A stretch of DNA of 64,000 bases, from the NCBI RefSeq assembly GCF_025685425.1, contig NZ_JAGTAS010000058.1:868001-932000 (forward strand), given 5' to 3'. Below the pieces are notes generated by a model that searched no databases, was not told the DNA's origin, and saw only the letters and a program-made list of their open reading frames with translations. Shown one piece after another: positions 1-64,000 of this stretch (positions within the stretch are counted from its first letter, which is position 1; every line of letters begins with the position of its first letter). A program made the translations under genes and the position numbers. This stretch comes from Terriglobus albidus. GTDB taxonomy: Bacteria; Acidobacteriota; Terriglobia; Terriglobales; Acidobacteriaceae.

Positions 1-6
1 TATGCC

Positions 7-44
7 GGGTGCCCCACCCCTCGCAACGCTAGGGTGGGGCACCC
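7..44. repeat. GGGTGCCCCACCC hairpin repeat
   Basis: Two 13-base arms, GGGTGCCCCACCC at 7-19 and its reverse complement at 32-44, enclose a 12-base loop. Related GGGTGGGGCACCC sequences recur between genes near 25284, 26040, 39880, 41434, 51950 and 60270, so this is a dispersed family and not a single terminator. The rest of 1-241 holds no gene. Confidence 0.75.
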
Positions 45-151
45 CGTGTAGGGAAAGAGCGTCAAAAGCAGATCCCTTCGGGATGACAAACAAAGGGTCT
101 CGGTTGGTTCATCGAGCGGGATATCTCAAGAATTCTGGTGGCTCACAACCC

Positions 152-200
152 TTTGTCATTTCGTAGCGAAGCGGAGAATCTGCTTCTCTACCCAGACCTC
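152..200 (+). repeat. CATTTCG-type dispersed intergenic repeat
   Basis: The string GTCATTTCGTAGCGAAGCGG followed by AGAATCTGCTTCTCTACCCA recurs at 7396-7449 and 39756-39807, in reverse at 7225-7267, and as a fragment at 41393-41425. Upstream, 60-100 carries a companion GATCCCTTCGGGATGACA unit that is also seen near 39830. Function unknown; it lies only between genes. Confidence 0.7.
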
Positions 201-241
201 ATGAACAAACGGAATGACCGCCAAAAGGCGTAACCGGTCCT

Positions 242-640
242 TTACTCCGCTGCACGCGCCGGCACCGGTGCACCTTCCAGCGTGACAAACTTCTGCGGAG
301 AGCAGCAGGCCGTCTCCAGTTGCCGCAGATCCGCCTGCATCTTTTTGTCATCTTCCAGCGCCCGGAGTGCCGCGCTCATCGCCTTTCGAAGATCCTTCTC
401 CTCTGGCCAGGCAATGCTGTAATGCACCCACTTGCCTTCTTTGCGTGTCGCCACCATGCCGGAGCTGCGCAGATATGCCAGATGCCTCGAAATCTTCGGC
501 TGCGGCTCCTTCAAAATCTCCACGAAGTAGCACACGCAAACCTCACGCCCGTTCAACAGATTGAGGATACGCAGACGCGTCGGGTCAGAAAGCGCGGTAA
601 AGATTTGCGCCAGTTGCTCCGTTCTCCCCTTCGCCGCCAT
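242..640 (-). CDS. arsR: ArsR-family metalloregulator
   Basis: A 132-residue winged-helix repressor of the ArsR/SmtB family. An HTH core (KISRHLAYLRSSG, about residues 49-61) follows the metal-binding helix with REVCVCYF (Cys35, Cys37). A C-terminal Cys112-Cys113 pair could supply further As(III) ligands. It is divergent from arsM, and the 79-base gap contains a 16-bp palindrome likely to be its operator. Family knowledge: arsenite binding releases the repressor from DNA. A TATAAT box lies only 9 bases before the ATG, so the transcript may be almost leaderless. The gene assignment is secure; the ligand is inferred from the Cys pattern and the arsenic genes alongside. Confidence 0.93.
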   Translation of the reverse strand: MAAKGRTEQLAQIFTALSDPTRLRILNLLNGREVCVCYFVEILKEPQPKISRHLAYLRSSGMVATRKEGKWVHYSIAWPEEKDLRKAMSAALRALEDDKKMQADLRQLETACCSPQKFVTLEGAPVPARAAE

Positions 641-649
641 GCGAAATTC

Positions 650-655
650 ATTATA
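650..655 (-). promoter_or_regulatory. Candidate arsR -10 box
   Basis: TATAAT is read on the minus strand, 9 bases before the arsR ATG at 640. No good -35 is seen 17 bases upstream. If it is used, the mRNA leader would be only about 2-3 bases. Confidence 0.4.
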
Positions 656-661
656 TACGGC

Positions 662-703
662 TTGACAGATATGTCCCCAGGAGATACATCTGCTTAAGCA
701 GAT
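662..703 (+). promoter_or_regulatory. arsM operon promoter with ArsR operator palindrome
   Basis: TTGACA (662-667), a 17-base spacer and TACATC (685-690) form a sigma-70-type promoter facing arsM. A perfect 16-bp palindrome, ATCTGCTTAAGCAGAT (688-703), overlaps the end of the -10 and the start site, which is where a repressor would block polymerase. AGGAGG at 709-714 precedes the ATG at 720 by 5 bases. That ArsR binds here is inferred from position and symmetry. Confidence 0.65.
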
Positions 704-719
704 ATGTCAGGAGGGACCG

Positions 720-1532
720 ATGGATACTACCTCTGCCGTGAAGGATAAGTACGGCGCCCTGGCGCGCGCCGTCAAACAAAATGAGCCCGCGTGCTGCGAT
801 CCGCTGATGCAATGCTGTGATCCCATCACGCGCAATCTCTACACCTCCGGCCAGCATGATGTCCTTCCGGAGAAAGCTCTTCTGGCCTCGCTCGGCTGCG
901 GGAATCCCACAGCGCTGATCGATCTCAAGTCTGGTGAGACGGTCCTTGATCTCGGCTCCGGTGGAGGTATCGACGTATTGCTCTCAGCACAGCGTGTCGG
1001 CCCCACAGGCAAAGCCTACGGCCTCGATATGACCGACGAGATGCTGGAGCTGGCGCGCGAGAATCAGCAGAAGGCGGGCGTCACCAATGTCGAATTCCTG
1101 AAAGGCAATATTGAAGCGATTCCCCTTCCCGACGCGAGCGTAGACGTCATCATCTCCAACTGCGTGATCAATCTCTCCAGCGATAAGGATCGTGTTCTGC
1201 GAGAAGCCTTCCGTGTCCTCAAACCCGGTGGCCGCTTTGCTGTCAGCGACGTTGTTGTTCGTGGACACTTCCCCGACGCGATCCGGAAGAGCATGCTGCT
1301 GTGGGTGGGTTGTATTGCCGGAGCTCTGGAAGAGCAGGAGTATCGACGGAAGCTTACTGCTGCCGGATTCACTGGCGTCGGCCTTGAAATCACGCGCGTC
1401 TATCGCATCGAAGACGCCCGCCATTTCCTCACCGAAGCCGGTATCGATGTGGACTCCATCGCCTCGCAGGTCGAAGACAGATTTGTCAGCGCCTTTGTGC
1501 GTGCCACCAAACCAATGAAAACTCGTTCATGA
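720..1532 (+). CDS. arsM: Arsenite S-adenosylmethionine methyltransferase
   Basis: A 270-residue class I SAM methyltransferase that methylates trivalent arsenic. The SAM motif [14 protein letters not shown] sits at residues 75-88. The cysteines expected of ArsM are visible: an N-terminal [11 protein letters not shown] cluster (25-33), Cys60, Cys148 in SNCVINLS and Cys198 in WVGCIAGAL. The start has a strong AGGAGG ribosome site. The last four bases (ATGA) overlap the start of arsC, so the two are translationally coupled. It is first in an arsM-arsC-aquaporin operon divergent from arsR. Confidence 0.95.
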
Positions 1533-1993
1533 TCAACGTTCTTTTTCTGTGTACCGGAAATTCGGCGCGATCCATTCTTGCTGAAGCCCTGCTGAACCAT
1601 CGTGGAGCAGGCCGTTTCCGCGCCTTCAGCGCCGGCAGCCAGCCCGCTGGACTGGTGCGTGAAGGCGCTCTGCGTCAGCTCCAGCGTGAAGGAATCTCCA
1701 CTGCGGACCTGCGGAGCAAGAGCTGGGACGAGTTCGCGCAGCCCGGCGCTCCACAGATGGATATCATCCTCACCGTCTGCGACAACGCCGCAGCAGAGCC
1801 CTGCCCTTTCTGGCCCGGACATCCTGCAACCGCGCACTGGGGCCTGTCCGATCCCGCAGCAGTAGACGGTGGTGAGGAAGCGATCGCACATGCCTATGCG
1901 GAGGCGTTCGCCACGCTCGATCGCCGCATCAGCCGTCTGCTCAAGCTGGAGACCATTACGCCTGAAGCGCTGTCCGAAGCAGGTTCCCTGTGA
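1529..1993 (+). CDS. arsC: Arsenate reductase, low-molecular-weight phosphatase type
   Basis: A 154-residue thioredoxin-coupled type ArsC. The phosphatase loop LCTGNSARS starts the protein (Cys8, Arg14, Ser15). Two further cysteines, Cys84 (LTVCDNA) and Cys92 (EPCPFWPG), form the expected redox relay, and HWGLSDPA is the acid-loop region. It reduces arsenate to arsenite, providing the substrate of ArsM. It overlaps arsM by 4 bases (ATGA) and the next gene by 4 bases (GTGA), a tight operon. Family and function are clear; the thioredoxin partner is inferred. Confidence 0.94.
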   Translation: MINVLFLCTGNSARSILAEALLNHRGAGRFRAFSAGSQPAGLVREGALRQLQREGISTADLRSKSWDEFAQPGAPQMDIILTVCDNAAAEPCPFWPGHPATAHWGLSDPAAVDGGEEAIAHAYAEAFATLDRRISRLLKLETITPEALSEAGSL

Positions 1994-2703
1994 ACGCAAC
2001 TCTCGGCCGCCGCGCTGCCTCCGAATTTCTATCGACCGCTCTCCTGCTGGCCATCGTCGTTGGTTCCGGCATCATGGGTCAGGGGCTGGCTCAAGGCAAT
2101 ACAGCAATAGCCCTGCTTGCCAACTCGCTGGCTACCGGTGCGGGCCTGATCGCATTGATCCTCACCTTTGGCGGTCTGTCGTCTCACATGAATCCGGCCG
2201 TGACCATCGCAGCGGTCCTCGATCGCTCCCTGGCACGGAGAGACGCCGCACTCTACGTGCTCGCGCAGACCGCAGGCGCCTGCTGCGGCGTTGTTCTGGC
2301 GCATGCAATCTTCGGCCTGCCGCTGTTGCAGCATGGAAGTCATATTCGCAGCGGACCGGCCTTACTGCTCTCGGAGTTTATAGCCACCTTCGGTCTTCTG
2401 ATGGTTGTACTCAGTTGCTCTCGCCTGCGTCCAGCGGCAGTTCCCTATGCGGTTGGTGCGTACATTACTGCCGCATACTGGTTCACTTCATCGACATCCT
2501 TTGCCAACCCGGCGGTGACCCTCGCCCGCTGCCTGACCGATACCTTCGCCGCAATTCGCCCCGCCGACGTTCTTCCCTTCACCGTTGTTCAGCTATTGGG
2601 AGCACTAGCGGCTATCGGCGTGCAACAGTGGTTTTTTCAATCCTCTACACCGGTGTCCGCCACTGCTTCTCAAGAAGAAGTCATGGTCCAAACAGGTCGC
2701 TGA
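1990..2703 (+). CDS. MIP/aquaporin channel of the ars operon (AqpS-like)
   Basis: A 237-residue membrane channel with both aquaporin signature boxes, HMNPAVTIA (Asn68) and FANPAVTLAR (Asn173), and about six hydrophobic segments. It starts at GTG inside the end of arsC (GTGA overlap). Aquaglyceroporins in ars operons, such as AqpS of Sinorhizobium, are known to pass arsenite down its gradient. With ArsC inside the cell this would give arsenate resistance without a pump. No ArsB or Acr3 gene is present here, so the channel is the inferred efflux route. Substrate selectivity cannot be read from sequence alone. Confidence 0.88.
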   Translation: MNATLGRRAASEFLSTALLLAIVVGSGIMGQGLAQGNTAIALLANSLATGAGLIALILTFGGLSSHMNPAVTIAAVLDRSLARRDAALYVLAQTAGACCGVVLAHAIFGLPLLQHGSHIRSGPALLLSEFIATFGLLMVVLSCSRLRPAAVPYAVGAYITAAYWFTSSTSFANPAVTLARCLTDTFAAIRPADVLPFTVVQLLGALAAIGVQQWFFQSSTPVSATASQEEVMVQTGR

Positions 2704-2819
2704 TAAATAATCGCTATCTCTGTTATCGGGATCGCAACCTCTGCCCTGCTTTCGTGTCATCTTGAGGATGCCGCTGTTCCCCTGGCGGTATTCGGCAACA
2801 CACGACAGAGGTGACACCG

Positions 2820-4430
2820 ATGCGACCGATGCTTTGGGCTACTGTTCTGGCAATAGCGGCAACGATCTCCGCGGGGCAGGAGCCCTCCGGTACCAACACG
2901 CAACCCACTCAGGAACAGGCCCCGGCCACGCAGTCACCGGCGCCTCAGTCTTCTGCCCCTGGACAGGTGCCGTCTTCGCCGGGTCCGGTTACTGCTCAGC
3001 AGCAGAATGGCACCTATACGATTCAGCGTAATGCGCGTCTGGTCATCCTCGACGCTGTCGTCGTCGACAACAAAGGCACCCCCATCCCAGGCCTGAAGAA
3101 AGAAGACTTCACCGTATCCGAGATGGGCGAACCGCAGACGGTGTTGAACTTCGAGCAGGCAGGCGCGACCATTCCGCCACCCTCCGTCACCATCAACTCC
3201 ACCGCAGAACTCGACAAGCTGACTCCTCGAGCGCCCGTAAACATCATTGTTCTTGACGAGTTCAATACACGCTTCGAAGACATGGCCTTCGCGCGTTACT
3301 CGCTGAAGAAGTTCCTGGAGAAACAGCCGGACAAGCTTGAAGTACCCACCATGCTGCTCGCTGTCGATCTTCAGCACTTCACCGTGCTGAAGGACTATAC
3401 CCAGGACAAGCAGGCTATTCTGCAGTCCCTGGACAAACATTTTGTCGCGTATCCATGGCAGACACACAATTACTCCTGGATTGGCGAACGGTATGCCACC
3501 GCCTTCATCACTTTGCGCCGTGTCGCACAGGCCACCACCGGACACTTCGGCCACAAGAATATGATCTGGGTCGGCCGCGGCTTCCCGCCCTATAACTTCG
3601 TCAATGCTCCGGTTGACCAACAGCACCGTGTCGATAACGCGATCCAGGACGCTGTTAATACGCTGCGTGATGCCCGCATCACTCTCTACACCATCGATCC
3701 TGCCGGGGTAATGATAGATCCCGGCAAATACGGCAGCGCCGCTGCGTTCAACGACCCGTTGGGTGGCAACTACCAGTTCTCGGCTCTGGCAAAAGCAACC
3801 GGCGGGGCCGCTCTGTATGGCCGCAACGACGTCGATACCGAGATCGGGACCGCGATTAAAGACGGCGCTACTTTCTATACCCTTACCTACCGGCCAACCG
3901 ACACCTCGCGCGACATGCAGAAGTTCCGCAAGATCGTAGTCACGGTGAACCGTCCGGGAGCAAAGGTCCTCACCCGCGAGGGCTATTACCTCTCCTACGG
4001 CCCGGGCCGGGTTGATCCTACAAATCCCTCCCGCCGCCTGGTCTCAGATCTGGTGGCCGCGGAAGGCAGCCAGATGGTCTACGATGGTGTTCCCCTTACC
4101 CTCGAGAAAGATCCAACCGACGCCAACACGTATCTGCTGCACGTCGATGCTCGCGGCGTCGCCTGGACCTACGCCACCGACACCGAACCGCGGCACGCGG
4201 AACTCATCCTGATGTGCACGCAGTTCGACAAGAAGGGCAAAGAGCTCGACCGCGATGCTCGTTCCATGAAGATCTCAGCCGGAGCCGATGCTCCACCCAC
4301 CGGCCCTCTGGTGCGCCCTCTTAACCTGCGCTACCACATGAAACGTAATGACAAAGCCGTGCGAGCCCGCTTCACCGTTCGCATGGCAGCGACAGGACGT
4401 ATTGGGACAGCAGATGCGGAACTGAATTAG
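2820..4430 (+). CDS. Secreted VWFA-related protein (acidobacterial TIGR03436 type)
   Basis: A 536-residue protein starting MRPMLWATVLAIAATISAGQ, a signal peptide, then a Pro/Gln-rich linker and a von Willebrand A-like domain from about residue 60 (LVILDAVVVDNKGTPIPGL, then VNIIVLDEFNTRF). This arrangement matches the VWFA-related family greatly expanded in Acidobacteria; its function is unknown. AGAGG at 2806-2810 is correctly spaced for the ATG at 2820. A GTG at 2811 abuts the ribosome site and was not chosen. The TAG stop begins the TTGAATRGT repeat that separates it from the convergent aminopeptidase. Confidence 0.85.
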   Translation: MRPMLWATVLAIAATISAGQEPSGTNTQPTQEQAPATQSPAPQSSAPGQVPSSPGPVTAQQQNGTYTIQRNARLVILDAVVVDNKGTPIPGLKKEDFTVSEMGEPQTVLNFEQAGATIPPPSVTINSTAELDKLTPRAPVNIIVLDEFNTRFEDMAFARYSLKKFLEKQPDKLEVPTMLLAVDLQHFTVLKDYTQDKQAILQSLDKHFVAYPWQTHNYSWIGERYATAFITLRRVAQATTGHFGHKNMIWVGRGFPPYNFVNAPVDQQHRVDNAIQDAVNTLRDARITLYTIDPAGVMIDPGKYGSAAAFNDPLGGNYQFSALAKATGGAALYGRNDVDTEIGTAIKDGATFYTLTYRPTDTSRDMQKFRKIVVTVNRPGAKVLTREGYYLSYGPGRVDPTNPSRRLVSDLVAAEGSQMVYDGVPLTLEKDPTDANTYLLHVDARGVAWTYATDTEPRHAELILMCTQFDKKGKELDRDARSMKISAGADAPPTGPLVRPLNLRYHMKRNDKAVRARFTVRMAATGRIGTADAELN

Positions 4431-4526
4431 TTGAATAGTGGAATGGTTGAATGGTTGAATAGTTCGGGGTTGCCGAAACAGTTGAATTAGCCCCAAGCAC
4501 TATTCAACTATTCAACCATTCAACTA
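4428..4526. repeat. TTGAATRGT hairpin element between two TAG stops
   Basis: Tandem 9-mers TTGAATAGT/TTGAATGGT run from 4431, and their inverted complement fills 4500-4526 (CACTATTCAACTATTCAACC), so the region folds into one long hairpin around a short centre. The first TAG (4428-4430) is the stop of the upstream gene. The last, read on the minus strand (4526-4524), is the stop of the aminopeptidase. It could act as a two-way terminator. Similar 9-mers flank the terminator after the SOD gene at 17.9 kb. Confidence 0.8.
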
Positions 4527-7082
4527 TTTATTCGTTTCCAGCCACCGTGCCAGCTCGCCCTGCTGGCTCTTGCGCAGCGCAATACAGGCATCGATCGACT
4601 CCAGCGATTTCTTCAGAGTGCGTTCTGAGGCATCGACCTTGTGCTCGGCGAAGAAGTGTTCTACCTGGGTGCGCTCATCCTGGGTACAGAAGCTGCCGAC
4701 AGCCGAGACGATACGTGCACCGGAACTCTCTGTCAGCGTCGCCTGCACTTGCTTCCAGTTCTCTTGAATGAAAGTCCAGGTTTGGGCGTGCGTCTCCGGC
4801 CGCGAGAGCAGAATCGCCAACAGCACCCAGCTATCCTGCGTCCGCACTTCGCCGGAGATGGCGTACTTCAGAGTCGCCTCTACAAGCGCGGGATTGCTGA
4901 AGCGAGCCAGGGTGTGAAGGAAGTCCGTCTTCAGACCGGGATCTTTCACCACCTGCGAGGCCTTCCGCACCTTCTCATAAAGCGATGGATCTCCGTTGCG
5001 CGCCGCGATGGCCAATGCCGTTCCGGTCATCGCAGGATCGACCGAGAGCTTGCCACGGAAGAGCTGATCCATCAGGTTCTGCGCCTCGGCGATGATCTCT
5101 TTGTCACCGGCAAAACCCAGCAGACCAAAAAGCGTGGCTCGCAGGTTCTGTTTCTCAAAGCTATCGTGCTTAGATGGCTTGCCCAGCGCCTCGTAGACCG
5201 GACGGTACTCCATACAGATCCAGGCCTGCAATCGCGCATGCTCCTCGTCCGAGGCGATGCGGGCATCCACACCCAGAAGGCCACCGGCTGCTGTCTCTAG
5301 AACCGCAGCGCTATCGTCTTTCTTCACCATGCGCAGCAGGTTCAGGTAGTCGCTCACCTGGATCAGCCCGGCCCGCATCAAGGCCTCGCGCTCGCCAAGA
5401 AACAAGATTCGCTCTGACGGAGAGAAGCGTGTCTCCAGTAACTGCAGAATGGTGCTGTACTGCCGCTGCGAATAGGTCGCGCGATAGTAACCCGTAGCTC
5501 CGGAGTTTGCGAAGAAGAATGGTTCGGGGATCGTCGTATTCGCGCCATCCGGCTCCATCACACGGCAGAGATCAGCAGCGACACCTTTGAGGCATGTCGG
5601 AACGTCCCATGCTTGAACCTGCTCCGCCCTCGCCGCACGCATCGCCAAAGGCGAGAGATAGAAACGACTCTGCGGTGCATCCATCGCCTTGTCGGTAAAA
5701 CGCAGCAACGGCACTCCGGGCTGGCCAATAAAGCTCTCCATAATGCGATCGACCGGCTGGTGGCTCACCTCGGTCTGCGCCTTCCAGAAATCTTCCGCAG
5801 TCGCATTGCCGTAGAGATGCGCGGCGAGATAGTTGTGAACGCCCTGACGAAAGATCTCGGGACCAACGTAGTGCTCCACCATGGCCAGCACAGCGCCCGC
5901 TTTGCCGTAAGCGATGCCGTCGAACATCTCGTTGATCTCATCTGGTGTATTCGCTGTTGCGCGGATGGGCCGTGTCGCGGAGTCGGAATCATAGTTGAGT
6001 GTCTCGTTCAGCTCGGCGGCGCGCTCCTGCTGCATGTTCCACTCCGGATGCCATGCTGCCAGAGGTTTCTTCTCCATCCAGGTGGCGAAGCCTTCGTTCA
6101 GCCACAGGTTGTCCCACCACTGCATGGTCACCATGTCGCCGAACCACTGATGCGCCATCTCATGCGCGATCACCTCGGCGACGTTCTTCTTCGCCTGCAC
6201 CGAACCATTCTTTGCATCCACCAGAAGGTCGGTCTCGCGATAGGTGATGCAGCCGAAGTTCTCCATCGCGCCTGCCTCGAAATCCGGCAGCGCGATCATG
6301 TCGAGCTTCGGCATCGGATATGGGATGCCGAAGTACTGGTTGTAGTAGTGCAGGATGTACTGCGCAGCGTCTACCGCGTACTTCGTGTACTTCACCTTGT
6401 CAGGCGTAGAGCAGGCCCGGATAGGCACACCATCCGCCTTCCCGGTAGAGCATGCAAACTCGCCCACTAGAAATGCCACCAGGTAAGTAGACATTTTCGG
6501 CGTCGTCGCAAACTTCACACGATGTTTCCCGCTGCCGAACGGGGTATCGCTGACGATCTGTGTATTCGAGATCGCGGTATCCCCCTCGTCGAGCACCAGC
6601 TCGAGATCGAAGGTCGCCTTCATCGCCGGCTCGTCGAAGCTGGGAAAGGCACGCCGAGCATCGGTCGGTTCGAACTGGGTGACGCCATAGCTGCGCTGCG
6701 GCGTCTTTGAAAGATAAAAGCCACGAAGCTTGTCGTTGAGGGTGCCCGTATACCGGATCTGCAACGTAACCGGCCCGGCGGGCAGCGCATGTTCGAAGGT
6801 AAAAGTCGCCTGTTCTTTCGCATCATCCAGAGAGACTCCGGCAACCTGGCCGGAAGCCCGCACGGAGGTAAATTGGATCTCGGCAGCGTTCAGCGTGATC
6901 TCTGTCGCGGGAGCGTCCAGCGTGAGATCGATGCTCTCCTCGCCCGCAAAGGTCGCTGCCTTCAGGTCAGGCGTAATGGTTAACGTGTAATGCGTTGGAC
7001 GGGCATTCGACGGGAGGCGCTGCGCCTGTACAGAGGTGATGAAAGAAAGTGCTGCAAAAAAGAGGAAAAGCCGAAATCGCAT
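4524..7082 (-). CDS. Secreted M1 aminopeptidase (ERAP1/PepN-like)
   Basis: An 852-residue zinc metallopeptidase with a signal peptide ending near SVQAQ (residue 21). The M1 hallmarks are in place: GAMENFG (271-277) for substrate amino-terminus binding, and HEMAH (307-311) with Glu330 in LWLNEGFATW, the HExxH-x18-E zinc site. The roughly 330-residue C-terminal alpha region matches the ERAP1-like C domain, so the protein is full length. It trims N-terminal residues from peptides, probably in the periplasm. It is monocistronic and convergent with the VWFA-related gene. It is one of three M1 peptidases in the window. Confidence 0.93.
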   Translation of the reverse strand: MRFRLFLFFAALSFITSVQAQRLPSNARPTHYTLTITPDLKAATFAGEESIDLTLDAPATEITLNAAEIQFTSVRASGQVAGVSLDDAKEQATFTFEHALPAGPVTLQIRYTGTLNDKLRGFYLSKTPQRSYGVTQFEPTDARRAFPSFDEPAMKATFDLELVLDEGDTAISNTQIVSDTPFGSGKHRVKFATTPKMSTYLVAFLVGEFACSTGKADGVPIRACSTPDKVKYTKYAVDAAQYILHYYNQYFGIPYPMPKLDMIALPDFEAGAMENFGCITYRETDLLVDAKNGSVQAKKNVAEVIAHEMAHQWFGDMVTMQWWDNLWLNEGFATWMEKKPLAAWHPEWNMQQERAAELNETLNYDSDSATRPIRATANTPDEINEMFDGIAYGKAGAVLAMVEHYVGPEIFRQGVHNYLAAHLYGNATAEDFWKAQTEVSHQPVDRIMESFIGQPGVPLLRFTDKAMDAPQSRFYLSPLAMRAARAEQVQAWDVPTCLKGVAADLCRVMEPDGANTTIPEPFFFANSGATGYYRATYSQRQYSTILQLLETRFSPSERILFLGEREALMRAGLIQVSDYLNLLRMVKKDDSAAVLETAAGGLLGVDARIASDEEHARLQAWICMEYRPVYEALGKPSKHDSFEKQNLRATLFGLLGFAGDKEIIAEAQNLMDQLFRGKLSVDPAMTGTALAIAARNGDPSLYEKVRKASQVVKDPGLKTDFLHTLARFSNPALVEATLKYAISGEVRTQDSWVLLAILLSRPETHAQTWTFIQENWKQVQATLTESSGARIVSAVGSFCTQDERTQVEHFFAEHKVDASERTLKKSLESIDACIALRKSQQGELARWLETNK

Positions 7083-7446
7083 CTGTTAAATGAGTTGACG
7101 ATACTAAAGATCGGCAGGTTTCGCTCGGTCTTTTAGTTTTGGGCCGCTTTTGGGGGAGATTTTTGGTGTTGGGGGTGGATTCTGCGTTTGGGGAGTTCAG
7201 CGTTTTGGGGAGATTTCTATGTTCGGGTAGAGAAGCAGATTTCTCCGCTACGCTGCGAAATGACAAAAAGGATCGTGGCAGGTGACAAGGTGGAGGTCAT
7301 CCGGGGAATTCTCGTTAGAAAGAAGCCTCCAAGAACAAAAGCGTCCTGGTCAATTCAGCGACAGGGACACCCTTACTGATCAAACGGCCCATAATTTTGT
7401 CATTTCGCAGCGCAGCAGAGAAATCTGCTTCTCTACCCAGACTTCA
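7083..7446. other. Gene-free stretch: G/T-rich leader tract and paired CATTTCG repeats
   Basis: No gene is supported here. From 7133 to 7222 the plus strand has runs of TTTTGGG, GGGGG, GGGG and GGGG with A/T spacers; on the minus strand this is a C/A-rich leader just upstream of the aminopeptidase. At 7225-7267 a CATTTCG repeat lies in reverse, and at 7396-7449 another copy lies forward, so the two copies are inverted around about 130 bases of unique sequence. Confidence 0.6.
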
Positions 7447-7450
7447 AAGA

Positions 7451-7481
7451 AAAAGCGGATCCCTCAACGGGTATCCGCTTT
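7451..7481 (-). terminator. Terminator after glk
   Basis: Read on the minus strand, AAAGCGGAT and ATCCGCTTT arms close a short loop and are followed by TTTTTCTTT. It sits 7 bases after the glk stop, at the end of the pentose-phosphate operon. Confidence 0.7.
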
Positions 7482-7487
7482 CCAACC

Positions 7488-8525
7488 CTACTGGTTCCGC
7501 GAAGCCGCACGCTCGCTCATCCCAGAAAACTCCGCCGCCCGCGATTCTGCATAGGCCGCCGCTCCCAGGAGTGCACAGCTCTGATCCAGAATCACGCGCA
7601 CCGTAATCGTCTCGAGCAATGGTGAAAGCCGTCCCTTGTCCAGAAAAGCCTTCCGGAAGGTACCGTTCTGCAAGGTCTTCAGCAGCTTGGGAGACATACC
7701 GCCACCCAGGTACACACCGCCGCGCGCCAGCACCTTCAGCGCGATATTGCCTGCCTCAGCACCGTAGACACCCGCAAAGAGATTCAGAGTCTCCGCGCAG
7801 AGCTCGCTGGAACCGTCTTCGCCGCAGGTTCCGATCACGAAGTTCGGATCTTCCTTCGCCATGCGATCCTTCAGCCACTGCGGCTCGTCCATCTTCTTTA
7901 CGTCGCGGAAGAACTCATAGATGTTGATCAGGCCGAGCCCGGAGATCACACGCTCGTAACTGACACGACCGTTGAGCTTCTTGATCAGATGCTGCAACAG
8001 CGCAATCTCGTCCGGCGTGCGGGCGGCGAAGTCGGTATGACCTCCCTCGCTGGCTACAGGGATATGCCGCTTTCCATTCCAGACCAGCAGTGCCTCTCCC
8101 AGCCCGGTACCCGCGGAGATCAGACCGGCATTGCCTACCGCCGATGGATCTCCCTGGTAAAGAGTGATCAGGTCTTTCGGCTCCAGCTCGGGAATGCCGT
8201 ATCCATTCGCTTCGAGATCGTTCAACAGCAGCACATGTGGAATATCGCAGGTGCGCGAGATGACGCGCGCATCCAGCTTCCAGGGCAGGTTCGTGGGCTC
8301 CATGCGCTGATCGATCACCGGCCCCGGAGCGCCGAAACACGCTGCGGTAATGCCGTGCGTGTCGCCCTTGCTGTCCTGAGCGATGAAGGCCTGTACGACA
8401 TCCTCGACGGAGGTGAAGTCGCGCGACGCGAACTTATGCTCGCGCAGCATATGCAAGCGTCCGCTCGTGAAATCAAAGAGCGCTAAATGTGCTTTGGTAC
8501 CACCGACATCGCCTGCAAGAATCAT
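7488..8525 (-). CDS. glk: Glucokinase (Glk family)
   Basis: A 345-residue ATP-dependent glucokinase of the Glk (PF02685) family. It starts MILAGDVGGTKAHLALFD, the phosphate-binding motif. GTGLGEALL and EGGHTDFA (the glucose-binding Glu-Gly-Gly-His) follow in the expected order. The ATG at 8525 overlaps the pgl TGA by 4 bases with GGAG upstream, so it is preferred to a GTG at 8534. It is the last gene of the operon and makes glucose 6-phosphate for Zwf encoded just upstream. A terminator follows. Confidence 0.94.
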   Translation of the reverse strand: MILAGDVGGTKAHLALFDFTSGRLHMLREHKFASRDFTSVEDVVQAFIAQDSKGDTHGITAACFGAPGPVIDQRMEPTNLPWKLDARVISRTCDIPHVLLLNDLEANGYGIPELEPKDLITLYQGDPSAVGNAGLISAGTGLGEALLVWNGKRHIPVASEGGHTDFAARTPDEIALLQHLIKKLNGRVSYERVISGLGLINIYEFFRDVKKMDEPQWLKDRMAKEDPNFVIGTCGEDGSSELCAETLNLFAGVYGAEAGNIALKVLARGGVYLGGGMSPKLLKTLQNGTFRKAFLDKGRLSPLLETITVRVILDQSCALLGAAAYAESRAAEFSGMSERAASRNQ

Positions 8526-9304
8526 CCAACCCACTCCATGGTGCCACCATGCGGCGAGGGCAGCTTGGCTGCCGCAGCCGTATCCAGCAAGAAGAGCAGC
8601 TTACCATTTGCGGGCCGAATCAGTTGCGAGGGCAGCGTCTCCACGTCCTTCGGACCGGTCAGCACACGCGCCAGGACATCGGTTTTGGCTGCGCCCTCGA
8701 TCAGGAAAACCACCTCGCGTGCGGCGTTGATCACCGGCCACGACAACGTGATGCGCCACGTATTCTTCTGCGGCACATGATTCGCAAAAGCGATGCGGCC
8801 CATCTCATCGATCCCTTCGGTATGCGGGAACAGCGATGCGGTGTGACCATCGTCCCCCATTCCGAGCTGCACGAGATCAAAGACCGGAGTCTCCGCCCCC
8901 TCCAGCTTGAAGGTATTGCGGATCAGAGCCTCGTAACGAGACGATGCCTCCTGAGGGTCGAGCTCGCCTTCCATGCGGTAGACCTGGGAGGCCGGCAGGG
9001 GGACCTTATCCAGCAGCAGTTCCTTGGTCACGCCGTAGTTGGATTCAGGGTCCGCCGGTGGAACGCAGCGTTCATCCACCCAGTACAGATGGAGCTTGTC
9101 CCAAGGAAGAGCGCTAAGAAAGGGTTCCTGCGCGAGCAGGGCGAACATGCGTTTCGGAGTCGATCCGCCGGAGATAGCGACGCGCGCCATTCCGCGCGCC
9201 GCTACCGCCTGCTTGACTGTCGCGGCAAAGTGCTCCGCCGCCTTCTTTGCTACAGCCGCTGCATCCGGCGAGACATCCAACGTTACCAGGGTGGTACGAG
9301 ACAT
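8522..9304 (-). CDS. pgl: 6-phosphogluconolactonase
   Basis: A 260-residue protein of the glucosamine-6-phosphate isomerase/6-phosphogluconolactonase fold. VAISGGSTPKRMFALL (near residue 42) is the sugar-phosphate loop; WVDERCVPPADPESNYG and MGDDGHTASLFPHT are the typical downstream motifs. It hydrolyses the lactone made by Zwf, encoded directly upstream, to 6-phosphogluconate for Gnd. The gap to zwf is filled by a palindromic element; downstream it overlaps glk by 4 bases. Confidence 0.95.
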   Translation of the reverse strand: MSRTTLVTLDVSPDAAAVAKKAAEHFAATVKQAVAARGMARVAISGGSTPKRMFALLAQEPFLSALPWDKLHLYWVDERCVPPADPESNYGVTKELLLDKVPLPASQVYRMEGELDPQEASSRYEALIRNTFKLEGAETPVFDLVQLGMGDDGHTASLFPHTEGIDEMGRIAFANHVPQKNTWRITLSWPVINAAREVVFLIEGAAKTDVLARVLTGPKDVETLPSQLIRPANGKLLFLLDTAAAAKLPSPHGGTMEWVG

Positions 9305-9326
9305 TCAGTTCCTTCTACTCAGTGGT

Positions 9327-9442
9327 TAAAGCATTTTCACTGTTGCTGGTTATCCCGGAAGAGGAGCGCAGCGGCGTTTTCATTATGGAAAACGCCCATA
9401 GATGCAGAAGCCCGACTCTCCACCTACAGGGAAAATACTCTA
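9327..9442 (-). repeat. Stop-codon palindromic element, copy A (zwf-pgl gap)
   Basis: A 116-base element with terminal inverted repeats of the type TAGAGYATTTTCCCTGT and an inner hairpin GGCGTTTTC/GAAAACGCC. Its TAG end (9442-9440 on the minus strand) is the zwf stop codon; its other end lies 22 bases before the pgl start. Copies B, C and D are at 31997, 33773 and 40596. Relative to the stop codon, A and D lie in one orientation and B and C in the other. Confidence 0.88.
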
Positions 9443-10978
9443 GCAGCTCTTCCAGCAGCGGCCGTCGCGCGCCAGTAGCTCGTTCGAGGCTTCAGGACCC
9501 CAGCTTCCCGCCTCATAGTTCGGAAAATCCGAGACCGGAGTCGCAGCCCACTTCTCCAATAAGGGAGTAAACAATGCCCACGTTGCTTCCACACCGTCAC
9601 GGTGAGCAAACAGCGTTGCATCGCCCAGCATGGCGTCGAGCAGCAGACGCTCGTAACCGTTGGCCGTGGATTTGCCAAAAGCGTCGGCATACTTGAAGTT
9701 CATGGTCACCGGAGCGATGTTGGTCGTCGGTCCCGGAACCTTGGCGCCGAACCGCAGGCTGATACCCTCATCCGGCTGGATACGCATGGTCAGGATGTTC
9801 GGTGTGACCTGGGTACCGCAGTCGTTGGTCGTTCCCTTGAAAATATGCAGCGGCGGCTGTTTGAAGGTGATGGTCACCTCGGTCTCGCGGTTAGCCAGAC
9901 GCTTGCCGGCACGGATGTAGAACGGAACACCCGCCCAGCGCCAGTTCTCGATCTCGAGCTTCAGCGCGGCAAAGGTCTCGGTCTGCGAGTTCGGATCCAC
10001 ACGGTCTTCCTCACGATAGCCAATCACCTGCTTGCCATCGACCGTACCTGGGCCGTACTGCCCGCGAACCGTGTCCTCAAGCTTGAAAGGCTCAATCGCA
10101 CGCCATACCTTGAGCTTCTCGACACGGATCGTGGAGGCCTCAAATGAGTCAGGCGGCTCCATCGCCACGTAGCTCAGAACCTCCATCATGTGGTTCTGCA
10201 GAATGTCGCGCGATGCACCGGCCTTCTCATAGAACGGTCCACGGCCTTCAATGCCAATCGACTCCGCCGCGGTGATCTGCACATTGTCGATGTAGGTACG
10301 GTTCCACACCGGCTCGAAGATGCCATTGCCGAAGCGGAAGACGAGGATGTTCTGCACCGTCTCCTTACCGAGGTAGTGATCGATACGGAAGATCTGGTCT
10401 TCGTCCAGCACCTGGTTGACCTCATCGTTCAGCTCGCGTGCCGACTGCAGGTCATGACCGAACGGCTTTTCGATGATGACGCGTACCCAGACATCGCTCT
10501 CCGGCTTGGCCATCTTGTGCGCGCCCAAACGGTGAATGATGTCGGAGAAATACTCAGGCGCTACCGCCAGATAGAACAGGCGGTTGCCCTTGGTGCCGTA
10601 CTTCGTATCGAGATCGGAGAGAGCGGCGTTCAGGTTCTGGAACCCCTGATCGTCATCGAAGTTTGTGGTGAAGTAGTGGACGCGATCGACGAACTCCTTC
10701 AGCTTCGGATCGTTGTCATCCACACCTCCGCCCTTGAGGATGCCATCGCGCATGTCTTTCGCAAAAGTGGCCGACAGGTCGCGGCGGGCTACACCGACCA
10801 CCGCAAACTCCTGCGGCAGAAGACCTTCCTGTTCCAGGTGGAACAGCGCCGGCAGCAGCTTACGTTTGGTCAGGTCGCCCGACGCGCCAAAGATGACCAC
10901 GATGCATGGGTCAGGCTTGCGCTCGTTGCGCTGTTCATTCACGGTCGCGGGAGATACAGTTACTTCGGCAGTCGCCAT
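9440..10978 (-). CDS. zwf: Glucose-6-phosphate 1-dehydrogenase
   Basis: A 512-residue enzyme opening the oxidative pentose phosphate pathway. VVIFGASGDLTKRKLLPAL is the N-terminal dinucleotide-binding motif (about residues 27-45) and RIDHYLGKETVQN the active-site signature. Length and both motifs match the family. The cofactor is normally NADP+. The TAG stop is also the terminal triplet of palindromic element A, so the last residues (WKSC) may have been set by insertion of that element. The operon order is gnd, zwf, pgl, glk. Confidence 0.96.
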   Translation of the reverse strand: MATAEVTVSPATVNEQRNERKPDPCIVVIFGASGDLTKRKLLPALFHLEQEGLLPQEFAVVGVARRDLSATFAKDMRDGILKGGGVDDNDPKLKEFVDRVHYFTTNFDDDQGFQNLNAALSDLDTKYGTKGNRLFYLAVAPEYFSDIIHRLGAHKMAKPESDVWVRVIIEKPFGHDLQSARELNDEVNQVLDEDQIFRIDHYLGKETVQNILVFRFGNGIFEPVWNRTYIDNVQITAAESIGIEGRGPFYEKAGASRDILQNHMMEVLSYVAMEPPDSFEASTIRVEKLKVWRAIEPFKLEDTVRGQYGPGTVDGKQVIGYREEDRVDPNSQTETFAALKLEIENWRWAGVPFYIRAGKRLANRETEVTITFKQPPLHIFKGTTNDCGTQVTPNILTMRIQPDEGISLRFGAKVPGPTTNIAPVTMNFKYADAFGKSTANGYERLLLDAMLGDATLFAHRDGVEATWALFTPLLEKWAATPVSDFPNYEAGSWGPEASNELLARDGRCWKSC

Positions 10979-11019
10979 GGGCTTACACCAACTCCTTACT
11001 ACTTCAAGGCTAAACGAGG

Positions 11020-11928
11020 TTAGGACTTTTTGACGGCATGGCCGCCGAATGCATTGCGCATGATGGAGAGCGCGCGGTCCGTGTAGTTGTTGTCCTCACG
11101 GGAACGCAGGCGGCGAATCAGCGCCTCCGTAATCACCGGAGCGGAGATATTCAGATCGATCGCCTCGAAGACCGTCCAGCGCCCCTCGCCGGAGTCCGGA
11201 ACGTACGCAGCCAGGCCCTCCAGGTTCGGATTCTCCTTCAGCGCCTCTGCCGTGAGATCGAGCAGCCACGACCGGACAACCGAACCGTGACGCCAGATCT
11301 CGGAGATCTGCGCCAGATCAAGATTCAGGCTCTCCTTGGCCTTCAGAATCGCAAAACCCTCGGCGAAGGCTTGCATCATGCCGTACTCGATGCCGTTATG
11401 CACCATCTTGGTGAAATGGCCGGAACCGGTAGGTCCGACATGCCCCCAGCCCTTATCCGCGGCCGGAGCGAGCGCCTCAAAGATAGGCGAGAGATACTTC
11501 ACCGGCTCCTCATCGCCGCCGATCATCAGCGAGTAGCCTTCCTGCAGGCCCCAGACGCCGCCGGAGGTCCCCACATCGACAAACTCGAAGCCCTGCGGCT
11601 TCAGCTCATCGTGACGGCGAATTGTGTCCTTGTAGTTCGAGTTGCCACCGTCGATAAAAATGTCGCCCTGCTTCATGAGCGGCTTCAGCTTGGCAATGGT
11701 CTCATCCACCGGATCTCCGGCCGGAACCATGATCCAGATAGCACGCTTTTCGGCCGTCAGGTTCTTGACCAGATCCTCAAGTGAGTTCACGCCGACCGCT
11801 CCGGTCGCCGTCAGTTTGGCGGTTGCCTGTGGGTTAAAGTCGAATCCGACTACCTTATGGCCGGCCAGGCGAAGACGCTCCGCCATGTTGCCACCCATCT
11901 TTCCCAGACCAATGAGGCCGATTTCCAT
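11020..11928 (-). CDS. gnd: 6-phosphogluconate dehydrogenase, short (GntZ/YqeC-like) form
   Basis: A 302-residue decarboxylating dehydrogenase, the short class of about 300 residues against about 470 in E. coli Gnd. It begins MEIGLIGLGKMGGNMAERL, the Rossmann motif. FVDVGTSGGVWGLQEGYSLM and the GHFTKMVHNGIEYGMMQAF motif (catalytic Lys) follow. At the end of beta-2 it has GFDFNP; an Asp at this place usually favours NAD+, whereas NADP+ enzymes carry Asn-Arg. The cofactor is therefore inferred as NAD+. It converts 6-phosphogluconate to ribulose 5-phosphate. Confidence 0.93.
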   Translation of the reverse strand: MEIGLIGLGKMGGNMAERLRLAGHKVVGFDFNPQATAKLTATGAVGVNSLEDLVKNLTAEKRAIWIMVPAGDPVDETIAKLKPLMKQGDIFIDGGNSNYKDTIRRHDELKPQGFEFVDVGTSGGVWGLQEGYSLMIGGDEEPVKYLSPIFEALAPAADKGWGHVGPTGSGHFTKMVHNGIEYGMMQAFAEGFAILKAKESLNLDLAQISEIWRHGSVVRSWLLDLTAEALKENPNLEGLAAYVPDSGEGRWTVFEAIDLNISAPVITEALIRRLRSREDNNYTDRALSIMRNAFGGHAVKKS

Positions 11929-12250
11929 CTCGACTCCTAACGTAACTTTATTTTTATATCTTCCAATAGAACCAGTACGACGAATTGATAACTATTGAGA
12001 CGTTTTTGAATTATCCCGCGTCGCATTCATCGTTTGGTTCGATGCTCTGCGTATGCAGGACGGTTCAAGAGGTCTCTTGTGGGACCCCATCCACCGTTCC
12101 GAACAACGGCGGAGTCTGCGGCACAGTCTGTATTCCGGAGGAGGCGGGAGGTCGCAGCGGTCTTCAAAGAACCCGAACCAGCCGGAAGGCAATGCCCGTT
12201 TGCCTGTCTTGCGAGAGGGCCTCCGTTCCCGGAGGCCCTCCCTTCGTACT
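11929..12250 (-). other. Structured gap between tkt and gnd, no gene
   Basis: 322 bases without a credible protein. On the minus strand, just after the tkt stop, comes a perfect 11-bp hairpin (12240-12215), then further short stems (CCGTT/AACGG near 12110; CAAGAG/CTCTTG near 12070) and a GGTTC that could pair with a downstream GAACC. It could be a long leader or a small structured RNA (6S-like length), but no family could be recognised. Confidence 0.3.
12215..12240 (-). terminator. Hairpin after tkt (terminator or processing stem)
   Basis: GAGGGCCTCCG and CGGAGGCCCTC form an 11-bp perfect stem with a 4-base loop, 11 bases after the tkt stop. There is no T run on the minus strand, so it may stabilise or attenuate the transcript and not fully end it. 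Confidence 0.5.
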
Positions 12251-14224
<1,974 letters not shown>

Positions 14225-14327
14225 GTATTCCTCGGGCACTAGGGCAAAAGCCTTAGTGCGCTCGTGTTAGTAAGGGTTTTCGTTATTCACTTCCAGTGTA
14301 CAGGCTCCGCTGACCGCCCCTGCGTGG

Positions 14328-16751
14328 TCAGGCCACCTGCACGGTAAAGTTATAGCCGAGCCATCGATGCTGCTGCGGCCAGTAGAGGGTAAATTCGATT
14401 TGGCCTTGCTGTCCGGACTGGGTCGTAATCTCAGCGAAGAAGCCCGGATAGCCCGCCGATTTCGAGTCGGAGGTCTGACGAGTGGTCCAACCATCAATAG
14501 TCCAGATCACCTGAAATTGGTCGCGATCCACAATCCTTAGCCGTTTTCCGGCGCCGACGGTATGTACCGGACGGATGATCTTGAAGATCTCGATCTGGCA
14601 ACCACCCCTGCGCTGCTCACACGGAGCTGCATAACGCTCAGCGACACATGAGATGCGGTCGAAGACCTGACCGTCGGTGGCGGATCGCAATAATTTCAGA
14701 TACTCCGAGTGCGCCCACACCAGCGGCTGCGCGGCACCGGCAGAGCGGCCGAAGAACAACCCCTCTCCGGGGAGATCGTGGTAGTCCCAGATCTGCTCCG
14801 GCAGCATACCGCCGAAGCTGGAGAAACGTTCCAGCGCAGTAATAAACGGAGTCACATCTTTGCCCGCCGCCAGCTCATAGTGCGCACGCTCGCCGGTTAA
14901 CAAAGGCCAGGCGCGTCCCTGTCCGTAGTGCAGGAAGGGACCTCCATCCTTCTGCTGGCCGTAGCCATCATGGTTGTAACGGCGCCAGCAGGGGCCGTAG
15001 GGCGTATCGATGCGGAGTACCTTGTCAATGACTTTCAAGGAATTGATGATCAGCGGATCATCCGCGCGGCGCACACCGTAACGCACAAGTTCCAGGAAGC
15101 CGGCGTCCACAATCTCGTTGGCAGCGAAGTTGTACTGCTCCCCCGGGGTGCGATTGGCCAGGTTTAAACGGCCATCGCCGATGGATGGATTGTAGAAAGG
15201 GTCTCCGGGATGGGGAGGAACGATACGGACGTAGTGGTATCTCACATCCGGATGCAGCACACCGTTGGTCGTCGTCGTCCACTCTTCCAGATGCGACTCG
15301 ATCCAGTCGGCGTAGACCTCCAGAAACTCCGCCAGTTCCGGCGCCTTATGACCACGCGCGATATCGGCAGCGCAGATAAGGCCGCTGATCACCGCAGCCA
15401 ACGTTGATGGGGAATACCCGGCGTTCTCTTCCCAACGTTCCTGCTGGGTCACCGGAGCATAGTGCACCAGGAACGCCGCAGCATTTTCGACAAACGGAAA
15501 GACATCGAAGCCCCCCAATCCACCAAGCTTCCACAAACGCCATGCCAGGATGATGGGGAATGCGACTTCATCCAACTGAATACCGGTCCAGTACGGTGTG
15601 CCGTCGATCCAGAAGTTCTGAGGGAAGCTGCCGTCAGGCCGCTGGGAGCAGGCCAGGTACACCAGCGCCCGGCGCGCCGTATCGACGCGACCGCAGGCCA
15701 GCAGAGCGCTGGCAGACTGCACCATATCCCGCGTCCAGACCAGATGGTAACCGCCCAGGTCATCGTCCCCCTTCGACGCTCCCCAGGGAATCGAGGCGGA
15801 AGCAATGAAGGCTCCGGTATAGGTCTTATCTTCGTGCGCCAGAACAACGTTGTGGCTGATGCGCATCAGCCGGCCACCATCGGTCGATTTTCCGGCCAAA
15901 TATTCGGGAGCAGGAGCGCGGTACCACTGCTCGATAAAGCGCTTCAGGTGCGCTTCATAAGGAGTCGAGAGCGATTGCATCATTCCGGCGAGAGCAGCGT
16001 GATGACCCTCTCCCAGGGCGATGGCCAGGGTGAACTCACGGTTGCGGGCGACATCGATCTCGCCCATCAGAGCGATATTGCCATTCAATGCCTGTCCGAA
16101 CTGCCAGTCCATCCTCATGTTCTGAACCAGATCCTGGTACCCGTCTGAGGAACCGACAAAACCGCAGGAAGAACGCGTGAATCCGCAGGAAGCTCCCATC
16201 GACAGTGACGTCCCGTTCTTCCACGCAATCAGGGCACGCTGACCGGCAACTTCAATCGAACGGCCTGAGTTCCCTGCGCCACCACCTTCAATGTGAGGCG
16301 CCAGCAGGGCATAACACTTCAACCGCTGCAGCAGGTCCTCTTCACCGTCGATCTTCACGCGGACCAACACCACCGGGTGATGAGGATCGCAGAGAAACTC
16401 CTTCGTGACCCGGTATCGTCCCTGCAGATCAGTGGCGACAACCCGGACAGCAAGCGCATCCGGGTCCACATAATGGAAGTCGTATTCAAAATCACGCTTC
16501 TCTTCGTGGAAGAAGGTCTCCCCATCGGTGAACAGAAACTCCATGTCACGGATCTGCGGACGATCAATGGTGGGGTAATAAACCTCATTCAGCGTGCCGT
16601 GCGAGACAGTGAACCAGACTCTCGAAGAGGCGGCATACGCCGTACAGACAGCATCTTTTTTTGACGAAGTCCAGCGAGGTTCGAGCCCTGGCGCACCAAA
16701 GGCCATGCCATGGTCGTCCAGCCAACGATACGCAGCGGATAGAGCGTTCAT
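14328..16751 (-). CDS. GH15 glucoamylase-like glycoside hydrolase
   Basis: An 807-residue protein with an N-terminal beta-sandwich (about 1-270), beginning with the WFTVSHGTLNEVYYPTID segment typical of bacterial glucoamylases, followed by an alpha/alpha toroid with HLVWTRDMVQSASALLACGR and WEENAGYSPSTLAAVISGL, where the catalytic Glu is expected. No signal peptide is seen, so it probably acts in the cytoplasm on maltodextrin or other alpha-glucan, or on trehalose as some GH15 members do. It is first of the minus-strand sugar operon; glucose released would be used by Glk. The family is firm, the exact substrate is not. Confidence 0.9.
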   Translation of the reverse strand: MNALSAAYRWLDDHGMAFGAPGLEPRWTSSKKDAVCTAYAASSRVWFTVSHGTLNEVYYPTIDRPQIRDMEFLFTDGETFFHEEKRDFEYDFHYVDPDALAVRVVATDLQGRYRVTKEFLCDPHHPVVLVRVKIDGEEDLLQRLKCYALLAPHIEGGGAGNSGRSIEVAGQRALIAWKNGTSLSMGASCGFTRSSCGFVGSSDGYQDLVQNMRMDWQFGQALNGNIALMGEIDVARNREFTLAIALGEGHHAALAGMMQSLSTPYEAHLKRFIEQWYRAPAPEYLAGKSTDGGRLMRISHNVVLAHEDKTYTGAFIASASIPWGASKGDDDLGGYHLVWTRDMVQSASALLACGRVDTARRALVYLACSQRPDGSFPQNFWIDGTPYWTGIQLDEVAFPIILAWRLWKLGGLGGFDVFPFVENAAAFLVHYAPVTQQERWEENAGYSPSTLAAVISGLICAADIARGHKAPELAEFLEVYADWIESHLEEWTTTTNGVLHPDVRYHYVRIVPPHPGDPFYNPSIGDGRLNLANRTPGEQYNFAANEIVDAGFLELVRYGVRRADDPLIINSLKVIDKVLRIDTPYGPCWRRYNHDGYGQQKDGGPFLHYGQGRAWPLLTGERAHYELAAGKDVTPFITALERFSSFGGMLPEQIWDYHDLPGEGLFFGRSAGAAQPLVWAHSEYLKLLRSATDGQVFDRISCVAERYAAPCEQRRGGCQIEIFKIIRPVHTVGAGKRLRIVDRDQFQVIWTIDGWTTRQTSDSKSAGYPGFFAEITTQSGQQGQIEFTLYWPQQHRWLGYNFTVQVA

Positions 16752-16961
16752 TGTTACTGATTAAAAACCATCGGCAGGTGGGTAACCGCAAATGGAGGAA
16801 AAATGTCAGTCTCCTTCTATGCGAGTCGCACTATTTCTGAGTCATATTGCCGCCACCGCCTTTGACTTCGTGTGGCAGCAGACCTTTCGCTCGCTGCGAT
16901 ATCATCAGAGACCGTGACCTACTGCGCATCGCAGTGCACAATCGCCGCATCAAAGGGCGTG

Positions 16962-17213
16962 TCATCAAATTTCTGTCGGTCAGCGCCGGGAGCAGATTTT
17001 TTCGAGATCAAGGAGCGAGGAGAGAACTGTAGCTGGTCTACTAGAACGACGAGCGACAAAGAGATCGGGAAAATCTGCCCCGGCCCTTTGGGTTGCGGCG
17101 CAAATTCGCCCGTACTTCGTTGTCGCCCTCGACTGTGGAATAACCACAGCCTTCGGACTCCGCCTCGTACGAACTAATTTGCGCTCGCAACGCTGACGGC
17201 AGAAATTTGATGA
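16962..17213. repeat. 252-bp palindromic element upstream of sod (MITE-like)
   Basis: Outer arms TCATCAAATTTCTG-CGGTCAGCG (16962-16985) and its inverse (17191-17213) match over about 22 bases. Inside are two more hairpins: GCCGGGAGCAGATTTT pairing with AAAATCTGCCCCGGC near 17072-17087, and GCGCAAATT (from 17098) pairing with AATTTGCGC (ending 17184) around CTGTGG-AATAA-CCACAG. The whole could fold as a three-way, cloverleaf-like structure. No open frame is carried. It ends 44 bases before the sod start. Positions 16752-16961 show nothing else recognisable. Confidence 0.7.
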
Positions 17214-17257
17214 CTCGCCCTCACCCTGAACCGAAACGACCCGACAGGAGATCTCAC

Positions 17258-17869
17258 GTGGCCTACGAACTACCCCCTCTTCCCTACGACTACGCCGGAC
17301 TGGAGCCCCATATCGATGAGGCGACCATGAAGCTGCACCACGACAAGCATCACCAGACCTATGTGACCAACCTGAACGGTGCGATTGAGAAGCACCCGGA
17401 GCTGGGTTCGAAGTCGCCGGAAGAGCTGATCGCCGGTCTGGCCAGCGTGCCGGAGGACATCCGCACTGTCGTCCGCAACAACGGCGGCGGCCACGTCAAT
17501 CACACCATGTTCTGGGAGATCATGAAGCCGAATGGCGGCGGAGCTCCGACCGGCGCCATCGCTGACCAGATCACGAAGGACTTCGGCGACTTTGAGACCT
17601 TCAAGAAGACGTTCAATGAGACCACCGCGAAGCAGTTCGGCTCCGGCTGGGGCTTCCTGGTCTACAAGGGCGGCAAACTCGAGATCGTCACCAAGCCCAA
17701 CCAGGACTCACCGCTGACCGACGGCCTGTTTCCGATCCTGGGCAACGACGTTTGGGAACACGCTTATTACCTGAAGTACCAGAACAAGCGGCCGGACTAT
17801 CTGGCGGCCTGGTGGAACACTGTCAACTGGGACGAGGTCAACAAGCGCTTCGAGAAAGCCAAGAAGTAG
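17258..17869 (+). CDS. sodA: Superoxide dismutase, Fe/Mn family
   Basis: A 203-residue enzyme that dismutates superoxide. The start is the GTG at 17258 ([17 protein letters not shown]), 7 bases after AGGAG; the frame stays open upstream into the palindromic element, but that extension has no ribosome site and is not homologous. Metal ligands are visible: His in [12 protein letters not shown], His in [10 protein letters not shown], and [11 protein letters not shown] (Asp, His). [16 protein letters not shown] fits the Mn-type or cambialistic branch slightly better, but the metal cannot be fixed by eye. No signal peptide, so cytoplasmic. A strong terminator follows. Confidence 0.94.
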
Positions 17870-17870
17870 C

Positions 17871-17943
17871 GGTTGGTTGAATAGTTGAATACAAAAAGCC
17901 ACCTGTGCGGGTGGCTTTTTTGTTTGGGTTGAATGGTTGAATC
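17871..17943. repeat. TTGAATRGT units flanking a terminator
   Basis: GGTTGGTTGAATAGTTGAATA lies before the hairpin and GGTTGAATGGTTGAAT after it, the same 9-mers as at 4428-4526 but here in direct orientation on both sides. Confidence 0.6.
17893..17921 (+). terminator. Intrinsic terminator of sod
   Basis: AAAAAGCCACC and GGTGGCTTTTTT arms with a short loop and a 6-T tail, 24 bases after the sod stop. The A run on the left lets it serve the minus strand too, after the RidA-like gene's end at 17959. Confidence 0.9.
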
Positions 17944-17958
17944 GTCCGCAAACCAGAG

Positions 17959-18408
17959 TTAGATATACGCAACCAGGTCGATTTCGATCGTCGTTCCTCG
18001 CGGATTGGCAGCCACAATCGTCGTCCGTACCGGCGGTTCCTTGGGAAATCGTGCAGCGAAGATCTCATTCAGCGCAGCGTAGTCCTTGATATCGCTCAGA
18101 GCGACATTTACCTTCAGCACCTTCTCCATGGACGAGCCGGCGTTCTTCAACTCCTTCTCCAATTCATCAAAGACCCACTTCGCATCGGCATGAATCTCTC
18201 CCGGCGCAGCACTGCGTGAGCTCTTCCCGGCAAGAAACAACAGGTTCCCATACGCGACCGCGGGCGAATAAACCGCCGGCGGCGTCGATGGCGGGTTCGC
18301 GCTGAAGATCTTCTTACGCAAGGCTGCTTCCGCCTTCGCAAATGGGGCCAAGAGAGCCAGCCCGAGAGTAGATACAGAGGCAACCACAGATCTGCGATCC
18401 ATGTGCAT
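17959..18408 (-). CDS. Exported RidA-like (YjgF/UK114) protein
   Basis: A 149-residue protein: an N-terminal signal (MHMDRRSVVASVSTLGLALL, ending near AKAEA, with a twin-arginine-like RRSV) and a RidA domain. The conserved PPVRTTIVA (the Arg that binds the imine carboxylate in RidA enzymes) and TTIEIDLVAY end the chain. Cytoplasmic RidA deaminates reactive enamines/imines; an exported form may have another role. The start has AGGAG 6 bases before the ATG at 18408. Convergent with sod across the terminator. Confidence 0.85.
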   Translation of the reverse strand: MHMDRRSVVASVSTLGLALLAPFAKAEAALRKKIFSANPPSTPPAVYSPAVAYGNLLFLAGKSSRSAAPGEIHADAKWVFDELEKELKNAGSSMEKVLKVNVALSDIKDYAALNEIFAARFPKEPPVRTTIVAANPRGTTIEIDLVAYI

Positions 18409-18560
18409 GAAGTGCTCCTGATACCAGAAATTTTTCCTGAGCATATCGCGCCATAGCCTGCCTGAGGAAAAAGAGTTGAATCGTTCTTCCTAAAGCCGCC
18501 ATCCATTTAGACGACTATCGAAACGTTGAAACGATGACGGGACGATTAAAGGAGAAGGTG

Positions 18561-19307
18561 ATGGGACGTCTGGCGAATAAGGTAGCGGTGGTAACGGGAG
18601 CTTCCAAGGGTATTGGCGCGGCGATTGCAAAGGATCTCGCCAAAGAAGGCGCGACGGTTGTGGTGAACTATGCCAGCAGCCGCGAGGGCGCGGAGAAGGT
18701 CGTCAATGACATTACGAAGTCCGGCGGCAAGGCCGTAGCCATCGGCGGGCGCGTTGAGAACAAGGACGAAGTAACGAAGCTCTTCGCTGATGTGAAGCAG
18801 CAGTTCGGCCGTGTCGACGTACTGGTCAACAATGCAGGCATCTACGGCTTCGCTCCGATTGAAGCAGTTACCGCTGAAGACTTCCAGAAGCAGTACGGCA
18901 CCAACGTTCTGGGTCTGCTACAGGTAACGCAGGCAGCCGTGCCGCTCTTCCCGGCCGAAGGCGGAAGCATCGTGAATATCAGCTCGGTCGTCCGCACCGG
19001 AATTGCGAACGCGACCATCTACGCCGGAACCAAAGGCGCAGTCGATACCATCACTTACTCACTCGCCAAGGAGCTCGCACCGAAGAAAATTCGTGTGAAT
19101 GCGGTAAACCCCGGCCTGGTGGCAACCGAGGGAACAGCAGGCTTCCTGGGTACCGACATTGAAAAGGACGTGGTTGCGAAGACACCGCTCGGCCGCATCG
19201 GTCAGCCCGAAGACATCGCACCGACCGTTACCTTCTTCGCCTCCGACGATGCCCGCTGGGTAACCGGTGAGACGCTGCTCGTCTCTGGCGGCGTGCTGAA
19301 CGTCTAA
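18561..19307 (+). CDS. SDR-family oxidoreductase
   Basis: A 248-residue classical short-chain dehydrogenase. The cofactor loop TGASKGIGAAIA (about 12-23), NNAG (87-90), the catalytic Ser in NISSVV and Y-x-x-x-K (YAGTKGAV) are present, as is the C-terminal VTGETLLVSGGVLNV typical of glucose dehydrogenase/3-oxoacyl reductase-like members. NYASS after beta-2 suggests NADP(H). AAGGAG lies 7 bases before the ATG at 18561. Single gene ending at a terminator shared with tex. The substrate is unknown; the quality of the motifs makes the family certain. Confidence 0.92.
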   Translation: MGRLANKVAVVTGASKGIGAAIAKDLAKEGATVVVNYASSREGAEKVVNDITKSGGKAVAIGGRVENKDEVTKLFADVKQQFGRVDVLVNNAGIYGFAPIEAVTAEDFQKQYGTNVLGLLQVTQAAVPLFPAEGGSIVNISSVVRTGIANATIYAGTKGAVDTITYSLAKELAPKKIRVNAVNPGLVATEGTAGFLGTDIEKDVVAKTPLGRIGQPEDIAPTVTFFASDDARWVTGETLLVSGGVLNV

Positions 19308-19327
19308 GACAGGTTTCTCTCCGCAAT

Positions 19328-19363
19328 AAAAAGGCCCGGCAATTTCGCCGGGCCTAACTTTTT
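19328..19363. terminator. Two-way terminator between the SDR gene and tex
   Basis: GGCCCGGC-AATTTC-GCCGGGCC stem with AAAAA on the left and TAACTTTTT on the right, so it works for both convergent genes. The tex stop codon lies in its right flank. Confidence 0.85.
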
Positions 19364-21716
19364 ATCGTGTCTTCCACTTGCCGCTGAGGGCCGCGAGCTT
19401 TTCCTCCATCGTCTGCAGTGGAGCAGGAGCAGAGGGACGCGGCTTCCCTGCAGGAGGCCTGGCTCCGCCAGCGGTCCGATTGGGTCCGCTTCCGCTGGGG
19501 ACAACACTGCCATTCTTAACCTTTGGTCCAGCAGGAGCTTCTAGTTGTTTGATCGAGAGAGAGATGCGGCGTGTCTTCTCATCCGCACCCAACACTTTGA
19601 CCTTCACAATCTGCCCCGTCTTCACGGCCTCATGCGGATCTTTGATGAACTTGTTCGAGAGCTCGCTGATATGAACCAGACCGTCCTGGTGCACACCAAC
19701 ATCGACAAACGCTCCGAACTTGGTGACATTGGTGACCACACCTTCCAGCACCATGCCTTCCTGCAGATCGCTCAGCTCGTTCACGCCCTCGGCAAAGCTG
19801 GGAGCGACAAATTTCTCGCGCGGATCGCGTCCAGGCTTGCGCAGTTCTTCGAGGATGTCATTCAATGTGAACGCTCCTGCATCGAGACGTGAGCGGTCAA
19901 CCTTCTCCAGCAACTGCGGATTCTTGATCACATCTTCGATCGGTGTTCCGATGGCTGAAGCAATCTGCTCTACGACGCGGTAGCTCTCCGGGTGCACCGC
20001 TGTCGAATCCAGCGGGTTCACGCCGCCACGAATGCGCAGGAAGCCGGCGGCCTGTTCGAAGGTCTTCGGCCCAACGCCGGAGACCTCCAGCAGTTGCTGT
20101 CGCGAAACAAATTTGCCGTTGTTGTCGCGATGGCTGACGATGCTCTGTGCCGTACGCTCGCTGATACCGGAGACATAACGCAGCAGAGTCCACGAAGCTG
20201 TGTTCAGATCAACGCCCACGCGGTTCACACAGCTCTCAATCGTATGTTCCAGCGACTCCTGCAGGAGCTTCTGATCCACATCATGCTGGTACTGACCGAC
20301 GCCAATCGCCTTGGGATCGACCTTTACCAGCTCCGAGAGCGGATCCTGCAGACGGCGTGCGATGGAGATGGCTCCACGCACGGTCAGATCGAGATCCGGA
20401 AACTCCTGCCGCGCAATATCTGACGCAGAGTAGACACTGGCGCCGCTCTCGCTCACCGTGACTGAGAACACGGTGTTCAGATGATGTTCACGCAGGAACT
20501 CGCGCACGAACTGATCGGTCTCGCGCGAAGCGGTTCCGTTGCCGATGGCGATCGCACGCACGTTGTGGTTCTTCAGCAGCGCCGCGACCTTCTGCTTCGC
20601 CTGCTCTACCTGGGCTTTGCCGGTGTGCGGATACATCACATCGTGCGCCAGAAACTTTCCCGTCTCATCAACAACAGCAAGCTTGCATCCGGTGCGCAGG
20701 CCGGGATCGATGCCAAGCACCGCCAGCGGGCCTGCGGGCGGAGCCAGCAGCAGATGATGTAGATTTTCGCGGAAGACTTCGATTGCCTCTTTGTCGGAAC
20801 GGCGCTTCAGCTCCAGGCGAATCTCGCTCTGAATCGATGACTTCATCAGGCGCGTCCACGCATCTTCCAGCGCCAGGGTCATGTGCGATGTCCAGTCTCC
20901 CTGGTCGCGCAAAACTCGTGCTTTCAGCAACGCCAGAATCCGCTCCTGGTCGCTCTCGATCAGGAAGTAGAGCACACCTTCTTCTTCGCCACGACGAACA
21001 GCAAGCATGCGGTGCGACGGAATCGTCTTCACCGGCTCCTTGTAGTCGTAGTACATCTTGAACTTCTCCTGCGGATCCTTCGGGGCATCGCCCTCAAGCT
21101 CCATGACCTTGCGCGAGACGATGATGCCCTCATCGAATAGAACCTGCCGCAGCTCCTTCCGCAGATCGGCGTCTTCGCTGATGCGCTCGGCAACGATGTG
21201 GCGGGCGCCTTCCAGTGCAGCTTCAATATCAGCGACACCTTTCTCCGTATCGACGAAGGTAGCGGCCAGTGTGACGAGATCCTCTTCGCCACGCTGTTGC
21301 GCCCAGAGATAGTCTGCGAGCGGCTCCAGCCCGGCTTCACGTGCGATCGTCGCTTTGGTACGGCGCTTCGGCCGGTAAGGGAGATAAAGATCCTCGAGCT
21401 CACTCTTATCCATCGCGGCCTCGATGCGGGCCCTAAGGTCCCCGGTGAGCTTGCCCTGCTCCGTAATGGAGGCCAGAACCGTCTCCCGGCGTGAGACCAG
21501 CTCGCGGAAGTAGGTCACGCGCTCTTCGATCGAACGGATCTGCACTTCATCGAGGTTGCCGGTCGCCTCCTTACGGTAACGGGCGATAAACGGAACAGTG
21601 CCGCCGTCATCCAGCAGTTCGATCACAGCCACAAGACTGCGCAGCGGAACATTTAGTTCGTTGGAGATGTGTTGCAACAGGGGAAGAGCCAGCGCGGGAA
21701 ACTTCGATTCAGCCAT
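19362..21716 (-). CDS. tex: Tex, RNA-binding transcriptional accessory protein
   Basis: A 784-residue Tex protein. An N-terminal helical domain with VPFIARYRKEATGNLDE (about 40-56) leads into the YqgF/RNase H-like domain (VLGIDPGLRTGCKLAVVD), helix-hairpin-helix repeats (VGVDLNTASWTLLRYVSGI), and an S1 RNA-binding domain (VLEGVVTNVTKFGAFVDVGV) near residue 655. Tex binds nucleic acid and affects transcription termination and stress survival in other bacteria. The C-terminal tail is Pro/Gly-rich and specific to this lineage. Single gene. Confidence 0.96.
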   Translation of the reverse strand: MAESKFPALALPLLQHISNELNVPLRSLVAVIELLDDGGTVPFIARYRKEATGNLDEVQIRSIEERVTYFRELVSRRETVLASITEQGKLTGDLRARIEAAMDKSELEDLYLPYRPKRRTKATIAREAGLEPLADYLWAQQRGEEDLVTLAATFVDTEKGVADIEAALEGARHIVAERISEDADLRKELRQVLFDEGIIVSRKVMELEGDAPKDPQEKFKMYYDYKEPVKTIPSHRMLAVRRGEEEGVLYFLIESDQERILALLKARVLRDQGDWTSHMTLALEDAWTRLMKSSIQSEIRLELKRRSDKEAIEVFRENLHHLLLAPPAGPLAVLGIDPGLRTGCKLAVVDETGKFLAHDVMYPHTGKAQVEQAKQKVAALLKNHNVRAIAIGNGTASRETDQFVREFLREHHLNTVFSVTVSESGASVYSASDIARQEFPDLDLTVRGAISIARRLQDPLSELVKVDPKAIGVGQYQHDVDQKLLQESLEHTIESCVNRVGVDLNTASWTLLRYVSGISERTAQSIVSHRDNNGKFVSRQQLLEVSGVGPKTFEQAAGFLRIRGGVNPLDSTAVHPESYRVVEQIASAIGTPIEDVIKNPQLLEKVDRSRLDAGAFTLNDILEELRKPGRDPREKFVAPSFAEGVNELSDLQEGMVLEGVVTNVTKFGAFVDVGVHQDGLVHISELSNKFIKDPHEAVKTGQIVKVKVLGADEKTRRISLSIKQLEAPAGPKVKNGSVVPSGSGPNRTAGGARPPAGKPRPSAPAPLQTMEEKLAALSGKWKTR

Positions 21717-21789
21717 AGTCCTCGACTGATCTTAAAGGAAGTTGCGATGAGGAAATGTCGGAATGGAGATGTGGCGCAAAAAGAGACTG

Positions 21790-22584
21790 CTATGGATCGC
21801 GATACTCGCGGCGCTTGAGCTCGCGAACCGCCGCTTCGTGTCCCTGCTCGGCGGCCTTCTTTGTCCAATAGCGGGACTGCACATAGTCGTGCTCGACGCC
21901 CTGTCCCATGGCATAAAGATGCGCGAGTTGGAACTGAGCTTCGGCATTGCCCTGATCGGCAGCCCTGCGATACCACGTTGCCGCCTGCGTATAGCTCTGC
22001 GGAACGCCCTGGCCAAAGTAGTAAAGGCCGGCCAGCCGCTCCTGAGCCTCTGGAAAGCTCTGTGTGGCCGCCAGACGATACCAGTGAGCGGCTTCGGCAT
22101 TGCTCTGCGAAACGCCTTCGCCTTTCTGATACATCAGGCCGAGGTTGTACTGTGCCCAGGCGAGACTGCTATATGCAGCCCGTTGACACCATGCAAAGGC
22201 CTCCGCGAACTCTCCAGCGGAGTAATAACGAAACGAAAGATTGGCCTGTGCATAGGCGTGGCCCTGTTCCGCAGCTTTGCGTTCCCAGAGGGCGGCCTGG
22301 GCACTGTCCTGCGGCAGCCCCTGCCCTTCGTCATACATCGTGCTGAGCAGATACTGTGATTCAGCATGGCCCTGTTCGGCCGCAAGCCGAAAGCCGTTTG
22401 CGGCTTCAATGAAATTGTGGACCTTGTAGGCAAGGATAGCCTGCCGGTAGTGAGGATTTGCGGCTGCACTGGCGGCATCACGACGGCCACGGGCAATCAG
22501 GCCGGAACGCTCGGAATGCAGCGACAACCCGGCTCCGGTCGGGGCATGTTGCAAAACGCCTTTGGACTTATCTTCCATAGGCAT
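21790..22584 (-). CDS. Sel1-repeat protein
   Basis: A 264-residue protein made mostly of Sel1/TPR-like repeats of 36 residues, for example AAEQGHAESQYLLSTMYDEG and AAEQGHAYAQANLSFRYYSA; about six units can be counted from residue 60 to the end. No signal peptide. Such repeats mediate protein binding. The ATG at 22584 (MPMEDKSKG) overlaps the end of the J-domain gene by 17 bases; a second ATG at 22578 is possible. The overlap implies coupled translation and a shared role with that protein. Confidence 0.82.
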   Translation of the reverse strand: MPMEDKSKGVLQHAPTGAGLSLHSERSGLIARGRRDAASAAANPHYRQAILAYKVHNFIEAANGFRLAAEQGHAESQYLLSTMYDEGQGLPQDSAQAALWERKAAEQGHAYAQANLSFRYYSAGEFAEAFAWCQRAAYSSLAWAQYNLGLMYQKGEGVSQSNAEAAHWYRLAATQSFPEAQERLAGLYYFGQGVPQSYTQAATWYRRAADQGNAEAQFQLAHLYAMGQGVEHDYVQSRYWTKKAAEQGHEAAVRELKRREYRDP

Positions 22585-23350
22585 CGATCTGGCGGTTGAC
22601 AAACTCGAAGCGGCAACGGGCGTCGGCGATCTGCTCCTGAAGACTGGTGGCCAGTTCTGTGAGCAGATCACGATGCTCGCGGGCTGCTATCTCAGCGTCG
22701 AGAAATAGTTGGGCGATCTCGCTTGCAAGCAGTGTGTGCCGCTCCGCCTCCAGGGCGGCGATATCGCGCTCCGCGTGCTGGATCTGACGGCTGATACGAA
22801 GCAGCTCCGCGGCAGCATCTTCGCCCGCGATGGATGCATTGATCTCGCGATGGTCGTCGAGCATGCGCTGCAGGGTCTCTGTATCGCCGCGGCGATAGGC
22901 CTGGTTGGCGCGGGCCATCAGCAAGGTGAAGTGTTGCTGCTCGGCCTCATCGCGGGCGAAGTCAGGATGGATACGCTTGGCGACATCGCGAAAAAGAGTC
23001 TTGAGATTGGGCGGTGGATCGAACTCTTCCGCTTCGCGCGCCGCACCGAATGCGGCATCATGCGTCTCCTGCGCTCGCTGCCGTGCTTCCTGGGCGCGCT
23101 GCCGGGCTGCATCCGAGTCATAAATGGCCACTTCGCGCTCGGCGATGCGCGCTTCCAGATCGTCGAGCTCCGCGTAAAGAATGCCGACCTGGCGCAGATA
23201 TCGGCCCTCGAAGGCCTTGAGCTGCGCACGGAGCTGCGCCAGCTCCGATTCGCATTCGGCAAGCCTGGCGCGAACGCCGGCAAGCTGCTCGCGCCTGCCG
23301 AGCAGGGCGGCAGCGTCCGGAGTTTGCTGGAGGATGATTTCAGCAGGCAT
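22568..23350 (-). CDS. Coiled-coil protein with a J-like domain
   Basis: A 260-residue protein: an N-terminal coiled coil (about 15-105, rich in Leu/Ala/Glu/Arg), a short J-domain-like segment with LFRDVAKRIHPDFARDE (the HPD motif that stimulates DnaK) and LMARANQAYRRGD, then a second coiled coil. It looks like a dedicated co-chaperone or assembly factor; the partner is unknown. It overlaps the Sel1 gene downstream by 17 bases. No ribosome site is obvious. The HPD motif is seen; action on DnaK is inference. Confidence 0.75.
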   Translation of the reverse strand: MPAEIILQQTPDAAALLGRREQLAGVRARLAECESELAQLRAQLKAFEGRYLRQVGILYAELDDLEARIAEREVAIYDSDAARQRAQEARQRAQETHDAAFGAAREAEEFDPPPNLKTLFRDVAKRIHPDFARDEAEQQHFTLLMARANQAYRRGDTETLQRMLDDHREINASIAGEDAAAELLRISRQIQHAERDIAALEAERHTLLASEIAQLFLDAEIAAREHRDLLTELATSLQEQIADARCRFEFVNRQIDAYGR

Positions 23351-23451
23351 ACAGGCTCCGCGTGCGGAGCTTCCAGTTTATCGTCATACGCGACTTTCTT
23401 CCCTAACCGGCTCACCCTCCGCTTGTCTAAAGGGCACCGGAGAAACGAACT

Positions 23452-24603
23452 ATGGCACGTTTGTGGCTGCTGACAGCAATCCTGTTTACGGCTCCGGCCC
23501 TGGTGGCGCAGGAGACCAAGGCCGATGAGGTCATCCAGAAAGCGATCGATGCCATGGGCGGTATTGAGAAGATTCACGCCCTTCACAGCCTGATCTATCG
23601 AGGCTTTCACTACGAAGGCAGCTACCAACAGGAGTATGTGCATACCAAAACATCTACTTCGGTGATGGTGCGCATGCGTCCCGGGCTGCGCCTGGTAGGG
23701 TGCAGACCAGAGATCCCTGAGTGTCACGGGCAGTGGAGCAGAATCGTCGAAGGCTTTGATGGCCGGCGTGGATGGGAGCTCAACTGGCCGAAGCAACGGC
23801 TGGTACGCACCGTTAACAAGGCAGAACACGCCCTGCACTGCGGAGCTGCCTTTGACTATCTCTTCATCGACTATAAGGAACGGGGATTCCATGCCTCTTA
23901 TCTCGGGACGCAGCACGTTCTTGGCATCGATGTCGAAGCTATTCAGATCGACAGACCGGATTGCGGATCGGCCATGCTCTACTACTTCGATCCGCAGACC
24001 TATGCGATCCGTATTACGCGAGCCAAGCTTCCGATTCACGCGCGCGGCGATGCCGTCGACACCATCGCTGTCTATACAAAAAGCCTTGAGGTTAACGGAG
24101 TCCGGCTTCTCTCGCGGGAGGAAGAGGTGAACTTCAACACAGGCGACGTCATCGACGGAGTGGATTGGACCTCCATCGAAGCGAACACGATCAACGATCC
24201 TGGAATCTTTCAGCCACCTGAGGTACATCCGTCAGGAATCACGGCCATTGTTTTGAAGATGCTGGAGCAGGCCAACCATGACACTCCCAGCCGGATGATG
24301 GCGATCTACAGCAGCTTTCGTCACAGCGCAGAAGGCAAGGCAAGCGACGTGGTCTATGACATGAACTGGTTGGGTTACGAACTTCTGAAGGTGGACAAAT
24401 ACAGCCATGCCATACCCGTGTTTCTTCAGATCGTGCGGGAAAATCCGCAGTCAGCGGACGCCTACAACAATCTTGGGGAGGCCTATCTCCAGAAGAAAGA
24501 CCGTAAACACGCAATTGCCGCCTTCGAACAGGCTTTAAAGCTGGGAGCGAACGGAGATGCAGTTCAGAAAAAGCTGGATCGTCTGCGCAAAGAACAAGGC
24601 TAG
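23452..24603 (+). CDS. Secreted protein with C-terminal TPR repeats, function unknown
   Basis: A 383-residue protein with a signal peptide (MARLWLLTAILFTAPALVAQ). The N-terminal 250 residues, beginning DEVIQKAIDAMGGIEKIHAL, resemble the beta-rich fold of secreted lipoprotein-sorting-like proteins common in Acidobacteria. The end has TPR units (AYNNLGEAYLQKKDRKHAIA). GGAG lies 10 bases before the ATG. It is divergent from the J-domain gene and 84 bases ahead of the peroxidase gene. No enzyme motif was recognised. Confidence 0.7.
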   Translation: MARLWLLTAILFTAPALVAQETKADEVIQKAIDAMGGIEKIHALHSLIYRGFHYEGSYQQEYVHTKTSTSVMVRMRPGLRLVGCRPEIPECHGQWSRIVEGFDGRRGWELNWPKQRLVRTVNKAEHALHCGAAFDYLFIDYKERGFHASYLGTQHVLGIDVEAIQIDRPDCGSAMLYYFDPQTYAIRITRAKLPIHARGDAVDTIAVYTKSLEVNGVRLLSREEEVNFNTGDVIDGVDWTSIEANTINDPGIFQPPEVHPSGITAIVLKMLEQANHDTPSRMMAIYSSFRHSAEGKASDVVYDMNWLGYELLKVDKYSHAIPVFLQIVRENPQSADAYNNLGEAYLQKKDRKHAIAAFEQALKLGANGDAVQKKLDRLRKEQG

Positions 24604-24687
24604 AGGACGAGCCAGTGACATCTTTCGGCGGCGCAGTCCCTATAATGGCCGCACACGCCACCTTTGGCCACCGGAATGGAGAAGCCT

Positions 24688-25242
24688 GTGCGGAAACGAC
24701 TGATACTGTCCTTACTCTGCTTTACGATTGCGGCATTTGCCGGAACAGCAACGCAGGTCTACAACTATCGTCTAAAGACGATCGATGGTGAGCCGACCTC
24801 GCTGGCGAAATACAAGGGTAAGGTTCTGCTTGTGGTGAATGTGGCAAGTGCGTGCGGCTTCACCCCGCAGTACACCGCACTCGAGGCCATCTATGAGAAG
24901 TACAAGGACAAGGGACTGGTCGTCGTTGGAGTCCCGGCCAATAACTTTGCCAACCAGGAATCCGGCACCGAGGCTGAGATCAAGACCTTCTGCAGTCGCA
25001 AGTACCACGTCACCTTCCCGATGATGTCGAAGGTCTCCGTTGTCGGCACCGATCAGACACCGCTGTATCACTACCTGACGGACAAGACCGCAAATCCTGC
25101 TGTCGGCGGCGACATCAAGTGGAACTTCACCAAGTTCCTGATCGCACGCAACGGAACACCGGTCAATCGTTTCGAACCGGCGATCAAACCGGACGCCCCG
25201 GAAGTGATCACCGCCATTGAAAACGAGCTGAACAAGAAATAA
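24688..25242 (+). CDS. Exported glutathione peroxidase-family protein
   Basis: A 184-residue thiol peroxidase of the GPx family with an N-terminal signal (VRKRLILSLLCFTIAAFAG). NVASACGFTPQY carries the peroxidatic Cys (no selenocysteine), GVPANNFANQESG the Gln, and WNFTKFLI the Trp-Asn-Phe of the catalytic tetrad. CSRKYHVTFPMM supplies the second Cys, so it probably uses thioredoxin. The GTG at 24688 has GGAG 6 bases upstream; an ATG at 24676 lacks a ribosome site. TATAAT at 24641-24646 could be its -10, but no well-spaced -35 was found. Confidence 0.9.
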   Translation: MRKRLILSLLCFTIAAFAGTATQVYNYRLKTIDGEPTSLAKYKGKVLLVVNVASACGFTPQYTALEAIYEKYKDKGLVVVGVPANNFANQESGTEAEIKTFCSRKYHVTFPMMSKVSVVGTDQTPLYHYLTDKTANPAVGGDIKWNFTKFLIARNGTPVNRFEPAIKPDAPEVITAIENELNKK

Positions 25243-25283
25243 ACAAAGCTACGTCGGCAAATGGGGCGCCCATACACCGGCTG

Positions 25284-25324
25284 CCCCATCCATCGCCAAT
25301 CACCCCGATACGCGATGGGTGGGG
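25284..25324. repeat. CCCCATCCATCGC hairpin between convergent genes
   Basis: CCCCATCCATCGC (25284-25296) and GCGATGGGTGGGG (25312-25324) form a hairpin just before the GNAT stop. It belongs to the GGGTGGGG-type repeat family and may end transcription from both sides. Confidence 0.6.
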
Positions 25325-25325
25325 A

Positions 25326-25991
25326 TCAAACGAGTTCTACTTCTTCCGGAAGCGCCCTCAACATAAGATCGATGCGGGGATCATCCGCACTCTGTCCGTA
25401 GACATCCACATAGATCTCCGTCAACCACTGTCGTACCTGATGCCGCGGGACAAAATCTACAATGGCGCTTAACGCCATCATCTCCATCGCCGGGGGTGAC
25501 GCCGCTATCACTGGTGGCATACTCCAGCTAAGGTTGCGCAGTTCGAGCGCGCCCAGTGCGCGGTAGAACTGCTTCCGCCTTGTGCGCAGCAGCCGATCCG
25601 GATCGTCGATAAGGTCGGATTCCACCTCCAGCAGAAGCGTTACCGAAGGTGCATCTACAGCTCGCGCGGCAGCAAGGACGATCTGACCGCCGATCCCACG
25701 GCGACGTTGTGACGGTGCTACGGCCATGTACTCCAACAGTGCAGCGGTACCGCCACTGAGAACACACACAATCGCGAAACCGACTGTTACCTCGTCCTTC
25801 GTAGCAAGAAGGAAGTAGTACTGTTCCGTAGCAAGCATCCGGCGCAGCACATCCGCCGGCTTACGTTCGGAACATGGAAAGGCCTCTTCATAGAGACTGA
25901 GCAGATCGGTGAACTCCAGCTCAGAAGAGGGCTGGAGACGCTTCAACACGAGCCCTGAAGGTGATGTCTCCACAACAACCGATCCTGTCAT
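25326..25991 (-). CDS. GNAT-family N-acetyltransferase
   Basis: A 221-residue protein with a GNAT core: ELEFTDLLSLYEEAFP early on, then YMAVAPSQRRRGIGGQIV (about 95-112), the acetyl-CoA pyrophosphate loop (R-R-x-G-I-G). MTGSVVVETS at 25991 is preferred because the extra N-terminal residues of longer versions (Arg/Lys/Tyr-rich) are not typical of the family; GAAGA lies directly upstream but is weak. Substrate unknown. Monocistronic. Confidence 0.8.
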   Translation of the reverse strand: MTGSVVVETSPSGLVLKRLQPSSELEFTDLLSLYEEAFPCSERKPADVLRRMLATEQYYFLLATKDEVTVGFAIVCVLSGGTAALLEYMAVAPSQRRRGIGGQIVLAAARAVDAPSVTLLLEVESDLIDDPDRLLRTRRKQFYRALGALELRNLSWSMPPVIAASPPAMEMMALSAIVDFVPRHQVRQWLTEIYVDVYGQSADDPRIDLMLRALPEEVELV

Positions 25992-26339
25992 TCTTCGTTT
26001 ATAACTTCTTCGCATACACAAGGTATATTGACGGATTCGAAATAGCTCATGCACTGGGTGCCCATGTCCCTTAGGGACATGGGCCCGGCCGTCCTATCCC
26101 AAGCATCAATCGGCAGATTTGGCCCAAGCTTTGCTCTTGTCCACAGGAACAAACGGTCGCGCGAAGCGCGATACCCCACCCTTCGCAATAAAGCCGAGAA
26201 GAATGGGGCAACGAGAGCTTACCTTTGCCGAATATCTCGATACTCCTGAGCTGAAACTTACAGATCGGTAACTGCGGAAGCGCGAAATACACAAGGCCGC
26301 ACATTCTGTGCGGCCTTTGCCCTTAGAACATAGCAACGA
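25992..26339. other. Repeat-filled gap with a hairpin, no gene
   Basis: GGGTGCCCATGTCCCTTAGG with its inverse (26056-26093) forms one hairpin. 26155-26215 carries GCGCGAAGCGCG and CCCCACCCTTCGC, of the GGGTGGGG family. AAGGCCGCACA-TTC-TGTGCGGCCTT at 26293-26317 is a strong stem that may terminate the M1 peptidase gene from the minus strand. No coding sequence is supported. Confidence 0.6.
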
Positions 26340-28376
26340 CTACGGCTTCGCCGTATTATTCGCCCGGTTTCCATCAGGAATCCGATGCTCCGGATCGATG
26401 GTGACCTCGGCGATCTTCTTCGTCGTCGGCAGAGGCATGTTGTACATCGCCTTTTGCATCCAGGTCTCCGCCGGCAGCTTGATCTTCAGATCCGTACCAT
26501 CCTCATACTTCACCTGCACCCACGCCGGCAGAACAAGCTGGCCGTTCTGCTCGATAGTGACGTGTGCCCCCTTGGACGGATCTGCCGGATCGTTGTATTT
26601 CAGATCCTTCGCGGCCATATCCATCGTCCAGTTGTTCTCATACCATCCACGCCAGAAGTAGCTCAGGTCTTCTCCGCCTTCGCTCTCCATCTCACGGAAG
26701 AAGTCTGAGGGAGTGGGATGCTTGAATGCCCAGTCGTTGATGTACTTGCGGAATGCCCGGTCGAAAACCTCGTGGCCCAGGATTTCCTCACGCAGCAGAT
26801 AAAGCCCTTCTGCCGATTTGAAGTAGGTGATGGGATGGCGGTACTTCTCGCGGATGGCGTCAGAACGCATCAGGATTGGCGGAGCCTCCGGATCGGCGAT
26901 CACCTTCGCGATCTCATCCGCCGGATAGCCGCCGCCCGGAGCATACTCACCATCGCGCTTCGGCCCCCAGACACCATGATTGAACTGATCAGACTCATAG
27001 ATATCGATGAAGGTGTTGAAACCCTCATCCATCCAGGCATCGCGGCGTTCGTTGGACTGCACCACCATCGGGAACCAGGTATGGCCGATCTCGTGCGCCG
27101 TAACGACGAAGAGGCCCTTGCCCTTCGAGCGGATACCGTCAAAGACCAGCCCCGGATACTCCATGCCCGAAGAGAAGCCCGCCACATTGATGCCTGCGGG
27201 ATAGGGATAGACGTACCAGTCCTGCGAGAAGTGCTCGACGGCATCCTTCAGATACTCCGTGCAGCGTCCCCAACCGTCGTCACCCGCGGCCTCCGCCGGA
27301 TAGAAGCTCTCAGCGAGCGAGGTCTTTCCACCAGGAAGATTGATCTTTGCGGCATCCCAAATGAATGACGGCGATGCGGAGAAGACAGCATCGCGCGTGT
27401 GATCCATATGGTAGTGCCAGGTCAGCGTGCCATCTTTCTTCGGACGGCTCGCCGGGTCGTGCACCTCATCCTGGGTACGAATGAAAATTGTCTTGTCGCT
27501 CGTCGCGGCCTGCTTCAGACGGTCTTGTTGCGTCTTGGTGAGCACCTCTGCACCGTTCACCAGATATCCGGTACCGGCGACCAGATAGTTCGAAGGCACA
27601 GTCACATAAAAATCGTAGTTGCCGAACTCCGTATAGAACTCATTACCCAGGAAGGGCTGTGTGTCCCAGCCATGAATGTCGTCATAGACGGCCATCCGCG
27701 GATACCACTGAGCGATATCGTAGATCGGCCCGTCCTTCACGTCGTCGACCGAGGTACGTCCACCCCAGATACCCGGCACCGTGTAGTGATACTTGATCAG
27801 GATCTTGATGCTGCCCGCGTGCGGCAGCGGCGTAGGCAGGTCGATCCGAGCCCGCGTATCGCTGATCACGTACTCGGCCTTCACCGGCTTTGCGCCTTTC
27901 GCCGTGGAGAGCAGCTCCATCGACTCGAACACCGTTCCTTCGGTGTTGATAGTCTCCGGCCGCTGACGGCTGCCACCGGAGAAGGCACGCGAACGTGCAT
28001 CGGCACGATACGTGTTCTGCTCCACCTGGAGCCAGAGGCTGTTGAGCGGTCCCGGGCTGTTGTTCGTGTAGGTGATGGTTTCGATATTCGAGAGCGTCTT
28101 GGTTCCCGGATCGATCGTGGCATGCATCTCGTAATCAGCCGAGTTCTGCCAATAAGCCGAGGTGGGTGCGCCATCCCCGCCACGATAGACCGAAGTCGAT
28201 TGCGGCATGGTATACGGCGCAAAGGTCTTTAGCGGGTCGTAAGTCGCCGAGCGGCCGCCGGTATCCGGAATCTGTGGACGGCGGCCCTGTCCCTCGGGAG
28301 GCTGAGCGGCGATCATTGCGGCGGAAACGAGAAGTACGGCAGCGGTAGAAGCGCGGCGCATGGCACACGAGTGCAT
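26340..28376 (-). CDS. Secreted M1-type metallopeptidase
   Basis: A 678-residue M1 (gluzincin) peptidase with a signal peptide (MRRASTAAVLLVSAAMIAAQ). The zinc motif HEIGHTWFPMVVQSNERRDA followed by WMDEGFNTF gives HExxH-x18-E. GFSSGMEYPGLVFDG replaces the usual GAMEN box, as in a subgroup of bacterial M1 proteins. The C-terminal region lacks the ERAP1-like helical domain, so it is a shorter type than the 4.5-kb gene. AGGAG lies 9 bases before the ATG at 28376; longer starts are unlikely. The substrate is unknown. Confidence 0.9.
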   Translation of the reverse strand: MHSCAMRRASTAAVLLVSAAMIAAQPPEGQGRRPQIPDTGGRSATYDPLKTFAPYTMPQSTSVYRGGDGAPTSAYWQNSADYEMHATIDPGTKTLSNIETITYTNNSPGPLNSLWLQVEQNTYRADARSRAFSGGSRQRPETINTEGTVFESMELLSTAKGAKPVKAEYVISDTRARIDLPTPLPHAGSIKILIKYHYTVPGIWGGRTSVDDVKDGPIYDIAQWYPRMAVYDDIHGWDTQPFLGNEFYTEFGNYDFYVTVPSNYLVAGTGYLVNGAEVLTKTQQDRLKQAATSDKTIFIRTQDEVHDPASRPKKDGTLTWHYHMDHTRDAVFSASPSFIWDAAKINLPGGKTSLAESFYPAEAAGDDGWGRCTEYLKDAVEHFSQDWYVYPYPAGINVAGFSSGMEYPGLVFDGIRSKGKGLFVVTAHEIGHTWFPMVVQSNERRDAWMDEGFNTFIDIYESDQFNHGVWGPKRDGEYAPGGGYPADEIAKVIADPEAPPILMRSDAIREKYRHPITYFKSAEGLYLLREEILGHEVFDRAFRKYINDWAFKHPTPSDFFREMESEGGEDLSYFWRGWYENNWTMDMAAKDLKYNDPADPSKGAHVTIEQNGQLVLPAWVQVKYEDGTDLKIKLPAETWMQKAMYNMPLPTTKKIAEVTIDPEHRIPDGNRANNTAKP

Positions 28377-28640
28377 CAAGGGAATCTCCTGCAAAGCCAA
28401 ATGAAGCGGTGTGACTGATATGAAAACAGGTGGACGGGAATCGGGCAAGCTGCACCAAGCTCCCTCTTCTCAAAAAGAGATGTGTCAACCAGAAATTTTG
28501 TCGCGTATCTCAGAATTTAGAAGCCAGTATCAAGAAGAAACATCGCTTGGGGAAATCGGCTGAAATCTATCCGGTGCGAGCGGCATCCATACCTAAAGAA
28601 ATGCTCGGGCGAAGGAACGGATGTCTGAAAGGAAGACCCC

Positions 28641-29303
28641 ATGAATGCTATCAATCAGCGCACAGGCGAAACCTCAAGCCCATTCCTGCGGGATATCGAG
28701 GACAGATTGAAGAACCCTGAAACCGTATTGCACTGGTATGACCTCCTTTGCCCGTTTTGTTACATCGGGCAGCATCGTACCGGGATTCTCGTTGAACATG
28801 GATTGCAGGTCATGGAGCTACCCTTCCAGGCTCACCCGGAGATTCCTCCGGAGGGCACGCCTGCCGGCCCACGAATCGGCCCTATGTACAGCCACCTGGA
28901 GCACGAGGCAAAGGCAGCAGGTCTTCCATTGCACTGGCCGGCGCGACTTCCCGATACACGCCGGGCTCTCGCCGCCGCCGAATGGGTACGAAGACATCAA
29001 CCGGAGAAGTTTCCTCAGTTCCATAAGGATCTCTTCGCTGCACATTTTGTGCACAATGAGAATCTCGGAGATCCCATGGTTATTGAGCGATATGCAGCCG
29101 CGCTTGGCATTGACCTAGAAAGGCTCAACACGGCCCTCTCCGATGGCAGCGCGCTTTGGGCTGTAACCGAATCCGAGATGCTGGGCCGGGAATATGGCGT
29201 CCGGGGAACTCCGGCATGGCTGATCGGGCATCAGTTGATTTCAGGAGCACTGCCACCGGCAGAGTTTGAACGTCTTGCCGATGCAGTTGCAGGGAAGGGA
29301 TAG
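28641..29303 (+). CDS. DsbA-family (FrnE-like) thiol oxidoreductase
   Basis: A 220-residue thioredoxin-fold protein without a signal peptide. WYDLLCPFCYIGQHR holds the CPFC redox motif (about residues 38-41). A helical insertion and the cis-Pro loop VRGTPAWLIGHQLISG follow, as in FrnE and 2-hydroxychromene-2-carboxylate isomerase relatives. Cytoplasmic location suggests a role in polyketide/aromatic or stress chemistry and not periplasmic folding. AAGGAAG precedes the ATG by 5 bases. First gene of a six-gene cluster; the next gene begins 5 bases after its stop. Confidence 0.85.
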   Translation: MNAINQRTGETSSPFLRDIEDRLKNPETVLHWYDLLCPFCYIGQHRTGILVEHGLQVMELPFQAHPEIPPEGTPAGPRIGPMYSHLEHEAKAAGLPLHWPARLPDTRRALAAAEWVRRHQPEKFPQFHKDLFAAHFVHNENLGDPMVIERYAAALGIDLERLNTALSDGSALWAVTESEMLGREYGVRGTPAWLIGHQLISGALPPAEFERLADAVAGKG

Positions 29304-29308
29304 TCCAA

Positions 29309-29833
29309 ATGGCTGCAGCGCCGACATCCGAGAAGTATCAGATCGAAGCCTCCATCACCATACTCCGTCCCGTGGACGACGTCTTTCGCTTCTATCGGGA
29401 TTTCAGAAATCTTCCTCGTTTTCTCGGCGACGTCATGGCTGTTGAGCTCATCGGCATCAGAACATCGCGCTGGACAATCGAAGGACCCTTCGGTATCCGA
29501 ACCCACTGGACCGTCGAAGTAACCGAAGAACGGCCCGACGAGCTCATCCGCTACGAAACCGTCACGCTTCCCGAAATCAGAACATCCTGGGACGTTCACT
29601 TCGCACCGGCTTCGGATGACGCTGCAACGACCGAAGTACGCGAGGTGATGAAGGCCCCTTTCGGCAAAATAGGGCAAGCCGCGCTTGCCCTTATCGGAAA
29701 ACGGCCTAGCTCCGAAGTAAGCGCGAACCTTCGCCGCTTGAAAGAACTACTGGAGACAGGACGGGTTATGGATACAACCTACTCCGTGCCGGGAAAATTC
29801 CATCACGCAGACCATGAGGTTGCAGCTTCATAA
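29309..29833 (+). CDS. SRPBCC (START/polyketide cyclase-like) protein
   Basis: A 174-residue single-domain protein: EASITILRPVDDVFRFYRDF at residues 11-30 is the first strand-helix of the SRPBCC hydrophobic-pocket fold, close to the coenzyme Q-binding (Coq10-like) and YbjR-like groups. The final helix VSANLRRLKELLETG closes the pocket. A ligand cannot be named. It starts 5 bases after the DsbA-like gene, so the two are co-transcribed. Confidence 0.8.
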   Translation: MAAAPTSEKYQIEASITILRPVDDVFRFYRDFRNLPRFLGDVMAVELIGIRTSRWTIEGPFGIRTHWTVEVTEERPDELIRYETVTLPEIRTSWDVHFAPASDDAATTEVREVMKAPFGKIGQAALALIGKRPSSEVSANLRRLKELLETGRVMDTTYSVPGKFHHADHEVAAS

Positions 29834-29873
29834 ACTTTCGACAGAATTACATCAACTCCAATGGAGGTTATTC

Positions 29874-30743
29874 ATGCTCGGCTTACGAGATGTCCTCGAA
29901 CAGGCGCAGAAGAACAAGGTGGCCGTCGGCCACTTCAATGTTGCCGACTTCTCTCTCTTGAAGGCGGTCTTCGCCGCCGCTTACGAATTGAAGGTTCCCG
30001 TCATCGTTGGAGCCTCCGAAGGCGAGCGAAAATTCCTCGGCGCTCGCCAACTTGCAGCCCTGGTCCGCAGCCTGCGCGAAGAGTTTGATTTTCCCATCTT
30101 CCTGAACGCCGATCATACCCATACCCTTGCGAGTGCAATCGAAGCTGCAAAAGCCGGGTATGACGCCATCGTCTTCGATCTCTCCGCATTGCCCATCGAC
30201 GAGAATGCGGGGCAGACCAGAGATGCTGTCGAGAAGCTAAAGGCGATCAATCCATCCATCCTGATCGAAGGGGAGATCGGTGATATCGGCACTGGGTCTG
30301 AGATTCATGATGAAGTCCCTGATCTCTCGAAAGGCCTTACGGATCCGGAGGAGGCGAAACGATACCTCGCCGCAAGCAACATCGATATCCTGTCACCGGC
30401 CGTAGGCAACATGCATGGCATGGTCCAGAGCATGGTGCAGGGCAAAACCAAAAAGCGCCTGGACCTTGCTCGCATCGCACAGATCAAGAGCGCCACCGGA
30501 GCTCTGCTCACCTTGCATGGCGCATCCGGAACCGATGATGACGACATGCGCGAGGCCATTGACGCTGGAATCAACATCGTCCACATCAACACCGAACTAC
30601 GCATCGCCTGGCGACAGGGGCTCAATGCGAGCCTTGCAAAGCAGCCTCAGGAGGTCGTTCCGTACAAAATTCTTCCGGCCGTGATCGATGCCATCCAGCA
30701 GGTCGCTGCATCACGCCTGAAACTCTTCAACAAGCTGAGCTGA
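29874..30743 (+). CDS. Class II fructose-bisphosphate aldolase family, variant
   Basis: A 289-residue TIM-barrel zinc aldolase of the Fba/GatY/KbaY family. The ATG at 29874 follows GGAGG by 6 bases; the frame is open upstream but overlaps the SRPBCC gene. Zinc ligands are visible: His in FLNADHTHT, AVGNMHGM and LTLHGASG. In the usual HxDH box the first His is Asn (N-A-D-H), while the catalytic Asp and the ligand His are kept. VHINTELRIAWRQ is the phosphate-binding end. The true aldol substrate may differ from fructose bisphosphate, given the unusual neighbours. Confidence 0.85.
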   Translation: MLGLRDVLEQAQKNKVAVGHFNVADFSLLKAVFAAAYELKVPVIVGASEGERKFLGARQLAALVRSLREEFDFPIFLNADHTHTLASAIEAAKAGYDAIVFDLSALPIDENAGQTRDAVEKLKAINPSILIEGEIGDIGTGSEIHDEVPDLSKGLTDPEEAKRYLAASNIDILSPAVGNMHGMVQSMVQGKTKKRLDLARIAQIKSATGALLTLHGASGTDDDDMREAIDAGINIVHINTELRIAWRQGLNASLAKQPQEVVPYKILPAVIDAIQQVAASRLKLFNKLS

Positions 30744-30759
30744 TGGCAGGAGAGAGACC

Positions 30760-31716
30760 ATGGTCAGACAAGCCCCGGTTCTGGACAATACGATTCAGAA
30801 ATTTATCGACGAACTCTCACATCACGACGCCCCGCCGATCTACGAACTTACTCCGGAGGAGGCACGCAATACACTACTTCAGGCACAATCTCTGCCCGTC
30901 GATAAACCCGAAGTTGAAATCAAAGACTTGCAGATGAATTGGGAGCCAGGTCCGGTGCATCTCCGGATTTTTCGTCCCATCAATGCGAAGGGAATCACTC
31001 CCGTCGTCGTGTACTTTCACGGCGGTGGTTGGGTGATGGGCGATACCACGACACATGACCGCCTTCTACGAGAGCTGACCGCAGCCACTGGTGCAACATT
31101 GGTCTTCGTCGATTACAGCCGCTCTCCCGAAGCAAAATATCCGGTGGCCATCGAACAGGCGTATGCAGCCATACTCTATGTTGCCAAATACGCTGGAGAG
31201 TTCGGCGTCGATCCGGCACATCTCGCTGTCGCCGGCGATAGTGCGGGCGGGAATATAGCCGCCGTTGTATCAATGCTCGCAAAAGAGCGATCTGGCCCGC
31301 ATATTGCAGGACAGCTTCTCTTCTATCCGGTGACGAACGCTGATTTTGAAACACCCTCCTATCAGCAATTCGCGGACGGGCCATGGCTTACCCGTCGTGC
31401 AATGCAGTGGTTCTGGGACCAGTACCTTCCCGATCGTATGCAACGGAAGGACTCGCATGCCGCCCCACTGCAGGCTCCATTGAGCGTGCTCACAGGCCTA
31501 CCCCAGATCTTGATCATTACCGCAGAAAACGATGTCCTTCGTGATGAAGGGGAAGCCTATGGACGCAGATTGATTGAGGCAGGCGTAGAAACCGTGACAA
31601 CGCGATACAACGGCGCTATCCATGATTTTGTCATGCTTAATGGCATCGCCAATGCGCCCCCTGCTCGAGCAGCTATAGCCCAGGCTTCAGACTTCCTCCG
31701 GCACGTCCTCTCCTAA
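30760..31716 (+). CDS. Alpha/beta hydrolase, hormone-sensitive-lipase type esterase
   Basis: A 318-residue family IV esterase. The oxyanion loop YFHGGGWVMGD (about 85-95), nucleophile elbow AGDSAGGN (Ser near 164), Asp in ITAENDVLRDEG and His in GAIHDFVML make a complete triad. No signal peptide, so cytoplasmic. It acts on short-chain esters in known relatives. CAGGAGAGAGACC is upstream of the ATG. It starts 16 bases after the aldolase gene in the same cluster. Confidence 0.92.
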   Translation: MVRQAPVLDNTIQKFIDELSHHDAPPIYELTPEEARNTLLQAQSLPVDKPEVEIKDLQMNWEPGPVHLRIFRPINAKGITPVVVYFHGGGWVMGDTTTHDRLLRELTAATGATLVFVDYSRSPEAKYPVAIEQAYAAILYVAKYAGEFGVDPAHLAVAGDSAGGNIAAVVSMLAKERSGPHIAGQLLFYPVTNADFETPSYQQFADGPWLTRRAMQWFWDQYLPDRMQRKDSHAAPLQAPLSVLTGLPQILIITAENDVLRDEGEAYGRRLIEAGVETVTTRYNGAIHDFVMLNGIANAPPARAAIAQASDFLRHVLS

Positions 31717-31765
31717 AAGCATTCCGGAGATCAGACCATATTCAAATCAGAAGGGTGATTGTTCT

Positions 31766-31999
31766 ATGAAAGACCTACAGCGCATGCAACAGTTGAAGTC
31801 GGAGATCGCTCAGGACGAAGAGCGATATCGTGAAGTCGAACGTCTTGAGGCCGAGCTGATGCAGAATATCGGCCTGAAGGGATTCAAGGCCGCATCCACC
31901 GAAGGACGCTATCGCGACGAAAAAGAAGCGCTAACCTCGGCAATCCGAGAGAAACGGGAGATGCTCGCCGGCATGGAAACGCAACCCGACCTGGACTAG
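31766..31999 (+). CDS. Small coiled-coil protein, function unknown
   Basis: A 77-residue, highly charged helical protein (MKDLQRMQQLKSEIAQDEER onward) with heptad-like Leu/Ile spacing in residues 1-35 and again at 50-70. No family was recognised. It follows the esterase gene by 49 bases and shares its direction. The TAG stop is the first triplet of palindromic element B, so the C-terminal QPDLD may have been set by that insertion. Confidence 0.6.
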   Translation: MKDLQRMQQLKSEIAQDEERYREVERLEAELMQNIGLKGFKAASTEGRYRDEKEALTSAIREKREMLAGMETQPDLD

Positions 32000-32109
32000 A
32001 GCATTTTCCCTGTTGCTGGGTATCCCGGAAGGGCGTGCAGCGGCGTTTCATTGCGGAAAACGCCCATAGATGTGGAAGCCCTACACTACACCTGCAGGGA
32101 AATGCTCCA
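31997..32109 (+). repeat. Stop-codon palindromic element, copy B
   Basis: TAGAGCATTTTCCCTGTTGC at the left, with the inverse end GCAGGGAAATGCTCCA, and the inner hairpin GGCGTTT/AAAACGCC. The left TAG is the stop of the coiled-coil gene; the right end meets the ribosome site AGGAG of the next gene. The element fills nearly the whole 121-base gap. Confidence 0.88.
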
Positions 32110-32120
32110 GGAGCAAAAAG

Positions 32121-32441
32121 ATGAACACCACAGTTATCACCAACCCTGTCGTCCGTTTAGCGATCGATGCCCTTCAAAAGGGCGATACGCAAACGTGGCA
32201 ATCGCTCTTTGCTCCCGATGCGCAGTTTTTCGACGACGGCCAGCCGCGGAACCTTACGCAGTTTTCCAACGATGCCATGGGACACGAAAGATTTCTCTCA
32301 ATCGATCATGTCAGCGATAACGGTCTTCTGATCGAAGGAAAGTTCCACTCCGATACCTGGGGAGAGTTCCGGACATATTTCAGGTTCGTGCTGAATCGCG
32401 ACGGTAAAATTACACGGCTGGATATTGGGCAGGTCGGATAA
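32121..32441 (+). CDS. SnoaL/NTF2-like protein
   Basis: A 106-residue protein with the NTF2-like cone fold pattern: helix VRLAIDALQKGDTQTWQSLF, then DAQFFDDG, and C-terminal strands ending YFRFVLNRDGKITRLDIGQV. This is the SnoaL-like family (limonene epoxide hydrolase/ketosteroid isomerase relatives). AGGAG 7 bases before the ATG at 32121 fixes the start; the upstream frame lies in the palindromic element. Last gene of the plus-strand cluster; ligand unknown. Confidence 0.78.
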   Translation: MNTTVITNPVVRLAIDALQKGDTQTWQSLFAPDAQFFDDGQPRNLTQFSNDAMGHERFLSIDHVSDNGLLIEGKFHSDTWGEFRTYFRFVLNRDGKITRLDIGQVG

Positions 32442-32463
32442 CGATTCACATCATCCTTTCCCC

Positions 32464-33753
32464 CTATTGCATGTGCTTTTTCAGCTTATCCGCTTCCTTA
32501 CGCACCCAGCTCTTCTTCTGCGGCTTCGGTGGAGGCGGTGGGGCAAGCTCGGGATGCTCGTTCATCTGCTGCATGCGGATCCGCTCCGGCGTATAGCCTT
32601 CCCACTCCCACGGCGTCACCGTATCGCCCAGCAGCTTCTCCAGCAATGGCTTGAAAGCAAACTCTCCGTTTTCACTGTTGGTCAGCATGATCATGCAGTC
32701 TTCCGTCTTCTCGAAGCAGATCATGTAGTTCTGTGCGCCATCTCCATGGCCCTCTTTGAAGAACGCCCGGCCATACTTTGTATTCGTCAACAGGCCCCAT
32801 CCCAACCCGTACGCCAGACCTACCTGCACAGGCTCCTCCGAAGTATCCTCCGCTAGCGTGGGGAACTGATGTGCCGTATGAATTTGGACCTGTGGTGAAA
32901 GCATCTGTGCCTGGATCGGTCCACTGAGGAGCTTGCCTGCCAGCAGCGCCTGAGTGAACTTCACCAGGTCATTGATGTCGGTGTCCATCGATCCCGCGGC
33001 ACGCGGATTGTTGCGATGCGTATGTGTAATGAGCTTGCCGTCAGGAGTGTATCCATCAGCAGCATCCGGAGCAAAGCTATCTTTCCAGCTCATGCCGGTG
33101 CGGGTCATGCCGAGCGGTATAAACAGGCGCTCCTCCATCATTTCCCTAAGACTGCGGCCTGTCTTCTGCTCGATCGTGAACTGCAAAAGATTCAACCCCT
33201 CGCCGGAGTAGGCAAAGCGAGTCCCAGGGTTGTAATGGATATGCAGCTTATGGTCAGGCTCCAGCGCTGTAAAGTTAGCAAACCCCGCCGTATGCGATAG
33301 AAGATGCCGGGGTGTGATCTTTTGCCAGCGGGGATCGTCCGCAAGATCTTTGTACTTCTCATACTCCGGCAGCGGCTTCGGAAGATAGGTCGCGATCGGT
33401 GTATCCAGGTCGATCTCATGGGCCTGCACAAGCTGCATGACAAAAGTGGCAAAGACACTCTTGGTAATGGAGGCTGCCCACATCACCGTATCGTTGTCCA
33501 TCGCCTGTTTCTGTGCCACATTCCGCAGGCCGAAACTCTGCACCCATACGGGCCTGCCGTGATTCAGGACTGCAATCTGCGCTCCTGGAATATGACTCGT
33601 GGCGAGGGTCTCGCGCACGATCGTCTCCGCCTGCGCTGTCGTGAGCGTCGTACCGTCCAGGCGATGGATGGCGCTCTGCGCCGGAGATGCCAAAGGGCCT
33701 GCAAGGATCACAGCCCCAAGAAAACTACGGCAGACGACTGATTCGAATCGCAT
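32464..33753 (-). CDS. Secreted class C beta-lactamase-family serine hydrolase
   Basis: A 429-residue penicillin-binding-like hydrolase with a signal peptide (ending near SPAQSA). The nucleophile motif is AASITKSVFA (Ser-x-x-Lys), the second box RFAYSGEGLN (Tyr-Ser-Gly), and HGDGAQNY stands for the HxG/KTG triad end. Such enzymes are mostly D-aminopeptidases or esterases, not antibiotic-degrading lactamases. The C-terminal tail ends in a Pro/Lys-rich strip. It lies at the 3-prime end of the ECF-sigma operon, after element C, which may separate it from the rest. Confidence 0.88.
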   Translation of the reverse strand: MRFESVVCRSFLGAVILAGPLASPAQSAIHRLDGTTLTTAQAETIVRETLATSHIPGAQIAVLNHGRPVWVQSFGLRNVAQKQAMDNDTVMWAASITKSVFATFVMQLVQAHEIDLDTPIATYLPKPLPEYEKYKDLADDPRWQKITPRHLLSHTAGFANFTALEPDHKLHIHYNPGTRFAYSGEGLNLLQFTIEQKTGRSLREMMEERLFIPLGMTRTGMSWKDSFAPDAADGYTPDGKLITHTHRNNPRAAGSMDTDINDLVKFTQALLAGKLLSGPIQAQMLSPQVQIHTAHQFPTLAEDTSEEPVQVGLAYGLGWGLLTNTKYGRAFFKEGHGDGAQNYMICFEKTEDCMIMLTNSENGEFAFKPLLEKLLGDTVTPWEWEGYTPERIRMQQMNEHPELAPPPPPKPQKKSWVRKEADKLKKHMQ

Positions 33754-33772
33754 CGACCCGGACTCGTTTCCT

Positions 33773-33888
33773 TAGAGTATTTTCCCTGTAGGTATAGTGT
33801 AGGGCTTCCGCATCTATGGGCGTTTTCCGTAATGAAAACGCCGCCGCACTCCTCTTTCGGGATACCCACCAACAGGGAAAATGCTCTA
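33773..33888 (-). repeat. Stop-codon palindromic element, copy C
   Basis: The minus strand begins TAGAGCATTTTCCCTGTTGG at 33888 and ends in GGGAAAATACTCTA at 33773, with the inner GGCGTTTTC-ATTACG-GAAAACGCC hairpin. The TAG at 33888-33886 is the stop of the DUF4097 gene. The far end lies 19 bases before the serine hydrolase start. Confidence 0.9.
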
Positions 33889-35610
33889 AAAATCGTTGTC
33901 GGTGTCTTTGTTCTTATCTTTATTCTTCTGCTTTGAGGTCGTCTTCCTACCCTCGTGCACAACGACACCGTTCTGATTAATGATGACACGGGTGCCGTTC
34001 GCGTCTCTTATATCCAACCCCGCCGGCGGAGCCGGAGGTGCAGGCGGCGCCATCGTGATCTTCGGAGGCGCCGGGAGAGTAGCCGGAATCGGCGGCAGTG
34101 TGTTGCGATTGATCGAGATGTCGCTTTCAGAGTTAAGGATGCGGATCTGCTTGCCGCCGCCATTGATGGAGCCTGAGAGCATATGGCGATCGCCGCTCGA
34201 GTTCCGGTCTAACGGAAGGTCAGTATCGGTCGATCCGTTTTTCGTCTCCGCGGAGATGGTATAACCGGCCTTCTCAGGCACCGTCAGTTTCACATCGCCA
34301 CTGCGATTGGTCACCGTAACATTGCCGACAGGCTGCGCAATACCGATCTCTACCGTGCCATTCTTATTCGTCACCGTCACATCTCCGGCAACGCGGTTCA
34401 TGACGATGTCACGGCTGCGTGTATTCAGAACTACGGGACCGAGCACATCCTCTACCGTCATATCGTGATCCGGGTCGATATCAACGTGACCGTCCAGGCG
34501 GACAAAGCGGAACTCGGTACGGCTGGTGCGTAGCTGAAATGGTCCCTGGACGCGCTCAATCCGCCCCGCGCCGAAGAAGTCTCCATTCATCTGCACCGGC
34601 CCATTTACATCGGAGATGCTGAGCTCGTCGATCTTGCCTTCGATATTGAGCGAACCCGTCAGAGAGTGTGCATTCAGCGACGAATCATTGTTGTTGATAT
34701 GCACGTTCGAGGTTCCGGTGATAGCTGAGATATCGACGTTCCCATGATTGGCCGTCAGATTCACCGGAGCCTTGAGATTGCGGACATGCAGCTCCCCATG
34801 ATTCGCAGTTGCCGTAACCATGGCAGTGGCTGGAACCGTAATTTCGAGGTCGAGCTTGCATCCCTTTTCTGCCGCGATATTTACCACCACGCTGTTGCCC
34901 ATGGCGGAAATGTTAGGATCGATCGCCTTTGCCTTACGCTCCGCCTCAGAGTCGCTGTCGGAGTAAACCTCTTTGTGACCGGTGATGTGCAGCTTGCCGT
35001 CGTCGCTGGTACCGGAAATCGTCAGGTCACCCCGCGGATTGTCCACGGTCAGCGTTCCACCCTCAGGAAAAGTCTGTTCAACCGGCGTCAGATCGCTCTC
35101 ATGCTTGTCGCCTGCAAACTCGTCCCAGTTATCACCGCTGACATGGAAGCTACGGGCAAACCACCCGTTGACGCGCCGGGCATCCGTATAGGCAAAGCTG
35201 ACGAACGCCAGCAGCATCACCAGGAAGACCACGCCGCCGACACTCCGCCGCACCGGCGGAGCATCGCCGGCCCGTAAATAGCGATCCACAGCCCACTCGG
35301 CCAGCATCAGCACGCCGATGGCAATCAGCACCAGCGGCCAGAAGTGTCCGTACCAGTTCCAGAACTGGTTCGCTGCCATGCGTCCCGTCTGGATCAGCAG
35401 AAAGACAATCCCGATGGCCACCAGGAGCAGAGGTCCGACGATGGAGCCTCGGCGATACTGCCGCATCTGCCAGCGCATCTGTTCACGCTGCAATCGGGCC
35501 TGGGCTCGCCATGCATCCCGCTGCGCCCTGGCCTGATCGCGGGCAATACGCTGCTGCTGACGCCACTGTTCACGTTGAAAACGAGGATCGATTGGAGGAA
35601 TCGTAGCCAT
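33886..35610 (-). CDS. Membrane protein with LiaF-like TM region and DUF4097 beta-helix domain
   Basis: A 574-residue protein. An Arg/Gln-rich helix (residues 10-53) leads to membrane segments (SIVGPLLLVAIGIVFLLIQ; FWPLVLIAIGVLMLAEWAV; SVGGVVFLVMLLAFVSFAY). From about 195 come repeated short strands (LTVDNPRGDLTISG, VNLTANHGNVDISA, VTVTNKNGTVEIGI), the DUF4097/putative adhesin beta-helix. It ends in a Pro-rich then Lys/Asp-rich tail. LiaF and DUF4097 proteins are linked to envelope stress. It is fourth in the sigma operon, 5 bases after the B-box gene. Confidence 0.85.
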   Translation of the reverse strand: MATIPPIDPRFQREQWRQQQRIARDQARAQRDAWRAQARLQREQMRWQMRQYRRGSIVGPLLLVAIGIVFLLIQTGRMAANQFWNWYGHFWPLVLIAIGVLMLAEWAVDRYLRAGDAPPVRRSVGGVVFLVMLLAFVSFAYTDARRVNGWFARSFHVSGDNWDEFAGDKHESDLTPVEQTFPEGGTLTVDNPRGDLTISGTSDDGKLHITGHKEVYSDSDSEAERKAKAIDPNISAMGNSVVVNIAAEKGCKLDLEITVPATAMVTATANHGELHVRNLKAPVNLTANHGNVDISAITGTSNVHINNNDSSLNAHSLTGSLNIEGKIDELSISDVNGPVQMNGDFFGAGRIERVQGPFQLRTSRTEFRFVRLDGHVDIDPDHDMTVEDVLGPVVLNTRSRDIVMNRVAGDVTVTNKNGTVEIGIAQPVGNVTVTNRSGDVKLTVPEKAGYTISAETKNGSTDTDLPLDRNSSGDRHMLSGSINGGGKQIRILNSESDISINRNTLPPIPATLPAPPKITMAPPAPPAPPAGLDIRDANGTRVIINQNGVVVHEGRKTTSKQKNKDKNKDTDNDF

Positions 35611-35615
35611 TGCTC

Positions 35616-36803
35616 TTACCTGGCCTCTCCTTCATGATCCACAGGGTCGGTACCCGAAGAAGGCACGGTTGAAGTCCCGGCCGGAGCCGCGGCGCCTGTA
35701 CCTGGGGCAGCAGGCTGCGTGTAGTACTGCGCTGCCGCAGCGTCAGAGTAGGCGGCCCGTTCGGCAATCGCCAGTAGACCGACAACGATCAGGAAAATCG
35801 GCCAGCTATGTCCCCACGTCAGCACGTGCACCTGATTCAGGAAGAAGAGCACGCCCACCAGAATGATCCATACTGAGCCGCGGAGCGCACGCAACACCCG
35901 CAGGCGATATCCCAGACTGCCGTCGTCACCCAGCGTCAGGCCGCTCTCCGTCATCTTGCGGAGAAAGATCCAGACACCGAACCCGATGATCAGGAACGGC
36001 CAGAGATAGTTCATGCTCATCTCGCCCAAAATCCCGGAGCTGCCGATCAGGAAGATCACTCCCAGACCGATCAGCCAGATCGCTCCTGTGGGGAAACGGT
36101 TGACCGGGGCAGGCTGCCAGTTCGGGTCATACGCGGGAGTGACGGGAGGCACCGGGGGCATCGGCGGAACGCTGTAGTTCGCTGCCGGCGGCGTGTAAGG
36201 AGAGCTGCTCCAACCGGAAGGTGGCGGCGGGGCGACAGGTTCGGCGGAAGGCGGTGGAGGCACCGGGCCGACAGGGCCGGTGGCATTGTTCGCGGGCCAG
36301 GCCTTTCCAAAACCGAACTTCTCGCCCACGTCGTTCAAACCGAAGGGATCCGGCAGCGGTGTGCCCTCGCGGCGCGCCTTCGCTGTCTGGTAGGCATCGA
36401 AGACCATGTAGAAGATCCAACCCGCGACGAAGATCACGAAGAAACCGCTGACGTGGTCACTCATCGAAGCGAGAACGGCAAAGATGGCGAGGTGAACGAT
36501 GCCCTTGGCAAACTGACCGTTGTACATGGCGCCAACGCCTGGAATCACACCCAGCAGACCCGCAAGACCGGGATTCGGCCCGCTGGAAACCGGCGGGACG
36601 GCAGTGTAGGCCGTACCGCCTGAGACTGGCTGCCAGCCCGTACCCACAGGGGGCGGCGGGACAGCGCCGCTCAGCTTGGCCGCCAGGCAGGGCTCACAAA
36701 AGACAGCCGAGCCGACGGTACGTGTGCACTCCTGGCAGAGCGGTTTGCCGCAGTTCTGGCAAAACGCCACATTTTCGCGATCGTTATGGTTGGCGCACAT
36801 CAT
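35616..36803 (-). CDS. B-box zinc-finger membrane protein with LiaF-type C-terminal region
   Basis: A 395-residue protein. MMCANHNDRENVAFCQNCGK and LCQECTRTV, then FCEPCLAAKL, form a B-box-like zinc site (residues 3-40). A membrane segment of TM2 type follows (LLGVIPGVGAMYNGQFAKG), then a long Pro-rich linker (170-240) and four membrane strands resembling LiaF/LiaI (WLIGLGVIFLIGSSGI; WIILVGVLFFLNQV). AGAGG lies 6 bases before the first ATG; the start overlaps the anti-sigma gene end by 4 bases (ATGA). The zinc finger could bind a cytoplasmic partner. Confidence 0.85.
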   Translation of the reverse strand: MMCANHNDRENVAFCQNCGKPLCQECTRTVGSAVFCEPCLAAKLSGAVPPPPVGTGWQPVSGGTAYTAVPPVSSGPNPGLAGLLGVIPGVGAMYNGQFAKGIVHLAIFAVLASMSDHVSGFFVIFVAGWIFYMVFDAYQTAKARREGTPLPDPFGLNDVGEKFGFGKAWPANNATGPVGPVPPPPSAEPVAPPPPSGWSSSPYTPPAANYSVPPMPPVPPVTPAYDPNWQPAPVNRFPTGAIWLIGLGVIFLIGSSGILGEMSMNYLWPFLIIGFGVWIFLRKMTESGLTLGDDGSLGYRLRVLRALRGSVWIILVGVLFFLNQVHVLTWGHSWPIFLIVVGLLAIAERAAYSDAAAAQYYTQPAAPGTGAAAPAGTSTVPSSGTDPVDHEGEAR

Positions 36804-37711
36804 ACCGTGCCTCTTTCCGTTTTACCGCCCGCGCGGACGGCGTTGGCTACTACACCATGGGAGTTGTACTGCAAAACTTTCGGATCGATCTGATTTGAAT
36901 CGACCAAGTTGAGTTCTACCTGGGCCGTCAGCACATAGCTCGGACGAATGTTTTCCTTCCGGCTCGATCCGTTGCGCGGCCGCTTCTCTTCGTTCTTTTG
37001 CTGCTGATTCTGTTGCTGATTCTGTTGTTGATTCTTTGGCTGGGCATTGTTCTGCTTCTGGTTATTGTTGTTGCCCGCCGGTGTATCGTCGCTACGCCGC
37101 AACTCACCCAGGCGCGACTCCAGCTCATAGACCACCCGCAGGTTGTCGTAATAACGCACCACGCGCGCATTGGTCTGGTAGAGGGTCCGCTTCAGGTTGC
37201 TGGGCTTCAGATCGCTTGCCTTGATGTCGGTGATGCGGATACCGACCAGGTTCATCGTGAGGGCAATTGAAAAGAACGCCATCGCCGCAGTCATTGCCAG
37301 GCGCGGCTGCAGCAGCGATTGCCCAAGGTTCTTCAGGTTGAACCAGGCGAGTACGCGAGTCGACCACCGCGCCGCGATCGGCGGCGCCATCACTGGTTCC
37401 ACCGCTGCCACATAGGCTGGTTGAGCCAGGTGCGCGCCAGAGGTCTGAGACAGAATGCGGGCCATCAGGTCCGCCGTTGGCTGCGGACGATCGCTTTTGA
37501 GCATCTCCAGCCAGGCTGCACCTCGCTGGGCGTCTTCGTACGCCATCGCACAGTCTTCGCAACCCAGCAGATGAAGATCGAAACGAGCCCGCTGCTCCGG
37601 TGTAAGCAGGCCGTCGATCGCGTCCGTCAGCATAGCCTCACACTCGGCGCACCCCATCCCTCCGGCACGGCTGCCCGGGTTCTGCGCTCCGAATTGGTTC
37701 ATCTCCGCCAC
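36800..37711 (-). CDS. Zinc-finger anti-sigma factor
   Basis: A 303-residue protein with an N-terminal zf-HC2/anti-sigma zinc domain (CAECEAMLTDAIDG, then HLLGCEDCAMAY: the HxxxCxxC pattern), a single membrane helix (LAMTAAMAFFSIALTMNLVG, about 139-158) and an extracytoplasmic part with a low-complexity run of Asn/Gln (residues 217-244). It should hold the sigma factor encoded directly upstream until an envelope signal arrives. The GTG start at 37711 follows AGGTGG by 5 bases and abuts the sigma stop. The Gln/Asn tract is unusual for this family. Confidence 0.87.
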   Translation of the reverse strand: MAEMNQFGAQNPGSRAGGMGCAECEAMLTDAIDGLLTPEQRARFDLHLLGCEDCAMAYEDAQRGAAWLEMLKSDRPQPTADLMARILSQTSGAHLAQPAYVAAVEPVMAPPIAARWSTRVLAWFNLKNLGQSLLQPRLAMTAAMAFFSIALTMNLVGIRITDIKASDLKPSNLKRTLYQTNARVVRYYDNLRVVYELESRLGELRRSDDTPAGNNNNQKQNNAQPKNQQQNQQQNQQQKNEEKRPRNGSSRKENIRPSYVLTAQVELNLVDSNQIDPKVLQYNSHGVVANAVRAGGKTERGTV

Positions 37712-38485
37712 TTACACCACCTGCCTTTCGGTCTTTCCAAGAATTCTTGCCAACTCACCGCGTCCGCGGTTGATGCGGCTCTTGACGGTGCCCTCAGGCA
37801 CCTTGAGTACCGCCGCAATCTCTTTGTAATCCATGTCTTCCAAATCGCGCAGAATAACTGCTTCACGCAACTCTGGCGAGAGCTGTTTCAGCGCCGTCTG
37901 GATACGGGTCTTCAGCTCCAGACCGGCGACATGCTCATGCTGGCCCTTGCGGGTATCGGCCAGCCGATCCGCGAAGGTCGGTCCATCGTCTTCCCCGTCA
38001 AAACTCGCGTCCATCGAATCCGAGACCCGATCCATGCGCGTACGGCGGAAGTGATCCACCAGTAGATTGCGCGCCAGCGTCGTAATCCAGGTCTGGAAGC
38101 TGCCCTTGAAGGCATCGAAGCTGTCCAGGTTCCGGTACAACTTCAGGAAAACGTCCTGCGTCAGGTCCTCGGCATCCGTGGCCGAACCCGTAAAGCGATA
38201 ACAGATGGCGTAAATCCGCCGGTGCTGTGAGGCAACCAACTGCTGCCAGGCATGGGAATCCCCCGCCATGCACTGACGAACCAGCTTCTCCATCGCCTCC
38301 TGCTCGGGCGTGCGCTCCACAGTACGTTCCTCAACCTGCTTATCTGTCTGATCGAGTGTAACTTGCGGCACAGGCGCGGAGGGTGGAACCTGGCCCTTTC
38401 GAGGATCCGGACCCAGCAGCATGGCCCGCTTTACCGGTATGACCGGCAAGCCGTGCGCGGGAATCGCCATGTGTAAAACGCCCAT
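37712..38485 (-). CDS. ECF-type RNA polymerase sigma factor
   Basis: A sigma-70 group 4 protein. Region 2 holds YRFTGSATDAEDLTQDVFLK and SFQTWITTLARNLLVDHFRR; region 4 holds LSPELREAVILRDLEDMDYK, then EIAAVLKVPEGTVKSRINRG (HTH). From the ATG at 38485 it has 257 residues, with about 60 extra N-terminal residues compared with usual ECF length. A GGAAC-N17-CGTAT promoter places the transcript start around 38487, so the true start may be at 38422 or 38293 unless the mRNA is leaderless. The anti-sigma gene follows with no gap. Confidence 0.92.
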   Translation of the reverse strand: MGVLHMAIPAHGLPVIPVKRAMLLGPDPRKGQVPPSAPVPQVTLDQTDKQVEERTVERTPEQEAMEKLVRQCMAGDSHAWQQLVASQHRRIYAICYRFTGSATDAEDLTQDVFLKLYRNLDSFDAFKGSFQTWITTLARNLLVDHFRRTRMDRVSDSMDASFDGEDDGPTFADRLADTRKGQHEHVAGLELKTRIQTALKQLSPELREAVILRDLEDMDYKEIAAVLKVPEGTVKSRINRGRGELARILGKTERQVV

Positions 38486-38493
38486 GTGTTTCT

Positions 38494-38520
38494 ATACGAA
38501 AAACGGAACTGCGCAGTTCC
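38494..38520 (-). promoter_or_regulatory. ECF-type autoregulatory promoter in a GGAACTGCGCAGTTCC palindrome
   Basis: On the minus strand GGAAC (38520-38516), a 17-base spacer and CGTAT (38498-38494) match the usual GGAAC/CGT pattern of ECF promoters. The -35 belongs to a perfect 16-bp palindrome (38505-38520), which also supplies a GGAAC on the plus strand facing the SRPBCC gene, with CGTGTC 15 bases on. One site could drive both directions. Confidence 0.6.
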
Positions 38521-38651
38521 CCGGCGTGTCCTGGAAAATCTGCCCCAAAAGAGGGACGCGCGTTGACAGTGGTCGGTTCGCCGGAGTCTGATGCTCCTGC
38601 AGTACAAACCCACTCATTTCCACCGTTTCATCCACCGTTTCAAGGAGACCC

Positions 38652-39737
38652 ATGTTTAAGGTCCATCTCTGCCTGTCTGCCTGTGCTCTGCTGGCCAGCT
38701 CGGCCATCGCCGTTGCCCAGGCGCCGGCGGCCGCTCCAGCCGCACGCCCGGCTCCTCCGCCTCTGGAAAGTCCCAGCCCGCACTACGTTTCGTTCGTCCT
38801 GACCCAGGACGTCAACGCGCCCGCCGACACAGTCTGGGTCAGGGTCGGCAAATACTGCGACATCGGGGAGTGGGGATTTCCCTGCACCATCCTCCAGGGG
38901 CCAGGAAATGAGATCGGCTCCGTACGGTCTATCCAGAACGAGGTGATGGTCGGCAAAACCAGGTACAGCTATACCTATGCCCAGGCTCCGCGGCAGGGAG
39001 TGACCTACAACCTCTACCACGCCACGCTGGAGGTGGTTCCGGTGACCGCAAAGACCTCCCGGCTGGAATACAGCTTCCTCTACGACAACTCCATGCTCAC
39101 GGATGACGCAGCTCGTAATACCGAGATTGCCACCCGAAAGATGCGCTTTACCGGCTTTCTGAAAAACATGAAGACGCTGGCCGAGGGCGGCAAGCTGGAA
39201 AAGCCTACCGCTCCCCCTCCCGTTCTCTCCACCGCACCCTGGCTGGTGGCTGAGCCGCACTATGTCACCATTCCCATGAGCATCGATGTCAACGCTCCGG
39301 CAGACAAGGTCTGGGCTCGCATCGGCAAGTACTGCGACATCGGCGAATGGGGCTTCCCGGGCTGCACCATCACCTCGGGCAAAGACGGCGAACTGGGCGC
39401 CATCCGCACCATCGGGAATGAGGTGCTGGTCGGCAAGACCAAGTACAGCTACATCTACACTCAGCCCAAACGGGTCGGCAGCAGCTACAACATGTACCAC
39501 GGCGACCTGGAAGCCGAGCCTCTCACCGCCACTACCACCCGCCTGCACTACACCCTGCTCTACGACAACTCCGCACTACCGGACGACGCCGCAAAGCAGA
39601 AGGACATCGAAAATCGCCGCACCCGGTTTACCCAGATGCTCGAAAACATGAAGCTGCTGGCCGAAGGCAAGCCACTGCCAGAGGGCGCTGTGCGGAGGCC
39701 TGCACCACCGGCTGCGAGCCCAACGACACCGAAATAG
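38652..39737 (+). CDS. Secreted protein of two tandem SRPBCC domains
   Basis: A 361-residue protein: a signal peptide (MFKVHLCLSACALLASSAIA), an Ala/Pro linker, then two copies of a START/SRPBCC domain of about 150 residues. VNAPADTVWVRVGKYCDIGE in the first matches VNAPADKVWARIGKYCDIGE in the second, and LYDNS-L--DDAA recurs near both ends. The internal duplication looks recent. Relatives bind hydrophobic ligands; an exported double-domain form is unusual. AAGGAG precedes the ATG. Divergent from the ECF sigma gene and possibly controlled by the same palindrome. Confidence 0.82.
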   Translation: MFKVHLCLSACALLASSAIAVAQAPAAAPAARPAPPPLESPSPHYVSFVLTQDVNAPADTVWVRVGKYCDIGEWGFPCTILQGPGNEIGSVRSIQNEVMVGKTRYSYTYAQAPRQGVTYNLYHATLEVVPVTAKTSRLEYSFLYDNSMLTDDAARNTEIATRKMRFTGFLKNMKTLAEGGKLEKPTAPPPVLSTAPWLVAEPHYVTIPMSIDVNAPADKVWARIGKYCDIGEWGFPGCTITSGKDGELGAIRTIGNEVLVGKTKYSYIYTQPKRVGSSYNMYHGDLEAEPLTATTTRLHYTLLYDNSALPDDAAKQKDIENRRTRFTQMLENMKLLAEGKPLPEGAVRRPAPPAASPTTPK

Positions 39738-39755
39738 CATGGAGCTCATTTTGTT

Positions 39756-39955
39756 TTGTCATTTCGTAGCGAAGCGGAGAAATCTGCTTTTCTGCTCAGA
39801 CTTCAAGCTCGGGTAGACAGAAAAGCTGATCCCATCGGGATGACAAAAATTCGAGCCCCGCTCGAATAGTTCACCCCTGCGAAGCAAGTTCGCCGGGAAC
39901 CCCGATATCCCACCCATCGCGTCGCGATGGATGGGGCACCCAGATCCGTGATTAT
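39756..39955. repeat. CATTTCG repeat plus GGGTGGGG repeat cluster
   Basis: 39756-39807 is a CATTTCG-type repeat, 39825-39850 its GATCCCATCGGGATGACA companion, and 39885-39951 a CCCACCCATCGCG/CGCGATGGATGGGGCACCC hairpin. No gene is seen between 39738 and 40018. Confidence 0.65.
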
Positions 39956-39964
39956 TCAAAGCAA

Positions 39965-39999
39965 AGGGGCTGGAGACATAACGTCTCCAGCCCCTGCTC
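39965..39999. terminator. Terminator hairpin between the SRPBCC gene and sodC
   Basis: AGGGGCTGGAGAC-ATAAC-GTCTCCAGCCCCT, a 13-bp stem, with TGCTCTTTT on the right and TTTGCTTT on the minus-strand side. It lies 20 bases after the sodC stop and can serve either strand. Confidence 0.8.
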
Positions 40000-40018
40000 T
40001 TTTCAGTCCGTTGCCCTT

Positions 40019-40534
40019 TTACATCGCGGGCTTCTCGATCACGCCGCAGGCCAGCCTGCTGCCGGCATTTCCAGCCGGGTCGGTCATCTGATCGTCGGCC
40101 TTCTCATGAACGACTACCGTGTGGCCATAGATGGAGTTCGGCGCTGCCGGGTCCACCGATAGATAGTCCGCATCGAAGGTTTTGTGACCCATGTTTCCGG
40201 TCATCGTCACCGACTCAGGGAAATCGCCATCATGATGTCCCTCGGGGTTCTTGAAACCGTGATGCTTGTTTTCAGGGTTGAAGTGACCGCCCGCAGACTG
40301 GAAGCTCGGAGCCTCACAGGTCGATCCGGCGTGCACATGCACGGCATGCTCTCCGGCGGGCAGATTCTCAAGCATGACCATAACCTTCACACCACTCTTC
40401 GCGGGCGAGAAGGTGACGTAACCGGCGTCCTTGCCGTTCGCGTCCTTCAACATGACCTTGACGGGCTGGGGTGCGGCAGCGAAAACGGGAACGGCAACCA
40501 GAAGGGCGGCCGCAGCAACGGATGCAAGACGCAT
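40019..40534 (-). CDS. sodC: Exported Cu/Zn superoxide dismutase
   Basis: A 171-residue protein with a signal peptide (MRLASVAAAALLVAVPVFAA) and a Cu/Zn SOD fold. Metal ligands: HAVHVHAGSTCE (two copper His plus the disulfide Cys), GGHFNPENKHHG (bridging His and zinc His), HHDGDFP (zinc His and Asp) and YGHTVVVHEKADD (last copper His). SRLACGVIE holds the second disulfide Cys. AGGAG lies 7 bases before the ATG at 40534. It lies downstream of tdk across palindromic element D. It protects the periplasm, complementing the cytoplasmic SOD at 17.3 kb. Confidence 0.94.
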   Translation of the reverse strand: MRLASVAAAALLVAVPVFAAAPQPVKVMLKDANGKDAGYVTFSPAKSGVKVMVMLENLPAGEHAVHVHAGSTCEAPSFQSAGGHFNPENKHHGFKNPEGHHDGDFPESVTMTGNMGHKTFDADYLSVDPAAPNSIYGHTVVVHEKADDQMTDPAGNAGSRLACGVIEKPAM

Positions 40535-40595
40535 AGTGAATCTCCTTGTATCCAGCAGGATACGTATAGGATGCGTCACGATGCAAAACGTGGCC

Positions 40596-40710
40596 TAGAC
40601 CATCTTCCCTGTTGCTGGGTATCCCGGAAGAGGAGTGTAGCGGCGTTTTCATTACGGAAAACGCCCATAGAAGCAGAGGCCCCACGCGACCCTACAGGGA
40701 AAATGGGCTA
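40596..40710 (-). repeat. Stop-codon palindromic element, copy D
   Basis: The minus strand starts TAGCCCATTTTCCCTGTAGG at 40710 and ends GGGAAGATGGTCTA at 40596, with the inner GGCGTTTTC/GAAAACGCC hairpin. The TAG at 40710-40708 is the tdk stop. The far end is 62 bases before the sodC start. This is the most diverged copy at its termini. Confidence 0.85.
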
Positions 40711-41325
40711 CCGGGCAACCGCCGGAAGCTCCATCTGCTCACTCTGGTTCTCATCGATAAAGGGCTGGAAGTGCTCACGGCAGCGAGCCTCATACATCCC
40801 GGCGGCTCCAACGACGACAAGCTCCTGGCTTTGCCCCAGCCGCTGGGTATGGATCGCCGGATTTCCGCACACCATGCATACCGCCGACAGCTTCGTCACC
40901 TCATCTGCAAGCGCCATCAGGTTCGGCACCGGACCAAAAGGCTCATTCGCAAAGGTCGTATCCAGACCGCCCAGAATCACCCGCTTGCCCAGATGCACCA
41001 GCTCCATCACCAAAGGAATCACATCCTCATCGAAGAACTGCACCTCATCGATGCCGATGACATCCACCTCGTGAATGTGATCGTTCTCGAAGAGCGTCGC
41101 CTTCAGACGCTCTGAGGTCGGCGTAACGACCGCGGCGTCATGCGTCTGCTCGGAGTGTGATGCAATCGCCGTACGGTGATATCGCAGATCAATATCAGGT
41201 TTGAAACAGGCGACGCGCTGTTTCGCAATCTTGGCGCGCTTCAAACGGCGGATCAGTTCCTCGCTCTTGCCGGAGAACATAGGGCCGGTGATCACCTCCA
41301 ACCGGCCAACGTGGTGCTGGGTCAT
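40708..41325 (-). CDS. tdk: Thymidine kinase (type II)
   Basis: A 205-residue kinase that phosphorylates thymidine in the salvage pathway. VITGPMFSGKSEELIRRLKR is the N-terminal Walker A region, VIGIDEVQFFDED the Walker B and lid, and VCGNPAIHTQR with the later EARCREHF matches the zinc-binding part (C-x-x-x... and C-x-x-H). The ATG at 41325 (MTQHHVGRLEVI) fits the family; a GTG at 41346 is the alternative. The TAG stop is the terminal triplet of element D. Confidence 0.94.
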   Translation of the reverse strand: MTQHHVGRLEVITGPMFSGKSEELIRRLKRAKIAKQRVACFKPDIDLRYHRTAIASHSEQTHDAAVVTPTSERLKATLFENDHIHEVDVIGIDEVQFFDEDVIPLVMELVHLGKRVILGGLDTTFANEPFGPVPNLMALADEVTKLSAVCMVCGNPAIHTQRLGQSQELVVVGAAGMYEARCREHFQPFIDENQSEQMELPAVAR

Positions 41326-41392
41326 TCCGGAATGGTACTGCTGCACGGGGTGTGCAAAACAAGGCTCGATTTAGCATCAAGCTTTGCCTTTT

Positions 41393-41475
41393 ATTTGTCA
41401 TTTCGTAGCCCTGCTTCTACGTATCATCTCTCCGGGGTGCCCCACCCTCACGGAGTTAGGGTGGGCAAGGCAACC
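41393..41475. repeat. CATTTCG fragment and GGGTGGGG hairpin
   Basis: GTCATTTCGTAGC (41397 on) is a truncated CATTTCG repeat. GGGTGCCCCACCCT (41434-41447) pairs with AGGGTGGGC (41457-41466). The rest of the 41326-41525 gap shows nothing recognisable. Confidence 0.6.
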
Positions 41476-41525
41476 GCTGTCTTCTAACCAACACGCCTAC
41501 CTCTGTCGTATTTGGGAACAGCACC

Positions 41526-42299
<774 letters not shown>

Positions 42300-42300
42300 A

Positions 42301-44181
42301 TCAGGCAAGCTTCGGATGAAGTTTGTGGAAGCCGGTAGCCTCCTGGTACGCGTGTGCAAATGCGGCCAGCCGTGCGTCAGAGTAAAGCTGGCCGAGGAAC
42401 GTAATACTCGTCATCGTACCCGGCCCGCCGGTGTTTGCCGGGTCACCATCGCCTGTCTTCCACGGCAACGGCGCGTCGTCGCCCCGCAAGCCGTTGGGAA
42501 CAATTACTGCCGGATGCCCCGTTAGATTGGTAGCGCGAAGCTGCGGGCCGCCCGAGGGAGTCACGATCACATCCACCTTCGCGAAGAGCTCCGCCATCTG
42601 TTCCATGCCGAGAGTGCGGGCACGCATCGCCTGTACATAATCCACCGCGGAGTAGAAACGAGCGATGCGGAAGGTATTCGGCCAGTCGCCGGAGCCTTGT
42701 CCGGTCAGCAGGCGATCGCGTCCGCTCAAGGTAAGTTCATCGAACGCGGCTGCCGCCTCGACCTCCAGGACCGGAGTGATCGCTCCCCAGGGAAGCTTCG
42801 GCAGCTCCACCGGAATCAACGTCACACCCATCTTCTTCAACGCATCCAGCGATGCCCGTTCGTAACGGTTGTCGTAGACCGCGCGCTCATAGTTCCGCTT
42901 CGCCATCGCCACCCGCTCGGCGAATGCTGCATCTGCCTCGCCGTCCTTGCGCTTCGGCTCTTCGAATTTCGGCGCCTCAAACGCCGCTGACAACACACCG
43001 ACACGGAGCTTCTTCCAGTCGAAACGCGCATCCCAGCAGAATGATGCTTCTTTGACCATCCGGTCCTGTCCATCGGGACCGTGGATGGCCTCCATCACCA
43101 GCGCACAATCTTCCACGCTGCGACAGATGGGGCCGATCTTATCCATCGTCCAGCTCAGTGCCATTGCTCCTGTGCGCGGCACGAAACCGAATGTCGGCCG
43201 CAGTCCAGTAACACCGCAGCGGGTTGCCGGAGACGAGATTGACCCCAGCGTCTCAGTCCCGTTGGCAAAACCCACCAGACCGGCACTCACCGCCGAGCCT
43301 GAACCGGCAGACGACCCGCTTGAACCCTGCTTCGTATTCCACGGATTGCGTGTACGCGCACCGAACCACAGATCACCCTGCGCCAGGGCTCCCATACTCA
43401 GCTTGGCAACCAGCACGGCTCCGGCCTTGTCGAGCCGGTCGACCACCGTCGCGGTAGTGTCAAACTGCTGCTCTTCGAAGCCGGCCGCTCCCCATGTGGT
43501 GCGGTATCCCTTCACACTGAGCAGATCCTTCGCACCCCAGGGGACGCCGTGCAGCGGTCCCAGATGTTTGCCTGCAGCAATCTGCCGATCTGCCTCCGCC
43601 GCCTGCTGCAGGGCGCGCTCTTCGGTGAGAGTGATGACGCAATGCAGTTGCGGATCAAAGCGCTTGAGCCGCGACAGATACATTTTCGTCAGATCGATGC
43701 TCGTGATCTTACGAGTCCGCACCAGTTCGCCCAGCTCTCTCGCCGTGGCGAAAGCCAGCTTCTCTTCATTGCTGAGGGAGAGTCCGCTGACATCGGGCGC
43801 TGCTCCCAATACCACAGGCTTCTTCGCCGTCTCAAGCTTCATCCCCGGAGGCACAGGATCAAACGAAAATGCAGGGGCCACACGGTTCGGCAGATGCAGA
43901 TCCCGAAGCTGGCGAATGGAGTCACGCTGTTCAACAACGCCGTCGAGCAACTGTTTCTTCTGCTCCTCGGTGATCGTCAGCCCCGCCATCGCGGCGGCCT
44001 GGTCAATCATCTCCGGCGTGATCTTTGCAAACGTGCCGGGGTCTGCGCCCGTGTCCTGCTGCGCCTGAGCGGCCAGGGTGTACAACGCACCAGGAAACAA
44101 CGTGGCGCCCACACCGGCTTTGGCGCACACGCCAAGAAAGCGGCGGCGGGACTCGTCAGCTTGCATCATGTTTGCAAGCAT
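42301..44181 (-). CDS. Tat-exported amidase
   Basis: A 626-residue amidase-signature enzyme. MMQADESRRRFLGVCAKAGV is a twin-arginine signal (RRRFLG), so it is probably exported folded. The Ser-Ser-Lys triad fits: Lys in GVPWGAKDLL, the cis-Ser in SSGSSAGSGSAVSAGLV and the nucleophile in LGSISSPATRCGVTGLR. About 100 extra residues precede the catalytic core. Starts at 44181, 44169 or 44166 are all possible. The product may hydrolyse peptide or carboxamide bonds; it is encoded between an M1 peptidase and an OppF ATPase, which suggests peptide use. Confidence 0.88.
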   Translation of the reverse strand: MLANMMQADESRRRFLGVCAKAGVGATLFPGALYTLAAQAQQDTGADPGTFAKITPEMIDQAAAMAGLTITEEQKKQLLDGVVEQRDSIRQLRDLHLPNRVAPAFSFDPVPPGMKLETAKKPVVLGAAPDVSGLSLSNEEKLAFATARELGELVRTRKITSIDLTKMYLSRLKRFDPQLHCVITLTEERALQQAAEADRQIAAGKHLGPLHGVPWGAKDLLSVKGYRTTWGAAGFEEQQFDTTATVVDRLDKAGAVLVAKLSMGALAQGDLWFGARTRNPWNTKQGSSGSSAGSGSAVSAGLVGFANGTETLGSISSPATRCGVTGLRPTFGFVPRTGAMALSWTMDKIGPICRSVEDCALVMEAIHGPDGQDRMVKEASFCWDARFDWKKLRVGVLSAAFEAPKFEEPKRKDGEADAAFAERVAMAKRNYERAVYDNRYERASLDALKKMGVTLIPVELPKLPWGAITPVLEVEAAAAFDELTLSGRDRLLTGQGSGDWPNTFRIARFYSAVDYVQAMRARTLGMEQMAELFAKVDVIVTPSGGPQLRATNLTGHPAVIVPNGLRGDDAPLPWKTGDGDPANTGGPGTMTSITFLGQLYSDARLAAFAHAYQEATGFHKLHPKLA

Positions 44182-44195
44182 AACGCGTAGGCGCC

Positions 44196-44348
44196 TAGAG
44201 CAGTTCTCCTAAAGGCGTAGAGCGGAGTATCGGGGTCCCCAGCGAACGAGTTCGCTGGGTGAAGTTTTGGCAGTTTGCGCCGTTTTCCTTCGAAGAAAAC
44301 GGCATTCACAGATTTATCCAACACTACAGTATTAGGAGAATTGCTCTA
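44196..44348 (-). repeat. Second family of stop-codon palindromic element
   Basis: The minus strand starts TAGAGCAATTCTCCTAATAC at 44348 and ends TTTAGGAGAACTGCTCTA at 44196. The arms match over about 15 bases. Inside lie GCCGTTTTC-CTTCGA-GAAAACGGC and a CCCAGCGAA/TTCGCTGGG hairpin. The layout is the same as that of the 116-base family but the arm sequence differs. The TAG is the stop of the M1 gene upstream; the other end is 15 bases before the amidase start. Confidence 0.85.
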
Positions 44349-46694
44349 ATCGCTCAGCAGATCATGAAATGCATTAAGGAAGACCCGCTTGGGGGTAACG
44401 TTCGCAGGAACGGGAATATCCTTTTCCGTAGACGTATTGCCGTGAAGATGCGCAACGCCCAGGCGGCTTTGTTTGCCCTCCCCCAGATCGATATAGAGCG
44501 GAACCAACATGCGGAAGGTATCGGGAACGCCGCTCTGCGTGAGTTTGAAGTGCAAGACCTTGCTTCCGTTCTTCTCCTGAAGAGAAGATTCGATTGTGTA
44601 ATGCGGCACGGTCGTGCCATAGACATAAGCGTCGAAAAACCAGTCGAGCTTTTTGTTGCCATCGAGGTCCATCCAGGGAGGAAGGTCCTTCTCCATGGCC
44701 GTCTTGAAATCTTCCGTCGTTGCCGGCTTGTTGCGGTAGGTAGCGCAGAAGTCCTGGAGCGCCCGCTTGAATGGCATTTCACCGGATTGGCTGTCGTAGT
44801 ACAGCATCTCCAACATGTGCAGAATGTACGCCCCCTTGCCGTAGACGAGGCGCTGGTAGATATCGTTTTTGACTGCCGAGCTATTCAGACGAACTCCCAT
44901 GGTGACCGGGCCGACATCGACGGCGCGTTTTCCATTCGCGACTTTTTCGAGGATGCGGCGACGCTGAGTCTCCCAGAAGTTCTGATATCCCTTCATGTCT
45001 CTGCGGGCGTGTAGCAGAAACAGACTGGTGGAAAAGTCAGCAAAACCTTCACTCATCCATTGATCTCGGTAGCTGTCAAAGCCGACCATCTGTCCCCACC
45101 ACTGATGCGCGACCTCGTGGGCAGTAACTTCATTCCAGAAGCCGGGATCGCTCCGATCAAGGCCAAGCATATGCAATTGCTGGCTATCGAAGAAGCCACA
45201 AATAGGTAGAAAAACGAGCATCGGCCAAGCCTGACCATACGTACAGGCTCCCTGCTGCGTGAGGGAGACATGATCGTAAGGGAGCTTACCGAAGTAGTCG
45301 GTGTAGACCTGAAGCGCTGCTGCTCCGTCCGCGAGCTGACCTGGTTGCATACTGAGGGTGTTCAGGGTTCCCATTCCCGCGCCGTTGCGAAGCGGCTGGA
45401 GATAATCGGGGAGTTCTTTATTGGCGAAGGTGTCGATCTTCAAAGACTTGTCCGGCAATTCACCGGAGAGCTGTTTGAAGTCGCCGATGTTGAAGCCGGC
45501 GACTGCAATAGGAATATCGGTCTTCCATTCTGAAATCACAGTATTCCCTTCGGTGACTTCACGCACCTGCTTCCCGGTGGCAATAACCTTCAGCCCCTTC
45601 GGCACGGTGAAGGTTAGGTGGTAGTCTACGTAGCTGCCCAGCGATGAAGTACCCGAGGGATACCAGGAGGTCCGGGCGATGGGATAGTAGTTGCCATTGC
45701 CCAGATTCTCGACAACATCTGGTCCCGCGTATTCCATCTTGATGGAGATGGCATCGCCTTGCTTGCCCGCTTTGGACAGCACAACGGCAAACTGGGAGTA
45801 GTGATCCTTACTCTCCTGGATAAAGTCCAGAGCTTCTCCGGAAGATGCGGTCACAGCGGAAACACGCAGCGTGGGGTAGAGATGAAATGGGAGAACCCGC
45901 ACCCCATCTTTTCCAATCGTCAACTGCGTGGTGGCCTGTGCGGCGATCTTGCCGTTTTTCTCAATCTTCGTAGTGATGTCCTGCTGTTTGACAGAAAACG
46001 CCTCATGTCCCTTGCTGTCTTTCAACCGCAGGCCGACAGTGACGTCATAATCTTCGTCACCGGAGCTGAGGAGTGCGATCTCGTCCGGTTGTGACCAGTA
46101 AACCCCATATGGATCGAGCACATAGAGATAGCGTTTGGAAAATGCACCCTGCCCTTTGAATGTGGCCAAGAAGAAGCCTCCAGGTGCGTCGATATCCTGC
46201 AGCAGGCGAGCTTCGACGTTATAAAGCAACTCATTCCGGAAGAGCCGCTGTAGTTCCTGGCCGGAGGAGATCGCGGCTGGCGTGGTAAGCGTCTCCCCTA
46301 TCGATGCCTTGCGGATCAACGCCTCGGTATCGTCAGTAAAACGTAATGCCAGCGTCGTGAAATCGCGCTGAAAGGAATCTCCCTTGAGAATGAGGCTGAG
46401 ACTGTGCTTTTCTGCGGGGTCGTGGGGCGCCATCTCGAAATTGCCGGTACCGACGAAGATTGCGCCGGTCGTCCGTCCAGCGACCGGCGCAAAAAAGTAA
46501 AACGTGCCGGACTTGAAATGAAATAGCCCTACTTCGCGTTTGAGGTCAAAGTTCTGAACGTTTACTCCGTTACCCGCCGGCAAAGAACCCCGAAGTGCGA
46601 GGTAGGAAGCGTTGGAATTCGGGAGTTTTGGCGAACTTTGTGCAGAAAGGGCGGAAGGCAGTAGAAGTGCCACAAGGGCTACAGCTCGGAACAT
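44346..46694 (-). CDS. Secreted M1-type metallopeptidase (third)
   Basis: A 782-residue gluzincin with a signal peptide (MFRAVALVALLLPSALSAQS). The zinc site HEVAHQWWGQMVGFDSYRDQ then WMSEGFADF gives HExxH-x18-E. The N-terminal 350 residues are beta-rich and of the type seen in large acidobacterial M1 proteins; no GAMEN box was found. It heads a minus-strand operon with the amidase and OppF genes, which suggests extracellular peptide breakdown and uptake. The TAG stop is the terminal triplet of the second palindrome family. Confidence 0.88.
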   Translation of the reverse strand: MFRAVALVALLLPSALSAQSSPKLPNSNASYLALRGSLPAGNGVNVQNFDLKREVGLFHFKSGTFYFFAPVAGRTTGAIFVGTGNFEMAPHDPAEKHSLSLILKGDSFQRDFTTLALRFTDDTEALIRKASIGETLTTPAAISSGQELQRLFRNELLYNVEARLLQDIDAPGGFFLATFKGQGAFSKRYLYVLDPYGVYWSQPDEIALLSSGDEDYDVTVGLRLKDSKGHEAFSVKQQDITTKIEKNGKIAAQATTQLTIGKDGVRVLPFHLYPTLRVSAVTASSGEALDFIQESKDHYSQFAVVLSKAGKQGDAISIKMEYAGPDVVENLGNGNYYPIARTSWYPSGTSSLGSYVDYHLTFTVPKGLKVIATGKQVREVTEGNTVISEWKTDIPIAVAGFNIGDFKQLSGELPDKSLKIDTFANKELPDYLQPLRNGAGMGTLNTLSMQPGQLADGAAALQVYTDYFGKLPYDHVSLTQQGACTYGQAWPMLVFLPICGFFDSQQLHMLGLDRSDPGFWNEVTAHEVAHQWWGQMVGFDSYRDQWMSEGFADFSTSLFLLHARRDMKGYQNFWETQRRRILEKVANGKRAVDVGPVTMGVRLNSSAVKNDIYQRLVYGKGAYILHMLEMLYYDSQSGEMPFKRALQDFCATYRNKPATTEDFKTAMEKDLPPWMDLDGNKKLDWFFDAYVYGTTVPHYTIESSLQEKNGSKVLHFKLTQSGVPDTFRMLVPLYIDLGEGKQSRLGVAHLHGNTSTEKDIPVPANVTPKRVFLNAFHDLLSD

Positions 46695-46766
46695 GAAGAA
46701 AGCTCAGGAGGTGGAATGCCTAAGTATGGCATCCCATCCATCCCCGGCCAGAAATTTTCTGTAACG

Positions 46767-47399
46767 TTACTTCTCTTTCTTCGGCTGTGAAGCCACGATC
46801 AACTGATTCTCCACACCGAAGACACCTGGCGTAGAGTTCGCCTGCATCTGCGCGATGATGGAATCGCTCTCGTTATTCACCACACCGGCCAGGATCACGT
46901 TACCGTTCTTCACGATGATGTGAATTGCGTGATAGCCAAGCGGCGGATCCCAGGTGATGCCGCCGGCAGCCCGCGGAATCGATGGCGTCAGCGCCGCGTT
47001 CGGAAAGTTCGAAGTGTACTTGCGAAGCGCCGGCTGCCTGTAGATGTTGGTATAGACCGCCATGCGGATACGGTCGTCGTTGGGCGAGTTCGGCAGAACC
47101 TCGATCTGGTTATCGACCTCGGTCACGCCCTCGATCTTTTTCACAACGCGGGCCGCATCGTCTTTCAACGTTGGCCGGCTGGCATAACCGCCGAGAGTCA
47201 CGACGCCACCGCGCAGGCCGAAGTGCAGGCTGTCGAAGACGCTGTAATTGGGCAATCGCAGAAGTTGCTTTTGCACCTCGCGCGCAATCCGCGAAGCATC
47301 CTCGTTGGACCACTTGGATTGCTGCTGCGCATAGGCGGTTAGAGGAGCGATCAGCAGGGCAAGGAGCAGGGGAAAAATAAACCGTGCAGTACGTTTCAT
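46767..47399 (-). CDS. Exported protein with two BON domains
   Basis: A 210-residue protein starting MKRTARFIFPLLLALLIAPL, a signal peptide. Two BON (OsmY-like) domains follow: one with FGLRGGVVTLGGYASRPTLK, KKIEGVTEVDNQIEVLP (about 50-105), and a second with HIIVKNGNVILAGVVNNESD (about 150-205). BON domains bind phospholipid in envelope proteins such as OsmY. GGAG lies 7 bases before the ATG at 47399, so the long upstream open frame is not used. Monocistronic. Confidence 0.88.
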   Translation of the reverse strand: MKRTARFIFPLLLALLIAPLTAYAQQQSKWSNEDASRIAREVQKQLLRLPNYSVFDSLHFGLRGGVVTLGGYASRPTLKDDAARVVKKIEGVTEVDNQIEVLPNSPNDDRIRMAVYTNIYRQPALRKYTSNFPNAALTPSIPRAAGGITWDPPLGYHAIHIIVKNGNVILAGVVNNESDSIIAQMQANSTPGVFGVENQLIVASQPKKEK

Positions 47400-47532
47400 T
47401 TCGCATCTCCAGAGCAGAATCAGCGTCATTTTTGCTGGCGCCATGCCGTCTGAAATCTTAGACGATAAAACTTGCGCCGAAGGTGGGGATGCCACACTTC
47501 GGCGCTCAGGTTGCCATGGAAGCCACGCAGGA

Positions 47533-47838
47533 TTACGCCGCACGTAACTCCTGCTCTCCATTGCGATCATGAACCTGCGCATCGGAGCCATGCTGTTTTA
47601 CCAGCTTGTTGTAGATGCCGAACAATAAGAATGGAGCGACCCATTGACCAACAAACTGAGCATCCCGGTCGCGGCCAGTAAGTTTGAGGACCAGCGATGC
47701 GGCTACAGAAATACCCGCGACACCTAGATAGAACGAACTTGGAAGTTGTGATGTGTGCTTTTCGATATATGAGGTGACCTGATCTTCCTTCACCTGTCCC
47801 GGAACTACGCGATGATCCTGATCTGTGAGATTCGACAT
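47533..47838 (-). CDS. Small membrane protein, function unknown
   Basis: A 101-residue protein with a polar N-terminus (MSNLTDQDHRVVPGQVKEDQ) and two hydrophobic segments, SSFYLGVAGISVAASLVLKL and FVGQWVAPFLLFGIYNKLV. No family was recognised. A GCGCCGAAG/CTTCGGCGC hairpin (47474-47505) follows its stop and may end its transcript. Confidence 0.7.
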   Translation of the reverse strand: MSNLTDQDHRVVPGQVKEDQVTSYIEKHTSQLPSSFYLGVAGISVAASLVLKLTGRDRDAQFVGQWVAPFLLFGIYNKLVKQHGSDAQVHDRNGEQELRAA

Positions 47839-47965
47839 GCTGTCTCTCCTCCGATGGAAGCATCAGATGGTGAGTGACCGCCTCGCTTTGCCTGCCCAAA
47901 CGCGACATTCCTGCCGGAACCAAAACTAGTGAAATCTTGAGAACAGATTCTTGCCTAAGTAAGAA

Positions 47966-47985
47966 GGGGCGGCCGAAGCCGCCCC
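47966..47985 (-). terminator. Terminator after sucD
   Basis: GGGGCGGC-TTCG-GCCGCCCC on the minus strand followed by TTCTTACTT, 21 bases after the sucD stop. Confidence 0.75.
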
Positions 47986-48006
47986 TCCCTGATTCTGTTA
48001 CCGAAA

Positions 48007-48882
48007 CTAAGCCTTGCCCAACACCTTGGCCATCATCTCGCCCATTTCCGCGGGCGACTGCACCACGTGGATACCGGCTGCACGCATCGCTTCCATCTTG
48101 CTCTGCGCTGTACCTTCTCCACCGGAGATGATCGCACCGGCATGGCCCATACGGCGTCCCGGAGGCGCCGTCTGACCGGCGATAAAGCCGACCACAGGCT
48201 TGGTGACATGCTCCTTGATAAAAGCCGCGGCTGCCTCTTCTGCCGATCCACCGATCTCGCCGATCATGATGATCGCCTCAGTCTCCGGATCGTCCTGCAG
48301 CAGCTTCAGCGCATCAATGTGCGTCGTGCCGATGATCGGGTCGCCGCCGATGCCGATCGCCGTCGACTGGCCTATACCGCGGGTCGTGAGCTGGTAAACC
48401 GCCTCGTAGGTCAGTGTGCCCGACTTCGAGACGATACCGACGTTACCTTCCTTGTGAATACGGCCGGGCATGATACCGATCTTCGCCTTACCCGGCGAAA
48501 TCACGCCCGGGCAGTTCGGCCCGATCAGGCGCGACTGCGAGTTCTTCACGATTGGCCACGCCTTCACCATATCCAACGCGGGAATACCTTCGGTGATGCA
48601 GATAACGAGCGGGAGCCTGGCATCAACCGCTTCCAGAATGCCGTCAGCCGCAGCCGGCGGAGGAACGAAGATCACGCTGGCATTAGCGCCCGTCTCGCGC
48701 ACGGCCTCTTCCACCGTGTTGAAGACAGGCCAGCCCTCGTGAATGGTGCCGCCCTTGCCCGGCGTCACACCGCCCACAACCTTGGTACCGTACTCGGCGC
48801 AGGCCTTGGCGTGGAACGTACCCTCGCGGCCGGTGATGCCCTGAACGATCAGTCGCGTGTTCTTATCGACCAGTACTGCCAT
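48007..48882 (-). CDS. sucD: Succinyl-CoA synthetase alpha subunit
   Basis: A 291-residue subunit of succinyl-CoA ligase. [20 protein letters not shown] is the CoA-binding Rossmann part, [20 protein letters not shown] the linker, and [20 protein letters not shown] carries the active-site His region. It starts one base inside the sucC stop (TAATG), so the subunits are made together. It catalyses the substrate-level phosphorylation step of the citric acid cycle. The terminator follows. Confidence 0.96.
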
Positions 48883-50060
48883 TACGCCACCCCCTTGGCT
48901 GCCGCGACAGCCAGGTCAGCGGCTTCCTTCATCGTTGCGCCCACTTCGAACTTCAGACCGCTCTCCTTCAGAATCTTGCGGCCCTCTTCCACGTTCGTGC
49001 CTTCCAGGCGAAGGACGATCGGAATGTTGACGCCAAGATTTCTTGCAGCGGCCACAACAGCGGTCGCCAGCACATCCACGCGCAGAATGCCACCGAAAAT
49101 GTTGATGAAGATCGCCTTCACATTCGGATCTTTCAACAGAATGCCAAAGGCCTGCTCGATCTGCTCCTGGCTGGCGCCGCCGCCCACGTCCAGGAAGTTC
49201 GCCGGAGCTCCACCGGCGTACTTGATGATGTCCATCGTCGCCATTGCCAGACCGGCGCCGTTCACCATGCAGGCGATGTTGCCTTCCAGGCGGATGTAGT
49301 TCAGGTTGAACTTGCTGGCTTCCACCTCGAGCGGATCCTCTTCGGTGATGTCGCGCAGCTCCTTCAAATCCTTGTGACGGAACATGCCATTGTCATCAAA
49401 GTTGATCTTGCAGTCGAGCGCGGCGAGCTTGTCGTCCTTCGTCGTAATGAAGGGATTGATCTCCAGCAGCGAGCAGTCGGTCTCAACGAACGCCTTATAC
49501 AGGCCCATCATGAACTGCACCGCCTGGCCAACCTGCGTTGGCTTCAGACCTAGCTTGAAGGCGAGCTTACGCGCCTGGTATGGCTGCAGGCCGATACCAG
49601 GATCGATGTACTCCTTGTAGATCGCCTCAGGATCCTTCGCGGCAACCTCTTCGATCTCCATGCCGCCGGCCTGAGAGGCCATGAACACCAGCTTGGCCGA
49701 AGCGCGGTCGAGCACGATACCGAGATACAGCTCACGATCGATGGCCGAAGCCTCTTCGACCAGCAGGCGCTGCACCTTCTGGCCCTGCGGTCCGGTCTGA
49801 TGCGTCACCAGCTGCATACCCAGGATCGCCTTCGACGCGGTATTGGCATCGTCGATCGTTTTGGCAACCTTCACACCGCCACCCTTGCCACGGCCGCCGG
49901 CGTGAATCTGCGCCTTGACGACCACGGCGGGAGCGCCGTTGGAGAAGAGCTGCTTGGCGGCCTTATCGGCCTCTTCCAGCGTGGTGGCCATCTCACCGGC
50001 AGGGACGGTGACGCCATACTTCCGCAGGATCTCTTTTGCCTGATACTCGTGAATTTTCAT
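48882..50060 (-). CDS. sucC: Succinyl-CoA synthetase beta subunit
   Basis: A 392-residue ATP-grasp subunit. It begins [20 protein letters not shown], the conserved opening; [17 protein letters not shown] is the nucleotide loop and [10 protein letters not shown]-type ATP-grasp residues ([13 protein letters not shown]) follow, with [20 protein letters not shown] near the end. The ATG at 50060 gives the usual length; the longer frame is not homologous. Its stop overlaps the sucD ATG by one base. Confidence 0.96.
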
Positions 50061-50149
50061 GGTTCCGGAGCTATCCGCAAATGATCGTAGTCGAGCCGCA
50101 GAACGAGGCGCAACCGGAGATCGCACTTTCGTGCGATGTTCGAACCGGG

Positions 50150-50845
50150 TTACGGTGTCAAGAAGCCATCGGGCAAACTTTTAATAATTCCGGAGAATCG
50201 CAGCGGCGCACAGACATGCAATGAGACAGGAACGTGCTGCATCTGGCTGCCTGGACGCGTCAACCAACTGAAAGTGTCCGGATCGGCACAGGGGGCGGAG
50301 TTGAGCGAACTGAAGCCGATAATCGCGTAAACCACCGCATCGGGCTCCACGACCATCTCCTGCCCGATACTCGAGTTGAAGTGGAATCCACCGCAGTTCT
50401 GACAGGTCGTGAGCGGCACTGGACGGTACCGCGTCACGGTCTTCATCACCCATGTATTTCCCTGCCGCACCCGCTCCTGAACCACGGAGCTGTTCTCGAG
50501 CTGCATCACCATTACCGATGAGAACGAACAGGAGAAATTACTGCCGTTACGGAAGCTGATGGGAATGCCGTGTTGCCCATTCGAGGCATTGTCCGCGCCG
50601 ATCTTCACCTCGATCTGTTCCGGGTCGCAGAGAGGCGCTGCCGGGCGGTTCTCCGGATGCCCCATGGGATTGTCATAGTCAATGGAATCAATCGGCACGG
50701 AATAGTTGTCGTTTGTCGGGACGCTGCGGATTCTATTGGCGTCATCGCCGGCCTTCGCCGTTCGCTGCGGATCCTGCGCAGCTGCGGAGAGCGTCACGAA
50801 GAGTGCGACGAGTGCCATCCAGCGCATACGGGTATTAGATGACAT
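50150..50845 (-). CDS. Secreted protein of unknown function
   Basis: A 231-residue protein with a signal peptide ([20 protein letters not shown] from the second Met at 50827). It has six Cys in the mature part, including CQNC in [13 protein letters not shown], which may form disulfides. No family was recognised. It is divergent from trpD. The downstream gene sucC starts 90 bases past its stop on the same strand, so it may share a transcript with sucCD. Confidence 0.65.
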
Positions 50846-50889
50846 TCCCGGCGGTTTCGCATCTAAATGCTACCCTCAAAAAGACGGAT

Positions 50890-51900
50890 ATGGGTCTCTC
50901 CCTCACTCTCAAGCGCATCGTCGAACAGAAAGCCATACTCACACGTGAGGAGTCCCGTGCCCTGATGGCCGAGATCCTCGCCGGCGATTTTACCGAGATC
51001 ACACTGGCCGGTCTGCTTACCGCGCTTGCTACCCGGGGCGAGACCGCCGCTGAGATCGCAGGCTTTGCTGAGGCCATGCGTTCGGCCGCCCTACGGTTTC
51101 CCCTGGACGCCAGTGAGCGCGAAATGCTGGTAGATACCTGCGGCAGCGGCGGAGACCTGAGCGGCACGTTTAATATCTCCACGGCGGCGGCCCTGGTCGC
51201 CACCGCCGCCGGAGCCCGGGTTGCGAAGCACGGCAACCGCTCCGTCACCTCCATGTGCGGCTCGGCTGACGTTTTAGAAGCCTTGGGCATTCCCATCTCG
51301 CAATCTCCGGAGACTGGCGTTGAGGTCCTGCGGCGCGATGGCTTTCTCTTTCTTCATGCGCCGGAACTGCATCCCGGGATGAAGGCCGTCAATCTGGTAC
51401 GCCGCGCCCTTGGCGTCCGTTCGGTTTTCAACATTCTCGGTCCCATGGCGAACCCCGCCGGAGCCCCCTCTCAGGTGATGGGTGTCTATGCTCCGCACCT
51501 GGTTCCGGTCGTCGCCGAAGCTATGGCCATGCTCAATACGCGGCATGCCTTCATCGTGCATGGAAACGGTCTGGACGAAATCACGCTTGACGGCGCCACA
51601 CAGGTCGCCCAAGTGAAGGGACGCGTTGTCTCTTTGATGACATTGAGACCGGAAGAAGTCGGCCTGAAGAGCGCTCCTATCTCCGAGGTCCGCGGCGGCG
51701 ATGCAGCAGAAAATGCAGCTATCCTCACCGCCATCTTCGCCGGAGAACAAGGCCCACGCCGCGATATCGTGGTGCTGAATGCGGCCGCTGTACTGGTTGT
51801 CGCCGGCAAAGCAGCCACGCTGAAAGAGGGTGTGGCCCTGGCGCAATCAACCATCGATTGCGGCGCGGTTACTGCTCTGTTGGAGAAGCTGCGCAGCTAG
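50890..51900 (+). CDS. trpD: Anthranilate phosphoribosyltransferase
   Basis: A 336-residue enzyme of tryptophan synthesis joining anthranilate to [24 protein letters not shown] is the PRPP-binding segment (about 80-100), followed by [20 protein letters not shown] with the conserved basic residues. [10 protein letters not shown] at 50890 gives the family length; the extra 17 residues from 50839 overlap the divergent gene and are doubtful. It stands alone; no other trp gene is in the window. Confidence 0.95.
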
Positions 51901-51947
51901 GTACAGATTTTGGGTATTCCCTTCCTACCCTGGCGCTGCGACCGTTC

Positions 51948-51992
51948 ACCCCAACGAACAAAGTTCGTGGGGACCCCCGAGGGTGGGGCACC
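51948..51992. repeat. GGGTGGGG-type repeat with a CCCCAACGAA hairpin
   Basis: CCCCAACGAA-CAAA-GTTCGTGGGG (51949-51972) forms a hairpin next to AGGGTGGGGCACCC. It lies between trpD and the YbjQ-like gene and resembles the CCCCAGCGAAC hairpin within the element at 44196. Confidence 0.6.
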
Positions 51993-52057
51993 CGGCCAGA
52001 GAAAATCTGGAACTACGTAAACCCCCTCCTCGTACAATTCCCCGCAAGGAGAACTCC

Positions 52058-52393
52058 ATGCCTATCGATCCGTCTATGGTCACCACCGCGTTTGAGCTGC
52101 CTGGCTATCGCATCGTTCGAAATGTAGGTGTCGTCCGCGGCATTCTGGTACGCTCGCGCTCAATCTTCGGCTCCATCGGCGCCGGTCTGCAGACGCTGAT
52201 CGGCGGCAATATCACTATCCTCAGCGACCTCTGCGAGAAAACCCGCAACGATGCCTTCCAGATGATGCTGCTGCATGCCGAGCAGAGCGGAGCCAATGCA
52301 GTTATTGCCGCCAAGTACGATGCCACGGAAATCATGCAGGGTGTCACCGAAGTGCTTGCCTACGGCACCGCTGTCGTCGTCGAAAAGATTTAG
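52058..52393 (+). CDS. YbjQ/UPF0145-family protein
   Basis: A 111-residue protein of the small YbjQ family (heavy-metal-binding-domain-like fold, forming rings). [20 protein letters not shown] and [20 protein letters not shown] carry the typical pattern, ending [22 protein letters not shown] lies 6 bases before the ATG at 52058; the long upstream frame lies in the repeat region. Biochemical role unknown. Confidence 0.9.
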
Positions 52394-52440
52394 GGCGAAT
52401 CGATACCCAAAAGCCTATTCCTTATTGAGCCAGAAAGACG

Positions 52441-52845
52441 TGTTGAGCGCTGAAGGCGCGACCTATACCAGCCATACGAGGTCTCACGAACCGTTTCGTT
52501 TGCGACGATTGGGGATTATCGGTCGGGCCTTCAGCCCCAGCCCTTTCAAGGTCTTTGGGGCCAAGATATGTTTCTGTTCGCCTTTCATTTGTCTTCGTCG
52601 CTATTAAAAGATCGAGAGATGCATTTCGATGTATCACTCAGCATTAACTCAAAATGATTTCCCTTGCCAAACCTTCAACTAAACGCGCAAAAGAACCAAG
52701 TCAGTAAATCTGGCGGCGCATTTTTCTCATTTTGCAAAGACCTTGAAAGGGCTGGCCTTCAGCCCTCTTACCGTTTCCTATCTCCGTACCTGGGGCGTTG
52801 CCCCAGGCTGGTATAGAACGCGCCTTCAGCGCTTGATTCTTGATT
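52441..52845. repeat. About 110-base inverted repeat pair of the CTTCAGCCC type, no gene
   Basis: Left arm (52441-52562): GAGCGCTGAAGGCGCG, CTATACCAGCC, then GGGCCTTCAGCCCCAGCCC and TTTCAAGGTCTTTG. Right arm (52732-52845): the same blocks inverted, CAAAGACCTTGAAAGGGCTG, GGCCTTCAGCCC, GGCTGGTATAG and CGCGCCTTCAGCGCTT. The 170 bases between hold no gene. The whole 52394-53039 gap, 646 bases, is otherwise unassigned; GGAGGGCTGAAGCCC at 53006 is another fragment of the family. Confidence 0.75.
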
Positions 52846-53039
52846 CTCCGTACCAATGTCCACGGATCGCTTATAGGGCGTTCTGACGCGATGGTTTGCG
52901 CTTTTTGCAAGTTGACTTCCGCAGCCTCTAGAAGCCTGGGCATCTCTGTCCACCGAAAGAGAGCCCAGGGCCTTAAACCCATGTATCTTTACAATTTTTT
53001 CATTTCGGAGGGCTGAAGCCCGCTGCTCTCACCTATGTC

Positions 53040-54098
53040 TCAGTCCTCAGGCAGCGTCGGGTAATCCACATACCCTTCCGGATTATGCGTATAGAAGGTC
53101 TCCGGATTCGGCTGATTCAACGTCAGCCCTTCCGCAAACCTCCGCGGCAGATCCGGATTGGCGATAAACAGCTTCCCGAACGCCACGGCATCGGCCCAGC
53201 CATCCTTCAACGCCTTGCCTGCCTGCTCAAAGGTGAACGCTTCATTCGCCACATAGACGCCGCCGAATTTCTTCTTCAGCTCCGGCCCCAGGCTGTCTTC
53301 CGCCACGCGCTCACGGGCGCAGATAAAAGCGATCTTCCGCCTACCAAGCTCCGTTACTACATATCCAAAGGTCGCGGCTGGATTTGAATCCTGAATGCCA
53401 TGTGCTCCCGGACGTGGAGCTAGATGCATACCAACCCGGTCAGGTCCCCACACACTGATGGCGGCATCCGCACACTCCAGCATCAATCGCGCGCGATTTT
53501 CCAGACTCCCGCCATACTCATCCTCACGATGATTGGGCCCATCCTGCAGGAACTGATCGAGCAGGTATCCGTTCGCTCCATGCAGCTCTACACCATCGAA
53601 ACCGGCACGCTGTGCATTCTGTGCTCCGCGGCGGAACTGCTCTACCACCTCTTTGATCTCTGCGATCGTCAACGCACGCGGCGTCTCGAACGAGACCTGC
53701 GGCCGCAGCACATTCACTGTTCCCGGCGCAGCAATCGCACTCGGCGCTACCGGCAACTGACCGTTGAGTAGCTTCGAATGCGAGATGCGGCCGACATGCC
53801 AGATCTGGGCAAAAATGCGGCCGCCGGCCTCATGCACTGCCTGCGTAATCGGCTTCCACGCCTCAACCTGCTCATCGCTCCAGATCCCCGGCACTTGCGG
53901 ATATCCAACACCCAAAGGAGCCACGGGTGTTCCCTCGCTGATAATCAGCCCGGCGCTCGCGCGCTGACGATAATACTCCGCCTGAATTGGCGTGGGTACA
54001 TGGTCTGGCGTGCCACGCAGCCGCGTCAGCGGTGACATGAAGATACGGTTAGGAAGATCGAGGTCACCGACGCGGATGGGATCAAACAGAGTAGGCAT
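53040..54098 (-). CDS. Old yellow enzyme-family alkene reductase
   Basis: A 352-residue FMN oxidoreductase (NemA/OYE type). MPTLFDPIRVGDLDLPNRIF opens the barrel. MSPLTRLRGT, IWHVGRISH and HGANGYLLDQFLQDGPNHRE carry FMN- and substrate-binding residues, including the His-Asn pair in VELHGANG. The ATG at 54098 fits homologues. It reduces activated C=C bonds or nitro groups with NAD(P)H. Monocistronic, 28 bases after a LOG-family gene on the same strand. Confidence 0.93.
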   Translation of the reverse strand: MPTLFDPIRVGDLDLPNRIFMSPLTRLRGTPDHVPTPIQAEYYRQRASAGLIISEGTPVAPLGVGYPQVPGIWSDEQVEAWKPITQAVHEAGGRIFAQIWHVGRISHSKLLNGQLPVAPSAIAAPGTVNVLRPQVSFETPRALTIAEIKEVVEQFRRGAQNAQRAGFDGVELHGANGYLLDQFLQDGPNHREDEYGGSLENRARLMLECADAAISVWGPDRVGMHLAPRPGAHGIQDSNPAATFGYVVTELGRRKIAFICARERVAEDSLGPELKKKFGGVYVANEAFTFEQAGKALKDGWADAVAFGKLFIANPDLPRRFAEGLTLNQPNPETFYTHNPEGYVDYPTLPED

Positions 54099-54165
54099 AC
54101 CTACGCTTGGATGGTTCGATGAACGTGAAAGATTCAACAGATCGCGACGCCCGGAACGCGGCGCA

Positions 54166-54729
54166 CTATCCCAGACAAAGCCGGATCGCTTCGTCCACCG
54201 TATCGGCTACCAGCAGCAACTCTCGTCTTGGCTGGGTTAACACACCTTCCGCGATGCAATGATCCAGAAACGCCAACATGCCGTCCCAGAACTTTGCCGT
54301 ATTCAACAGCACGATCGGTTTGGAATGGAGCTTCAGTGTCGACCAGGCCAGCACCTCAAAGAGCTCTTCCAACGTCCCGAAGCCGCCGGGCAGAATCAGA
54401 AACGCATCTGCCTTCTCTCCCATCAGGGCCTTGCGGTCATGCATCGTCTTCACGATATGAAGTTCGGTTATCTCGTGATGCGCTACTTCCATATCGACCA
54501 GCACATGCGGAATGACACCGGTCACACGGCCGCCGGCGCGAAGTGTCGCATCAGCCACTGCGCCCATCAGGCCCACACGGGCGCCGCCATAGATAAGGCC
54601 AATATTTTGCAGAGCTAGCTGTCGCCCCAGGTCCTCGGCATCGGCACGATATTCGAGCCGTGCTCCATTGGCAGAGGCACAAAAGACACAGATATTACGG
54701 GAAGGCGAGATGGCTGCCGGCGAAGACAT
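54166..54729 (-). CDS. LOG-family nucleotide phosphoribohydrolase
   Basis: A 187-residue Rossmann-fold protein. YGGARVGLMGAVADATLRAG and the signature PGGFGTLEELFEVLAWSTLK (PGGxGTxxE) define the LOG family, which releases ribose 5-phosphate from nucleoside monophosphates; bacterial members act on AMP or cytokinin precursors. ICVFCASANG starts the nucleotide fold. It lies upstream of the OYE gene and may be co-transcribed with it; no functional link is known. Confidence 0.92.
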   Translation of the reverse strand: MSSPAAISPSRNICVFCASANGARLEYRADAEDLGRQLALQNIGLIYGGARVGLMGAVADATLRAGGRVTGVIPHVLVDMEVAHHEITELHIVKTMHDRKALMGEKADAFLILPGGFGTLEELFEVLAWSTLKLHSKPIVLLNTAKFWDGMLAFLDHCIAEGVLTQPRRELLLVADTVDEAIRLCLG

Positions 54730-54797
54730 ACTCCATTAGAGTACGCCTTCACCGCCAGCCATCCGGGTAAGGGGAGGGGATTGAGAAATGTGAATTT

Positions 54798-55151
54798 TTA
54801 GTTCAACGCCAGGGTCGCGTTGTTCATATCCTTGGAAAGCTGCACCATCAGAGTGCCAGCGGCGACCTTGTCGGTGGCAGTGTTGCTGTAAACACGGGTA
54901 CCGTCAGCGGCTTCGAGCTGCTTGCTGCTCTTGGCGGCGATCGTCACGACATCATCGCCGATACGAAGCTCGCGTGCCTCATTGGAATCGTTACGAACGG
55001 TGAACTTGATAGTCTTGCCGGCCTTCTTCATGGAGGTCTGCGTATCCGGAGTGCCCTTCTTGAAGAACGACGCGGCATGCGCGGTAGGGGCCAAAGTCAT
55101 GGCGGTGAAGGCGATAGCGAAAGCGGCGCGCGTAACAGTCTGACGGTTCAT
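54798..55151 (-). CDS. Small secreted protein, function unknown
   Basis: A 117-residue protein starting MNRQTVTRAAFAIAFTAMTL, a signal peptide ending near TAHAA. The mature part is about 85 residues, Lys/Thr-rich, with IKFTVRNDSNEARELRIGDD, a beta-strand pattern. AGGAG lies about 10 bases before the ATG at 55151; the longer frame has no ribosome site. No family was recognised. The next 230 bases to 55381 show no feature apart from the helicase ribosome site. Confidence 0.7.
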   Translation of the reverse strand: MNRQTVTRAAFAIAFTAMTLAPTAHAASFFKKGTPDTQTSMKKAGKTIKFTVRNDSNEARELRIGDDVVTIAAKSSKQLEAADGTRVYSNTATDKVAAGTLMVQLSKDMNNATLALN

Positions 55152-55381
55152 TTGAGTTTCTCTCCTTTGCGGTGGCTGATCGAATCTCATCTGCCTAGGT
55201 TCAGGTGATTTCGTCACGCAGGAGGCATTACGCGGCCTGTTCCAACTTTGTTCCACCTTTTTTCGAAATTAATTTCGAGTAATTTTCTGCACTTTACTTG
55301 CTAACGTCCATTCACCGCGGCTGTCTTATATGCTCTTGTGCGCTGCGGCGGTAAACTTGATGGAGGAGTAGTTTTCTCGTC

Positions 55382-58126
55382 TTGCAGCATCTTCTCGACA
55401 AGTTGAATCCGCAGCAAAGAGCCGGTGTAGAGACCGTCGACGGTCCTGTGTTGCTGCTTGCCGGCGCCGGTTCCGGTAAGACCCGTGTCATCACGCATCG
55501 CATCGCGTACCTGATTGATCAACGGGGTGTCTCTCCTGATTCCATCCTCGCCGTGACCTTTACCAACAAGGCCGCGAAGGAGATGGAGGAGCGCGTCCTC
55601 TCACTGCTGGGCCACGGATCGCTCTCCAAGCCCTCGATCTCGACCTTCCACTCGTTCTGTGTGCGTACCTTGCGCCGCGATATCGAAGCCCTGCGTGTGA
55701 ATAACGTCGGTCTCACCAAAAACTTCGCCATCTATGACGAGACCGATCAGCAGGCCGTCGTCAAGCAGGCACTGAAGCGGCTGGGCATCGACGACAAGCA
55801 GCTGAAGCCGCGTGTTGCGCTCGGTCGCATCTCATGGGCGAAGAATCACATGATCGATCCGCAGGAGTACTTCCTCAACTCCACCAATCCCCTGGAAGAG
55901 CGGATCGCACACATCTTCAAGATCTATAAACAGGAGCTGGCCAAGGCCAACGCACTCGATTTCGACGATCTTCTGCTCGAGACCGTACGCCTTTTCAAGT
56001 CCTCCTCCGAAACACGCGAGCGCTACAACCGCCGCTATCGCTACATCCTCATTGACGAGTACCAGGACACCAACCGTCCGCAGTACGAGCTGATGAAGAT
56101 GCTCGCCGGCGATCATCACAACGTCTGCGTCGTCGGTGATGAAGACCAGTCCATCTACAGCTGGCGCGGCGCCGATATCCGCAACATCCTCGAGTTCGAA
56201 AAAGACTTTCCAGAGGTACAGACCATCCGTCTGGAACAGAACTATCGTTCCACCCAGGTCATTCTTGAAGCCGCCGGTGCCGTCGTCTCGAACAACACGC
56301 AACGCAAGGGCAAGAATCTCTTCACAACGCGCGATGGCGGATCGCTGATCGGCTACTACGAAGCTCCTGATGGAGAGAATGAAGCTCTCTTTATCGCCGA
56401 TCGCCTGAAGAGTTATCTAAGAACCGCTTCGGAAGGAGACGGCGAGGCGCGCTGCGCCATTCTCTACCGCACCAACTCGCAATCACGTTTGGTGGAAGAG
56501 GCGCTGCGCCGCTACCAAATTAAGTACACGATGGTGGGCGGCTTCTCGTTCTACGAACGGTCCGAGATCAAAGATATGATCAGCTACCTGAAGCTGGTCC
56601 AGAATCCGCATGATTCTGTCGGCCTGGCACGTGTCATCAACGCGCCTGCTCGCGGCATCGGCAAGACGACGATGGAGACGCTCGAACGTCTTGCACTCGA
56701 GACCGGTATGTCCACATGGGACGCCATTGGCCAGGCGATCAAACAGCGCCTGCTGCCGCAACGTGCCCTCACCGCGCTCGAAGGCTTCAAACGGCTGATC
56801 GAAGATGCGCGCGCCATGCTTGGCCCTGGCTTCGCAGAGAAGCTTGCCGAAGATACAGCCGCCGCGGCAGAAGAAGACGTATCGTTTTCGTTCGCCGAAG
56901 CGGAAGCAGAGATTGAAAACGAAGAGGCTGACGCCTCCTTCGATACCAGCTTCAATTTCAACTTCAACTTCGACTTCGGCCCAACGGAAGAACAATCGTC
57001 CATCGCTCCGGAAAATGCACATGGCACCGAAGACGTCTCCTTCAATCCCTTCGCTCCGGTGGTAGAGAAGCCCACTCCTGCGTCCAAAGCCGATGCTTCC
57101 AAGGAAGATGCCTCCACGGAAAAGCTTGAGACCAGCACCCGCATCGACGGCTTCCGTGCACCCGGCGATCCGGCCACGCTGCCTGAGCTGATCAAGTTCC
57201 TCAACGACCGTTCCGGATATATCCGCGCTCTTGAGGAAGAAGGCACGCCCGAAGCCTTCTCGCGCATTGAAAACCTGAAGGAACTCGCCAACGCCGCGCA
57301 GGACGCCCAGGAGCGCGGCGAGACTCTGGCCGACTTCCTCGATCACGCCGCCCTGGTCTCCGACGTTGACCAGTACCAGGCCGATGCCAAGGTCACGCTG
57401 ATGACCCTGCATGCCGCCAAGGGCCTGGAATTCCCGCTGGTCTTTCTCTGCGGCATGGAAGAGGGACTCTTCCCACACTCGCGTGTCCTGCAAGACCCCA
57501 CCGGTCTGGAAGAAGAGCGCCGCCTCTGCTATGTGGGCATCACCCGCGCGATGGATACGCTCATCATCACTAGGGCACGATATCGTCGCCGCTACGGCAA
57601 TGACATGCCAGAGGCGAGCATGCCCTCACGCTTCCTGGCGGAGATTCCCTCCCGCCTGATGGAAGATCTCGGCAGCCCGCGGCCCACTCCATCGTGGTCG
57701 AGCGGCGACAGCTACTCCCGCTATGGCGGTGGTAACCGATATGGCCAGCAGCGGCGCGATCCCTACGAAGAGGGCGAACGCCACTATTCCTACGAGGACG
57801 AAGACCAGTCCGGCAACCGCGGACGTCCGCAGCAACGCTATGGCGCCGGCAGCGGTGGAGGCGGCCGTTCCGGCTCCTCCATGGACAACATCGCCAGCTT
57901 CTTCTCGCAGCGTGGCCAGAAGGTCTCCCGCCCGAAGATGGATCTCCCCGAGCCCACCGGCAAGACCGGAATGGCCCGCGGAACCCGTGTCCGGCACCCC
58001 AAATATGGGGAAGGAATTCTGGTCCGGCGCGAAGGCGAGGGGGATGACGCCAAAATTACGGTAGAATTTCAGAAGCACGGCGTTAAGAAGCTGGTGGAGA
58101 AGTTTGCCCAGCTCGAACGCATCTAA
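55382..58126 (+). CDS. pcrA: UvrD/PcrA-family DNA helicase with an acidic insert
   Basis: A 914-residue superfamily 1A helicase. LLLAGAGSGKTRVITHRIAY (Walker A), LIDEYQDTNRPQYELMK, VVGDEDQSIYSWRGAD, RLEQNYRS, LMTLHAAKGLEFPLVFL and RRLCYVGITRAMDTL are all in place, and the end GTRVRHPKYGEGILVRREGE is the PcrA Tudor-like RNAP-binding tail. Residues about 487-593 are an extra, acidic, low-complexity stretch containing FNFNFNFDF. TTG at 55382 is the likely start; GGAGGAG stands 13 bases upstream. It unwinds DNA in repair. Confidence 0.94.
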   Translation: MQHLLDKLNPQQRAGVETVDGPVLLLAGAGSGKTRVITHRIAYLIDQRGVSPDSILAVTFTNKAAKEMEERVLSLLGHGSLSKPSISTFHSFCVRTLRRDIEALRVNNVGLTKNFAIYDETDQQAVVKQALKRLGIDDKQLKPRVALGRISWAKNHMIDPQEYFLNSTNPLEERIAHIFKIYKQELAKANALDFDDLLLETVRLFKSSSETRERYNRRYRYILIDEYQDTNRPQYELMKMLAGDHHNVCVVGDEDQSIYSWRGADIRNILEFEKDFPEVQTIRLEQNYRSTQVILEAAGAVVSNNTQRKGKNLFTTRDGGSLIGYYEAPDGENEALFIADRLKSYLRTASEGDGEARCAILYRTNSQSRLVEEALRRYQIKYTMVGGFSFYERSEIKDMISYLKLVQNPHDSVGLARVINAPARGIGKTTMETLERLALETGMSTWDAIGQAIKQRLLPQRALTALEGFKRLIEDARAMLGPGFAEKLAEDTAAAAEEDVSFSFAEAEAEIENEEADASFDTSFNFNFNFDFGPTEEQSSIAPENAHGTEDVSFNPFAPVVEKPTPASKADASKEDASTEKLETSTRIDGFRAPGDPATLPELIKFLNDRSGYIRALEEEGTPEAFSRIENLKELANAAQDAQERGETLADFLDHAALVSDVDQYQADAKVTLMTLHAAKGLEFPLVFLCGMEEGLFPHSRVLQDPTGLEEERRLCYVGITRAMDTLIITRARYRRRYGNDMPEASMPSRFLAEIPSRLMEDLGSPRPTPSWSSGDSYSRYGGGNRYGQQRRDPYEEGERHYSYEDEDQSGNRGRPQQRYGAGSGGGGRSGSSMDNIASFFSQRGQKVSRPKMDLPEPTGKTGMARGTRVRHPKYGEGILVRREGEGDDAKITVEFQKHGVKKLVEKFAQLERI

Positions 58127-58224
58127 GTCGTATCCGGAATTCGTCGTATCGGGATTCCGTATTCAGAAGTTCCGCATCCGGGCGACCTGGGCGTGCAACG
58201 TTTTCAGAGAACAGAGAGAAGACA

Positions 58225-58380
58225 GTGGCAAATACCAAGAGCGTTACCGACACAGCAGAGCGCAAGAAACTGAAGCGCGCCGCCCGCAAGAAGGCGGCTC
58301 CCAAGGCCAAGCGCACCACCCCGCGCGGCTCCAACAAGAAGAAGGTACGGAAGTTGACGCGCGGTCAGTCCAAGCGCTAG
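58225..58380 (+). CDS. 51-residue basic protein, unknown
   Basis: GTG at 58225 opens a 51-residue frame, MANTKSVTDTAERKKLKRAA through to LTRGQSKR. More than a third is Lys or Arg, with many Ala and Thr. GAGAGAAG lies upstream and a strong terminator follows. It resembles small ribosome- or nucleic-acid-associated proteins in composition only; no family could be recognised. It lies 98 bases after the helicase gene. Confidence 0.65.
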   Translation: MANTKSVTDTAERKKLKRAARKKAAPKAKRTTPRGSNKKKVRKLTRGQSKR

Positions 58381-58410
58381 AGACGCACGCTCTTCCAACA
58401 AGCATTCAAG

Positions 58411-58445
58411 GCAAGGCCCGCCTATGCGGCGGGCCTTGCTTTTTG
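58411..58445 (+). terminator. Strong intrinsic terminator
   Basis: GCAAGGCCCGCC-TATGC-GGCGGGCCTTGC followed by TTTTT, about 30 bases after the small basic protein. Confidence 0.9.
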
Positions 58446-58526
58446 CTGCCTGGAATCATTGCCTCTAGGACGTAATCTTGCTGTAATCGAACCTGAACCA
58501 CACACCACATCCGCAGGAGCACTCCG

Positions 58527-60104
58527 CTGGCCCGGCAAATTTTCGCCACCAAGTCCATTGACAAGCTCATCTCTGAGTCAGAGCAACCGGAACGGAGCCT
58601 GAAAAAGACGCTCGGACCGGTCTCACTTACCGCACTGGGCATCGGCGCCGTTATCGGCTCCGGCATCTTCACTGTCATTGGAACGGCCATCGGAGGCAAT
58701 CCTTCCAAACTTGCGGACTGGAAGGCTTCGCCCATCATTGACCTGATCCTGCACCACGGTTCGGTCGCCGGCCGTCCAGGCGCGGGCCCTGCCCTGGCGC
58801 TCTCTCTGATTCTGGTCGCCATCGTCTGCGGCCTGACCGGACTCTGTTATGCCGAGCTCTCCAGCATGATCCCTATTGCCGGCTCGGCCTATACCTACAC
58901 CTACGCCACTCTGGGCGAGCTTATCGCCTGGATCATCGGCTGGGATCTCATCCTCGAATACGCCTTCTCGAACATGAGCGTCTCCGTCGGCTTCGCGGCA
59001 CACGTCGTCGACCTGATTGACTGGCTCGGCATCAAGATGGATCCCAAGTGGCTTTCCCCGGCCTATCTGCCGCTTGGCCTGCAGGATCTCGCCGGACATG
59101 ACATCTACAAACCAGGCTGGCACGTCGGCTTCAACATCCCGGCGTTCCTCATTGTGCTTATCCTCACCGTGATCCTGGTCCGCGGTATCCGCGAATCTGC
59201 CCGGACCAACAACATCATGGTGCTGGTGAAGATCTTCGCCATCCTGCTCTTCATCTTCTTCGGCCTGAGCTTCATCCATCCGGGCAACTACCACCCGTTC
59301 GTTCCCAATGGCTTCCCCGGTGTTCTCGCCGGCGGCTCCATCATCTTCTTCACCTATATCGGCTTCGACTCCGTCTCTACCGCGAGTGAAGAGTGCCGCG
59401 ATCCCAGGCGCGATGTTCCCATCGGCATCATCGCCACGCTGGTGATCTGCACCCTGCTCTACGTGGGAGTCGCCGCCACCCTGACGGGCATCGTGCCCTG
59501 GCAGTCCATCGCGGGCGACGCTGCCCCCGTGGTAACGGCCCTCAAACGCATCAGCCTCACACCGGAAGGCCATCACCTGCATTGGGTGCGTCTGGCCGTG
59601 CTCCTCGGAGCCATCGTGGGCATGATCTCTTCCATCCTTGTCTTCCAGCTCGGTCAGGCGCGCGTCTGGTTCGCCATGTCCCGCGATCGCCTGCTGCCCG
59701 ATGTCTTCAGCAGCCTGAACCCGAAGTACCGCACACCGGCCTTCTCGACCTGGTTCGCCGGTATCCTTGTAGCCATTCCATCAGGACTCTTCGACGTGGG
59801 CTCGTTCGCCGAGATGTCGAACATCGGCACTCTCTTCGCTTTCGTTCTGGTCTCAATTGGAGTGATCGTGCTGCGGCGCCGCCAGCCGGAACGTCATCGC
59901 GGCTTCCGCGTTCCCTTCGGTCCGGTCATTCCCGTCCTCAGCACGCTCTGCTGCGTGCTTCTGATGGCGGGCCTGCCGGCTATCACCTGGGTACGTTTCT
60001 TCGTGTGGCTGGTGATCGGCCTCTTTGTCTACTTCCTCTACAGCCGCAAGCGCAGCGAGTTCGCGCCTAAGGCTCAGAGCATCGTTACGTTGCAGGAAAA
60101 GTAG
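58527..60104 (+). CDS. APC-family amino-acid permease, probable CTG start
   Basis: A 525-residue amino acid/polyamine/organocation transporter with about 12 membrane segments, including ALGIGAVIGSGIFTVIGTAI and PIAGSAYTYTYATLGELIAW. No ATG, GTG or TTG is in frame from the stop at 58494 until 58866, which lies after the first two helices. CTG at 58527 has AGGAG 7 bases upstream and gives (M)ARQIFATKSIDKLISES, a normal APC beginning. It is therefore called as a non-standard start. The substrate (cationic or neutral amino acid) cannot be told. Preceded by a terminator, so transcribed alone. Confidence 0.85.
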   Translation: MARQIFATKSIDKLISESEQPERSLKKTLGPVSLTALGIGAVIGSGIFTVIGTAIGGNPSKLADWKASPIIDLILHHGSVAGRPGAGPALALSLILVAIVCGLTGLCYAELSSMIPIAGSAYTYTYATLGELIAWIIGWDLILEYAFSNMSVSVGFAAHVVDLIDWLGIKMDPKWLSPAYLPLGLQDLAGHDIYKPGWHVGFNIPAFLIVLILTVILVRGIRESARTNNIMVLVKIFAILLFIFFGLSFIHPGNYHPFVPNGFPGVLAGGSIIFFTYIGFDSVSTASEECRDPRRDVPIGIIATLVICTLLYVGVAATLTGIVPWQSIAGDAAPVVTALKRISLTPEGHHLHWVRLAVLLGAIVGMISSILVFQLGQARVWFAMSRDRLLPDVFSSLNPKYRTPAFSTWFAGILVAIPSGLFDVGSFAEMSNIGTLFAFVLVSIGVIVLRRRQPERHRGFRVPFGPVIPVLSTLCCVLLMAGLPAITWVRFFVWLVIGLFVYFLYSRKRSEFAPKAQSIVTLQEK

Positions 60105-60367
60105 CTATTATTACCCTTCGCACTCTTCGGCTAGGGCGACAAATTCAGTTGATCTGATACAGCATGACTGAAGGTGGTGGGAGCAGCGGGCTTGAGCCAG
60201 GCTTGAGCCCGCTGATAAAGGCGTAAAAGTAGACGGGCTTTTAGCCTTGGGCCTCCTCTGTCTGTGAGGGATGGGGCACCCAGAGCATGGCTATCTGGAA
60301 TTTGTCGATACGCCCTAGAAACACGTTCATCACGTCGCACCCCCTATCGCCCGGTACACTAACAGTC

Positions 60368-61399
60368 ATGCCGCAACGGCCTCTGTATCCCTTCGATCTC
60401 GAACCGCGCGACTGGCTTCGGCGCCTGCCGAAATGTGAGTTGCACCTGCATCTCGAGGGCACCATTGAGCCGGAGACCCTGGTCGAGCTCTCCCGCCGCC
60501 ACGACGACACTCCCCTTTCGTTGGAACAAGCCCGCAAACTCTACCGGTACGAGAACTTCCTTGAGTTCCTGATGGCGTTCAAGTCAGTGACCGAACGTCT
60601 GCAGACACCCGAAGACTATGAGCTGATCACCTACAACATGGTCAGTGCGCTCGCGTCGCAGGGTGTTGTGCATGCCGAGGTTTACATCTCTTTCGGCATC
60701 ATCTATTTCATCAAGCAGCTTGAAGTCGAGCCATTCGTTGAAGGCATGGAGCGAGGACGTCTCCGCGCTGAAAAAGACTTCGGCGTCACGCTGCTCTGGA
60801 TCATCGATGCTGTACGCCACTTCGGGGTAGACGAAGCCGCCCGCGTCTTTCGCAAAGCGGCCGAGTTGCGCGAACAGTATCCCAGCATCGTCGGTATCGG
60901 CATCGGCGGCGATGAAGCTCGCGGCCCCGCCGATCAGTTCCGCGATCTCTATCTCGAAGCAAAAAAGGCCGGCCTGCGGCTGACGGCACACGCCGGTGAG
61001 TCAGTCGGCCCGCACAGCATCTGGTCCGCCATCAACATCGGCGCTGAACGCATCGGCCATGCTCTCACCGCCGCCCAGGATACGGAGCTTCTGGAAGTGC
61101 TCGCGGAAAAGCAGATTCCGCTCGAGCTGAACATCACCAGCAACTTGAAAACCGGCTGTTGCCCTTCGCTCGACTCCCACCCGGCCCGCGACTACTTCCA
61201 TTCGGGACTGATGGTCACGCTCAACTCCGACGACCCACCGATGTTCGGAGCCAATCTGCTGGACGAGTACATCCTCGCCCACGAACAACTCGAGTTCACC
61301 TTGGAACAGATGCGCGAACTCGCCGCCAATTCCGTAGAAGCCAGCTTCTTAGGCCCGGAACGGAAGCTGGCGCTGCTGCGGCAGGTGGAGCAATTCTAG
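60368..61399 (+). CDS. Adenosine/adenine deaminase-family hydrolase
   Basis: A 343-residue zinc amidohydrolase. LPKCELHLHLEGTIEPETLV gives the first zinc-binding HxH, RLTAHAGESVGPHSIW the third His and the catalytic Glu, RIGHALTA the next His, and TLNSDDPPMFG the Asp ligand. The fold and length match adenosine deaminase and the related adenine deaminases; the two are hard to separate by eye. ATG at 60368 is the best start; upstream is GTACACTAACAGTC. The TAG stop begins the TAGTTGC hairpin element. Confidence 0.9.
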   Translation: MPQRPLYPFDLEPRDWLRRLPKCELHLHLEGTIEPETLVELSRRHDDTPLSLEQARKLYRYENFLEFLMAFKSVTERLQTPEDYELITYNMVSALASQGVVHAEVYISFGIIYFIKQLEVEPFVEGMERGRLRAEKDFGVTLLWIIDAVRHFGVDEAARVFRKAAELREQYPSIVGIGIGGDEARGPADQFRDLYLEAKKAGLRLTAHAGESVGPHSIWSAINIGAERIGHALTAAQDTELLEVLAEKQIPLELNITSNLKTGCCPSLDSHPARDYFHSGLMVTLNSDDPPMFGANLLDEYILAHEQLEFTLEQMRELAANSVEASFLGPERKLALLRQVEQF

Positions 61400-61512
61400 T
61401 TGCTAGTTGCTGGTTCCTAGTTGCTAGTTGGCCGCATAACTGGTGGCGTTAGCCATCCTTGCTTCTCACTAGCAACTAGGAACTAGCAACCAGCAACTGG
61501 TTCCTGCTCCTA
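61397..61512. repeat. TAGTTGC hairpin element between convergent TAG stops
   Basis: TAGTTGCTAGTTGCTGGTTC and further TAGTTGC units (61397-61433) face the inverse CACTAGCAACTAGGAACTAG with AACCAGCAACTGG (61470-61500), a hairpin of about 35-bp arms. The stops of both convergent genes are TAG: 61397-61399 opens the element, and the minus-strand TAG at 61512-61510 lies 10 bases beyond its end. Confidence 0.75.
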
Positions 61513-62058
61513 CGGAGCAGGGACCATCACCGCATTCGGGTCCACCTTCGGGATCCCGAAGTGACCGCTCAGATGCAGCAGGTCCAACGGACGGAGCCGG
61601 CACGAGATCGAGATGAAGCTCATCTGTCGCGACTGGCGGATCAGTACCGAGACATCGTCGATCTGCGCTCCGCTGAAGTGCATCCACAGATCGGTACCGG
61701 TACCGGGATCGCGCTGGTTCGCATTGACCAGGTGCTTCCATCCGGCGGCTTTGTACTCGGCGGCCACTGACTCCAGCTGCCGAGGGTCATAGCCGATCTC
61801 GTCGCGGAAGTGATAATTGGTGACGGTAATTCCATGGATCGCGGCAGCAGCGCGGCGGGCGTCTTCGTCCGCGATGAGAGAATCCGCTGAGTCCAGCATC
61901 GCCTTGTCAAAACTGAAGCTGGAGCGCGACCCAGCGGAGCCCATCAGCTCCACCCCCTCAGGTATCCGGTTCATCAGCGGCTGCTGCGCGCGGGCGGTAA
62001 ACGACAGGATCAGCAGCGGTAAGACCAGGAAACGAAGCCGGGAACGTATCTTCATCAC
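61510..62058 (-). CDS. Secreted protein, DUF4252-like
   Basis: A 182-residue protein with a signal peptide (SRLRFLVLPLLILSFTARAQ). From about 90 on, YKAAGWKHLVNANQRDPGTG then SFISISCRLRPLDLLHLSGH follows the beta-alpha pattern of the DUF4252 family, which has no known function. Confidence in the family is moderate. Convergent with the deaminase gene across the TAGTTGC element. Confidence 0.6.
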   Translation of the reverse strand: MMKIRSRLRFLVLPLLILSFTARAQQPLMNRIPEGVELMGSAGSRSSFSFDKAMLDSADSLIADEDARRAAAAIHGITVTNYHFRDEIGYDPRQLESVAAEYKAAGWKHLVNANQRDPGTGTDLWMHFSGAQIDDVSVLIRQSRQMSFISISCRLRPLDLLHLSGHFGIPKVDPNAVMVPAP

Positions 62059-62153
62059 CTTCTTATGAACCCGAAGTTGGCGAGTTGGTTACTCATGGGA
62101 AGAAAATTTCCCCGGAAACTAAGGCTTTCTGCAAGCCATGCCGATGGTGCGTT

Positions 62154-62438
62154 ATGATGCATGGCATGAAGCCGTTTGGAAAGCGCCGTATTTTTGGCAC
62201 AAGGCTCGATAAGATTCCTGCCGTAGTGATCGAATCTCTACCCAGCAGCGAGGCGTCGCGCTCGCGCGTGCTGAAGACTGTCGGCTGGGTCTCCGCCGGT
62301 CTGGGCGCGGTCGCCCTCGGCCTCTTCGTCGGCCGCGAACTGCGCCAACGCTACAAGTTCAATCGCCGTACCCCCTACGACATCTACTCGCATGCCGGTG
62401 ACGAGATGCAGGATGTCGAGTTTGGCGTGGGAATTTAG
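62154..62438 (+). CDS. Short membrane-anchored protein, function unknown
   Basis: About 94 residues from the ATG at 62154 (ATGs at 62157 and 62166 are also possible). One hydrophobic helix, TVGWVSAGLGAVALGLFVGR, sits in the middle, after a basic N-terminus (MKPFGKRRIFGTRLDKIPAV); the C-terminal half (RRTPYDIYSHAGDEMQDVEF) is polar. No family recognised. Its TAG stop opens the next repeat element. Confidence 0.6.
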   Translation: MMHGMKPFGKRRIFGTRLDKIPAVVIESLPSSEASRSRVLKTVGWVSAGLGAVALGLFVGRELRQRYKFNRRTPYDIYSHAGDEMQDVEFGVGI

Positions 62439-62575
62439 GGCAGTTGCTGGTTCCTGGTTGCTAGTTGTTCAGTCTCGTATAACGATTGTGGATTCAATAG
62501 GAAAGCGTGGTCCGTCGGATCACGCTTTTGGCTTTTAACCAGCAACCAGGAACTAGCAACTAGCAACTGCCCTCC
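62436..62575. repeat. TAGTTGC hairpin element after the short membrane gene
   Basis: TAGGGCAGTTGCTGGTTCC then TGGTTGCTAGTTG (62436-62469) faces AACCAGCAACCAGGAACTAG with CAACTAGCAACTGCCC (62540-62574). A smaller AAAGCGTG-GTCCGTCGG-ATCACGCTTTTGG terminator-like stem lies between. The first TAG is the stop of the gene upstream; fabD starts 15 bases after the end. Confidence 0.75.
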
Positions 62576-62589
62576 TTTACCATGCCCCT

Positions 62590-63546
62590 ATGAGCATGCA
62601 AAAACTGGCGTTTCTCTTTCCTGGGCAGGGTTCCCAGGCGGTCGGGATGGGCCGCGATCTCTATGACAGTTTTCCGGTCGCAAAAGCGGTCTTCGACGAA
62701 GCCGATGCAGCGCTTGGGTTTCCGCTCTCGAAGCTCTGCTTCGAAGGTCCGGAAGAGGATCTGAAGCTCACAGAGAATACCCAGCCTGCCATCCTGACGG
62801 CGTCTGTCGCCGCTCTGCGTGTGCTCGAAGAGAAGGGCATTCGGCCAGCCATCGCCGCCGGACACTCGCTGGGCGAATACTCCGCCCATGTCGCCGCCGG
62901 TACTATCAGCTTCGCCGACGCTGTCCGCACCGTGAAAAATCGTGGCAAGTTCATGCAGGAAGCTGTCCCCGCTGGCCAGGGCACCATGGCCGCCATTCTG
63001 GGCCTGCCCGCCGCCACCATCGGAGAGCTCTGCGCCCGCGCCTGGGATGAGACCGATTCGGTCGTCTCCGCCGCCAACCTCAATGCTCCCGAGCAGACCG
63101 TAATCTCCGGCGCCATCAAAGGCGTAGAGCGCGCCGCTGAGCTCTGCAAAGAGGCTGGCGCAAAGCGAGTCGTCATGTTGCCCGTCAGTGCTCCTTTCCA
63201 TTGCTCCATGATGGCTCCCGCCAGGCATCAGCTCGCCACCTATCTGGAGCAGGTCAACTTCCACGACCCGCAGATTCCGGTCGTCTGCAACGTCGACGCC
63301 CGTGTCGAGCACCGCCGCGCTGAATCCCGCGATGCCCTCATCCGCCAGGTCACCGGCGCAGTTCGTTGGGTGGAATGCGTACAAACCCTCGTCGCCCAAG
63401 GCGCAACCCACTTCATCGAGGTTGGCCCGGGACGTGTCCTCACCGGCCTGATGCGCCAGATCGACCGCAATCAGAAGGCCCTCAATGTCGAAGACTCTGC
63501 ATCGCTCGAAAAGACACTCACAGCCCTGGCGGACGTAGCGGAGTAA
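62590..63546 (+). CDS. fabD: Malonyl-CoA:ACP transacylase
   Basis: A 318-residue enzyme of fatty-acid synthesis. [20 protein letters not shown] begins the fold; [14 protein letters not shown] holds the catalytic Ser, [11 protein letters not shown] the active-site His region, and [16 protein letters not shown] the end of the small domain. It loads malonate from CoA onto acyl-carrier protein. No other fab gene is in the window. The TAA stop and the next ATG overlap by one base (TAATG), tying it to an oligopeptide ABC ATPase. Confidence 0.96.
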
Positions 63547-64000
63547 TGAGCTCACTGCTCGAAGTCCGCAACCTGCAGGTATCCTTCGGCGGAGACCGCC
63601 CCGCGGTCGATGGCATCGATCTCGACGTCGCCGCCGGTGAGTCGCTCGGGCTTGTGGGTGAGTCGGGCAGTGGTAAATCCGCCACATCGCTGGCCGTGTT
63701 GCGGCTGCTGCCTCCCTCGGCGCAAGTCCGCGGCCAGGTCCGTTTCAACGGGCGTGACCTGCAGGCACTCTCGACAGAGGCCATGCGACAGGTACGTGGC
63801 CGCGAGATCGCGATGATCTTCCAGGAACCGATGACCGCTCTTAATCCGGTCTCCAGCATCGGCACCCAGATCGCCGAGGCGGTCCGTGCACATCACCCCA
63901 ACCTCTCTCGTGCGGAGGTGAAGGAGCGCGTTCTGGAGTCGCTCGTGCAGGTTGCAATGCCCGACCCTGCCCGCCGCTATGATGACTATCCGCACCAGTT
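63546..64000 (+). CDS. Oligopeptide ABC transporter ATPase (OppD/DppD type), partial
   Basis: The first 151 residues only; the gene runs off the end of the window. Walker A is GLVGESGSGKSATSLAVLRL and the Q-loop is IAMIFQEPMTALNPVSS; the RGREIAMIFQEPMTALNP stretch is typical of OppD/DppD. It overlaps the fabD stop by one base. The OppF-type partner at 41.5 kb is on the other strand and 21 kb away, so whether they work together cannot be judged here. Confidence 0.9.
   Translation, partial: MSSLLEVRNLQVSFGGDRPAVDGIDLDVAAGESLGLVGESGSGKSATSLAVLRLLPPSAQVRGQVRFNGRDLQALSTEAMRQVRGREIAMIFQEPMTALNPVSSIGTQIAEAVRAHHPNLSRAEVKERVLESLVQVAMPDPARRYDDYPHQ

Follow-up and report, generated by a model that had tools for sequence, protein, structure and literature searches.

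A TA-inserting palindromic element, very probably an IS630-type MITE, that shares stop codons with genes of Terriglobus albidus

The repeat unit of pneumococcus (RUP) is among the described elements closest to the one studied here. As set out in the sections of PMC2229807 on which we draw, it is 107 bp long, is present in about 108 copies and is attributed to IS630-Spn1. The same sections describe the Correia elements (NEMIS) of Neisseria as repeats of about 107-155 bp with terminal inverted repeats (TIR), TA termini, target duplication and long stem-loops. ISY100 has been found to target TA in vitro and to duplicate it, 34 of 39 products being normal (sections of PMC2170065), and the BOX repeat of pneumococcus provides the stop codon in 36 of 58 overlapping genes without clear truncation (sections of PMC3049150).

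The palindrome examined here was noticed in the window, by which we mean the whole stretch of 64,000 nucleotides that was analysed. It is very probably a non-autonomous MITE of the IS630 (Tc1/mariner-like) kind, which inserts at TA and is harmless at TAA and TAG stops. Like RUP as presented in PMC2229807, it has TA at both ends, inserts at TA and has ends resembling those of an IS630 element, but it differs from RUP in sequence and phylum, and the IS of RUP resides in the same species, whereas no IS with matching ends was found here. The sections of PMC2229807 that deal with RUP make no mention of a coincidence with stop codons. The likeness to Correia elements is one of anatomy; in the account available, fusion with reading frames is common among the 107-bp Correia elements, whereas only one of 107 full-length copies of the MITE lies wholly inside a called gene. 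IS630 and ISY100 likewise insert at TA and duplicate it (PMC2170065); they are autonomous, whereas the MITE has no transposase gene. BOX is similar in supplying stop codons but has a different structure and is linked to ISSpn2. REP/BIME sequences with TnpA-REP are likewise high-copy extragenic palindromes, and their ends differ from those of the MITE.

The element in the window and its distribution

The four copies reported in the earlier note were recovered in the window with the same extent and ends, and each of them shares one terminal TAG with the stop codon of a called gene (4/4), two copies lying in one orientation relative to that stop and two in the other:

9327..9442, + strand: MITE copy 1, right-end TA inside the stop of zwf (-)
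9440..9442, - strand: TAG stop common to zwf and the end of copy 1; gene 9440-10978 (-), glucose-6-P dehydrogenase
31997..32109, + strand: MITE copy 2, left-end TA inside the stop of a 77-aa ORF (+)
31997..31999, + strand: TAG stop common to the 77-aa ORF and the end of copy 2; gene 31766-31999 (+)
33773..33888, - strand: MITE copy 3, right-end TA inside the stop of a DUF4097 gene (-)
33886..33888, - strand: TAG stop common to the DUF4097 gene and the end of copy 3; gene 33886-35610 (-)
40596..40710, + strand: MITE copy 4, right-end TA inside the stop of tdk (-)
40708..40710, - strand: TAG stop common to tdk and the end of copy 4; gene 40708-41346 (-), thymidine kinase

That the element fills the gap to the next gene, as had also been stated, is true only loosely, as 11-61 bases are left before the next called gene. 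The 77-aa ORF (31766-31999, +) had no Pfam match, and the right terminus of copy 2 reads CA in place of TA. End motifs with up to 3 mismatches occur seven times in the window against 0.54 expected, a number reached in none of 100 shuffles. The element is non-coding, mostly 112-116 bp long, with inverted ends of 17 bp. None of the four copies reached the Rfam gathering score; the sole Rfam match in the window is an Acido-Lenti-1 RNA (RF01687) at 52789-52833 (+), with 39.7 bits.

The 16-base end motif, allowing up to 2 mismatches, is found 313 times forward and 312 times reverse in the 6.1 Mb of the own genome (G000), while a reversed-motif control gave 0 and 1 matches. A profile search of 1.2 Mb of the window's contig recovered 90 elements, 74 of them full-length. 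The distribution among relatives is uneven: of 19 genomes surveyed in the genus, four (G000, G002, G012 and G015) contain hundreds of motifs and the other 15 contain 0-3. Within 300 genomes sampled from the family, the 116-base query gave matches of 25-116 bases in 26, and the 19-base form of the end (up to 1 mismatch) was present in 31, with at most 17 ends per genome outside the four rich genomes. Matches to the 22-base form in named genomes came from at least 60 stretches, all of them Acidobacteria among the matches listed, which include Granulicella mallensis X5P3 and the MAGs Bin6.3, SH_60_12 and Umea3_bin-3611. The plasmid collection searched contained no match. Subscription papers apart, the titles and abstract beginnings listed in the literature search included no description of this element, of MITEs in Acidobacteria or of stop-codon insertion, and the main text of an acidobacterial genome survey (PMC5900883) contains no word starting with IS630 or MITE.

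Some copies adjoin one another. Head-to-tail arrays with a spacing of 114-119 bp are present at G000:C39:265262-265721 (L324) and G000:C38:5394-5620 (L325), and contig C28 holds four further adjacent pairs at 114-115 bp. Two abutting element ends make CTAG, itself a preferred kind of target.

Insertion at TA dinucleotides

Of 180 element ends, 141 have no more than 4 mismatches. Among these, the terminal T is retained in 87% and the terminal A in 89%, and a C or T stands just outside in 77%. Tenzen and Ohtsubo are said to have reported in 1991 that IS630 prefers TA within 5'-CTAG-3'.

For each of the 107 full-length copies of G000 and G002 the homologous site was sought in the other of these two species; the homologue was empty for 24 and occupied for 19, while 62 had no orthologous flank pair and two fell into other classes. 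At 17 of the 24 empty sites there is one clean TA where the filled site has two (one of these, 377534, has a poor alignment, 27/42), and three more (570001, 841218 and 856431) read a single TA by eye, the alignment being shifted. Four empty sites do not show it (715721, 947548, 358232 and 371897). From the lone TA of most empty sites it follows that insertion takes place at TA, which is duplicated. The earlier suggestion that the element replaces sequence just after the stop is not supported by the same comparison, as the flanks join at a single TA in 17/24. The base following the TA at these 17 sites is A or G in 15, and the preceding base is A in seven, C in seven, T in three and never G, so the preference for a pyrimidine before TA is weaker here than at the element ends.

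In the window, the sites of copies 1 and 4 are empty in both G002 and G017, the stop in G002 being TAA at the former and an already present TAG at the latter. Copy 3 is occupied in G012 and G015 and empty in G017 and in G002 (stop TAA); because it is filled in the first two genomes while empty in G002, its arrival probably postdates the divergence from G002. For copy 2 there is neither a clean empty homologue nor any counterpart in G002; the G015 homologue carries TAG at the same codon but lacks a full element, and about 45 bp downstream there is a shortened element remnant.

These observations fit a mechanism in which the MITE, with a core of about 110 bp, 5'-GAGCATTTTCCCTGT...ACAGGGAAAATGCTC-3', would be excised by a DDE transposase acting in trans and pasted into a TA, more often one with C or T before it and A or G after it; the TA would be duplicated, as is seen at the empty sites. 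Both ends normally start with G after the duplicated TA, so that a TAA or TAG stop would read TAG after insertion in either orientation. Because TAA and TAG contain TA and the first base of the element is G, the stop would still work and the protein would be unchanged. Insertions inside genes would be purged by selection and those near starts would probably be disfavoured, so that survivors would lie in non-coding DNA, where TA-containing stops make up a large share of the tolerated targets. Use of these stops is 2-3 times above the prediction from target preference alone. A known mechanism would account for the striking stop-codon pattern, and the element would illustrate neatly that a TA target, together with an element's first base, can make stop codons harmless landing sites.

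Frequency of stop codons among insertion sites

We counted copies whose end TA lies in a called stop, the genes being those of a hexamer-based caller written for this analysis and not of a published annotation. On the window's contig in G000, of which 1.2 Mb was covered, this was the case for 27 of the 74 full-length copies (the window's four included); the other counts are 17/33 in 0.8 Mb of G002, 10/25 loci from other G000 contigs, 32/79 named loci and 1/6 in four stretches of G322. Pooled, 87/217 copies (40%) touch a stop, or 83/213 without the window's four. The full-length sets omit 16/90 G000 loci and 5/38 G002 loci with partial or diverged ends, and loci L001-L030 and L217-L276 were chosen by exact end matches, which biases them towards intact copies.

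The earlier note had pointed out that TAG stops are common, about 4 in 10, which is borne out by 344 of 937 called stops, and had argued that this leaves the coincidence of four in four unexplained. The coincidence is true in the window, where arithmetic puts the chance of four of four at a rate of about 0.4 at about 0.026, but the sample is small, and without these four 23/70 full-length copies touch a stop in the 1.2 Mb. The perfect record of the window reflects local chance added to a genuine excess. The count that the note had named as capable of refuting it, made here on samples, places 130/217 copies away from stops, so the pattern does not hold for most copies. On the whole, the earlier observation is confirmed and its interpretation is partly supported.

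If only non-coding TA sites are considered, stops are expected to supply 10-11% of sites, and 20-21% if Y-TA-R sites are considered. With sites weighted by the flanking base at non-stop copies, the expectation is 16.8% in G000 (27/74 seen; 2.2-fold; p 3.8e-5) and 15.0% in G002 (17/33 seen; 3.4-fold; p 1e-6). The density of elements per 1000 target-like sites is 64 at stops (44/684), 28 within 60 bp past a stop (29/1033) and 10 elsewhere (34/3270), and stop sites are used 2.3-fold more commonly than target-like sites 1-60 bp downstream (p 0.0006). The stop excess beyond target preference is real. Called genes contain 71-74% of the weighted targets, against the single full-length copy of 107 found wholly inside one, which speaks for selection against insertions within genes.

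Selection probably supplies the remaining excess at stops, the simplest candidate source being the loss of copies that had landed in promoters, ribosome-binding sites or terminators. The excess over sites 1-60 bp downstream is not obviously accounted for by such 'safe site' selection, and this comparison is one argument for a different explanation, in which insertion is directed towards stop codons by the transposase, or by a host factor active at the termination of translation or at the ends of transcripts. The stop share above weighted expectation in both species and the similar share in loci from other contigs and in named loci point the same way. Active steering nevertheless seems quite improbable to us, as about 60% of copies are away from stops, the target motif itself enriches for stops, the survivors have been shaped by selection and the expectation leaves out the wider sequence context of stops. 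Unlikely, too, is the broader proposal that stop-restoring ends (TA followed by GAG...) combined with insertion steered to translation stops have let the element multiply to hundreds of copies in a genome dense with genes, at next to no cost.

Alternatively, copies at stops could be domesticated 3' elements, kept since their hairpin ends or stabilises the transcript of the preceding gene. The single-strand fold of copy 3, the sole copy folded, is far better than those of shuffles (RNA z -4.45, DNA z -4.94), and the density of elements per site is higher in the 60 bp following stops than elsewhere. Matched variants at the two ends also exceed expectation at TIR position 12 (12 vs 3.06 expected) and position 13 (4 vs 0.50) in the 84/107 copies with ungapped ends. 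These paired variants also fit transposase recognition or subfamilies, however, and at most TIR positions changes occur on one end only; they hint at subfamilies or paired recognition. By reading of the sequence, no T-run follows either arm of the stem. Moreover, both orientations occur at stops (18 same, 26 opposite), copies are also present between divergent genes, and presence varies between close species. We therefore find a role as a retained 3' element distinctly doubtful.

Under the preferred reading, a MITE that is harmless at TAA and TAG, the stops should be older than the insertions. Twelve of the 24 copies with empty homologous sites touch a stop, and in 10/12 the homologous called gene stops at exactly that codon, which is TAA in seven and TAG in three. 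The codon at 656788 reads TAA. For five of these ten the computed offset is -1, which is a matter of base-counting for other-strand hits and was resolved by hand. Counted by aligned codons, the pre-existing stops number 11/12 (one by eye), and by called gene ends 10/12. Because the homologous gene already ends at that codon in 10/12, the element enters existing stops and truncation is not the rule. It is accordingly very unlikely that insertions cut genes short, with the element's TAG as the new stop, even though the TAG at each element end could close a frame meeting it and though in two cases (277395 and 386388) the nearest stop called in the homologue lies at a distance of 118 and 115 bp, the aligned codon being TAG in both. 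The proposal in the earlier note of insertion at TAG stops with the protein left intact came close, given the existing stops in these 10/12 testable cases; the target is TA, and TAA stops are included. A few copies have mutated ends, such as 566677, which now reads TAA.

With four of 19 genomes rich in the element, and with empty and filled homologues, this is a natural system for the study of selection on the 3' ends of bacterial genes, and the same genomes are suited to asking whether stops are used beyond what the motif predicts.

IS630 relatives and a possible source of the element

Among IS630-type loci in related genomes, 16/32 are delimited by inverted ends at a length of 996-1058 bp. 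TAGAG is present at both ends in 13/16 of the delimited loci, and all four of the locus proteins tested are DDE_3 (4/4). Both ends of L158 and of L141, which comes from G014 in the same genus, carry TAGAGCATTTTC. In L311, a 1017-bp locus of G304 from the same family, the right end matches the right end of the MITE at 23/28 bases, with AGGTGTA in common and 13/16 matches inside the outer 12 bases; one end of L152 matches the MITE left end at 22/28, with 12/16 inside the outer 12. Both matches are at the floor of 2000 shuffles, the p value applying to a single end while 30 ends were compared. By reading, the left end of L311 and L312, apparently a second copy, have TTGCTG in common with the MITE left end, and the L312 end fits the left and right ends of the MITE equally (20/28 each). 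The MITE ends are thus like IS630 ends beyond the common outer 12 bases, best in L311, L152, L148 and L141, none of which is identical, the closest differing at 5-8 of 28 bases.

An IS630 source of the MITE would bear TAGAGCATTTTCCCTGT ends. G000, G002 and G012 yielded neither a transposase with matching ends nor one of this IS630 group, and we can therefore only infer the source element. A search near lone end motifs (tblastn of 6 transposases against 20 stretches of 10 relatives and 37 other loci) gave no match to an autonomous copy, and in G004 there is a partial match to the transposase of this IS630 group. The element may be stranded, or its partner may have been lost, have diverged or be unassembled, so that an IS630-type MITE does not strictly need its mobilising IS in the same genome. 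The IS630 of the own genome (L143-L146) was ruled out as the MITE source, its TATTGATTCC ends being unrelated.

The ends, the TA duplication and these relatives all point to IS630 and not to the TnpA-REP origin that the earlier note had raised. A REP/BIME-like palindrome moved by a TnpA-REP (Y1) transposase is suggested by the repeated, palindromic and mostly intergenic nature of the element and by 10 Y1_Tnp matches in the genome, but is extremely improbable, since none of the 10 Y1 loci has its gene between two ends (up to 4 mismatches), the single end motif seen in 4/10 (L035 with 1 mismatch, L039 with 3, L034 and L038 with 4) compares with 2-3 copies expected in their 33 kb at 90 elements per 1.2 Mb, and TA duplication with DDE-linked ends misfits single-strand REP transposition. 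To our knowledge, TA duplication is not expected of that process.

Several further repeats were observed. The IS630 relative with TATTGATTCC ends is represented by L143 (G000:C35) and by L144 and L145 in G002; the two G002 copies are 99.8% identical over 1168 bases, and because they are nearly identical this element may be active in G002. An IS630 in G015 has the ends TAGAGCAAAGTT and sits in CTAG. A second repeat, likewise dispersed and about 55 bp long, has the sequence TTTGTCATTTCGTAGCGACCGGAGGGAGCGGAGAAATCTGCTTCTCTACC and was found at G000:C28:818556-818612, with about 30 further matches in 1.2 Mb and weak copies in the window at 152-192, 7226-7267, 7396-7437 and 39749-39793; it has no evident likeness to the MITE. 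Other short elements with ends similar to those of the MITE are L181-L187 in G056 (TAGAGCATTTTCACCGT, about 222 bp) and L337-L339 in G471 (TAGATCATTTTCCCTGT, about 117 and 230 bp), and there seem to be several MITE families with this type of end in the class.
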